From the NCBI GenBank assembly GCA_031179215.1, contig JAPSIA010000017.1, positions 1 through 35,984 on the forward strand: a stretch of DNA of 35,984 nucleotides, in the 5' to 3' direction. The DNA comes from Agrococcus sp. (GTDB lineage: Bacteria > Actinomycetota > Actinomycetes > Actinomycetales > Microbacteriaceae). A program made the position numbers and the translations under genes. Positions 1-35,984 of this stretch are shown here, piece after piece; the first letter of the stretch is position 1; the number at the start of each line of letters is the position of its first letter. The notes under the pieces were generated by a model. That model did no database searches. It saw only the letters and a program-made list of their open reading frames with translations, and had not been told where the DNA came from.

Positions 1-263
1 CGGGTTCCGGCACGCTGCTGCCGCTCGATCAGGTGACGGCTCGGGCGGTCTCGGCCCTGCGCACGCTCGTGCCCCTCACCGCTCCCCTCGCTCGCAGCGG
101 CGGCGAGCTGCTGCTCATGAAGGGCAGTCGTGCCGAGGAGGAGATCGCCGCAGCCCACAAGGTGATCCGCAAGCATCGCCTGCACGACGTGGAGGTGCTC
201 GAGCTCGGCGCGGAGCACGGCCTCGAGACCACGCGCGTGGTGCGCGCGCTCGTCGACCCGTAG
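1..263 (+). CDS. rsmG: 16S rRNA (guanine-N7)-methyltransferase RsmG, C-terminal fragment
   Basis: Only the last 86 codons are present; the reading frame enters at base 3 and stops at TAG 261-263. The fragment reads SGTLLPLDQVTARAVSAL followed by a glycine-rich turn, LLLMKG and a run of acidic residues (SRAEEEIAAA). This matches the end of the Rossmann methyltransferase fold of RsmG (GidB), which methylates G527 of 16S rRNA using S-adenosylmethionine. The TARAV motif and the GGELLLMKG strand are the recognisable family signatures. In actinobacteria rsmG lies directly upstream of parA and parB, as here. The weak bulged inverted repeat at 265-288 just after the stop could end its transcript. The N-terminal half and the start are outside the window. 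Confidence 0.93.
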   Translation, partial: GSGTLLPLDQVTARAVSALRTLVPLTAPLARSGGELLLMKGSRAEEEIAAAHKVIRKHRLHDVEVLELGAEHGLETTRVVRALVDP

Positions 264-413
264 CGCGCCCGACTCCCTCGGTCGGCGCTCCGCATGTGGG
301 ACGCTCGCGGCGACGAGCGCGCGGGCGGTGCCCACGCAGTCTTCGTCGTCGGCGAGCCGGCCGTCGTGCGTCGACACCGACAGAGCTCGTCGGGCCGCGC
401 GGTCTCCGGCAGA

Positions 414-429
414 TGCTTCACGTGGAACG
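414..429. promoter_or_regulatory. parS-like site 1 (degenerate)
   Basis: TGCTTCACGTGGAACG differs from the canonical parS TGTTTCACGTGAAACA at three positions and keeps the central TTCACGTG core. It is the most distant copy from parA and the least certain; it may be a weak or decaying ParB site. Confidence 0.55.
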
Positions 430-762
430 CTGCGGTCCCACTGCGGGCTCCCTGCTTTCTCGTGCGTGGCGCTGATGGCATGTCGGTGCCGCCGATGAAC
501 GGGCAGGCCGGTGCCGCGCTCGCGTGCTAGCGACTCTGAGCCGAACGCCGACCACCACTGTCGCGCCGCCGCGGTACCCGGGTGTCCGTGCGCCGCGGCA
601 CGAGCGGCTCCTCGGTCGTGCACGCTCGAGGACGAAGCGATCGTGTTTCGCGCAAGCGCTCCCGATCCGGCGATGTGCGGCGGCGACACGGTTCGGCTCG
701 CGGCTGCCGGGTATGGCGTGGTCCCTCCTCCCGATGCGCGTGTCCTCGTTCCGGCGCGTCGA

Positions 763-778
763 TGTTCCACGTGAAACA
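763..778. promoter_or_regulatory. parS: parS site 2
   Basis: TGTTCCACGTGAAACA, one mismatch from the canonical 16-bp palindrome bound by ParB. It lies 37 bp (start to start) from the next copy, so the two form a close pair. Confidence 0.9.
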
Positions 779-799
779 CCCGGTTCCGAGCCCTGCCGA

Positions 800-815
800 T
801 GTTCCACGTGAAACA
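800..815. promoter_or_regulatory. parS: parS site 3
   Basis: TGTTCCACGTGAAACA, identical to the sites at 763 and 1498. The shared C at position 5 in three copies suggests local duplication or a lineage-preferred variant. Confidence 0.9.
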
Positions 816-858
816 TCCGCGGTCGTGCGCAGCCGATGCATGGCGGCGTCGCGGCCAA

Positions 859-874
859 CGTTTCACGTGAAGCG
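859..874. promoter_or_regulatory. parS: parS-like site 4
   Basis: CGTTTCACGTGAAGCG keeps the GTTTCACGTGAA core; the outer bases (first, 14th and last) differ from consensus. Likely a weaker ParB site. Confidence 0.75.
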
Positions 875-937
875 TCGCAAGCCGGCGGTCGGCCTTCGTC
901 ACCATCTGCTGCGCGGCTTCCCGGAGGGTGCCGCAGA

Positions 938-953
938 TGTTTCACGTGAAACG
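938..953. promoter_or_regulatory. parS: parS site 5
   Basis: TGTTTCACGTGAAACG, differing from the canonical parS only at the last base. Together with the neighbouring sites it forms a four-site cluster within 200 bp. Confidence 0.9.
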
Positions 954-1057
954 ACGACAGTGTACGGTTGTGCGACCCAGACATCGGCCCTTGTCCGAAG
1001 GCACCGGCGTGCGCGACCGACGCACAGCGGTGCGGCAGCGCAGCATGGCGCTGGCAT

Positions 1058-1074
1058 CAGCACTCGGAGTGCTG
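1058..1074. repeat. 17-nt palindrome in the parS region
   Basis: CAGCACTC-G-GAGTGCTG is a perfect 8-bp inverted repeat around one central base. It differs from parS. It could be an operator for an unknown regulator or a small hairpin; nothing in the sequence decides which. Confidence 0.5.
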
Positions 1075-1206
1075 CACTTGAAGCTCGAAGCGAAGTGCGG
1101 GTGGGCAACGGAACGCGGTGCTGACGGGAGCGAGCGCGCACGCATGCCCCGCGGGAATCGTTGCGCCGGTCTGCATGCGTCCAGGAGGGCAACCTGCCGG
1201 TCGTGC

Positions 1207-1225
1207 TGTGGAGAGCTGTGGAGAA
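1207..1225 (-). promoter_or_regulatory. Pair of DnaA-box-like 9-mers
   Basis: TGTGGAGAG at 1207-1215 and TGTGGAGAA at 1217-1225 read on the other strand as CTCTCCACA and TTCTCCACA. They are two and one mismatches from the TTATCCACA/TTGTCCACA box and lie 10 bp apart in the same orientation. Confidence 0.5.
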
Positions 1226-1357
1226 CTCGCGCGCCCGAGGCGGGCAGCACTCCGACGTTCTCGCATGAGTGTTACGAAATACCGCGGAAACACGGGGAAA
1301 ACCGGGGCACTGAAGCCTCAGGGGCGCCGTCCCGCCGTGACACGCGGCGCGATGGAG

Positions 1358-1392
1358 TTATCCACACCCCTGTGGAGAACCGGTGTGGAGGA
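1358..1392. promoter_or_regulatory. DnaA-box cluster upstream of parA
   Basis: A perfect TTATCCACA at 1358-1366 is followed after four C residues by the inverted TGTGGAGAA at 1371-1379, then TGTGGAGGA at 1384-1392. A perfect box beside inverted near-boxes suggests DnaA binding upstream of parA. Confidence 0.6.
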
Positions 1393-1432
1393 GTCGCGCG
1401 CACCTTGGGCGGCCCGAGTGCGCGTCCCGACT

Positions 1433-1460
1433 TTGCGATTGGGCCATCGCACGCCAAACT
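1433..1460 (+). promoter_or_regulatory. Candidate parA promoter
   Basis: TTGCGA at 1433-1438 and CAAACT at 1455-1460 are separated by 16 bp, an acceptable -35/-10 pair. Transcription would start near 1467, so the parS copy at 1498 would lie in the transcribed leader. Confidence 0.35.
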
Positions 1461-1497
1461 GGAGTCTCGCCCACGTGCGGCTCGCCCCCGGAGGCGA

Positions 1498-1513
1498 TGT
1501 TCCACGTGAAACA
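1498..1513. promoter_or_regulatory. parS: parS site 6, at the parA start
   Basis: TGTTCCACGTGAAACA ends 18 bp before the parA start codon and overlaps the likely 5' leader. ParB binding here would be well placed to repress or modulate parAB; this is inferred from position only. Confidence 0.9.
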
Positions 1514-1531
1514 TCGACCAGGAAGGCGCGC

Positions 1532-2416
1532 GTGACCACGGGAAAGTTCGACACGACCCCGATCGCTCGTGAGCTCGCCGCGATGGCGCGTCGCCGCCAG
1601 GCGCTCGCGTCGCAGGAGCTTCCGCTCCCCTCGCGCACGCGGATCCTCACCGTCGTGAACCAGAAGGGCGGCGTCGGGAAGACGACATCCGCGGTCAACC
1701 TCGCCGCGTCGCTCGCCCAGGGCGGCGCACGGGTGCTCGTGCTCGACCTCGACCCGCAGGGCAACGCGTCGACCGCGCTCGGCATCGATCACCATGCCGA
1801 CGTCGTGAGCACGTACGACGTGCTCCTCGAGGGCGAGCCGCTCAGCAGCGCCATCGCGGTCAGCCCGCAGCACAAGCGCCTGCAGGTCGTGCCCTCGACG
1901 ATCCACCTCGCCGGCGCGGATCTCGAGCTGGCCGGCATGGAGCGCCGCGAGCATCGCTTGCGGGAGGCGCTCGATGCGCACCTCTCGTCGGTCGACGAGC
2001 CGCCGCACTACGTCTTCATCGACTGCCCGCCGTCGTTGGGACTGCTCACCATCAACGCGTTCACGGCGGCGACCGAGGTGCTGCTGCCGATCCAGTGCGA
2101 GTACTACGCCCTCGAGGGCGTCACGCAGCTGCTCGACACGATCAGCCGGATCCAGGCGCACCTCAACCCGAAGCTCCGTGTCAGCACGGTGCTGCTCACG
2201 ATGTTCGACGGCCGCACGCTCCTGTCTCGTCAGGTCGTCGACGAGGTGCGCGCGCACTTCCCCGACGAGACGCTCGAGACCGTCATCCCGCGCTCGGTGC
2301 GGGTGTCGGAAGCCCCGGGCTACGGCCAGACGGTCATCGCCTACGACCCCAACTCACCCGGAGCACTCTCGTACCGAGAGGCGGCCGCGGAGATCGCACG
2401 CAGAGGAACAGCATGA
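1532..2416 (+). CDS. parA: Chromosome-partitioning ATPase ParA
   Basis: A 294-residue ParA/Soj ATPase that moves ParB-parS complexes of newly replicated origins. The deviant Walker A motif KGGVGKTT is at residues 45-52, and the Walker B strand VFIDCPPSLG ends in the catalytic region around Asp164. LDLDPQGNAS (A-prime motif) is at 71-80. The GTG at 1532 was chosen because GGAAGG lies 6 bp upstream and a parS site sits just before it; the open frame continues upstream to 1118, but that part crosses parS and has no protein character. The first ~35 residues before the fold are basic, a usual DNA-binding or flexible tail. The stop overlaps the parB start (ATGA), implying translational coupling. 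Confidence 0.96.
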   Translation: MTTGKFDTTPIARELAAMARRRQALASQELPLPSRTRILTVVNQKGGVGKTTSAVNLAASLAQGGARVLVLDLDPQGNASTALGIDHHADVVSTYDVLLEGEPLSSAIAVSPQHKRLQVVPSTIHLAGADLELAGMERREHRLREALDAHLSSVDEPPHYVFIDCPPSLGLLTINAFTAATEVLLPIQCEYYALEGVTQLLDTISRIQAHLNPKLRVSTVLLTMFDGRTLLSRQVVDEVRAHFPDETLETVIPRSVRVSEAPGYGQTVIAYDPNSPGALSYREAAAEIARRGTA

Positions 2417-3459
2417 GCAAGAGGGCAGGACTGGGACGCGGCATCGGAGCGCTCATCCCCACGGGACCGGCGCCCTCGAGCGACGCCGCGCAGGCGACCG
2501 ACGCCGCTGCGGCACCGGCCGCTGCGGACGTGGCGGCTCCTCGCCGACGGCGGCCTTCGAAGCCGGGTGCTCGGCCGGTCGACGTCTTCTTCTCGGGCGA
2601 GGAGGAGTCGCAGGAGCTGCTCGAGGTCCCCGGCGCGACCCTCGTCGCGATCGCGCCCGGCAGCATCCGCCCCAACGCGAGCCAGCCGCGGACGGTGTTC
2701 GACGAGGACGACCTCAGCGAGCTCGAGCACTCCATCCGGGAGTTCGGCGTGCTCCAGCCGATCGTCGTCCGGCCGGCGGCGGCGGCCGACGACGGCACGC
2801 AGTACGAGCTCATCATGGGGGAGCGGCGCTGGCGTGCGAGCCAGCGTGCCGGCCTCGAGACGATCCCGGCGATCGTCAAGGACACGCCCGACGACGCGAT
2901 GCTGCGCGACGCCCTGCTCGAGAACCTGCATCGCGCGCAGCTCAACCCGCTCGAGGAGGCATCGGCCTACCAGCAGCTCATGGAGGACTTCGCGATCACG
3001 CAGGACGAGCTCTCCAAGCGCATCGGGCGGAGCCGACCGCAGATCTCGAACACGATCCGGCTGCTGAAGCTCCCCGAGTCGATCCAGGCGCGCGTCGCGA
3101 GCGGCGTGCTCTCGGCTGGCCACGCGCGGGCGATCCTGTCGCTGCCGACGCCCGAGGCGCAGGAGCAGCTCGCGGCCAAGATCGTCAATGAGGATCTCTC
3201 AGTGCGCGCGGCCGAGGCCGCCGCGGGGCTGCTGCAGACGCGAAGCCCGCGCAAGGCGCCGACCAAGGGCGCCGTGCAGCACGGGCTCGACGAGATCGCG
3301 ACGCGCCTCGAGGATCGCTTGGACACGCGCGTGCGCGTGACGCTCGGCCGCTCGAAGGGCCAGCTCACGATCGACTTCGCGACGGTCGCCGACCTCAACC
3401 GCATCCTGGCCGAGCTGGGGGAGCGGGGCTTCGGGGGCGGCGAGCCCAGCGCCGACTGA
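2413..3459 (+). CDS. parB: Chromosome-partitioning protein ParB (CTPase/DNA clamp)
   Basis: A 348-residue ParB/Spo0J protein that binds parS, loads as a CTP-dependent clamp and spreads along DNA. The N-terminus (KRAGLGRGIGALIP, residues 3-16) is the ParA-contacting tail, followed by an Ala/Pro-rich linker. The nuclease-like CTP-binding domain starts near residue 85 (IRPNASQPRTVFDEDDL) and carries the GERRWR box at 136-141. The helix-turn-helix that reads parS is in the stretch ITQDELSKRIGRSRPQISNT (about 195-215). The C-terminal ~60 residues form the dimerisation domain. The start ATG overlaps the parA stop. The six nearby parS sites are its expected targets. Two strong hairpins follow the stop. 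Confidence 0.96.
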   Translation: MSKRAGLGRGIGALIPTGPAPSSDAAQATDAAAAPAAADVAAPRRRRPSKPGARPVDVFFSGEEESQELLEVPGATLVAIAPGSIRPNASQPRTVFDEDDLSELEHSIREFGVLQPIVVRPAAAADDGTQYELIMGERRWRASQRAGLETIPAIVKDTPDDAMLRDALLENLHRAQLNPLEEASAYQQLMEDFAITQDELSKRIGRSRPQISNTIRLLKLPESIQARVASGVLSAGHARAILSLPTPEAQEQLAAKIVNEDLSVRAAEAAAGLLQTRSPRKAPTKGAVQHGLDEIATRLEDRLDTRVRVTLGRSKGQLTIDFATVADLNRILAELGERGFGGGEPSAD

Positions 3460-3461
3460 CG

Positions 3462-3482
3462 CGACGGGCCGAGGGCCCGTCG
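3462..3482. terminator. Hairpin after parB
   Basis: CGACGGGCC and GGCCCGTCG pair over 9 bp around a GAG loop, starting two bases after the parB stop. There is no T-run, as is common in high-GC terminators. Confidence 0.6.
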
Positions 3483-3502
3483 GACGCCTCCGCGCCGCCA
3501 CG

Positions 3503-3534
3503 CACAGCGGCGGCCCTTCCGGACCGCCGCTGTG
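3503..3534. terminator. Bidirectional terminator between parB and trxA
   Basis: A perfect 11-bp stem (CACAGCGGCGG with CCGCCGCTGTG) encloses a 10-nt loop. It sits between convergent parB and trxA and can serve both directions. Confidence 0.75.
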
Positions 3535-3568
3535 GTGTGTCGATGCCCGCCTGCTGGGCGAGAAGCGA

Positions 3569-3880
3569 TCAGAGGTACGCGGCGAGCTCCTGCTCGATCG
3601 CGGGCTTCGGGCGAGCGCCGATGAGCTCGTGCACGACCTGGCCGCCCTGGAAGACCTTCATGGCAGGGATCGAGGTGATGTTGTAGCGCATCGCCAGGTC
3701 GGGCTCCTGGTCGACGTTCACCTTGACGACGTCGAGCTTGTCGGTCTCGGCGTCGATCTGCTCGAGGATCGGGCTCACGGCGCGGCACGGGCCGCACCAC
3801 GCGGCCCAGAAGTCCACGACGACGGGCTTGTCGGACTGCAGGACATCCTGCTCGAACGATGCGGTGGTGACTTCCTTCAC
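3569..3880 (-). CDS. trxA: Thioredoxin
   Basis: A 103-residue single-domain thioredoxin, the general cytoplasmic dithiol reductant. The active site WCGPC is at residues 28-32, preceded by the VVDFWAAWC strand; the cis-proline motif TSIPAMKVF and the glycine turn GGQVV follow, all in normal positions for the family. It ends the minus-strand cluster: trxB ends only 12 bp upstream, so trxB and trxA are expected to be co-transcribed, with TrxB reducing TrxA at the expense of NADPH. The leader AGAGGAAGCACC supplies a Shine-Dalgarno sequence close to the ATG. Nothing is unusual in length or residues. Confidence 0.97.
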   Translation of the reverse strand: MKEVTTASFEQDVLQSDKPVVVDFWAAWCGPCRAVSPILEQIDAETDKLDVVKVNVDQEPDLAMRYNITSIPAMKVFQGGQVVHELIGARPKPAIEQELAAYL

Positions 3881-3892
3881 GGTGCTTCCTCT

Positions 3893-4867
3893 CTAGAGTG
3901 CGACGTCGTCGGGGCTCGAGACGAGCGCCGGCGCGGGGTGCGCGGCCAGGTAGTGCTGGGCGTCGAGCGCAGCGACGGTGCCGGAGCCCGCAGCGGTGAT
4001 GGCCTGGCGGTAGGTGGGGTCGATGACATCCCCGGCGGCGAAGACGCCCGGCACCGACGTCAGCGACGAGCGGCCCTCGACGGCGATCGTGCCGTCGGCG
4101 GTGAGGTCGAGCTTGCCGTGCACGAGGTGCGTGCGGGGGTCGGAGCCGATGGCGACGAAGACGCCGTCGATCGCCAGGTCCCACGTGCTGTCGGTGAGCG
4201 TGTCGCGCAGCGTGACGCTCGAGACCTGGTTCGTGCCGTTGACGTCGGAGCCGTTGATCCGCTCCACGACGGCGTTGGTCAGGAACTCGATCTTCTCGTC
4301 CTGGCGGGCACGCTGCAGCATGACCTCGCTCGCGCGGAACGCCTCCGAGCGGTGCACGATCGTGACCTTGTCGGCGAACTTCGTCAGGAAGGTCGCCTCC
4401 TCCATCGCCGAGTCGCCGCCGCCGACGACGATGAGCTGCTTCTGCTTGAAGAAGAACCCGTCGCACGTCGCGCACCACGAGACGCCGTGGCCCGAGAGCG
4501 CCTCCTCGCCGGGGACGCCGAGCTTGCGGTACGCGGAGCCCGTCGCGACGATGACGGTGCGCGCCTCGAGCACCTCGTCGCCGACGTGCACGCGCTTCAC
4601 CTCGCCGTCGAGCTCGAGCTCGGTCGCATCCTGCATGCGCACGTCGGCGCCGAAGCGCTCGGCCTGCTGCTGCATCGCGAACATGAGGTCGGGTCCCTGC
4701 ACGCCCTCGGGGAAGCCGGGGAAGTTCTCGACGTCGGTCGTCGTCATGAGGTCGCCGCCCATCTCGACGCTCGAGGCGAGCACGATCGGCTTGAGGTTCG
4801 CGCGCGCGGCGTAGATCGCGGCGGTGTAGCCGGCCGGGCCGGAGCCGATGATGATGACGTCGTGCAC
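3893..4867 (-). CDS. trxB: Thioredoxin reductase (NADPH, FAD)
   Basis: A 324-residue low-molecular-weight thioredoxin reductase. The FAD-binding motif GSGPAGYTAAIYAARA begins at residue 8, the redox-active CATC is at 132-135, the NADPH motif GGGDSAMEEA follows in the middle domain, and GVFAAGDVID closes the FAD site near the C-terminus. The start was set at GTG (bases 4867-4865), which has AGGAGG four bases upstream and puts the FAD motif at the usual distance. An upstream TTG would add 13 residues (FQEHPRHDPGGL) without family support. It is followed at 12 bp by trxA and preceded by a small membrane-protein gene, a common actinobacterial order. Confidence 0.96.
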   Translation of the reverse strand: MHDVIIIGSGPAGYTAAIYAARANLKPIVLASSVEMGGDLMTTTDVENFPGFPEGVQGPDLMFAMQQQAERFGADVRMQDATELELDGEVKRVHVGDEVLEARTVIVATGSAYRKLGVPGEEALSGHGVSWCATCDGFFFKQKQLIVVGGGDSAMEEATFLTKFADKVTIVHRSEAFRASEVMLQRARQDEKIEFLTNAVVERINGSDVNGTNQVSSVTLRDTLTDSTWDLAIDGVFVAIGSDPRTHLVHGKLDLTADGTIAVEGRSSLTSVPGVFAAGDVIDPTYRQAITAAGSGTVAALDAQHYLAAHPAPALVSSPDDVAL

Positions 4868-4912
4868 GAGGCCTCCTGGGTCGTGGCGGGGATGCTCCTG
4901 GAACAACCGATT

Positions 4913-5308
4913 CTAGGTCGCCGGCATTCCCCGCTCGCGGGGCCGCTCCGGCTCGCTCAGCACGGTCAGGAGATCCCCCGTCGCGGCATCCACCACGATC
5001 CGGCCCGCTGCGGGCCACTCCGGCGTGCGGCGCACGACCGGCCGGTGCACCCGGTCGCGGATGCGTCGATCCCACGAGTCGATGAGGGTCGCGGTGTCGG
5101 CGTCCACGATGAGCACCGCCGGGTGCGCGTGCGCGAGCGAGGAGGACGCATCCGACGACCACCACCCCTCGACCGCGAGCGGTCGCGGCCCTGCCGTGAG
5201 CGCGTGCTGCTCGCGACCGCGCGAGAGGGCGCTCGCCACGATCGTGCCGGCGGCCGCGAGCGCACCGACGAGCAGGGGCGCTGCGATGCGGATGAGCGGG
5301 CTCGCCAT
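4913..5308 (-). CDS. Small membrane-anchored protein of unknown function
   Basis: 131 residues, not recognised as a named family. An N-terminal hydrophobic segment at about residues 6-28 (IRIAAPLLVGALAAAGTIVA) looks like one membrane anchor or uncleaved signal. The rest is hydrophilic and predicted outside, with two similar-looking stretches (AVLIVDADTATLIDS, RIVVDAATGDLLTV) that could be beta hairpins. The ATG at 5308 has GGGAGG five bases upstream, which decides the start. It lies between murJ and trxB on the same strand, so it is probably transcribed with the envelope/thioredoxin cluster. An envelope role is inference from location. Confidence 0.7.
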   Translation of the reverse strand: MASPLIRIAAPLLVGALAAAGTIVASALSRGREQHALTAGPRPLAVEGWWSSDASSSLAHAHPAVLIVDADTATLIDSWDRRIRDRVHRPVVRRTPEWPAAGRIVVDAATGDLLTVLSEPERPRERGMPAT

Positions 5309-5397
5309 GCGTGCCTCCCAGGGGTGTCTGCGCGGCTCGGGGCACGGGGCCCCGGTGGCCGTCATGGTAGACGGCGGGCTTGTGGATCGGCCGTGCG

Positions 5398-7071
5398 TCA
5401 GACGGGCTCGGTGCCGGCGGGCGCGTCGGGAGCCGCGGTGCCGCCGTTGCCGCGACCGCGCAGCTTGGCGAGCACGAGCGCCACGGTCGAGCGGAAGTCG
5501 GGGTTGCGCGTGATGTAGAGCAGGCCGAAGTAGACCAGGGCCATGACGACGCCGGCGGCGGCGCACGTGGCGACGCCCTGCAGCTTCGTCGCCGTCGCGA
5601 AGCCGCCGTCGACGTAGCCGCCGAGCGCCCACACGATGCCGAAGCCCGCTGCGCCGGCCACGAGCGCGTAGGCGAAGTACTGGGCGTGGCGCCACGCGAC
5701 GAGGCGGAACCCGAAGGGTCCGATCTTGCGTCGCACGAGCACGAGCCACACCGAGGCCGAGATGAGGTTCGCGATCGAGACGGCGAGGGCCGTGCCGGCG
5801 ATCACCCACTCGGCGGGCAGGGTCGATGCCCACCACAGCAGCGCGAAGGTGAGGAACATGCTGACCGAGGCGTACAGGAACGCGGTGCGCGTGTCGCCGA
5901 GCGCGAAGAAGACGCGCTGGATGACGTACTCGGCGCTGAACGCCACGGCGCACAGCAGGAAGGCCCAGATGACCCACGACATCGCCATCGCGCCGTCGAA
6001 GCCCTGCTCGAACAGCCTCGCGAAGGGCGGGGCGACGACCGCGAGCATGACGGCGGCGATGGTGGTGAGCATGCCGACGCCGCGCAGCGCTCCCGACAGG
6101 TCGTCGCGGATGCGGCCGATCTGCCCGTCGCTCGCGTGGTGCGACATGCGCGTGAAGTAGGCGATCGCGATCGAGACGGCGATGATCGAGTGCGGCAGCG
6201 AGAAGACGTACCAGGCGTTCTGCATCGTCAGGATGTTCGCGCCGTCGCCGAGGCTCGCCACGCGCGACTGCACGAGGCCCTTCAGCTGCCCGATGATCAC
6301 GATCCCGAACAGCCACATCGCGCTCCTGCCGGTCGCGCGGAGGCCGACACCGCGCCATCCGAAGTCGAGCCGGAACCGCATGCCCGTCTTGCGGAAGAAC
6401 AGCACGAGCACGATCGCCTGCACGGCGACCGCGCCCGTGGTGATCAGCCCGAGCGCGGTGATGCGGTCGACGTCCCAGACGTCGATGAGCTTGTTCGTCT
6501 CCGCCTCGCCGAACAGCAGCATGAAGGCGCCGAGGCCGGCGATGGCGATGACGTTGTTGGCCACGGGAGCCCAGGTGTACGGCCCGAACTCGCTGCGCGC
6601 GTTGTAGATCTCGCCGAGCAGCGTGTAGATCGCGTAGAAGAGGATCTGCGGCATGCACCAGTAGGCGAGCGCGATCGCGAGCGCCATCTGCTCGGGCGTG
6701 AACCCGCGCCCGTCCTGACCGCTGCTGACGGCGTAGAGGTTGACGAGCACCGGCGCGGCGATCGTCGCGATCACGGTGAGCACGAGGAAGACCGTGCCGC
6801 CGAGGGTAAGGATCTTGGAGACGTAGGACTCACCGCCGTCGGCGGCCTTCGACGCCTTGACGATCTGCGGCACGAGCACCGCGCTCATGACGCCTCCGGC
6901 GACGAGCGCGTAGACGTTGTTGGGCAGCTGGTTCGCGAGGCCGAAGGTCGCCGCCACCTGGGAGCCCGATTGGCCGATCGCGGCTGCGAGCATGATGGCC
7001 TTCACGAAGCCCAGCACGCGCGAGACCATCGTGCCCGACGCGATGATCGCGCTCGCCCTGCCTGTGCTCAC
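5398..7071 (-). CDS. murJ: Lipid II flippase MurJ (MviN family)
   Basis: 557 residues with about 14 hydrophobic segments, the size of a plain MurJ, which moves lipid II across the membrane for peptidoglycan synthesis. Family landmarks include the N-terminal ASGTMVSRVLGFVKAIMLA segment, GLANQLPNNVYALVAGG, and VPQIVKASKAADGG in the early loop. The start GTG at 7071 overlaps the TGA of the upstream gene (GTGA), so the two are translationally coupled. Unlike the mycobacterial homologue there is no C-terminal pseudokinase or extracellular domain; the protein ends in a short GRGNGGTAAPDAPAGTEPV tail. The position upstream of trxB is the conserved actinobacterial arrangement. Confidence 0.94.
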   Translation of the reverse strand: MSTGRASAIIASGTMVSRVLGFVKAIMLAAAIGQSGSQVAATFGLANQLPNNVYALVAGGVMSAVLVPQIVKASKAADGGESYVSKILTLGGTVFLVLTVIATIAAPVLVNLYAVSSGQDGRGFTPEQMALAIALAYWCMPQILFYAIYTLLGEIYNARSEFGPYTWAPVANNVIAIAGLGAFMLLFGEAETNKLIDVWDVDRITALGLITTGAVAVQAIVLVLFFRKTGMRFRLDFGWRGVGLRATGRSAMWLFGIVIIGQLKGLVQSRVASLGDGANILTMQNAWYVFSLPHSIIAVSIAIAYFTRMSHHASDGQIGRIRDDLSGALRGVGMLTTIAAVMLAVVAPPFARLFEQGFDGAMAMSWVIWAFLLCAVAFSAEYVIQRVFFALGDTRTAFLYASVSMFLTFALLWWASTLPAEWVIAGTALAVSIANLISASVWLVLVRRKIGPFGFRLVAWRHAQYFAYALVAGAAGFGIVWALGGYVDGGFATATKLQGVATCAAAGVVMALVYFGLLYITRNPDFRSTVALVLAKLRGRGNGGTAAPDAPAGTEPV

Positions 7072-9098
7072 GCAGCCCCCTCCGCTGGCTCGTCGCGCTG
7101 CGTGCGAGCGGCGAGGTCGTCGATGTCGCCGCGGGCCTCGCCCCGGCGTCGCTTCAGGATCGAGCGCACGATCCCGAAGCCGAGCAGCAGCACGATCGCG
7201 CTCCCGAGCGTCCAGGCGACGGCGACCTCGATCGTCGGCTGCGCAGAGAGCTGCAGCGACTGGATCTGGCCGAGCGGCACGCCGTCGGGCGTGTGCAGCT
7301 GCACGACCATCCGCAGGCTGCCCGTGCCGACGACGTCGATCGGCACCTGCACGCGCTGCTGGCTCGCGGGCGCGATCGTGACCTCGAGCTCCGGCTCCGG
7401 CACGCTCACGAGCGCGTTCGTGGGCCGCACCGACAGCAGCACGGTCGCCGGCACGTCGAGGTCGTTCGTGATCGTGATGGGGAGGCCGACGCTCTCGCCG
7501 ACCGCGTGGATGTCGCTGCCGCCGACGAGCTGCACGGCGTTGCGCACCTCGCGCATCGCGGCGCCGAGGTTCTCGATCGCGCCGTCGTCGGCCGAGGACA
7601 CCGGCCGCCCGGCCTCGGGAAGCGCGGCGAGCAGGGCGAGCCGCAGCTCGGCGAGCAGCGTCTCGGGCTCGTCGACGATCGAGGCGACCCGAGCCGCGTC
7701 GTGCTCCTGCTCGAGCGCCGCAGCGACGAGCTCGGCGCCCGGATCCTGCTCGGGATCCTCCGCCCGCGCGAGCGTGGCCTGCCGCTGCGGTGCCTCGAGC
7801 GCCGCGTCGATGCCGGCGGTCTCGACGAACCGCGCCTCGGCGAGGTCCTCGAGCAGCGCGGTCGAGTCGCCGTGCCGGGCGGCGGGCAGCACGGCCGCGA
7901 GCGTGCGCGGATCGCTGGGCCGCTCGCGCGTGATCGTCGCGAGCAGCGCGACGACCTGCGCGCGGAGGTCGGCTGCAGGGGCTCCTCGAGCCGTGCCCGC
8001 CGCGCGCACGAGCTCCTGCAGCTCGGCGTCCGCGGCGACGACGCCGAGGCTGCCGATGCTCGCGCTCGCGCTCGGCGTGCGGCCCTCGAGCTGCTCGTCG
8101 AGGGAGGCGGTCGAGACGACGACCGTGCCGGCCGCGGCGAGCGACTCGAGCTCGTCCTGCTGCACGACGGCCTCGGTCGCGTCGATCACCGGCAGCCGCG
8201 TGCCGACGGCGCCCGCAGTCGGCGGCAGCGGCTCCTCGTCGACGCGGGGGATGCCGAGGGGCTCGATGGGGAACGCCGCGGCACGCACCTGCGCGATCGG
8301 GTCGGCGTTGCCGTAGAGGAGGGGATACGTCGTCGGCGTCTCGGCGCGATCGAGCCAGGAGACCGCGGCGTCCGGGGCGTCGTCGCCGAGCGCGGCGACG
8401 CTCGCGCCGATGGCCGGGTCGACGCCGATCGTCGCGTCGGCGTCGAGCGCGGCGTCGAGCGCCGTGCGCGCTGCGCCCCCGATGGAGGTCGCGGCTTCGA
8501 GCTCGTCGGCGTCCAGCAGCCCGTCGCCGCGCACGCCCGAGTCGATGGGCGCGGCGAGCGCGAGCGTCGTGGGGCTCGACTCCCCCGGCTCGTCGCGCAC
8601 GACGACGCTCGTCGCGCTGCCGAGCCCCGCTGCCGACGCCGCGAGCCCGTAGGCGCCCCAGGGTCGCGCGTCGAGCCCGAGCTCCTCGGCGTCGAGGCGT
8701 GCTCGCGCGGTGTGCTCGTCGTGCGCGTCGACCGCCGGGAGCTCGATGGTCGTCAGCACGGCGCTCGCGAGGATCGCGTCGCCCGCGAACCAGCGGCTGA
8801 GACTGTAGCGAGTGCCGATGGGCGCGGAGGTGAGCAGCACCTCGGCAGTCGTCGCCGCCGTGGGGGTCGAGCCGGGGTTGTCGATCGTGAGCTCGATCTC
8901 GATGCCCTCGCCGTCCTGCAGCAGCGGGTCGACGGGCGCGATCGTGAGCTCGGGCGTGGCATCCTCGAGCTGGTCGGGCACCGTGGTCGCCACGGCCGCT
9001 TCCGGGGCGAGGACCGGGGCCGCGATCACCGCCGTCGTGAGCGCGGCGACGGCGCACGCGATCGCGCGCCGTCGCGCGAGGCGACCTGCCGACAGCAT
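7068..9098 (-). CDS. DUF6049-type secreted/anchored envelope protein upstream of murJ
   Basis: 676 residues. The start has a basic N-terminus and a hydrophobic segment at about 12-30, then Ala-rich residues, typical of an export signal. An immunoglobulin-like beta domain follows (LTIAPVDPLLQDGEGIEIEL), then a long alpha/beta region, a second beta-rich region near 540-620 (GLPITITNDLDVPATVLLSVRP), one transmembrane helix near 635-655 (TLGSAIVLLLGFGIVRSIL) and a short basic cytoplasmic tail. This architecture and the overlap with murJ match the DUF6049 proteins encoded next to murJ in actinobacteria (Rv3909 is the mycobacterial case). The function is unknown; a partner or regulator of MurJ is inferred from coupling only. 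No Shine-Dalgarno precedes the ATG. Confidence 0.8.
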   Translation of the reverse strand: MLSAGRLARRRAIACAVAALTTAVIAAPVLAPEAAVATTVPDQLEDATPELTIAPVDPLLQDGEGIEIELTIDNPGSTPTAATTAEVLLTSAPIGTRYSLSRWFAGDAILASAVLTTIELPAVDAHDEHTARARLDAEELGLDARPWGAYGLAASAAGLGSATSVVVRDEPGESSPTTLALAAPIDSGVRGDGLLDADELEAATSIGGAARTALDAALDADATIGVDPAIGASVAALGDDAPDAAVSWLDRAETPTTYPLLYGNADPIAQVRAAAFPIEPLGIPRVDEEPLPPTAGAVGTRLPVIDATEAVVQQDELESLAAAGTVVVSTASLDEQLEGRTPSASASIGSLGVVAADAELQELVRAAGTARGAPAADLRAQVVALLATITRERPSDPRTLAAVLPAARHGDSTALLEDLAEARFVETAGIDAALEAPQRQATLARAEDPEQDPGAELVAAALEQEHDAARVASIVDEPETLLAELRLALLAALPEAGRPVSSADDGAIENLGAAMREVRNAVQLVGGSDIHAVGESVGLPITITNDLDVPATVLLSVRPTNALVSVPEPELEVTIAPASQQRVQVPIDVVGTGSLRMVVQLHTPDGVPLGQIQSLQLSAQPTIEVAVAWTLGSAIVLLLGFGIVRSILKRRRGEARGDIDDLAARTQRDEPAEGAA

Positions 9099-9105
9099 GG
9101 TGGCA

Positions 9106-9111
9106 AGTGTA
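9106..9111 (-). promoter_or_regulatory. -10 element, leaderless start of DUF6049-type gene
   Basis: TACACT (minus strand) ends 7 nt before the ATG at 9098. With no ribosome-binding site between, transcription would begin at or next to the start codon. Confidence 0.6.
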
Positions 9112-9239
9112 GGCGCGCGGATGGAGCTCCGGAGCGGAGGCGCTCCCCGACCCACGGCGCACTCCAGCACCGCCGCCGCTCCGGGGACTCGGTCGGCGGC
9201 GCGCGAGCCGCCTCGCGCCACCTGCGAGAATGATCCGTC

Positions 9240-10703
9240 GTGACCGACATGGCAGAGGCGACCGCGCGACTCCACGCGCTCGTATCGGCCGCGCCGACCC
9301 GGCAGCTCGCCGAGGCCTTCGCCGCCGCTGGGCACGAGCTGGCCCTCGTCGGCGGACCCGTGCGCGACGCCTTCCTCGACCGCGCGGTGACCGATCTCGA
9401 CTTCGCCACGAGCGCGACCCCTGACGAGATCCTCGCCGTGGTCGAGCCGCTCGCCGATGCCACGTGGGACGTCGGCCGCGAGTTCGGCACGATCGCCGCG
9501 CGCATCGGCGGCGACACGATCGAGATCACGACCTACCGGGCCGACACGTACGACGGCGTCTCCCGGAAGCCAGCGGTCGCGTTCGGCGACACGCTCGAGG
9601 GCGATCTCTCCCGGCGCGACTTCACCGTGAACGCGATGGCGCTGCGCGTGACGCCTGCGCGCGGCACCGCGGCGGCAGGGGAGGGTGCATCGCCGCAGCT
9701 CGTCGACGTCGGCGGCGGGCTCGAGCACCTGCTCGCGCGCGTGCTCGACACGCCGCAGGAGCCCGAGCGCTCCTTCGACGACGACCCGCTGCGGATGATG
9801 CGCGCCGCGCGGTTCGCCGCGCAGCTGGGCTTCGACGTCGCGCCTCGCGTCGTGACGGCGATGACGGCGCTCGCCGAGCGCATCCGCGACATCTCCGCCG
9901 AGCGGGTGCGCGACGAGCTGAGCAAGCTCCTGCTCACGAGCAGCCCGGTGCCCGGCATCCGCCTGCTGACCGAGACGGGCATCCTCGACATCGTGCTGCC
10001 CGAGGTGCCGGCGCTGCGGCTCGAGGCCGACGAGCACGCGCACCACAAGGACGTCTACGAGCACTCGCTCACGGTGCTGCAGCAGGGCATCGACCTCGAG
10101 GCGTCGAGGAACCCCGGCGCGGCGCCCGATCTCGTCTCGCGGCTCGCGGGCCTCCTCCACGACATCGGCAAGCCCGCGACGCGGCGCATCGAGGGCCGCA
10201 CCGTCACCTTCTACCAGCACGACCTCGTGGGCGCGAGGCTCGCGAAGCAGCGGCTCAAGGCGCTCCGCTTCGACAACGACACGATCAAGGCGGTCGCGAG
10301 GCTCATCGAGCTGCACCTGCGCTTCTACGGCTACGGCGATCAGGCGTGGACGGACTCGGCCGTGCGCCGCTACGTGCGCGACGCGGGCCCGCAGCTCGAG
10401 CGCCTCCACATCCTCACGCGCTCGGACGTCACGACGCGCAACCGCCGGAAGGCCGAGCGGCTCGACTTCGCCTACGACGACCTCGAGCGGCGCATCGCCG
10501 AGCTGCGCGAGCAGGAGGAGATGGACGCCGTGCGCCCCGACCTCGACGGCGAGCGGATCATGGCGATCCTCGGCATCGCTCCCGGCCGCGAGGTGGGGGA
10601 GGCGTACCGCATGCTGCTCGAGCACCGGCTCGAGCACGGCCCCTCCTCGCCGGAGGAGGCCGAGCGCGTGCTGCGCGAGTGGTGGGCGGCGCGCTCGCGC
10701 TGA
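9240..10703 (+). CDS. pcnA: CCA tRNA nucleotidyltransferase
   Basis: 487 residues. It adds or repairs the 3' CCA of tRNA. The class II nucleotidyltransferase head is clear: LVGGPVRD at residues 36-43, catalytic DLD at 52-54, and RRDFTVNAMAL near 125-135. The neck and RNA-binding region DDPLRMMRAARFAAQLGF follows at about 181-198. An HD domain (LLHDIGKP, 305-312, with upstream His residues near 266-275) is fused C-terminally, as in other actinobacterial members. GTG 9240 was preferred; an in-frame ATG nine bases downstream is an alternative. It has no Shine-Dalgarno and GAGAAT lies 8 nt upstream. It diverges from the DUF6049-type gene; the NUDIX gene often found between them is absent. Confidence 0.93.
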   Translation: MTDMAEATARLHALVSAAPTRQLAEAFAAAGHELALVGGPVRDAFLDRAVTDLDFATSATPDEILAVVEPLADATWDVGREFGTIAARIGGDTIEITTYRADTYDGVSRKPAVAFGDTLEGDLSRRDFTVNAMALRVTPARGTAAAGEGASPQLVDVGGGLEHLLARVLDTPQEPERSFDDDPLRMMRAARFAAQLGFDVAPRVVTAMTALAERIRDISAERVRDELSKLLLTSSPVPGIRLLTETGILDIVLPEVPALRLEADEHAHHKDVYEHSLTVLQQGIDLEASRNPGAAPDLVSRLAGLLHDIGKPATRRIEGRTVTFYQHDLVGARLAKQRLKALRFDNDTIKAVARLIELHLRFYGYGDQAWTDSAVRRYVRDAGPQLERLHILTRSDVTTRNRRKAERLDFAYDDLERRIAELREQEEMDAVRPDLDGERIMAILGIAPGREVGEAYRMLLEHRLEHGPSSPEEAERVLREWWAARSR

Positions 10704-10743
10704 GCCGGCCGAAGAGCCCTGGCGCGCGCGCGGAGCCGTGCGC

Positions 10744-10749
10744 TACAGT
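10744..10749 (+). promoter_or_regulatory. Candidate -10 of the rpsF operon
   Basis: TACAGT at 10744-10749 fits TANNNT; transcription near 10756 would give a leader of about 87 nt. An overlapping TTGACA at 10749-10754 is an alternative -35, but no good -10 lies 17 bp after it. Confidence 0.4.
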
Positions 10750-10795
10750 TGACAGGTTGCGCTGGGCCCTGCCCACGCACATGCATACCCTCCTG

Positions 10796-10812
10796 CTGCA
10801 GACCGTCTGCAG
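10796..10812 (+). promoter_or_regulatory. rpsF leader hairpin, candidate S6:S18 autoregulatory site
   Basis: CTGCAGA-CCG-TCTGCAG is a perfect 7-bp stem with a CCG loop, about 30 nt before the rpsF start in the 5' leader. Known rpsF leaders bind the S6:S18 complex through a hairpin with a conserved CCG. The match here is by eye, and the exact fold has not been tested. Confidence 0.45.
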
Positions 10813-10842
10813 CCGTTCTAGTCCGAAGGAGGTGGGTGAAGC

Positions 10843-11253
10843 ATGCAGCAGTACGAGCTGATGGTGATTCTCGACCCGGAGGTGGACGAGCGCACCGTCG
10901 CCCCGTCGCTCGACAAGTTCCTGGGCGTCGTCCGCAACGACGGCGGCACGATCGACAAGGTCGACATCTGGGGCCGTCGCCGCCTGGCATACGAGATCGA
11001 CAAGAAGACCGAGGGCATCTACGCCGTCGTCAACTTCACGGCAGAGCCCGCGACGACCGACGAGCTGGACCGCCAGCTCGGCCTGTCCGAGGCGGTCATG
11101 CGCACGAAGGTGCTCCGCGCCGACGTCGCGGTGTCGCAGACGGGCGACTCGAAGCGCCACGCCGAGGCGAAGGCCGCCAAGGCCGCCGCCAAGGCTCCCG
11201 CCGCATCGGCCGCTCCGGCCGGCGCCGAGGCGACCCCGGCAGAGGCCGAGTAG
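10843..11253 (+). CDS. rpsF: 30S ribosomal protein bS6
   Basis: 136 residues. The conserved S6 fold is seen in [13 protein letters not shown] (4-16), [20 protein letters not shown] (residues about 46-65) and the last strand VLRADVAV. The C-terminal ~35 residues are Ala/Lys/Pro/Glu-rich, a low-complexity tail longer than the ~96-residue core found in many actinobacteria. AAGGAGG lies 10 bases upstream of the ATG. First gene of the rpsF-ssb-rpsR-rplI operon; S6 and S18 bind together on the 30S platform, so their joint regulation through the leader hairpin is plausible. Confidence 0.97.
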
Positions 11254-11255
11254 TC

Positions 11256-11783
11256 GTGGCTGGCGAGACGATCATCACGGTGGTCGGCAACCTCACTGCC
11301 GACCCGGAGCTGCGCTACACGCAGAACGGCCTCGCCGTCGCGAACTTCACGATCGCATCGACCCCTCGCACGTTCGACCGCCAGGCCAACGAGTGGAAGG
11401 ACGGCGAAGCGCTGTTCCTCCGCGCCTCGGTGTGGCGCGAGTTCGCCGAGCACGTCTCGCAGAGCCTGCAGAAGGGCAGCCGCGTCATCGCGCAGGGACG
11501 CCTCAAGCAGCGCTCGTTCGAGACGCAGCAGGGCGAGAAGCGCACGGTCATCGAGCTCGAGGTCGACGAGATCGGCCCCTCGCTCCGCTACGCGACCGCG
11601 CAGGTCACCCGCACCTCGGGTGGCGGCGCCGGTCGCAGCTCCGGCGGCAACCAGGGCGGCGGCTTCGGCCAGCCGCAGCAGGTCGCCGACGAGCCGTGGG
11701 GCCAGCCGCAGTCGCAGCCGCAGAGCGGCGGCGACGTGTGGGGTGCTCCCGGCACCGCCTACAACGACGAGACGCCCTTCTAA
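11256..11783 (+). CDS. ssb: Single-stranded DNA-binding protein
   Basis: 175 residues. The N-terminal OB fold (about 1-110) contains [17 protein letters not shown] and the aromatic DNA-stacking strand [18 protein letters not shown] flexible Gly/Gln/Pro-rich linker follows, with repeated GQPQ and SQPQ elements and two Trp residues. The protein ends in the acidic tip DETPF, the site that recruits replication and repair partners. The GTG start lies two bases after the rpsF stop, so translation is probably coupled; no strong separate Shine-Dalgarno is present. Location in the S6-S18 operon is standard. Confidence 0.96.
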
Positions 11784-11809
11784 GGCGACTCGCCCACCAC
11801 GCATTCTCA

Positions 11810-11825
11810 CGGGACGGCAGTCCCG
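11810..11825 (+). other. Small hairpin between ssb and rpsR
   Basis: CGGGAC and GTCCCG pair around GGCA in the 60-nt ssb-rpsR gap. It could tune downstream expression or protect the 3' end of ssb; no T-run, so not an obvious terminator. Confidence 0.35.
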
Positions 11826-11843
11826 AGCACGAAAGAAGGACAC

Positions 11844-12098
11844 ATGGCTGGCAAGCCGCAGAACCGCAAGCCGCGGGGCCCGAAGGGCGGCAAGAACGTC
11901 GCTCCGGCCAAGGCGATCAAGGTCGGCGTCATCGACTGGAAGGACGTCGCGACGCTCAAGAAGTTCATCTCGGAGCGCGGCAAGATCCGTGCCCGTCGCA
12001 TCACCGGCGTGTCGGTGCAGGAGCAGCGCCTGATCGCCAAGGCGATCAAGAACGCGCGCGAGATGGCGCTCCTGCCCTACTCGGGCGCCGGACGCTGA
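11844..12098 (+). CDS. rpsR: 30S ribosomal protein bS18 (cysteine-free form)
   Basis: 84 residues. The S18 core is evident in the segments [28 protein letters not shown] and [11 protein letters not shown]. The basic N-terminus [12 protein letters not shown] replaces the zinc-binding CxxC seen in some paralogues, and the protein has no cysteine at all, so it is the zinc-independent type. GAAGGA precedes the ATG by seven bases. It is the third gene of the operon and a partner of S6. Confidence 0.96.
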
Positions 12099-12110
12099 GG
12101 GGGCTGAACC

Positions 12111-12563
12111 ATGGCAAAGCTCATTCTCACGAACGAGGTCTCCGGCCTCGGCTCCGCTGGTGACGTCGTCGAGGTCAAGAACGGCTTCGCGCGCAACTAC
12201 CTCGTGCCCCAGGGCCTGGCTGTCGCGTGGACGCGCGGCGGCGAGAAGCAGGTCGAGTCGATCAAGGCAGCTCGCGTCGCGCGCGAGCACGCCACGATCG
12301 AGGAGGCGCAGGACCTGCGCGCTCGCCTCGAGGCGAACCCCGTGACGCTGTCGGCCAAGGCCGGCGCTGAGGGCCGCCTCTTCGGCTCGATCCAGACGAA
12401 GGACATCGCCGAGGCCGTCGAGGCGGCGGGGCACGGCTCCGTCGACAAGCGCGTCATCGAGATCCCGACGCCGATCCGCTCGATCGGCGAGCACCAGGCG
12501 ACCGCTCGCCTGCGCGACGACATCATCGCCACGATCACCCTCAAGGTGGTCGCCGCGAAGTAG
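12111..12563 (+). CDS. rplI: 50S ribosomal protein bL9
   Basis: 150 residues, full length. The N-terminal RNA-binding domain has the family signature [20 protein letters not shown] (12-31) and LVPQGLA, then the long central helix from about residue 45, and the C-terminal domain with [28 protein letters not shown] is a modest ribosome-binding site just before the ATG and only 12 bases separate it from rpsR. It is the last gene of the operon, followed by a very strong hairpin. Confidence 0.97.
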
Positions 12564-12576
12564 TCGCGCTGCGCAT

Positions 12577-12611
12577 CGAGGGCCCGCATCCATCGTGGAT
12601 GCGGGCCCTCG
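12577..12611 (+). terminator. Strong terminator of the rpsF-rplI operon
   Basis: A perfect 16-bp stem with a TCG loop begins 14 bases after the rplI stop: left arm CGAGGGCCCGCATCCA, right arm its exact complement. It is symmetrical and has no long T-run. Confidence 0.85.
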
Positions 12612-12753
12612 TCGTAGTGCACACGGCGGCCCGGCAAGCAAATCCTGAGGATGGGCTGAAAGTCTCAACGTGTACTTCAACCCGGGTTTCCCCCACGGTA
12701 TGTGGAAACAGAAAGCGCCGGTCAGAGGCCGATTGCGCGCGAATCCTCTCGCC

Positions 12754-12839
12754 AACTCCACAGGACTGTGCACAGGCTGCGCGCGAGTGGGCAGCGTCGA
12801 GCCCGGCGTTGTCCCCAGCTCTCCACACGGTTGTCCACA
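12754..12839 (+). promoter_or_regulatory. DnaA-box cluster upstream of dnaB
   Basis: TTGTCCACA at 12831-12839 is a perfect actinobacterial DnaA box. TTGTCCCCA (12809-12817), CTCTCCACA (12819-12827) and AACTCCACA (12754-12762) are one or two mismatches away. The last three copies are spaced 10 and 12 bp, on the same face of the helix. Confidence 0.6.
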
Positions 12840-12869
12840 GCAGGATTCGCTGAGCCGACGGATCGCTCC

Positions 12870-12875
12870 TAGCCT
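12870..12875 (+). promoter_or_regulatory. Candidate -10 of dnaB
   Basis: TAGCCT, the same hexamer used before two other genes in the window. Here it lies 65 bp before the start codon, so dnaB would have a leader with a normal ribosome-binding site. Confidence 0.45.
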
Positions 12876-12940
12876 GATGCAGGCTCACGCTCCGAGCAGG
12901 TGTGGGCGGCCCCAGAGATCGTGGAGCCGGAGGGAGACGC

Positions 12941-14413
12941 GTGACTGACCTGGCAGAGATCGGCCTCGACGAGAGCCGCTACAGCGAGCGCACACCCCCG
13001 TTCGACATGCTCGCCGAGCAATCGGCGATCGGCGGCATGCTGCTGTCGAAGGACGCGGTGGCCGACTGCCTCGAGACGGTGCGCGGGGCGGACTTCTACC
13101 AGCCCAAGCACGAGATCGTCTACGAGGCGATCCTCTCGCTCTACTCGCGCGGTGAGCCGACCGACGTCATCACGGTCTCCGACGAGCTGACGAAGACCGG
13201 CATGCTCTCGCGCGCGGGCGGCGTCGAGTACCTGCACTCGCTCACCTCGATGGTGCCGACCGCCGCGAACGCCGGCTTCTACGCCGAGATCGTCGCCGAG
13301 AAGGCCGTGCTGCGCCGCCTCGTCGAGGCCGGCACGCGCATCGTCCAGATGGGCTACGCCTCCGAGGGCGAGGTCACCGACCTCGTCAACCACGCGCAGG
13401 CCGAGATCTACGCCGTCATGGGCGAGGACCAGGCCGAGGACTACGTGCCGCTGAGCCTGGCCGTGGAGTCGGCGATCGAGGAGATCGAGGCGGCCAAGGG
13501 TCTCGACGGCGTCATGACGGGCGTGCCCACCGGCTTCCGCGAGCTCGACGAGCTCACGAACGGCTTGCATCCCGGCCAGATGATCGTCATCGCGGCGCGA
13601 CCCGGCATCGGCAAGTCGACGCTCGCGATGGACCTCGTCCGCTCCTGCTCGATCAAGCAGGACCTGCCGTCGGTGTTCTTCTCGCTCGAGATGGGCCGCA
13701 CCGAGATCGCGATGAAGCTGCTCTCGGCGGAGTCGAACATCCTGCTGCAGAAGCTGCGCAAGGGCGCGATCGAGGGCCGTGACTGGACCACGCTCGCGCA
13801 GGTGCGCGGCCGCATCAACGACGCGCCGCTCTACATCGACGACAGCCCGAACCTGACGCTCGTCGAGATCCGCGCGAAGTGCCGCCGGCTCAAGCAGCAG
13901 GCGGGCCTGCGGATGGTCGTGATCGACTACCTCCAGCTCATGACGAGCGGCAAGAAGGTCGAGTCGCGCCAGCAGGAGGTGTCGGAGTTCTCGCGCTCGC
14001 TCAAGCTGCTCGCGAAGGAGCTGCAGGTGCCCGTGATCGCGCTCTCGCAGCTGAACCGCGGTCCCGAGCAGCGCGGCGACAAGAAGCCCGCGATCAGCGA
14101 CCTCCGAGAGTCGGGTTCGATCGAGCAGGACGCCGACATCGTCATGCTGCTCCACCGCGAGGACGCGTACGACCGCGACATCCGGCCGGGCGAAGCCGAC
14201 ATCATCGTCGCCAAGCACCGTGGCGGTCCGACCAAGACGATCCCGGTCGCGTTCCACGGCCACCTCGCGCGGTTCGCCGACATCGCGCACGGCATGGGCC
14301 CGGGAGACGGCGGCGGCATGCCGCCGGGCATGCCGGGCGCGCCCGCGATGCCGCCGGGCGGCACGCCCTTCGGCGGCTCGCCCTACGGGGCACCGCCGCC
14401 CGTCGAGGGCTGA
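12941..14413 (+). CDS. dnaB: Replicative DNA helicase DnaB
   Basis: 490 residues. The N-terminal collar domain starts at PPFDMLAEQSAIGGMLL (19-35); the RecA-like motor has Walker A RPGIGKST at 220-227, Walker B MVVIDYLQLM, and the ALSQLNRGPEQR and DLRESGSIEQDADIVM motifs. The hexamer unwinds DNA ahead of the fork. The GTG at 12941 was chosen for GGAGGGAG four bases upstream; an upstream GTG would add a non-conserved stretch. No intein interrupts the motor, unlike several mycobacterial DnaB proteins. The last ~40 residues are a Gly/Pro/Met-rich tail (GGGMPPGMPGAPAMPPGG) that is not part of the fold. Confidence 0.96.
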   Translation: MTDLAEIGLDESRYSERTPPFDMLAEQSAIGGMLLSKDAVADCLETVRGADFYQPKHEIVYEAILSLYSRGEPTDVITVSDELTKTGMLSRAGGVEYLHSLTSMVPTAANAGFYAEIVAEKAVLRRLVEAGTRIVQMGYASEGEVTDLVNHAQAEIYAVMGEDQAEDYVPLSLAVESAIEEIEAAKGLDGVMTGVPTGFRELDELTNGLHPGQMIVIAARPGIGKSTLAMDLVRSCSIKQDLPSVFFSLEMGRTEIAMKLLSAESNILLQKLRKGAIEGRDWTTLAQVRGRINDAPLYIDDSPNLTLVEIRAKCRRLKQQAGLRMVVIDYLQLMTSGKKVESRQQEVSEFSRSLKLLAKELQVPVIALSQLNRGPEQRGDKKPAISDLRESGSIEQDADIVMLLHREDAYDRDIRPGEADIIVAKHRGGPTKTIPVAFHGHLARFADIAHGMGPGDGGGMPPGMPGAPAMPPGGTPFGGSPYGAPPPVEG

Positions 14414-14418
14414 CGACG

Positions 14419-14460
14419 CGAGAGGCGGGGCTCCGGCGCACGGCCGGGCCCCCCCTCTCG
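14419..14460. terminator. Bidirectional terminator between dnaB and the HesB-like gene
   Basis: CGAGAGG at 14419-14425 pairs with CCTCTCG at 14454-14460, and GGGGC/GCCCC plus CCGGC/GCCGG extend the stem inside. It lies between convergent genes. Confidence 0.65.
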
Positions 14461-14467
14461 GGTGCGG

Positions 14468-14749
14468 TCAGGCCTGCTGGCCGATCGCGAAGTCGACGCG
14501 GCCGTCGGGCTGCGCGGATGCGTCGAGGATCTTGTCGTCGAGCACGGTCGCGGCCTGCGGGTCGAGGAAGACCTTCGCGCCCGCCGACTCGACGACCTGG
14601 TCCTCCGCCTCCGGCTGGTCGGCGACCGCCACGTGCAGCCCGGGGCCCGCGAGGTCCTGCGAGATGCGGATGCCACCGGTCTGCGGCGCCTGGGCGCCGT
14701 CGACGATGCCGGTGATGACGCTCTGTGCGTTCTCGGTCAGGGTGAGCAT
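14468..14749 (-). CDS. HesB/IscA-like protein lacking the cluster cysteines
   Basis: 93 residues. The order of segments (LTLTENAQSVITGIVD, GGIRISQDL, VFLDPQAATVLDDKILDAS, GRVDFAIGQQA) follows the A-type iron-sulfur carrier fold. The three cysteines that hold the cluster in IscA/ErpA are all absent; the protein has no cysteine. It is therefore unlikely to carry an Fe-S cluster in the usual way and is probably a structural relative with another role. AAGGAG four bases before the ATG at 14749 sets the start; the longer frame upstream has no support. It is a single-gene unit facing dnaB. Confidence 0.75.
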   Translation of the reverse strand: MLTLTENAQSVITGIVDGAQAPQTGGIRISQDLAGPGLHVAVADQPEAEDQVVESAGAKVFLDPQAATVLDDKILDASAQPDGRVDFAIGQQA

Positions 14750-14891
14750 GGTGCTCCTTCCGATCGGTGAGCCCGCCACGATGCCGTGCCCGCCCCGCGC
14801 GCCGCAAGGGCGTTCGCCGTCCGCGATGCCAGCCCGGCCCGCGCGTGTCGCCGACCACGAGACTGCTGGGAGGAGCAGGCGCGAGACCTGC

Positions 14892-14897
14892 CAGACT
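14892..14897 (+). promoter_or_regulatory. -10 element of the NYN-LOTUS gene
   Basis: CAGACT followed by exactly six bases and the ATG at 14904; no Shine-Dalgarno. Leaderless transcription is likely. Confidence 0.55.
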
Positions 14898-14903
14898 GAA
14901 CGC

Positions 14904-15884
14904 ATGCCCACCGACCTCGAGGCGCGCGTCGCCGTCTACATCGACTTCGACAACATCCTCATCTCCCGCTACGACCAGCTCCACGGTCGCGGCGCCTTCC
15001 ACAGCGACAAGGTGCGCACGCTCACGGCCGACGGCCGCGAGTCCAAGGCGCGCACGCGGTTCCAGCAGGCGACCGTCGACCTCGGCGCCATCATCGACTA
15101 CGCCTCGAGCTTCGGCTCGATCGTGCTCAGCCGCGCCTACGCCGACTGGTCGGTGCCGGCGCACGCCGCCTACCGCGACCAGCTGCTCGCGCGCGCCGTC
15201 GACCTCGTGCAGCTCTTCCCGACGACCCGCGCGCTGAAGAACGGCGCCGACATCCGCCTCGCCGTCGACGTCGTCGAGGACCTCTTCCGCCTCGAGGACA
15301 TCACGCACATCGTGATCGTCGCGGGCGACAGCGACTACGTCGCCCTCGCGCAGCGGGCCAAGCGGCTCGGGCGCTACGTCGTCGGCATCGGCGTCGCGGG
15401 CAGCACCTCCCGGTCGCTCGCGGCCGCGTGCGACGAGTTCGCCGACTACGACGCGCTGCCGGGCGTCGCGCCCGTGCACGTCGAGCAGGCGGAGCCCGAC
15501 GCCCCCGAGCCCACGCCCGAGCAGGCCAAGCAGATCGAGGCCGAGGCCGAGCACGAGGCCGCCAAGCAGCCGGCGGTGCGCAAGCGCCGCCGGGCGACGA
15601 GCGATTCCGTCGCCGCGACGCGGGACGAGGTCACCATGACCGCCGACCAGCACGGCGACGCCGCGACGGGGCTGCTCGAGCGCGCGCTGCGGATCCTGCA
15701 CCAGAAGACCGACGACGAGTGGCTGCACGCCAACGTGGTCAAGGAGCAGATGAAGCGCATGGACCCGGTCTTCAACGAGAAGTCGCTCGGCCACAAGTCG
15801 TTCTCCGACTTCGTGACGGCGCGGGATGCGCTCGTCGAGCTGCGCGAGGAGGGCCAGGCGCGCCTGCTGCGCCTCAAGGACTGA
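14904..15884 (+). CDS. NYN-domain protein with C-terminal LOTUS/OST-HTH domain
   Basis: 326 residues. The NYN (PIN-like) nuclease domain covers about 8-180: VAVYIDFDNIL with Asp14 and Asp16, NGADIRLAVDVVEDL in the middle, and IVIVAGDSDYVALAQRAKRLG with further acidic residues, together the usual metal-binding set. After an Ala/Glu-rich linker and a basic patch (KQPAVRKRRRATSD) comes a winged-helix OST-HTH/LOTUS domain at about 250-326 (AATGLLERALRILHQKTDDE, NEKSLGHKSFSDFVTARDAL, ending in RLLRLKD). The family is linked to RNA binding and processing; the substrate is unknown. It is followed 31 bases later by the glycosylase gene, which has its own promoter-like hexamer. Confidence 0.85.
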   Translation: MPTDLEARVAVYIDFDNILISRYDQLHGRGAFHSDKVRTLTADGRESKARTRFQQATVDLGAIIDYASSFGSIVLSRAYADWSVPAHAAYRDQLLARAVDLVQLFPTTRALKNGADIRLAVDVVEDLFRLEDITHIVIVAGDSDYVALAQRAKRLGRYVVGIGVAGSTSRSLAAACDEFADYDALPGVAPVHVEQAEPDAPEPTPEQAKQIEAEAEHEAAKQPAVRKRRRATSDSVAATRDEVTMTADQHGDAATGLLERALRILHQKTDDEWLHANVVKEQMKRMDPVFNEKSLGHKSFSDFVTARDALVELREEGQARLLRLKD

Positions 15885-15903
15885 GGCTGTCAGCGGCATC
15901 GTG

Positions 15904-15909
15904 CACACT
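15904..15909 (+). promoter_or_regulatory. -10 element of the Fpg/Nei gene
   Basis: CACACT, six bases, then the ATG at 15916, with no ribosome-binding site. It fits the leaderless pattern. Confidence 0.5.
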
Positions 15910-15915
15910 GGTGCC

Positions 15916-16809
15916 ATGCCGGAGCTGCCGGAGGTCGAGGCGCTCGCGGCCGATCTCGGCGAGCGCCTGACCGGCCGCACGATCCGCCGCGTCGATGTGA
16001 CCGAGATCGCCGCGCTCAAGACGTTCGACCCCCCGCTCGACGCGCTCCACGGCAGGACCTTCACCGGAGCGAGCCGACGCGGCAAGCACCTCGTGCTGAC
16101 CGTCGACGGCGGCCTGCACCTCGTGATCCACCTCGCCCGATCGGGCTGGATCCGATGGCGCGACGCTGCGCCGAAGCCGACGGCGGGCCGTGGCCGGGGG
16201 CCGCTCGCCGCTCGCGTCGTGCTCGAGCGGGCCGACGGCGACGAGGGGCTCGGCGGCGACGGCTTCGACGTCACCGAGCAGGCGAGCCACAAGCGGCTCG
16301 CGATCCACGTCGTCGAGCATCCCGAGCAGGTCATGTCGATCGCGACGCTCGGGCCCGAGCCGCTCGAGGCGGCGTTCACCGAGGAGCGCTTCGCCACGAT
16401 CCTCGCGCACGCCGGCCGCGCCCAAGTCAAGGGCGTCCTGCGCGACCAGCGGCGCATCGCCGGCATCGGCAACGCGTACTCCGACGAGATCCTGCACGCG
16501 GCGCGGATGTCGCCGTTCCACCCGGCGTCGATGCCGCCGGCGGACGTGCACCGGCTCTACGAGGCGCTGCGGCTCGTGCTCGGCGACGCCGTCGAGCGCG
16601 CGCGCGGCGTCAAGGCGGCCTCGCTCAAGGCCGAGAAGCGGCAGGGCATGCGCGTGCACGGCCGCAAGGGCGAGGCGTGCCCCGTGTGCGGCGACACGGT
16701 GCGGCAGGTCGTCTACGCCGACTCGACGCTCGAGTACTGCGCGACGTGCCAGACGGGCGGCAAGCCGCTCGCCGACCGCGTGCTCTCGCGGCTCGGCGTG
16801 CGGCGCTGA
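15916..16809 (+). CDS. Fpg/Nei-family DNA glycosylase / AP lyase
   Basis: 297 residues. It excises oxidised bases and cleaves at the abasic site. The N-terminus PELPEVE holds the catalytic Pro2 and Glu3, so Met1 must be removed. RRGKH (54-58) contains the conserved lysine, the H2TH region is RIAGIGNAYSDEILHAARMSP, and the zinc finger is CPVC...CATC near residues 256-279. Whether it is Fpg-like or Nei-like cannot be settled by reading. The last codons (LGVRR and stop) lie at the start of a 32-bp tandem array that repeats this stretch downstream, so the stop codon is copied three more times after the gene. Confidence 0.92.
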   Translation: MPELPEVEALAADLGERLTGRTIRRVDVTEIAALKTFDPPLDALHGRTFTGASRRGKHLVLTVDGGLHLVIHLARSGWIRWRDAAPKPTAGRGRGPLAARVVLERADGDEGLGGDGFDVTEQASHKRLAIHVVEHPEQVMSIATLGPEPLEAAFTEERFATILAHAGRAQVKGVLRDQRRIAGIGNAYSDEILHAARMSPFHPASMPPADVHRLYEALRLVLGDAVERARGVKAASLKAEKRQGMRVHGRKGEACPVCGDTVRQVVYADSTLEYCATCQTGGKPLADRVLSRLGVRR

Positions 16810-16931
16810 CCGGGTGCTCGCGGCTGGGCCTGCGGCGCTGACCGGGTGCGCTCGGCTGGGTGTGCGGCGCTGACCGCGAGCTCGCGGCTGGGCGTGCGGC
16901 GCTGACGGGTTCCTCTCGGCTGGACGCTGAC
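16799..16931 (+). repeat. 32-bp tandem array, four copies plus a fragment
   Basis: TGCGGCGCTGAC recurs at 16799, 16831, 16863 and 16895, exactly 32 bp apart. Each unit continues with a variable middle and a CGGCTGGG-type end. A partial fifth copy ends near 16931. The first copy is the end of the glycosylase coding sequence, including its TGA. The preceding 32 bp of coding sequence (16767-16798) resembles a diverged copy, so the array probably arose by duplication of the gene end. It has no unique spacers and is not CRISPR. Confidence 0.85.
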
Positions 16932-16962
16932 CGCGCTGGCCGTGTGGGAGCGAGCCCCGCGA

Positions 16963-17244
16963 TCAGCTCGAGCGCTCGGGGATCCCGCCCGTCGCGATCG
17001 TCCACGGCTGCACCGTGACGACCTCGACGCCGGGGGCGGAGTAGTAGGGGTCGTCCTCGAGCGAGGCCTCGACGACCGACATGTCGTCGGTCGAGAACAG
17101 CAGCAGTGCGCCGGTCTGATCCTCGAAGGGACCGCCCGCGAGCAGCACGCCCTGCTCGTGCAGGGCTGCCGCGTGCTCTCGGTGCGCGGGGCGCAGCTCG
17201 AGGCGTGCCGGGTCGTCGGAGAAGGCGAGGATGACAGCGATCAT
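16963..17244 (-). CDS. YciI-family protein
   Basis: 93 residues matching the small YCII ferredoxin-like fold: MIAVILAFSDDPARLELRPA, HREHAAALHEQGVLLAGGPF, ALLLFSTDDMSVVEASLEDDPY, ending in VVTVQPWTI. The conserved His of HREHAA and the Asp of DDPY are the residues usually considered for the active site. The biochemical role of most YciI proteins is not known; a lyase or dehalogenase-like activity has been suggested for some. TAGGCT lies six bases upstream of the ATG with no Shine-Dalgarno. It converges with the glycosylase gene across the tandem array. Confidence 0.85.
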   Translation of the reverse strand: MIAVILAFSDDPARLELRPAHREHAAALHEQGVLLAGGPFEDQTGALLLFSTDDMSVVEASLEDDPYYSAPGVEVVTVQPWTIATGGIPERSS

Positions 17245-17250
17245 GCCCTC

Positions 17251-17256
17251 AGCCTA
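17251..17256 (-). promoter_or_regulatory. -10 element of the YciI gene
   Basis: TAGGCT, six bases (GAGGGC), then ATG at 17244. A clear example of the leaderless arrangement. Confidence 0.6.
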
Positions 17257-17285
17257 GGCAAGGAACCGGCCACCCCCGCCCGGCG

Positions 17286-17360
17286 CGCTGGGATGTGCGC
17301 GCGGGCGGCCGCCGAGCCCCGCATCCGGGGTCGGCCGCCGATGGCGTGCACTTCCCAGCG
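17286..17360. repeat. Palindromic element copy A (75 bp)
   Basis: Begins CGCTGGGATGTGCGCG and ends GCGTGCACTTCCCAGCG, so the ends are inverted copies with few mismatches. The inner part GGCGGCCG...CGGCCGCC extends the pairing, and the whole element can fold as one long hairpin or cruciform. A second copy lies at 17435-17508. Confidence 0.8.
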
Positions 17361-17428
17361 GCGACTCGGAACCGGGTCGCGCACCGCCGGGGCGCACACC
17401 CCAGCGGCGACCCGGAACCGGGTCGCGC
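17354..17428. repeat. 29-nt direct repeat linking the two palindromic elements
   Basis: CCCAGCGGCGAC followed by CGGAACCGGGTCGCGC is present at 17354-17382 and at 17400-17428 with one difference. Each contains its own palindrome (CGACCCGG-AA-CCGGGTCG in the second). The first copy overlaps the end of element A, so the unit may be a tail of the same repeat family. Confidence 0.7.
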
Positions 17429-17434
17429 GCGACG

Positions 17435-17508
17435 CGCTGGGATGTGCGCGTGGGCGGCCGCCGGGTCCGCATAGGCGGTCGGGTGCCGGTGGCGTGCACA
17501 TCCCAGCG
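17435..17508. repeat. Palindromic element copy B (74 bp)
   Basis: Begins CGCTGGGATGTGCGCG and ends GCGTGCACATCCCAGCG, perfectly inverted over the first 13 bases. It shares 28 of its first 29 bases with copy A; the centre is more diverged. A lone inverted 13-mer also occurs at 17394-17406. No gene lies in 17245-17595. Confidence 0.8.
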
Positions 17509-17595
17509 CGGCGCGGTCGCAGCGGCGACCGGACGACGACGGGCGGACGCGCCGCGTGGTGCGGCAGCGCATCCGCCCGTCGGGGGAACCGGGGC

Positions 17596-18171
17596 TCAGG
17601 CCGAGACGAGCTCCGCGGCGGCGGCGGCCACGAGGCCCTCGATGCTCTCGCGCAGCGCCTCGGACGAGCGCGAGACGAAGGCCGGCGCGTCGACCATGTG
17701 CATCGACTCGTCGAAGTCGGTGGGCTGGAAGGGCATGCGCACACCCTCGCCCTGGCGCGCGAGGCCGATGTAGTCGAGCACGGCGTGCAGCTGCGCGGCG
17801 GCTGCCTGGCCACCGGCCCAGCCGTAGGAGACGACGACGGCGGGCTTGCCGACCCACTCCTCCTTGAGGTAGTCGATCGCGTTCTTCAGCGCCGCGGGGT
17901 AGCCCGAGTTGTAGTCGGGCGTGACGAACACGACGCCGTCGAGCGCGGCGACCTGCTCGGCCCACGCGATCGAGTGCGGCTGCGTGCGGATACCGGAGGC
18001 GGGCGGCAGCGCCTCGTCGAGCAGCGGGAGTCGCAGCTCGGCGAGGTCGAGCATCACGGGCTCTGCGCCGGCGGCCTCGACCATGCCGACGAGCTCATCG
18101 GCGACCGAGCGGCCGACGCGAGTGGGGCGGGTGCTGCCGACGATGATGCCGACCTTGGGGCGTGCAGACAT
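17596..18171 (-). CDS. NAD(P)H-dependent FMN reductase (flavodoxin-like)
   Basis: 191 residues. The N-terminal strand and phosphate loop VGIIVGSTRPTRVGR (7-21) bind the FMN phosphate, and TPDYNSGYPAALKNAIDYL is the family motif near the isoalloxazine ring. It reduces flavins or quinones with NAD(P)H in the cytoplasm. GAGGAG six bases before the ATG at 18171 fixes the start. It is a single gene followed upstream by a 107-bp gap that contains a CGAATTCG palindrome at 18258. It may serve oxidative or electrophile stress, by analogy with relatives. Confidence 0.9.
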   Translation of the reverse strand: MSARPKVGIIVGSTRPTRVGRSVADELVGMVEAAGAEPVMLDLAELRLPLLDEALPPASGIRTQPHSIAWAEQVAALDGVVFVTPDYNSGYPAALKNAIDYLKEEWVGKPAVVVSYGWAGGQAAAAQLHAVLDYIGLARQGEGVRMPFQPTDFDESMHMVDAPAFVSRSSEALRESIEGLVAAAAAELVSA

Positions 18172-18278
18172 GACTCTCCTCGTGAGATCCGATGCGGTGA
18201 TCCGGCGCGCGTCCACGCGCACCGCTATCAGACAACACGGATGCGCGCGAGGTATTCCGAATTCGTACGAGTGCGCCG

Positions 18279-19499
18279 TCAGGCGAGGAAGGTGCGCGCC
18301 GCCGTCACCATGGCCATCGTCGCCGTGTCGAGCGTCGGCTGCGGCACGGGGATGAAGCCCGGGGAGTGATTGGAGGGCACGTCGACGTCGGTGGTGCCGC
18401 GCTCGCGCGCGCGCTCGACCGTCTCGGGGTCGAAGCCGCCGAAGAACCAGTACACGTAGGGCGCGCCCCACGCCGCGGCGAGCTCGCTGAAGTCCTCGGA
18501 GCCGAGCTTCGGCTCCTGCGGCAGGTGCCGGTCGCCGAAGACCGCGTCGAAGGCCTCGGCCAGGCGCGCCGCGGCCCCCGGGTCGTTGACGGTGAGCGGC
18601 GCGCTGACGCCGCGCTCGATCGTGGCAGGAGGGGCACCGGCGACCTGGCACTCGCCCTGCACGATGCGCTCGATGGCGGCGAGCACGCGCTCGCGCACGC
18701 GCGGCTCGAACGATCGCACGTTGAGCTCGAAGCGCGCGGTGTCCGGGATGATGTTCTGCTTCGTGCCGGCATGGAACGTGCCGACCGTCACGACCGCCCG
18801 GTCGGAGGGCGCGACCTCGCGCGCCACGATCGTCTGCAGGCGCACGACCATCGAGGCGGCGAGGACGATCGGGTCGATCGTCTTCTCGGGCTGCGAGCCG
18901 TGGCCGCCGCGGCCGTGCACCGTGACGATGAGGTGGTCGGCGGCGGCCATCACCGGGCCGCCGGCGCTGAGCACCTCGCCGGCCGCGGCCGGCATGACGT
19001 GCTGGCCGAGCGCGATGTCGATCCCGCCCGGCACGAGCGCCCGGAGCGCCTGCTGCATGCCCTGGGCGCCGTCGATCGTCTCCTCGGCCGGCTGGAAGAC
19101 GGCGACGATCGTGCCCGACCAGTCCTGCTGCTCGACGAGCACGCGCAGCGCTCCGGCGAGCGCCGCCATGTGCGTGTCGTGGCCGCACGCGTGCATGACC
19201 CCGACGCGCTGGCCGTCGAGCTCGTCGACCGCGCTCGAGCGGTAGGGCACGAGCTCCGCCTCGGTCACCGGCAGCCCGTCCATGTCGGCGCGCAGCAGCA
19301 CCGTCGGGCCCTCGCCCCGGCGCAGGAGCCCGACGACGCCCGTGCTCTCACCGACGCCCTCGTGCGTCTCGAAGCCGAGCTCGCGCAGCACCTGCGCCAT
19401 GCGGGCGGCCGTGCGGTGCTCGCGATGCGAGAGCTCCGGGGCGGCGTGCAGCTCGCGGTAGAGGGCTTCGATGAAGGGGCGGTGGCTCTCGAGCGTCAT
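18279..19499 (-). CDS. M20-family amidohydrolase (aminoacylase / IAA-amino-acid hydrolase type)
   Basis: 406 residues. HACGHDTH at 103-110 supplies the metal-binding Cys105, His107 and His110 region, FQPAEETIDGAQ near 136-147 the catalytic Glu, and LGQHVMP the next His. The insertion (lid/dimerisation) domain is in the middle, and a late NHSPGFIP motif provides the last His ligand. Such enzymes split N-acyl amino acids or similar amides; the substrate cannot be named from sequence. TAGCCT lies exactly six bases upstream of the ATG and no Shine-Dalgarno exists. It diverges from the small membrane-protein operon at 19560. Confidence 0.9.
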   Translation of the reverse strand: MTLESHRPFIEALYRELHAAPELSHREHRTAARMAQVLRELGFETHEGVGESTGVVGLLRRGEGPTVLLRADMDGLPVTEAELVPYRSSAVDELDGQRVGVMHACGHDTHMAALAGALRVLVEQQDWSGTIVAVFQPAEETIDGAQGMQQALRALVPGGIDIALGQHVMPAAAGEVLSAGGPVMAAADHLIVTVHGRGGHGSQPEKTIDPIVLAASMVVRLQTIVAREVAPSDRAVVTVGTFHAGTKQNIIPDTARFELNVRSFEPRVRERVLAAIERIVQGECQVAGAPPATIERGVSAPLTVNDPGAAARLAEAFDAVFGDRHLPQEPKLGSEDFSELAAAWGAPYVYWFFGGFDPETVERARERGTTDVDVPSNHSPGFIPVPQPTLDTATMAMVTAARTFLA

Positions 19500-19505
19500 T
19501 CGGCC

Positions 19506-19511
19506 AGGCTA
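19506..19511 (-). promoter_or_regulatory. -10 element of the amidohydrolase gene
   Basis: TAGCCT, six bases, ATG. The same hexamer and spacing occur before the aminotransferase gene at 32986. Confidence 0.6.
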
Positions 19512-19530
19512 CGCCGCACCCGGCCGCCGA

Positions 19531-19536
19531 TAGGAT
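19531..19536 (+). promoter_or_regulatory. Candidate -10 of the small envelope operon
   Basis: TAGGAT lies 29 bp before the GTG at 19560, allowing a short leader that contains the GAGGAG ribosome-binding site. Confidence 0.45.
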
Positions 19537-19559
19537 CGAGGGGAACCGTGAGGAGATCC

Positions 19560-20144
19560 GTGACCGCCACGCCGAGCGCCTCGCAGGGGCCGCAGCACTG
19601 GCGCCTCCCTGCGATGCGAGCCGTCCCTGCCCTCGTCGTCGGGCTGCCGCTGCCGTTCATCCAGCTGCACTCGCCGCTCGTGGGGCTCGTCGCGCTCGCC
19701 GTGCTGCTCGCCGGCACCGCCGTCGCGCTGTGGCTCGGTCGCGATCGCCTGCCGGAGTCGGCGGGCCGCTGGCCCGCGGTGGTCGCGGGCTGGTCGGGCG
19801 TCATGGCGATCGTCGCCGCGGTGCTCGCGATCGCCTCGCCGGCCGCGACGGCGCTCGGCGTCGCCGTCGCCGCCTGGGCGCTCCCGGCGGGCGCCGTCGA
19901 GCTGCGGGCGTGGTGGCGGATGCGGTCGATCGCCGAGGCGAGCGCTCGTCAGCTGGCGCGCGACTGGCTCGCCGTCGGCGCCGCGACGCTCCTGCTCGGG
20001 CTCGTCTTCGCCGTCGTGCGCGATCCCGTCACCCTCACGGGACTCCTCGGCGCCTACGCCGTCATCCTCGGCGTCTTCCACGCGGTCGCGGCCCTCTCTG
20101 CTCGCCCGGCACGCACCCCCACGATCGAGCGGAGCGACGCATGA
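19560..20144 (+). CDS. Multi-pass membrane protein of unknown function
   Basis: 194 residues with about five or six hydrophobic helices, such as ALVVGLPLPFIQLHSPLVGL, VVAGWSGVMAIVAAVLAIA, ALGVAVAAWALPAGAVEL, WLAVGAATLLLGLVFAVV and LGAYAVILGVFHAVAAL. No named family was recognised; the pattern of paired helices and a short linker resembles small DUF308-like membrane proteins, but that is weak. GTG 19560 is preceded by AGGAG four bases away. The stop overlaps the ATG of the next gene (ATGA), and that gene overlaps a third, so the three are almost certainly one operon. Confidence 0.75.
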   Translation: MTATPSASQGPQHWRLPAMRAVPALVVGLPLPFIQLHSPLVGLVALAVLLAGTAVALWLGRDRLPESAGRWPAVVAGWSGVMAIVAAVLAIASPAATALGVAVAAWALPAGAVELRAWWRMRSIAEASARQLARDWLAVGAATLLLGLVFAVVRDPVTLTGLLGAYAVILGVFHAVAALSARPARTPTIERSDA

Positions 20145-20413
20145 GCGACCGACGACCCGATGAGCCCCGACGCGGCGAGCCGACCCGCAGGCAGAAGCTC
20201 AAGCCCTTCGAGTACCTCGTCTTCGCGGCGGGCGTGGGCATCTTCATCGGCCTGATCGTGATGCTGTCGCTGCGCGACGTCGTGCTCACGCTCGTGTTCG
20301 GCGGCGTCGGCTTCATCGTGACGCTGCTGCTCATCGCCACGCTCATGCTCGCGATCAAGCCGAAGGGCCGCTCGTCGGCCGATCTCGACCAGCGCGACGG
20401 CTTCGAGCCGTGA
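20141..20413 (+). CDS. Small two-helix membrane protein
   Basis: 90 residues. A basic cytoplasmic start (SDRRPDEPRRGEPTRRQKLK) is followed by two transmembrane helices (about 27-44 and 51-71) separated by a very short turn (RDVVL), then a hydrophilic tail. Function unknown. It overlaps the genes on both sides (ATGA upstream, GTGA downstream), so its synthesis is coupled to both. The conserved-looking KPFEYLVF before the first helix may be the family signature. Confidence 0.75.
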   Translation: MSDRRPDEPRRGEPTRRQKLKPFEYLVFAAGVGIFIGLIVMLSLRDVVLTLVFGGVGFIVTLLLIATLMLAIKPKGRSSADLDQRDGFEP

Positions 20414-21039
20414 GCCGGAGGCGGCGGGGCGCCGCGGCGCCGCTGCCGCCGACCGTCGCGCTCACCGCCGCCGCGCTCGCCGCTGTCGCACTGTCGGGCT
20501 GCGCCGCGCTCGCCGGGGCACCCGAGGCGAGCAGCGAGCCGGGAGCGGTCGAGCAGCGACCGGCCGTCGAGTCGCAGCTCGACGGCCCGCAGCTCGTCGC
20601 CGAGGGCCGCGCCTTCGAACCGTCGGCCGCCGACGTCGATCCGCTCGCGGACTGCGAGGGGCTCGATGGGCGCGCGTCGCTCGAGGTGCTCGATCGCGCC
20701 GCATGGCCGGCGCTCGACGTGGCGGCCGGAGGCGCGACGATGACGTGCGGGAACGCCGACGGGGCCGGGTGGCGGCACATCGCCCACGGGCACACGGGCG
20801 ACTTCGCCGAGCTCGCGGCGCTCGTCGATGCGGAGTGGGACGACGTCGCGTGGTTCGCGATCGAACGGGCGCTCGAGCAGCCGACGCGCGTGGAGGCGTA
20901 CCGCGACGACATCGTCAACTACGACGTGCTCGTCGAGCTCGTCGACGACGGGCGCGTCGAGCGGGCCTGGATGGTCACGGTCGGCGTCGGTCTCGGCTCC
21001 GAGCGGATCATCACGGCGTTCCCCGACGAGGAGCGCTGA
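20410..21039 (+). CDS. Putative lipoprotein
   Basis: 209 residues. A basic N-terminus and hydrophobic stretch end in the lipobox VALSGC with Cys31, so the mature protein is expected to be lipid-anchored on the outer face of the membrane. The mature part is acidic, with two further Cys residues (in LADCEGLDG and TMTCGNADG) that could form a disulfide. It has no recognised enzymatic motif. The GTG start overlaps the stop of the small membrane protein. Last gene of the three-gene envelope operon; the next gene is convergent. Confidence 0.75.
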   Translation: MSRRRRGAAAPLPPTVALTAAALAAVALSGCAALAGAPEASSEPGAVEQRPAVESQLDGPQLVAEGRAFEPSAADVDPLADCEGLDGRASLEVLDRAAWPALDVAAGGATMTCGNADGAGWRHIAHGHTGDFAELAALVDAEWDDVAWFAIERALEQPTRVEAYRDDIVNYDVLVELVDDGRVERAWMVTVGVGLGSERIITAFPDEER

Positions 21040-21067
21040 GCGCCGGCGCAGCGCGACCTGCCGCGGC

Positions 21068-21742
21068 TCACGTGCGCTCGGCGCCGGCGAGCCCCGCCTC
21101 GCGAGCGACGATCGACGCCTGCAGGCGCGTCGAGCAGCCGAGCTTGGCGAGCACGCGCGAGACGTGCGTCTTCGCCGTCGCGGCGCTGATGCCGAGTCGA
21201 GCGGCGAGCTCGGCGTTCGAGAGCCCGTCGCCGAGGGCAGCGAGCACCTCGCGCTCGCGATCGGTGAGCTCGGCGAGCCCCGGATGCTCGGGTGGGCGCT
21301 GCGGTTCCGGCGTCCGCGCGAAGGCCTCGAGCACGCGCCGCGTGACCTCCGGCGCCACGACGCCCTCGCCGCTCGCGACGCGCCGCACGGCATCGGTGAG
21401 GGTCGCGGCATCGGCCGACTTGAGCAGGAAGCCGGCAGCCCCGGCTCGCAGCGCGCCGAAGACGTACTCGTCGAGGTCGAACGTCGTGAGCACGAGCACG
21501 TGCGAGAGCCGCTCCTCGACGATGGCCCGGGTGGCGGCGACGCCGTCGGTGCCCGGCATGCGCACGTCCATGAGCACGACGTCGGGCCGCAGGGCACGCG
21601 CGTTGCGCAGCGCGGCGGCGCCGTCGCCCGCCTCGCCGACGACCTCGATGCCGGCGGCCTGGAGCAGGAGCCGCAAGCCGCCTCGGATCGCCTCGTGGTC
21701 GTCGGCGACGAGCACGCGCGGCGCTCGATCCTGCCCGCTCAT
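21068..21742 (-). CDS. NarL/LuxR-type response regulator
   Basis: 224 residues. Receiver domain at about 9-125: acidic pocket Asp14-Asp15, phosphoacceptor Asp59 in VVLMDVRMPG, VLVLTTFD and the conserved Lys in GFLLKS. A LuxR helix-turn-helix at about 160-215 starts LTDREREVLAALGDGLSNAE and continues with AARLGISAATAKTHVSRVLA. It is translationally coupled to the histidine kinase gene (ATGA overlap). The pair forms a classical two-component system; neither its signal nor its target genes can be read from the sequence. Confidence 0.94.
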   Translation of the reverse strand: MSGQDRAPRVLVADDHEAIRGGLRLLLQAAGIEVVGEAGDGAAALRNARALRPDVVLMDVRMPGTDGVAATRAIVEERLSHVLVLTTFDLDEYVFGALRAGAAGFLLKSADAATLTDAVRRVASGEGVVAPEVTRRVLEAFARTPEPQRPPEHPGLAELTDREREVLAALGDGLSNAELAARLGISAATAKTHVSRVLAKLGCSTRLQASIVAREAGLAGAERT

Positions 21743-22911
21743 GCGCGCAGCGGCAGCATCGCCTGCACCGTCCACGCCGCATCGCCCTCCGGCCCGGCGC
21801 TGAGCGAGCCGCCGAGCGCCTCGGCGCGCTCGCGCATGAGGCGCAGCCCGAGCCCGGCGGAGGGCGGCGCGTCCACGGGCTCGATCGCCGCCGCATCCCG
21901 TCGCAGGGAGCCGGAGACGATCCGCAGCGAGAGCGCGTCGTCGTGCTCGGCGACCTCGACCGCCACGTCCGAGCCGCGCGCGTGCTTCAGCGCGTTCGTG
22001 AGCGCCTCCTGCAGGATGCGGCCTGCGGCTTGATCGACGGCGACGGGCATCGTCGGCACCTCGCCCTCGAGCCGCACCGCGAGCCCGCGCTCGCGGGCGC
22101 GCGCCAGCACGCCGCTCGCGTCGCTCAGTCTGTCCGGAGCCGTGGCCGCGTCGCCACCGGAGCGCAGCACGAGGATCATCGAGCGCATCTGCTCGAGGCT
22201 GCGGATGCTCGCCGCACGGATCGCCTCGAGCGAGGCGCGCGGCGTCGGCGAGGCGAGCGCCGCCGAGGAGTGGATCGCGATGGCCGAGAGCTCGCTCGCG
22301 ATCGCGTCGTGCAGGTCGCGCGCCATCCTGCCCCGCTCCTCGCGCACCGCGTCGTGCTGCGTGAGCGCCGCGAGCCGCTCGAGGTCGTCGGCACGCGCTG
22401 CCTCGATCGCGGCGCGAGCGCGCTCGCGCTGCACCGCGAGTCCCCACCAGTACGGCAGCCCCACGATGGCGAACAGCTGCAGGGCCGTGAGCGCGGCCTC
22501 GCGCGCATCGCGCGTGAGCACGAGGGCGAGCAGCGTGCCGCCGGCGGCGACCGCGACGACCCCCGCGAGCAGCGCGCGGCGGCCGCGGTCGCTCGTGCAC
22601 AGCACGGCGCTCGCGATGGCGTCGAAGAGCACGAGCACCGCGCCGAGGCTGCCGCCGAGCGCCAGGTCGGCGAGGAAGAGGGCCGCGCTCAGCGCGAGCA
22701 CGGCGATCGGTGCGCGCTCCTTCGCGAGCAGCGCGAGGCAGCCCGCCACGAGCAGCGCCACCTGCAGCCACACCGCGTGCGGCACTGCCAGCAGCGGCTC
22801 GCGCACGAGCGGCACGCCGAGCCCGAGCAGCAGCAGCCCCGCCGCGAGCGTCGCCGCCGGCGTGCGCGCGATGCGCCAGGCGCGCACGTGCGCTCGCAGT
22901 CGGCTCGGCAT
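21739..22911 (-). CDS. Sensor histidine kinase (HisKA_3 type)
   Basis: 390 residues. About five or six hydrophobic segments occupy residues 15-155 with almost no extracellular loop, so the sensor probably perceives a membrane signal. A short coiled segment leads to the dimerisation/phosphotransfer motif REERGRMARDLHDAIASELS with His201. The ATPase domain has the N-box QEALTNALKHA and the glycine-rich GLGLRLMRERAEALGG. This is the NarX/LiaS/DesK-like class that works with NarL-type regulators. TGGAAT lies six bases before the ATG at 22911; no Shine-Dalgarno. It diverges from the GAP-like gene. Confidence 0.92.
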   Translation of the reverse strand: MPSRLRAHVRAWRIARTPAATLAAGLLLLGLGVPLVREPLLAVPHAVWLQVALLVAGCLALLAKERAPIAVLALSAALFLADLALGGSLGAVLVLFDAIASAVLCTSDRGRRALLAGVVAVAAGGTLLALVLTRDAREAALTALQLFAIVGLPYWWGLAVQRERARAAIEAARADDLERLAALTQHDAVREERGRMARDLHDAIASELSAIAIHSSAALASPTPRASLEAIRAASIRSLEQMRSMILVLRSGGDAATAPDRLSDASGVLARARERGLAVRLEGEVPTMPVAVDQAAGRILQEALTNALKHARGSDVAVEVAEHDDALSLRIVSGSLRRDAAAIEPVDAPPSAGLGLRLMRERAEALGGSLSAGPEGDAAWTVQAMLPLRA

Positions 22912-22917
22912 GCACTC

Positions 22918-22923
22918 ATTCCA
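22918..22923 (-). promoter_or_regulatory. -10-like element of the kinase gene
   Basis: TGGAAT six bases before the ATG; the second base is G rather than A, so the match is weaker than the others. Confidence 0.4.
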
Positions 22924-23016
22924 GCACGGCCGGGCACTCGCGCCGTCGCCCGAAGGATGTACGACGGGGCGGCGGCACCGCACCCTTCGGCCGACGCGGC
23001 CGGCGCCCCGGCCCGC

Positions 23017-23022
23017 GAGGCT
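23017..23022 (+). promoter_or_regulatory. -10-like element of the GAP-like gene
   Basis: GAGGCT six bases before GTG 23029, consistent with a leaderless start there rather than at the GTG 12 bases downstream. Confidence 0.4.
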
Positions 23023-23028
23023 CGAGGC

Positions 23029-23772
23029 GTGGATCTCCCCGTGCTCCTCTCGCTCGCCGCGCTCGCACTCGTCGACAGCCTCAGCGTCGGCACGCTGCTC
23101 GTGCCCGTGTTCCTCCTCATCGCCCCCGGTCGGGTGCGCGTCGGCCGCGTGCTGCTCTACCTCGCCGCGATCGGAGGCTTCTACCTCGTCGTGGGCGTCG
23201 CGATCGCGAGCGGGGCCGACTGGCTCGCCGAGGCGCTCGCGCCCGTGATCGACAGCGAGCCGGTGCTGTGGGTGCAGCTCGTGCTCGGCGGCGGCATGCT
23301 CGTGGGCGCGCTCGTGCTCGGTCGCGCGGCGCCCAAGGCCGGCACGCCCGAGGCCGAGGCGATGCTGCGTCGACCGTCGCGGCTGGGTCGATGGCGCGAC
23401 GCTGCGATGTCGGCCGACCGCGGCGCGCTCGCGCTCGTCGGCCTCGCGCTCGGGGCCGGCGCGCTCGAGCTCGCGACGATGCTGCCGTACGTCGCGGCGA
23501 TCGGGATGCTGACCTCGGCGGCGCTGCCGCTGCCGCAGCTCGTCGCGGTGCTCGCGGGATACTGCCTGCTCATGGTCGTGCCGGCGCTCGCGCTGCTCGC
23601 GGGCCGCGTGCTGCTGCGCCGCCTCATCGAGCCGCCGCTGCAGCGCCTCGCCCGCTGGCTGCAGCTGAACGGGCCGGAGAACACCGCCTGGATCGTCGGC
23701 ATCGTCGGCTTCCTGCTCGCTCGCGACGCGGCATCGCGCCTCGGCCTCGAGCTGCTCGGCACCACGTTCTGA
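23029..23772 (+). CDS. GAP/LysE-like multi-pass membrane protein
   Basis: 247 residues, about six membrane helices. The N-terminus DLPVLLSLAALALVDSLSVG and following GTLLVPVFLL resemble the start of GAP/sulfolipid-addressing (LysE-superfamily) proteins, which have an acidic residue and a small-residue/Pro turn in helix 1. A cytoplasmic loop rich in Arg and Ala (about 100-130, GTPEAEAMLRRPSRLGRWRD) splits it into two three-helix halves. Family membership implies transport or export of a small molecule or lipid, but the substrate is unknown. A leaderless GTG start is proposed at 23029. Confidence 0.65.
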   Translation: MDLPVLLSLAALALVDSLSVGTLLVPVFLLIAPGRVRVGRVLLYLAAIGGFYLVVGVAIASGADWLAEALAPVIDSEPVLWVQLVLGGGMLVGALVLGRAAPKAGTPEAEAMLRRPSRLGRWRDAAMSADRGALALVGLALGAGALELATMLPYVAAIGMLTSAALPLPQLVAVLAGYCLLMVVPALALLAGRVLLRRLIEPPLQRLARWLQLNGPENTAWIVGIVGFLLARDAASRLGLELLGTTF

Positions 23773-23782
23773 CGACGTCTGC

Positions 23783-23788
23783 CACCAT
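23783..23788 (+). promoter_or_regulatory. -10-like element of the sulfurtransferase gene
   Basis: CACCAT, six bases (GGCCCC), ATG 23795. The hexamer lies 11 bases after the previous stop. Confidence 0.4.
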
Positions 23789-23794
23789 GGCCCC

Positions 23795-24634
23795 ATGCGC
23801 GACCTCGTGACCGTCGACTGGCTCGCCGACCACGTGCGCGACGAGGGCCTCGTCGTGGTCGACGCGTCGATGGCCCCGCCGGGCAGCGGGGAGCGACCGC
23901 CGACCGACGGCATCCCCGGCGCCGTGCGATTCGACCTCGAGGGCGCGCTCTCGCGGCACAGCGAGGCGGACGGGCTGGGTCCCGTCGGCGTGCACGACAT
24001 GCTCGCGCCCGCCGACTTCGAGCAGGAGCTGCGGCGGCTCGGCATCCGCGAGGGCGATCGCGTCGTCGCCTACGACGCGATGGGCATGTTCTCGAGCGCT
24101 CGCGCGTGGTGGATGCTGCGCGCCGCGGGCATCGACGCCGCGGTGCTCGACGGCGGCCTGCCCGCATGGTGCGAGGCGGGGCTCGACCTCGCGCCCGTCG
24201 CCGCCTCGACCGGGCGAGCAGGCGACGTCGTGGTGCGGTGGGACGCGTCGGCGCTCGTCGACGTCGACGCCACGGCCGCCGCGCTCGACTCGGGCGCCGC
24301 GGCGGTGCTCGACGCCCGCTCTCCCTCGCGCTACTCGGGCGCGGAGCCGGATCCGCGGGACGGCGTGCGCGCCGGCCACATGCCGGGCGCCGCCTCGCTC
24401 CACTACGCAGCGCTCGCACCCGGCGGGCGCATGCTGCCCCTCGACGAGCTCGACGAGCGGCTGCGCGCGGCGGCGGGGGATCGGCCGGTCATCGCCACGT
24501 GCGGCTCCGGCGTGACGGCGGCGGTCATCGCCCTCGCGGCGACGCTCACGGGGCGAGCGGCGGCCGTCTACGACGGCTCGTGGTCGGAGTGGGGCCGCGC
24601 CGACTCCGGTCGAGCGGTCGTGACGGGCGCGTGA
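23795..24634 (+). CDS. Sulfurtransferase, tandem rhodanese (3-mercaptopyruvate type)
   Basis: 279 residues, two rhodanese domains (about 3-130 and 150-275). Only the second has the active-site cysteine, Cys236 in the loop CGSGVTA, the form typical of 3-mercaptopyruvate sulfurtransferases rather than thiosulfate rhodaneses (CRKGVT). The first domain keeps the fold (VVDASMAPP, GIPGAVRFDLEG, VVAYDAMGMFSSARAWW) but is catalytically inert. It forms persulfide sulfur for tRNA, Fe-S or detoxification needs. The start ATG at 23795 has no Shine-Dalgarno and lies 22 bases after the previous stop. Confidence 0.9.
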   Translation: MRDLVTVDWLADHVRDEGLVVVDASMAPPGSGERPPTDGIPGAVRFDLEGALSRHSEADGLGPVGVHDMLAPADFEQELRRLGIREGDRVVAYDAMGMFSSARAWWMLRAAGIDAAVLDGGLPAWCEAGLDLAPVAASTGRAGDVVVRWDASALVDVDATAAALDSGAAAVLDARSPSRYSGAEPDPRDGVRAGHMPGAASLHYAALAPGGRMLPLDELDERLRAAAGDRPVIATCGSGVTAAVIALAATLTGRAAAVYDGSWSEWGRADSGRAVVTGA

Positions 24635-24670
24635 CGCGCACCGCGCGACCCTCCCGACGCGCCGGATTGC

Positions 24671-24701
24671 TGTTTTGACTCATTCATGATTGGGTGAGGA
24701 C
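24671..24701 (+). promoter_or_regulatory. AT-rich promoter/operator of the fur-type gene
   Basis: A short AT-rich island in otherwise very GC-rich DNA: TTGACT at 24675-24680, ATTCATGATTGG around 24682-24693, then GAGGA as ribosome-binding site. Fur-family genes next to catalases are often autoregulated through such an operator just upstream; the mycobacterial furA upstream element is also AT-rich. The exact operator is not resolved. Confidence 0.5.
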
Positions 24702-25142
24702 ATGAGCGAGCGCGGTGAGCAGGTAGCGGAGCGGGACGCCGCGCTGCTGCGCGAGCGCGGCCTGCGCGTGACGCAGCCTCGGCTCGCGGTGCTCGACGCG
24801 CTCGAGCGCGCGCCGCACGCCGATGCGGAGGCGGTGCACCGCGCGCTCGCGGGCGCAGGCCGCGAGATCTCGGTGCAGTCGGTGCACAACGTGCTCGCCG
24901 ATCTCACGGGCGCCGGCATCGTCCGGCGCTTCGAGCCGGAGCGCTCGGCTGCCCGCTACGAGCGCCGCGTCGACGACAACCACCACCACGCCGTGTGCGC
25001 GCGGTGCGGCCGCGTCGAGGACGTCGACTGCGTCGTCGGCGAGGCCCCGTGCCTGCACGCCGTCGCCCCGGCGGGCTTCACGATCCAGGCGGCAGAGGTG
25101 ACGTTCGTCGGCGTCTGCGCCGACTGCGCGCTCGCGGCATAG
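24702..25142 (+). CDS. Fur-family transcriptional regulator (FurA/PerR/CatR-like)
   Basis: 146 residues. The winged helix is at about 18-85 (RVTQPRLAVLDALER, SVQSVHNVLADLTGAGIVRR), followed by the metal motif DDNHHHAVCARCGRVEDVDC. Two CxxC pairs (Cys99/Cys102 and Cys139/Cys142) give the structural zinc site. It is directly followed by a catalase gene, as in the FurA-KatG and CatR-CatA pairs, so a peroxide-sensing repressor role is likely. The ATG at 24702 was chosen because GTGAGGA lies just before it; a TTG four codons upstream is possible. His residues in HHH and the preceding acidic residues could form the regulatory metal site. Confidence 0.92.
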   Translation: MSERGEQVAERDAALLRERGLRVTQPRLAVLDALERAPHADAEAVHRALAGAGREISVQSVHNVLADLTGAGIVRRFEPERSAARYERRVDDNHHHAVCARCGRVEDVDCVVGEAPCLHAVAPAGFTIQAAEVTFVGVCADCALAA

Positions 25143-25292
25143 CGAGCGCGGGCCCTGCGCCCGACCGGACGCGCCACCACCCCGGGCGATGGAGCCCATC
25201 CCACCGCGGCCCGAGCCGCGGCCCGAGACCGCGGGCGCGGCAGCGCCGTGCCCGCTCGACCCATGGACCGACACGAGAAGGAGACGAGCACC

Positions 25293-26798
25293 ATGCCTCA
25301 CCCCACCACGAACGCCGTGGGCGCGCCGATCGCGAGCGACGCCCACTCGCAGTCCGTCGGCGCCGACGGCGCGATCGCGCTCACCGACCACTACCTGGTC
25401 GAGAAGCTCGCGCACTTCAACCGCGAGCGCGTGCCGGAGCGCGTCGTGCACGCCAAGGGCGGCGGCGCCTTCGGCACCTTCGTCACGACGCACGACGTGT
25501 CGCAGTACACGCGCGCCGCGCTCTTCCAGCCGGGCGCCGAGACGCCGATGCTCGCGCGCTTCTCGACCGTCGCCGGCGAGCAGGGCAGCCCCGACACGTG
25601 GCGCGACCCGCGCGGCTTCGCGCTCAAGTTCTACTCGAGCGAGGGCAACTACGACCTCGTCGGCAACAACACGCCCGTCTTCTTCATCCGCGACGGGATC
25701 AAGTTCCCCGACTTCATCCACTCGCAGAAGCGCCTGCCGGGCTCCAACCTGCGCGACAACGACATGCAGTGGGACTTCTGGACGAGCTCGCCCGAGTCGG
25801 CGCACCAGGTGACGTGGCTCATGGGCGACCGCGGGCTCCCGAAGTCGTGGCGCCACATGGACGGCTTCGGCTCGCACACCTACCAGTGGATCAACGCCGC
25901 GGGCGAGCGCTTCTGGGTCAAGTACCACTTCAAGACGGATCAGGGCAACGACTTCCTGACGCAGGCCGAGGCAGACGAGCTCGCCGGCAGCGATGCCGAC
26001 CACCACATCCGCGACCTCTACACCGCGATCGAGCGGCGCGAGTTCCCGTCGTGGACGCTGCACGTGCAGGTCATGCCCTACGAGGATGCGAAGACCTACC
26101 GCTTCAACCCGTTCGACCTGACGAAGGTGTGGCCGCACGCCGACTACCCGCTCATCCCGGTCGGCACGATGACGCTCGACCGCAATCCCGAGAACTACTT
26201 CGCCGAGATCGAGCAGGCCGCGTTCTCGCCCGCGAACTTCGTGCCGGGCATCGCGGCGAGCCCCGACAAGATGCTGCAGGCTCGCATCTTCAGCTACGCC
26301 GACGCGCACCGCTACCGCATCGGCGTCAACCACGCGGAGCTCCCCGTCAACCGCGCCCACGCGGAGGTGCGCTCGTACCACAAGGATGGCGGGATGCGGC
26401 ACGGCTTCCGCTCGGCCGACGCGCCCGTCTACGCGCCGAACTCCTTCGGCGGGCCGGCTGCGGACGCGGCCGCCGCGGGCGAGGGTGCCGGCTGGCACAG
26501 CGACGGCGAGCTCGTGCGCGTCGCGCACACGCTGCACCCCGAGGACGACGACTTCGGCCAGCCCGGCACGCTGTACCGCGAGGTGCTCGCGGAGCCGGAG
26601 CGCGAGCGCCTGGTCGCGAACATCGTCGGGCACGTGGGCAAGACCCGCATCCCCGCGATCCGCGAGCGCGCCCTCCAGTACTGGCGCAACGTCGACGCCG
26701 ACCTCGGAGCGCGCGTCGAGGCGGGCCTGAGCCCCATCGAGCACCCGCGCACCCGGCTCGCGGGCGAGCCCGAGCCGGCGCCCATCGGCACGACGTGA
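25293..26798 (+). CDS. katA: Monofunctional heme catalase
   Basis: 501 residues, the small-subunit clade size. Catalytic His53 ([11 protein letters not shown]), Asn126 region ([15 protein letters not shown]) and proximal heme ligand Tyr335 ([14 protein letters not shown]) are all intact, with the [20 protein letters not shown] motif between. It dismutates hydrogen peroxide in the cytoplasm. A short C-terminal tail after about 485 is Pro/Glu-rich. GAAGGAG lies about ten bases upstream of the ATG. About 150 bp separate it from the upstream fur-type gene, so the two are probably co-transcribed or share control. Confidence 0.96.
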
Positions 26799-26833
26799 CG
26801 ACCGGCCGCGCGCTCGGCTGAGCGGGCGCGCAT

Positions 26834-26847
26834 CCCTCGCACGAGGG
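26834..26847. terminator. Possible terminator after katA
   Basis: CCCTCGCACGAGGG forms a 5-bp stem with a 4-base loop in the 150-bp gap between convergent genes; a GC-rich imperfect repeat at 26862-26886 may add to it. No T-run. Confidence 0.3.
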
Positions 26848-26948
26848 CGCACGAACGCACGCGGCCGGCACCGGCTCCGGCCGGCGCGGGCCGCGTCGCG
26901 CTCGTCGGCACCGGGCGCCCAGCCCGCAGCGCCCGCGCGAGGCGGCGG

Positions 26949-27503
26949 TCAGTGCAGGATCGGCCCCTGCCGCTCGAGCATCGCCTCGATCGCCGGGAGC
27001 GCCGGCCGCAGGGCGAGCTCCACCGGGCCGTCGGGGGAGCCGCTCGGCCCGATGGCGACGAACGCGTCGTCGTAGGCGGGCACCCCGTGGCGCGCGACGG
27101 CTTCGGGGTAGGGCGACCAGTCGAGCGCTCGCGCCAGGTGCCGCGCGCCGTGCTGCGCGACGAGCCGCACGAAGGTGCGCGGGCGGGAGCCGAGACCCAC
27201 CGCGGCGCGTCGGCGCAGGAGCAGCCCCGTCACGCCGCGGTCGGGCTCCCACGCGATGACGTCCGCGAGGGCGGTCACCATGATGGGCACCGCGGGCGCG
27301 GCGCCGACGACCTTGCCCATCGAGTTGCCGATGCGCGACTCGTAGCGATGCGGATCGATGGTGCGCACGAAGCCCTCGCCGAAGGTGCCGTAGCCGTAGC
27401 GCTCCCACAGCTCGAGCACCTCCTCGGGCACGAGCTCGCGGTACGCGTCGATCGTCGCGGGATCGACGGGCGCGTGCGGCACGAAGTCGGGGATCTCGAG
27501 CAC
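26949..27503 (-). CDS. GAD-like/DUF1851-type protein
   Basis: 184 residues. The segment LVPEEVLELWERYGYGTFGE near residues 23-42, then GFVRTIDPHRYE, is the GAD-like signature found in bacterial toxin-immunity (Tdi1-like) and related proteins. A beta-rich C-terminal half follows (VPIMVTALADVIAWE, VGLGSRPRTFVRLV). No toxin gene is next to it, so an orphan immunity or housekeeping role is possible; this is uncertain. The start was set at GTG 27503, since TAGATT lies seven bases before it and there is no Shine-Dalgarno; a TTG three codons upstream is the alternative. Confidence 0.7.
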   Translation of the reverse strand: MLEIPDFVPHAPVDPATIDAYRELVPEEVLELWERYGYGTFGEGFVRTIDPHRYESRIGNSMGKVVGAAPAVPIMVTALADVIAWEPDRGVTGLLLRRRAAVGLGSRPRTFVRLVAQHGARHLARALDWSPYPEAVARHGVPAYDDAFVAIGPSGSPDGPVELALRPALPAIEAMLERQGPILH

Positions 27504-27510
27504 GGCTGCC

Positions 27511-27516
27511 AATCTA
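27511..27516 (-). promoter_or_regulatory. -10 element of the GAD-like gene
   Basis: TAGATT followed by seven bases and GTG at 27503; supports the shorter start. Confidence 0.5.
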
Positions 27517-27611
27517 GGGCGTGCGCGCCACGGCCCGGAGCGACCTCCGCCGCACGTGCTCGACCGCCTCCGGCGCGCCGAACGAGCGCGGCGGCTCGGC
27601 GCTGCTCGGGC

Positions 27612-28628
27612 TCACGGACGCAGGAGCGCCTTCACGGCGCGGCGCTCGTCCATCGCGCGGTACGCCTCGGCGGCATCGGCGAGCGGCAGCTCGAGGTCGA
27701 AGACGGCGGATGCGTCGAGCTCGCCATCGAGCACGGCCGGCACGAGCTCCGGCAGGTAGCGCACGACGGGCGCCATCCCGCCGCGGAGCCCGATGTTGTT
27801 GCGGAACGCGGTGCGCCACGGGATCGCCGAGCCGTGCGGCACCCCGACGAACCCGACCGTCGCGCCGGGGCGCGCGACCTCGAACGCCGTGGTCATCGAC
27901 TGCTCCGTGCCGACGCACTCGAGCACGGCATCCGCGCCGACGCCGCGCGTGAGCTCGCGCACGGCCTCCACGGCCTCCGCACCGCGCTCGGCGACGAGGT
28001 CGGTCGCGCCGAAGATCGTCGCGAGGCGCTGGCGGTGCGGGTTGCGGGAGAGCGCGATGATGCGCCCGGCGCCGAGCCGCTTCGCCGACAGCACGCCGCA
28101 GAGCCCCACCGCGCCGTCGCCGACGACGACCGCGGTCGAGCCCGGAGCGACGCCGGCGGAGACGGCCGCGTGGTAGCCGGTCGGCAGCACGTCGCTGAGC
28201 GCGAGCACGGCGGCGTGGCGCTCGGGCGCGGGCGCCTCGTCGAGCACGAAGCACGTCGCGTCGGCGTTCGTGACGCGCGTGCGCTCGGCCTGGCCGCTCG
28301 CGGTCATCGCGAGCTCGACGCAGCCCTGCGTCTGCCCGGCGAGGCAGTGCACGCAGCGGCCGCAACAGTGGTCGAAGGGCACGATGACGAAGTCGCCCTC
28401 GCGCACGCGCTCGACGCCGGCGCCGACGGCCTCGACGACGCCGATCGCCTCGTGGCCCATCGTGCGCGGCTCGTCGACCGGGTTCGCGCCGCGGTACGGC
28501 CACAGGTCGGAGCCGCAGACGCAGCCGGCCACCACGCGCACGATCGCGTCGGTGGGCCGCTCGATGGCCGGATCGGCCCACTCCTCGACGCGGATCTCGC
28601 CGGGGCTGTGCAGGATGGTCGCTCGCAT
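27612..28628 (-). CDS. Zinc-dependent alcohol dehydrogenase (MDR superfamily)
   Basis: 338 residues. Catalytic zinc ligands: Cys38 in GCVCGSD and His59 in the GHE motif. The structural zinc lobe has Cys89, Cys92, Cys95 and Cys103 with the standard spacing. The Rossmann NAD(P) fold begins at VVVGDGAVGLCGVLSAKRLG. Substrates of this class range from small alcohols to polyols and cannot be inferred. CAGGCT lies seven bases before the ATG without Shine-Dalgarno. It is transcribed in the same direction as purB, 55 bases downstream of that gene. Confidence 0.93.
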   Translation of the reverse strand: MRATILHSPGEIRVEEWADPAIERPTDAIVRVVAGCVCGSDLWPYRGANPVDEPRTMGHEAIGVVEAVGAGVERVREGDFVIVPFDHCCGRCVHCLAGQTQGCVELAMTASGQAERTRVTNADATCFVLDEAPAPERHAAVLALSDVLPTGYHAAVSAGVAPGSTAVVVGDGAVGLCGVLSAKRLGAGRIIALSRNPHRQRLATIFGATDLVAERGAEAVEAVRELTRGVGADAVLECVGTEQSMTTAFEVARPGATVGFVGVPHGSAIPWRTAFRNNIGLRGGMAPVVRYLPELVPAVLDGELDASAVFDLELPLADAAEAYRAMDERRAVKALLRP

Positions 28629-28635
28629 GCCCTCA

Positions 28636-28641
28636 AGCCTG
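28636..28641 (-). promoter_or_regulatory. -10-like element of the alcohol dehydrogenase gene
   Basis: CAGGCT, seven bases (TGAGGGC), ATG 28628. It suggests its own transcript, separate from purB. Confidence 0.45.
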
Positions 28642-28683
28642 GCACGGGCGGCTGGGCGCGCAGCGCGAGGCGGCCGCGCCGCG

Positions 28684-30060
28684 TCAGGGGAGGCGGTCGA
28701 CGAGCGCGCCCGCGACGCCGGTGTAGGCGTGCGGGGTGAGCCGTCGCAGGCGGTCCTTCGCGGCATCCGAGATGTCGAGGCCGTCGACGAAGGCGATGAG
28801 CTCGGCCTGGCCGACCCGCTGGCCGCGCGTGAGCTCCTTGAGCTGCGCGTAGGGGTCGGCGATCGACGAGCGGCCCGCGAGCACCTCGGCCCGGATGACC
28901 GTCTGGATCGCCTCGGCGAGCACCTCCCAGTTGCCGTCGAGCGCGGCGTCGAGCGCGGCGTCCGACACCGCGATCTCACCGAGCCCGCGCCGGAGGTTGT
29001 CGAGCGCGAGCAGCGAGTGGCCGAGGGCGACGCCGATGTTGCGCTGCGTCGACGAGTCGGTGAGGTCGCGCTGCAGGCGGCTCGTGACGAGCGTCGCCGA
29101 GAGCGACTCGAGCAGCGCCGACGCGAGCTCGAGGTTCGCCTCGGCGTTCTCGAAGCGGATCGGGTTGATCTTGTGCGGCATCGTCGACGAGCCCGTCGCG
29201 CCCGCGACGGGGATCTGCGTGAAGGCGCCGAGCATGATGTACGTCCACACGTCGGTCGCGAGGTTGTGCAGGATGCGGCCCGCGTGCGAGATCGCCCCGA
29301 AGAGCTCCGCCTGCCAGTCGTGCGACTCGATCTGGGTCGTCAGCGGGTTCCAGACGAGGCCGAGGTGCTCGACGAACGCGGATGCCGTGGCGGGCCAGTC
29401 GGCGTCGGGCTCGGCGACGACGTGGGCCGAGAAGGTGCCGGTCGCGCCCGCGAACTTGCCGAGCACCTCGACGCCCTCGATGCGGCGCGCCTGCCGCTCG
29501 AGCCGCCACGCGACGACCGCGAGCTCCTTGCCGAGCGTCGTGGGGGTCGCGGGCTGGCCGTGCGTGAGCGAGAGCATCGGGCGGTCGCGGTGCTCGTGGG
29601 CGAGCTCGCGCAGCCGGTCGACCACGGCACGGAACGCGGGCATCCACACCTCGCGCACCGCGGCGCGGATGGTGAGCGCGTAGGAGAGGTTGTTGATGTC
29701 CTCGCTCGTGCACGCGATGTGCACGGCCTCGGAGAGCCGCTCGAGCCCCTGCTGCTCGAGGCGGTCGCGCACGAGGTACTCGACGGCCTTCACGTCGTGG
29801 CGCGTGACGGCCTCCTTCTCGGCGAGCCAGTCGATCTCCGCCTGGCCGAAGCCGGCCGCCCACTGCCGCAGCGCATCCGCCTGCGCCGCGTCGACGGGCT
29901 CGGCGCCGAAGAGGCGGTGCTCGGCGACCCACAGCAGCCACTCGACCTCGACGTGCACGCGCGCGCGGTTGAGGCCCGCCTCCGACAGGTGCTCGGCGAG
30001 CGCGGACGTCTGGCGCTGGTAGCGGCCGTCGAGCGGCGAGAGGGGCTGGGTGGGCAGCAT
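28684..30060 (-). CDS. purB: Adenylosuccinate lyase
   Basis: 458 residues. It cleaves SAICAR and adenylosuccinate in purine synthesis. The fumarase-superfamily signature GSSTMPHKINP is at about 290-300, THGQPATPTT (His167) provides the general acid region, and the start PLSPLDGRYQ (7-15) is characteristic of the longer PurB form. AAGGAG four bases before the ATG sets the start. It lies nine bases after the phosphatase stop, on the same strand, and is probably its operon partner, an uncommon pairing with no metabolic link visible. Confidence 0.96.
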   Translation of the reverse strand: MLPTQPLSPLDGRYQRQTSALAEHLSEAGLNRARVHVEVEWLLWVAEHRLFGAEPVDAAQADALRQWAAGFGQAEIDWLAEKEAVTRHDVKAVEYLVRDRLEQQGLERLSEAVHIACTSEDINNLSYALTIRAAVREVWMPAFRAVVDRLRELAHEHRDRPMLSLTHGQPATPTTLGKELAVVAWRLERQARRIEGVEVLGKFAGATGTFSAHVVAEPDADWPATASAFVEHLGLVWNPLTTQIESHDWQAELFGAISHAGRILHNLATDVWTYIMLGAFTQIPVAGATGSSTMPHKINPIRFENAEANLELASALLESLSATLVTSRLQRDLTDSSTQRNIGVALGHSLLALDNLRRGLGEIAVSDAALDAALDGNWEVLAEAIQTVIRAEVLAGRSSIADPYAQLKELTRGQRVGQAELIAFVDGLDISDAAKDRLRRLTPHAYTGVAGALVDRLP

Positions 30061-30069
30061 GGGGCTCCT

Positions 30070-30582
30070 TCAGGGGCGCAAGGCGGGCTGGACCTGGCGG
30101 AACAGCCTGCCGACGGCGGTCTCGATCTGATGCAGGACGGTGCCGAAGAACGCGTCCTCCGAGTAGTAGGGATCCGGCACGTCGAAGCCGGTGGCCTCGG
30201 GGTCGAACGAGAGCAGCAGCCGGATCTTCGAGTCCTGCTCCTCGCTGCGCGCGAGGGATCGCAGGGCGCGCTCCTGGCCGCGGTCGAAGGTGATGACGAG
30301 GTCGAAGGTGTCGAGCCACTTGGGCTTGAACTGCTTCGCGCGGTGGGCGACGGCGTCGTAGCCCGCGGTGGTGAGCGCGGCGAGCGTGCGCGGGTCGGCG
30401 GTCTCGCCCACGTGGTACTCGCTGATGCCCGCGCTCGCGACGAGCAGCCGTTCCGCGACGCCGTGCTTCTTCGCGAGGTGCTCGAAGACGGTCGCGGCCA
30501 TGGGGGAGCGGCAGATGTTGCCCGTGCACACGAAGCAGACGCGGAAGCGCGTCGCGTCGGCGAACTCCCGGTCGATCGTCAC
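30070..30582 (-). CDS. Low-molecular-weight protein tyrosine phosphatase
   Basis: 170 residues. The P-loop CTGNICRSP begins with nucleophile Cys19 and has Arg25 (CX5R), and the general acid is the Asp in VPDPYYSED. The extra N-terminal residues before the usual MFRVCFVC start (TIDREFADATRF) and the long C-terminal helix are within the family range. It dephosphorylates tyrosine-phosphorylated proteins, often linked to polysaccharide or stress control. CAGAAT six bases upstream of GTG 30582 with no Shine-Dalgarno gives the start. First gene of a likely two-gene unit with purB. Confidence 0.9.
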   Translation of the reverse strand: MTIDREFADATRFRVCFVCTGNICRSPMAATVFEHLAKKHGVAERLLVASAGISEYHVGETADPRTLAALTTAGYDAVAHRAKQFKPKWLDTFDLVITFDRGQERALRSLARSEEQDSKIRLLLSFDPEATGFDVPDPYYSEDAFFGTVLHQIETAVGRLFRQVQPALRP

Positions 30583-30588
30583 TGCCCC

Positions 30589-30594
30589 ATTCTG
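30589..30594 (-). promoter_or_regulatory. -10 element of the phosphatase-purB unit
   Basis: CAGAAT, six bases (GGGGCA), GTG 30582; leaderless arrangement. Confidence 0.5.
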
Positions 30595-30703
30595 GCAAAC
30601 GCGCGGGTCGCGGCGCGCGCAGGGCTCCGCTCTCCACAGCAGCACCGGAGCCGCGCACGGAGCATCGCGCGCCGGTGGCACCGTCGGGGCAGGAGGTGCG
30701 GGC

Positions 30704-31042
30704 ATGACAGCAACGGATGCGCTCGGCGCGGGAGGAGCATCGGGCCTCGAGGCGGGGCGAGCGGGTGCTGCCGACGGGCGGCTCACGGGCGCTCAGGAGG
30801 CCGCGCTCGCGGCGGCGCGAGCGAGCGCCGTCGCCCAGGCCCACGAGGCGATCTGGGCGGTGCACAGGGCGGCGCGCTCGCTCGACGACGCCGCGGGGCT
30901 CGCGGTGCTGCGCGGGCAGGAGGCGTGGCTCGGGCCCGCGCGCGATGCCTTCGACGCGCGCGGCGAAGCCCTCCGCTCGCGGCTCATCGCCGAGACGGGC
31001 GCCCTGCGCACGCTCGCCCTCGCGATCGAGGGAGCGCTGTGA
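30704..31042 (+). CDS. Small WXG100-like helical protein
   Basis: 112 residues, Ala-rich. After a Gly/Ala-rich start (about 1-28) the rest is predicted as two long helices separated by LRGQEAWLGPARDAFDAR, a WLG turn followed by small and aromatic residues at the spacing seen in WXG100/ESAT-6-like proteins. GGAGG seven bases before the ATG at 30704 defines the start. Its stop overlaps the GTG of the next gene (GTGA), so the two proteins are made together. WXG proteins often form helical pairs and are type VII secretion substrates or partners; secretion is inferred, as no ESX machinery lies in the window. Confidence 0.6.
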   Translation: MTATDALGAGGASGLEAGRAGAADGRLTGAQEAALAAARASAVAQAHEAIWAVHRAARSLDDAAGLAVLRGQEAWLGPARDAFDARGEALRSRLIAETGALRTLALAIEGAL

Positions 31043-32511
31043 GCTCGTCGAGCGGGCAGTGGAGCGGCGGCGGCGGCGCCGTGGGCGGCAAGCCGAGCGC
31101 GTGGGACCCGACGGTCACGGGCATCGCCGGCGCTCGCCTCGCCGACGCGCTCTGGAGCACGCGCAGCGCCGCGGGGGCGCTGCGGTCGGCGCCGGACCTC
31201 GCGGTCGTGGCCGCGCCCGGCGTCGACGTCGCGGGGCTGCGCTGGTGCGCCTCGGAGCTCGAGGCGCGCGCGGCCGCCGCCGACGCGATCGCGGCAGCGC
31301 TCGAGCGGCTCCGCGAGGAGACGATGCTCGCCGGCCGCGCCTACGAGTGGGCCTCCGAGCGGGTGCGGAGCCTCATCGAGGAGGTCGCGGGCGGCGTCGC
31401 CTCCACGCTCGGCACCGCGGTGCGCGGCGCGGCGCTCGCGGTCGCGCCGTGGGCCGTCGCGATCGGGCTCGTCGCCGTGCCGCTCGCCGCGCGCATCGCG
31501 CTCGCGAACCCGTCCGCGGCGATCGGCGTCGCCGAGCGCGCGCGAGCCGCGGGCGTCGACCTCGAGCGGTTCCTCGGCGGCACCTCCGCGTTCTGGGACA
31601 GCGCGGGCGAGGTGCTCATGGCGAATCCGCTGTTCGCGAGCGCGCTCGCGGTCGCCGTGGAGTCGACCGACGAGGCGCTCGCGGGGCTCCTGGGCATCCC
31701 CGTGCCGCTCGCCCGGCGGCTCGAGTCGGAGGTCGGCGACGACGAGCTGCTCGGCCTCGTCGCGCTCGCGGCCGCCGGCGGCGTCGGGCTCTCGAGCGCC
31801 GGGCGGGTGCGCCCGGTGTTCTCGCGCCCCGTGCCGCCGCCGGAGGCGCCGGTCACCGACCCCGCCGAGGCGATGCGGATCGTCATCGAGCAGGACGAGC
31901 AGGTGACGATCCACGAGCACCGCATGCCGGACGGCTCGACTCGCTGGCAGGTCTTCGTGCGCGGCACGCAGCTCGACGACCCCTCGGGCCTCGACCTGCG
32001 CGCCAACCTCGAGAACGCCGGCTCGCTCGAGAACGCGCCGGGCCTCGAGGGCCTGCACGGCTCCGACGCCGCGGTCGCCCAGGCCATGCGCGATGCCGGC
32101 GTCCGGCCCGGCGATGCCGTCGACCTCTTCGGGTTCTCGCAAGGGGCGAGCGCGGTCGCGAACGTCGCGGCGACGGGCGAGTTCTCGGTCGAGACGGCGC
32201 TGCTCGTCGGGGGGCCGGTCGGCGCGACCGAGCTGCCGCCCGGCGTCACGGCCCTCAGCGTCGCGCACGCGGGCGACCTCGTGCCGGCGCTCGACGGCTG
32301 GAGCGACGAGGGCGGCGTGCCGACGACGGTCGTCGTGAGCGCCGGCGGCCACGGCTCGGGCCCGCTCGCCCGGCACTCGGGCCTCGAGTACGCCGAGACC
32401 CTCGACGGGCTCGACGACTTCGTCGCCGACGCCTATCGGGAGCGGCTCGCCGCTGGCGCCGCCGGCGGCGCGGGAGTCGCCGGCGTGAGCGTGCACCTGC
32501 GCCGCAGGTAG
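31039..32511 (+). CDS. Alpha/beta-hydrolase-like protein with helical N-terminus and membrane segment
   Basis: 490 residues. The first ~110 residues are helical and Ala/Arg/Glu-rich (LADALWSTRSAAGALRSA, LEARAAAADAIAAALERLRE), resembling a second WXG-like hairpin. A hydrophobic segment near 131-155 (GAALAVAPWAVAIGLVAVPL) could be a membrane helix. The C-terminal part (about 285-490) has hydrolase features: VFVRGTQLDDPSG, nucleophile elbow GFSQG with Ser367, Asp413 in HAGDLVPALD and His438 or His446 after it, a plausible Ser-Asp-His triad. Substrate unknown; a lipase, esterase or effector role is inference. It is coupled to the WXG-like gene by overlap. Confidence 0.65.
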   Translation: MSSSSGQWSGGGGAVGGKPSAWDPTVTGIAGARLADALWSTRSAAGALRSAPDLAVVAAPGVDVAGLRWCASELEARAAAADAIAAALERLREETMLAGRAYEWASERVRSLIEEVAGGVASTLGTAVRGAALAVAPWAVAIGLVAVPLAARIALANPSAAIGVAERARAAGVDLERFLGGTSAFWDSAGEVLMANPLFASALAVAVESTDEALAGLLGIPVPLARRLESEVGDDELLGLVALAAAGGVGLSSAGRVRPVFSRPVPPPEAPVTDPAEAMRIVIEQDEQVTIHEHRMPDGSTRWQVFVRGTQLDDPSGLDLRANLENAGSLENAPGLEGLHGSDAAVAQAMRDAGVRPGDAVDLFGFSQGASAVANVAATGEFSVETALLVGGPVGATELPPGVTALSVAHAGDLVPALDGWSDEGGVPTTVVVSAGGHGSGPLARHSGLEYAETLDGLDDFVADAYRERLAAGAAGGAGVAGVSVHLRRR

Positions 32512-32521
32512 CCGCGCTGCC

Positions 32522-32926
32522 TCAGCGCTCCCGCGGGCGCTCCTTGCCGAAGATGGGGCGCGTCAGGATGGTGATGAGCCACGTGAGGAAGGCGATGCAG
32601 ACCGCGGCGAGCATGCCCCACCAGAAGCCGTCGACGCGGATGCCGAAGCCGACCGCCTCCGAGATCCAGTGCACGATCATGAGCAGGAACGCGTTGACGA
32701 AGAGCGCGACGATCCCGAGGGTGAGGATGTAGAGCGGGAACGCGACGATGCGGATGAGGTTGCCGAGCGTCGCGTTCACGAGCGCGAACACGAGCGCGAC
32801 CCCCAGCGTCGTCAGCGCCACGTGCCACCACGCGTCGCCGATCGGCTCGATGTGGATGCCGCCGACGAACAGGGTCACGAGCCAGATCGCCACAGCGGTG
32901 AAGATCACGCGGAGCAGGAAGCGCAT
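32522..32926 (-). CDS. Phage-holin-family-IV-like membrane protein
   Basis: 134 residues with four transmembrane helices: RVIFTAVAIWLVTLFVGGIH, ALTTLGVALVFALVNATLG, VAFPLYILTLGIVALFVNAF and a last one after WWGMLAAVCIAFLTWLITIL. The pattern N-x-x-L-G-N/x-I-R before the third helix matches the small family named after a mycobacteriophage holin, widespread in actinobacteria outside phages. No lysin or phage gene is near, so a housekeeping envelope role is more likely than lysis. GAGAAT lies six bases before the ATG at 32926. It converges with the hydrolase gene, with only ten bases between stops. Confidence 0.8.
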   Translation of the reverse strand: MRFLLRVIFTAVAIWLVTLFVGGIHIEPIGDAWWHVALTTLGVALVFALVNATLGNLIRIVAFPLYILTLGIVALFVNAFLLMIVHWISEAVGFGIRVDGFWWGMLAAVCIAFLTWLITILTRPIFGKERPRER

Positions 32927-32932
32927 GTCGCG

Positions 32933-32938
32933 ATTCTC
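32933..32938 (-). promoter_or_regulatory. -10 element of the holin-like gene
   Basis: GAGAAT, six bases (CGCGAC), ATG 32926. Confidence 0.5.
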
Positions 32939-32973
32939 GCACCACATATCCCCGGCTGCGCCGAGACTCGCAA

Positions 32974-32979
32974 TAGCCT
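32974..32979 (+). promoter_or_regulatory. -10 element of the aminotransferase operon
   Basis: TAGCCT, six bases (GAGTCG), GTG 32986. Identical hexamer and spacing to the amidohydrolase gene, in opposite orientation. Confidence 0.6.
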
Positions 32980-32985
32980 GAGTCG

Positions 32986-34044
32986 GTGACAGTGCGACTT
33001 CGACCCGAGATCTCGGCGGTGCCGCCGTACCAGCAGGGCCGGCCCGCGCCGCAGGGCGGCTTCAAGCTCTCGAGCAACGAGAACCCCTTCCCGCCGCTGC
33101 CGGCGGTCGTCGAAGCGGTGCAGCGAGAGGCAGAGCGCGTCAACCGCTACCCGCGCCCGGGAGCGCCCGAGCTGCGGTCCGCGCTCGCGGCAGAGCTCGG
33201 CGTCGACGCCGCGCGCATCCTCATCGGCGACGGCTCCGCCACCCTCATCCAGCAGCTCATCCACGCCGTCGCGGGCCCCGGCGACGAGGTCGTCTACGCC
33301 TGGCGCTCCTTCGACGCCTACCCGCTGTTCGTCCGCACCGGCGGGGCGACGCCCGTCGAGGTGCCGGTCGACGCCGAGCACCGCCACGACCTCGACGCGA
33401 TGGCGGCGGCGATCACGCCCCGCACGCGAGCCGTCATCGTCTGCACGCCCAACAACCCGACGGGCACGATCGTCGGCGAGGAGGAGCTCGACGCGTTCAT
33501 CGCCCGCGTGCCGAAGGACGTCCTCATCCTGCTCGACGAGGCCTACATCGAGTTCGTGCGCGAGCCCACGGGCAACGGCATCGAGCTGCAGCGGCAGCAC
33601 GAGAACCTCGTCGTGCTGCGCACCTTCTCGAAGGCGCACGGCCTCGCGGGACTGCGCGTCGGCTACGCCGTCGGCGACCCCGCCGTGCTGCGCGGCGCCG
33701 ACCTGTGCGGCGTGCCGCTGTCGCAGACCGCCCTCGCGTCGGCCGCGGCGATCGCGGCGCTCGAGCACGTCGGCGAGACCTTCGCGCGCATCGAGGTGCT
33801 CGCCGACCGGCGCGACGCGCTCTGGCAGCGCCTCGTCGACGCCGGGGTGCCGGTGCCCAGACCCCACGGCAACTTCTTCTGGGTGCCGTCGCGGCCCGGG
33901 CAGGAGGAGCACGTGCACGACATCCTCGAGGCGAACCGCATCGTCGCGAAGGTCTTCCCCGACGGCAGCCGCATCTCGGTCGGCGAGCCCGAGGCCGACG
34001 ACCACATCCTCGCCGCCGCCGTCGCGATCCAGGCGCTCCAGTGA
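32986..34044 (+). CDS. Class I/II aminotransferase (HisC / aromatic-type)
   Basis: 352 residues. PLP-enzyme motifs: KLSSNENPFPP (27-37), YPRPGAPELR, CTPNNPTGTIVGEE (153-166), LLDEAYIEF with the Asp, and TFSKAHGLAGLRVGY with Schiff-base Lys216. The family includes histidinol-phosphate and aromatic amino acid aminotransferases; the two are hard to separate, and the start YQQGRP plus genomic coupling to an E1 subunit favour a broad or aromatic role over histidine synthesis. A leaderless GTG start at 32986. The stop overlaps the next gene start (GTGA). Confidence 0.88.
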   Translation: MTVRLRPEISAVPPYQQGRPAPQGGFKLSSNENPFPPLPAVVEAVQREAERVNRYPRPGAPELRSALAAELGVDAARILIGDGSATLIQQLIHAVAGPGDEVVYAWRSFDAYPLFVRTGGATPVEVPVDAEHRHDLDAMAAAITPRTRAVIVCTPNNPTGTIVGEEELDAFIARVPKDVLILLDEAYIEFVREPTGNGIELQRQHENLVVLRTFSKAHGLAGLRVGYAVGDPAVLRGADLCGVPLSQTALASAAAIAALEHVGETFARIEVLADRRDALWQRLVDAGVPVPRPHGNFFWVPSRPGQEEHVHDILEANRIVAKVFPDGSRISVGEPEADDHILAAAVAIQALQ

Positions 34045-35183
34045 CGGCGCCGACCGCGACCGGCGCGCCGAGCGCCGCCGAGACCGAGCCCATCCGGCTG
34101 CTCGATCCTGACGGCACGCTCGTCGAGAGCGACGCGACCGCCGCGTGGCACGAGCTCGCGGCCGAGCTCTCGACGGCCGACCGCCTCGCGATGCACGGCG
34201 AGATGGTGCGCACGCGCCGCTTCGACATCGAGGCCGGCCACCTGCAGCGCCAGGGCAAGCTCGGCCTGTGGGTGCCCTCGATCGGCCAGGAGGGCGCACA
34301 GGTGGGCGCCGCGTGGGCGGCTCGCGAGCAGGACACGATCTTCCCCTCCTACCGCGAGCACCTCATCGCGCTGCACCGGGGCGTCACGATGGATCAGATC
34401 ATCGACATCTTCCGCGGCGCGCGGCACGGCGGCTGGAACCCCCTCGAGACGCGCGGCATGCGGATCTACTCGCTCGTCATCGCCACGCACGCGCTCCACT
34501 CGACCGGCTTCGCGATGGGCGTGCGCTTCGACGGCGCGTGCGGCACGGGCGACGCGACGCGCGACGAGGCCGTCATGGCCTTCTACGGCGACGGCGCGGC
34601 GAGCCAGGGTGACGCGAGCGAGGGCCTCGTCTTCGCGGCGAGGTACGAGGCGCCCATCGTCTTCTTCGTGCAGAACAACAAGTGGGCCATCTCGGTTCCC
34701 TCGCACCGCCAGAGCCGCTTCCCGCTCCACGCGCGCGCCCGCGGCTTCGGCCTCGACGCCGAACTCGTCGACGGCAACGACCCGCTCGCCTCCTTCGCGG
34801 TGACGCGGCGGATGCTCGACGCGGCCAGGCAGGGCGCCCCCGGCTACATCGAGGCCGACACCTATCGCATGGGCGCGCACACGACGAGCGACGACCCCAC
34901 GCGCTACCGCTCGAGCGAGGAGGAGGAGTCGTGGCGCCGCCGCGACCCGATCGCGCGGCTCGCGGCCCACGTGCGGGCGCTCGGCGTCGAGGACGCCGCG
35001 CTCGCTGAGCAGGAGCACGAGGCCGCCGACCTCGCGAGCGACATGCGGCGCCGCGTGCTGGAGGCCGAGGCCGCCGTGAGCGACGACATCTTCGATCACG
35101 TCTACAGCGACCCGCACCCGCTGATGGTCGAGCAGAAGCGGCAGCTGGCCGAGTTCGAGGCGAGCTTCGGAGGCGAGGCATGA
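34041..35183 (+). CDS. 2-oxoacid dehydrogenase E1 component, alpha subunit
   Basis: 380 residues. The thiamine diphosphate motif runs from GDGAASQGDASEG (183-195) to FFVQNN near 208-213, and the substrate-side residues FPSYREHLIALHRGV and the GMRIYSLVIATHALH region match pyruvate or branched-chain E1 alpha. It decarboxylates a 2-oxoacid and passes the acyl group to the lipoyl E2. Pyruvate versus branched-chain specificity cannot be fixed. GTG 34041 overlaps the aminotransferase stop and its own stop overlaps the E1 beta start (ATGA), so three proteins are synthesised in sequence. Confidence 0.92.
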   Translation: MTAPTATGAPSAAETEPIRLLDPDGTLVESDATAAWHELAAELSTADRLAMHGEMVRTRRFDIEAGHLQRQGKLGLWVPSIGQEGAQVGAAWAAREQDTIFPSYREHLIALHRGVTMDQIIDIFRGARHGGWNPLETRGMRIYSLVIATHALHSTGFAMGVRFDGACGTGDATRDEAVMAFYGDGAASQGDASEGLVFAARYEAPIVFFVQNNKWAISVPSHRQSRFPLHARARGFGLDAELVDGNDPLASFAVTRRMLDAARQGAPGYIEADTYRMGAHTTSDDPTRYRSSEEEESWRRRDPIARLAAHVRALGVEDAALAEQEHEAADLASDMRRRVLEAEAAVSDDIFDHVYSDPHPLMVEQKRQLAEFEASFGGEA

Positions 35184-35984
35184 CCGACACGACTGCACGG
35201 GCGCCGGGAGCCGATGGCCTGGCGGCACCCACCACCATGCCGATCGCGAAGGCGCTCAACGCGGCGCTCCGCGAGGCGATGCGCGACGATGAGCGCGTGC
35301 TGCTCATGGGTGAGGACATCGGTCCGCTCGGCGGCGTCTTCCGCGTCACCGACGGGCTGCTGGCCGAGTTCGGCGACGAGCGCGTGCTCGACACGCCGCT
35401 CGCCGAGTCGGGCATCATCGGCACCGCGATCGGCCTCGCGATGCGCGGCTACCGCCCCGTCGTCGAGATCCAGTTCGACGGCTTCGTCTACCCGGGCTTC
35501 GACCAGATCGTCTCGCAGCTCGCGAAGATGACCGCCAGGCACCGCGGCGCCGTGCGCATGCCCGTCGTCATCCGCATCCCCTACGGCGGCCACATCGGAG
35601 CCGTCGAGCACCACCAGGAGAGCCCCGAGGCGTACTTCGCGCACACCGCGGGCCTGCGGGTCGTGAGCCCCTCGACGGCGAACGACGCGCACTGGATGCT
35701 GCGGCAGGCCATCGCGAGCGACGACCCGGTGATCTTCCTCGAGCCGAAGTCGAAGTACTGGTCGAAGGGCGAGGTGCTCCCCGCGCCCGCCCCCGGCCTC
35801 GACGGCGTCGCGGGCATGCACCGCGCGGTCGTCGCGAAGCCCGGCAGCGACGTGACCCTCATCGGCCACGGCGCGATGGTGCACGTGCTGCTCCAGGCGG
35901 CCCAGATCGCCGAGCGCGAGGGCACCTCGTGCGAGGTCGTCGACCTGCGCTCGCTCTCGCCGATCGACTGGGAGCCGCTCGTGG
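35180..35984 (+). CDS. 2-oxoacid dehydrogenase E1 component, beta subunit (partial)
   Basis: The first 268 codons of the E1 beta subunit; the end is outside the window. ATG 35180 overlaps the E1 alpha stop. It begins with a short acidic leader and then MPIAKALNAALREAMRDDER, followed by VLLMGEDIGPLGGVFRVTDG, the typical E1 beta start. LDTPLAESGIIGTAIGLAMR holds the TPP-contacting Glu, and FDGFVYPGFDQIVSQLAKM, IPYGGHIGAVEHHQES and LEPKSKYW follow in family order. An E2 gene probably follows outside the window. Confidence 0.93.
   Translation, partial: MTDTTARAPGADGLAAPTTMPIAKALNAALREAMRDDERVLLMGEDIGPLGGVFRVTDGLLAEFGDERVLDTPLAESGIIGTAIGLAMRGYRPVVEIQFDGFVYPGFDQIVSQLAKMTARHRGAVRMPVVIRIPYGGHIGAVEHHQESPEAYFAHTAGLRVVSPSTANDAHWMLRQAIASDDPVIFLEPKSKYWSKGEVLPAPAPGLDGVAGMHRAVVAKPGSDVTLIGHGAMVHVLLQAAQIAEREGTSCEVVDLRSLSPIDWEPLV

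Follow-up and report, generated by a model that had tools for sequence, protein, structure and literature searches.

The window, which is the whole 35,984-nt stretch of DNA analysed here, belongs to an Agrococcus sp. genome assembled as a 2.56-Mb draft (G000; other G numbers denote other genomes). Two palindromic elements, E1 and E2, lie in the gap between two minus-strand genes, one for an FMN reductase and one for a YCII-related protein, and the region is organised as follows.

16969–17244, minus strand: YCII-related protein gene (PF03795; coordinates as translated, without the stop codon), given as context.
17286–17360, no strand assigned: E1, a 75-bp palindrome (repeat search, folding and a covariance-model match of 76.0 bits, E 3.5e-13).
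17328–17419, no strand assigned: 46-bp tandem repeat, the right part of E1 plus spacer in duplicate, with copies 78% identical and containing a lone arm at 17394–17406.
17361–17380, no strand assigned: near-palindrome GCGACTCGGAACCGGGTCGC, copy 1 (inverted pair; copy 2 at 17407–17426).
17407–17426, no strand assigned: palindrome GCGACCCGGAACCGGGTCGC, copy 2 (inverted pair).
17435–17508, no strand assigned: E2, a 74-bp palindrome (repeat search, folding and a covariance-model match of 81.7 bits, E 1.8e-14).
17537–17582, minus strand: separate terminator-like hairpin of the GGGCGGATGCG type, 3′ of the FMN reductase gene and outside the E1/E2 family (DNA z-score −5.48).
17596–18171, minus strand: NADPH-dependent FMN reductase gene (PF03358), given as context.

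A previous interpretation made from the letters of the window (the sequence-only reading) described two 75-bp elements, each able to fold as a single hairpin. Both are real palindromes, although only E1 is 75 bp long and E2 is 74 bp; as claimed, 28 of their first 29 bases are identical, and each folds as single-stranded DNA better than all of its 200 shuffled versions (z-scores of −6.86 for E1 and −5.55 for E2). The 29-nt direct repeat with its own palindrome and the lone inverted end placed between them do correspond to repeated DNA, which is actually one 46-bp tandem repeat with units at 17328–17373 and 17374–17419. As each unit comprises the right arm of E1 and a palindrome of about 20 bp, the lone end at 17394–17406 is a duplicated right arm. 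In agreement with the statement that the stretch has no gene, gene calling places none in 17245–17595, and a search of the window against Rfam gave no match above the gathering score. Elsewhere in the window, degenerate GC-rich repeats of the gcggcgctgaccgggtgctcgcggctggg type are present at 16800–16920, downstream of a plus-strand gene.

Among the relatives of the FMN reductase, five are named: four Agrococcus proteins (75–82% identity) and one remote Bacillus protein. When 18 orthologous intergenic regions were compared by eye, the E1/E2 pair was seen only in G000, so that the base-level conservation in relatives that would have pointed to a structured RNA is absent. The GGGCGGATGCG...CGCATCCGCCC hairpin was seen by eye 3′ of the FMN reductase gene in 13 of the 18 orthologous Agrococcus regions (L064–L081), and its conserved sequence suggests that it may be another genus-wide hairpin family. 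In one of these regions (L070, from G018), an 89-bp element occupies the place that this hairpin has in other species.

E1 and E2 had been proposed to belong to a dispersed intergenic palindrome family, and this is supported by 14 copies in G000 and by relatives across the genus; as in the sequence-only reading, no name for such a family is known to us. The 13-mer of the element ends is not confined to the window, as it occurs in eight exact copies in G000, and 28 with at most one mismatch, versus two for the reversed control. A lone arm and nothing more was seen at eight of the fetched loci; seven of these are within called genes and seem to be chance matches, the exception being L020. A covariance model built from 13 copies gave 14 matches in G000, set apart from the rest by a clear drop in score (40 vs. 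27 bits). With this model, run on 60 relatives at E ≤ 0.01, matches were found in 13/24 genomes of the genus (own genome included) and in 0/36 outside it, a count that used stricter filters and in which a few single matches (L047 and L049 among them) appear to be accidental. A broader genus-wide model detected the family in 12/24 Agrococcus genomes at E < 1e-4 and in 19/24 at E ≤ 0.1, the relatives being divergent. Some of these could be named through identical intergenic sequence, judged by eye: G019 is A. baldri, G007 A. terreus, G013 A. sediminis and G020 Agrococcus sp. HG114.

The element ends, with the consensus CGCTGGG/GAG in G000, vary between species yet remain paired, and the length is 66–100 bp in the named element sets. 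At least three palindrome subtypes were found in G021 as well as in G008; subtype gamma, which occurs in other genomes than G000, starts with CGTC, and the remaining subtypes are without this tag. At orthologous sites with flanks 90–94% identical, the subtype may differ (beta in L103 vs. alpha in L116; likewise L104 vs. L119), or a copy may have decayed (L099 vs. L186 and L187). In G021, G008 and G023, an element pairs with itself better than it matches other copies, which is not the case in G000 or G018. The elements are frequently in pairs or arrays; at L160 (G022), four palindromes of 68 bp follow each other head to tail at 1950–2268, with a spacing of 83–84 bp.

A search for a RAYT-type or other transposase had been advised in the sequence-only reading; the linked gene, which could not be seen from the letters of the window, encodes a Vsr-fold endonuclease. 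The gene product from G000 contig C70 matches PF18741 (MTES_1575 REase, E 2.2e-10) and PF04480 (DUF559, E 2.8e-10), which are of the Vsr-fold type, and has a weakly AbiEi-like N-terminus (PADLOC AbiEi, E 2.3e-5). The nearest solved chains, at weak sequence similarity, are 3hrl_A (E 8.4e-6) and 3r3p_A ("Mobile intron protein", E 0.0014). Homologues are present in 24/24 Agrococcus genomes, and the conserved residues E182, D208, E218, D220 and H225 are kept in 49–50 of 50 proteins. The gene is flanked by two elements in G000 (C70), G018, G019 and G008, and there is an element at its 3′ end in G004 and G021. One of the C70 elements lies 319 bp upstream and the other across the stop codon, and they have the arms in common, but not the interior. 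For remote homologues encoded on plasmids, the annotation is AbiEi family antitoxin. The search for homologues on plasmids and phages gave two and one records, respectively, all partial matches, and hence nothing that points to a plasmid or phage as the vehicle.

The association between nuclease genes and palindromes was quantified with a both-side repeat test, in which the 350 bp upstream of each gene were aligned with the 250 bp downstream in either strand, a score of at least 22 being counted as a pass. The nuclease sample (n = 49) drew on all 35 homologues above 230 bits, 13 of the 20 at about 150–178 bits and two of the rest; the L206 locus was left out owing to its short flank, and L202 and L216 (G006) duplicate each other exactly and are both outside the set of passing genes. 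A repeat on both sides was found for 28/49 Agrococcus nuclease genes versus 0/61 control genes, whose maximum score was 18, and none of the 43 controls with at least 80 bp of intergenic DNA on both sides passed. When upstream and downstream regions of different nucleases were mismatched, 19/2352 pairs passed overall and 0/78 within one genome. The passing genes are distributed over the nuclease clades as 17/34 in A, 10/13 in B and 1/2 in C. Their repeats measure 44–117 bp, with at least one copy more palindromic than shuffled sequences in 27/28 cases and both copies in 24/28. As all 28 passing genes come from the 43 that were found by protein homology alone, this result is independent of how the family was found. 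The remaining 21/49 genes fall below the threshold, including the six seed genes (14.5 for C70 and 16.0–18.5 for the other five). Nuclease genes and palindromes are associated.

Plain counting of palindromes around genes was only weakly informative, since 12/58 controls have a palindrome of at least 55 bp within 250 bp (some are extended terminators and one is the E1 of the window), and the both-side test was used in its place; the corresponding counts for the nuclease genes are 13/35 (A), 10/13 (B) and 1/2 (C). Among the 80 Microbacteriaceae genomes searched, 60 have nuclease homologues, and outside Agrococcus 6 of the best 28 loci passed the both-side test versus 0/31 controls, the others having a single palindrome. 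Other Microbacteriaceae thus repeat the Agrococcus pattern, more weakly.

The repeat type tracks the nuclease lineage and not the host genome. Across 38 gene–palindrome units, nuclease identity correlates with palindrome similarity (Mantel r 0.36, p 2e-4), a moderate correlation with exceptions, as nearest-neighbour nucleases do not always have the same palindrome; different nucleases within one genome have a median palindrome similarity of 7.5 versus a background of 7.0. In G000, all 14 elements score 14–74 against the C70 palindrome, which is their best or tied best match among the 38 units (C70's own copy included), versus 7–10 against the C100 palindrome; for E1 and E2, the scores are 27.5 and 21.5 with the C70 palindrome and 8.5 and 7.0 with that of C100. 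Similarly, 4/4 elements in G004 match the palindrome of their own nuclease. However, a better match to the nuclease of another genome than to any own one compared was obtained for 6/16 elements in G021, 5/20 in G008 and 4/4 in G017, which we read as cognates that are lost, unsampled or wrong. The clade-B palindrome is itself dispersed, a 12-mer from it having 127 matches (50 in G021, 31 in G008 and 46 in G023) versus 0 in G000 and 0 for the reversed control. Its motif also forms arrays with a period of about 91 bp at G023:C1:2136030-2136405 and 253610-253987.

The nuclease genes occupy eight syntenic groups, one of which is formed by the genes of C70, G018 and G019, those of G004, G021, G008 and G023 being elsewhere. 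Most groups diverge faster than their neighbours while keeping the conserved acidic residues: nuclease identity is below that of the neighbours in 128/131 non-duplicate pairs (mean 0.64 vs. 0.84), which are not independent of each other. The C70 group is an exception, as its nuclease does not diverge faster (0.71 vs. 0.71, and lower in 1/3 pairs). At one site common to G008 and G021, the nucleases are 67% identical between neighbours that are 91–97% identical, and one genome has an alpha palindrome and the other a beta palindrome. At the corresponding site in G023, a nuclease fragment adjoins an element.

E1 and E2 are non-coding copies of a dispersed palindromic element, which probably forms a REP/RAYT-like pair with a nuclease that is unrelated to RAYTs. 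We call the pair REP/RAYT-like, and not a member of that class, because architecture, co-diversification and fast evolution match but the RAYT domain is absent. Against this reading stand the low both-side scores of C70 and the other seed genes, the 21/49 genes below the threshold, the equal divergence in the C70 group and the elements that match the nuclease of another genome better, and neither a precise empty site nor a duplicated target was detected. The spread of the palindromes would be caused by the nuclease, which is predicted to bind and cut them. The protein, with its winged-helix-like N-terminus and PD-(D/E)XK-type C-terminus, would recognise its own palindrome, probably as a dimer, either on a symmetric site or on an extruded or single-stranded hairpin. 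A cut or nick, made there or at another locus, might then lead to the copying of palindromes to new positions, or to the exchange of one subtype for another, in the course of repair or replication. In such a system, as has been suggested for REPs and RAYTs, what spreads would be the non-autonomous palindromes, with the gene staying in place as their helper. A more tentative proposal, to which we give slightly less than an even chance, is that of a selfish system in Actinobacteria in which a chromosomal, winged-helix-headed endonuclease of Vsr/EDxHD fold recognises a long palindrome of its own and drives the spread, replacement and homogenisation of palindromes of this type through the genome. 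No paper linking such nucleases with palindromic repeats was found in the open-access literature on DUF559, MTES_1575, AbiEi and Agrococcus.

The palindromes could instead be operators, bound by the winged-helix part of the protein for the control of its own gene, with the dispersed copies as a regulon or decoys and not mobile DNA. This would fit the AbiEi-like N-terminus (PADLOC AbiEi, E 2.3e-5) and the repeats both upstream and downstream of the nuclease gene, but a near-perfect hairpin of 60–100 bp is long for an operator, copies follow stop codons in G021, G008 and G023, and copies are clustered in arrays and undergo subtype swaps at a site, and we consider it unlikely.

It is also improbable that the elements are RNA hairpins at gene 3′ ends, acting as terminators or mRNA stabilisers and made uniform in each genome, with an incidental link to the nuclease. 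Their positions argue for this in some genomes: in G021, G008 and G023, 26/41 elements lie at most 15 nt from a stop codon versus 3.5 expected, divergent intergenic regions contain one element versus 16.8 expected, and in G017, G007 and G004 together 4/8 elements are near a stop codon versus 0.98 expected. However, near-stop elements are as rare as chance predicts in G000 (1/12) and in G018 and G019 (1/12), and some elements adjoin a separate terminator-like hairpin. A wobble bias is absent, with 68 G–T versus 67 A–C mismatches in 47 tandem elements, counted on the strand that is transcribed; with no preference for G–U, nothing here speaks for selection at the RNA level, although the positive control (27 terminator-like hairpins, 11 vs. 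9 mismatches) is too small for this to be decisive. Such a role would leave the cognate repeats around nuclease genes unexplained.

The sequence-only reading had also mentioned MITE-like elements, which would be derived from a classical transposon with a transposase that escaped detection. Terminal inverted repeats are indeed present, and the dispersal and the decayed copies (L186 and L187) would be in keeping with it. However, the 89 elements examined (93 model matches minus four judged to be chance, three of them inside genes and one partial at a locus end) show no excess of target-site duplications over shuffled sequences. Moreover, in six genomes the exact end 12-mer, which would miss diverged ends, forms plus/minus pairs only at element length and none at insertion-sequence length (by eye), and near-perfect pairing extends through the interior of many copies. 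An origin as MITEs is thus quite improbable. That the elements are a REP/RAYT family proper, the other suggestion of the sequence-only reading, is scarcely credible and already contradicted in Agrococcus: architecture and evolution do resemble the features published in PMC2817692, but the RAYT domain Y1_Tnp (PF01797) has a match in 0/24 Agrococcus genomes and in 5/14 control genomes, the elements are longer than REPs, and the G000 consensus has no GTAG or CGTC tag.

Among known systems, ERIC and YPAL are long, near-perfect palindromes in transcribed regions. The Agrococcus elements are likewise long intergenic palindromes, but are unrelated to them in sequence. ERIC and YPAL are not known to have a linked gene, and a driver is not known for ERIC, YPAL or the CGTC-tagged REPs; the Agrococcus family comes with a candidate enzyme other than a transposase, in bacteria that are non-pathogenic and can be grown in the laboratory. 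The chain 3r3p_A, with which the nuclease has weak catalytic-domain homology (E 0.0014), is presumably I-Bth0305I, an EDxHD homing endonuclease. According to PMC3943268, I-Bth0305I binds its target, of almost 60 bp, as a dimer, which makes a nuclease dimer on a 60–75 bp palindrome plausible. Unlike such homing enzymes, the nuclease gene is free-standing, with an AbiEi-like N-terminus, at fixed syntenic chromosomal sites and with no intron or intein. The MTES_1575 domain is described in PMC3710099 as having a Vsr REase fold and as one domain of giant HEPN/helicase proteins, whereas in Agrococcus the same Pfam domain occurs beside palindromes, in a small protein that combines a wHTH-like part with the REase.

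The CGTC-tagged REPs, dispersed palindromes without a known RAYT, are described without a dedicated enzyme (PMC3733652); one Agrococcus subtype (gamma) starts with CGTC like these, but the others are untagged. For RAYTs and REPs, the gene architecture, co-diversification and fast gene evolution have been reported (PMC2817692). REPtrons and REPINs (PMC2817692, PMC3733652) share with the Agrococcus system the dispersed intergenic palindromes in clusters and arrays, and the fast-evolving gene flanked by cognate palindromes whose type tracks the gene lineage. Flanking of this kind occurs here with another enzyme, in 28/49 cases, and not for the six seed genes including C70. The Agrococcus enzyme is a Vsr-fold nuclease of PD-(D/E)XK type and not a Y1 HUH transposase, and its palindromes are 66–100 bp long and present in tens of copies, in contrast to hundreds of copies for REPs, whose unit length is given as 20–40 bp in PMC3733652.

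If the proposed selfish system is real, evolution would have arrived at a counterpart of REP/RAYT with a non-homologous enzyme, and many proteins now labelled DUF559 or "AbiEi family antitoxin", a large uncharacterised nuclease-like group, would have a function. The many natural gene–palindrome pairs can be exchanged in comparisons of binding and cutting. The freshest-looking units are at L226 and L227 (G015), where two nuclease genes have near-identical repeats of 73–103 bp on each side.
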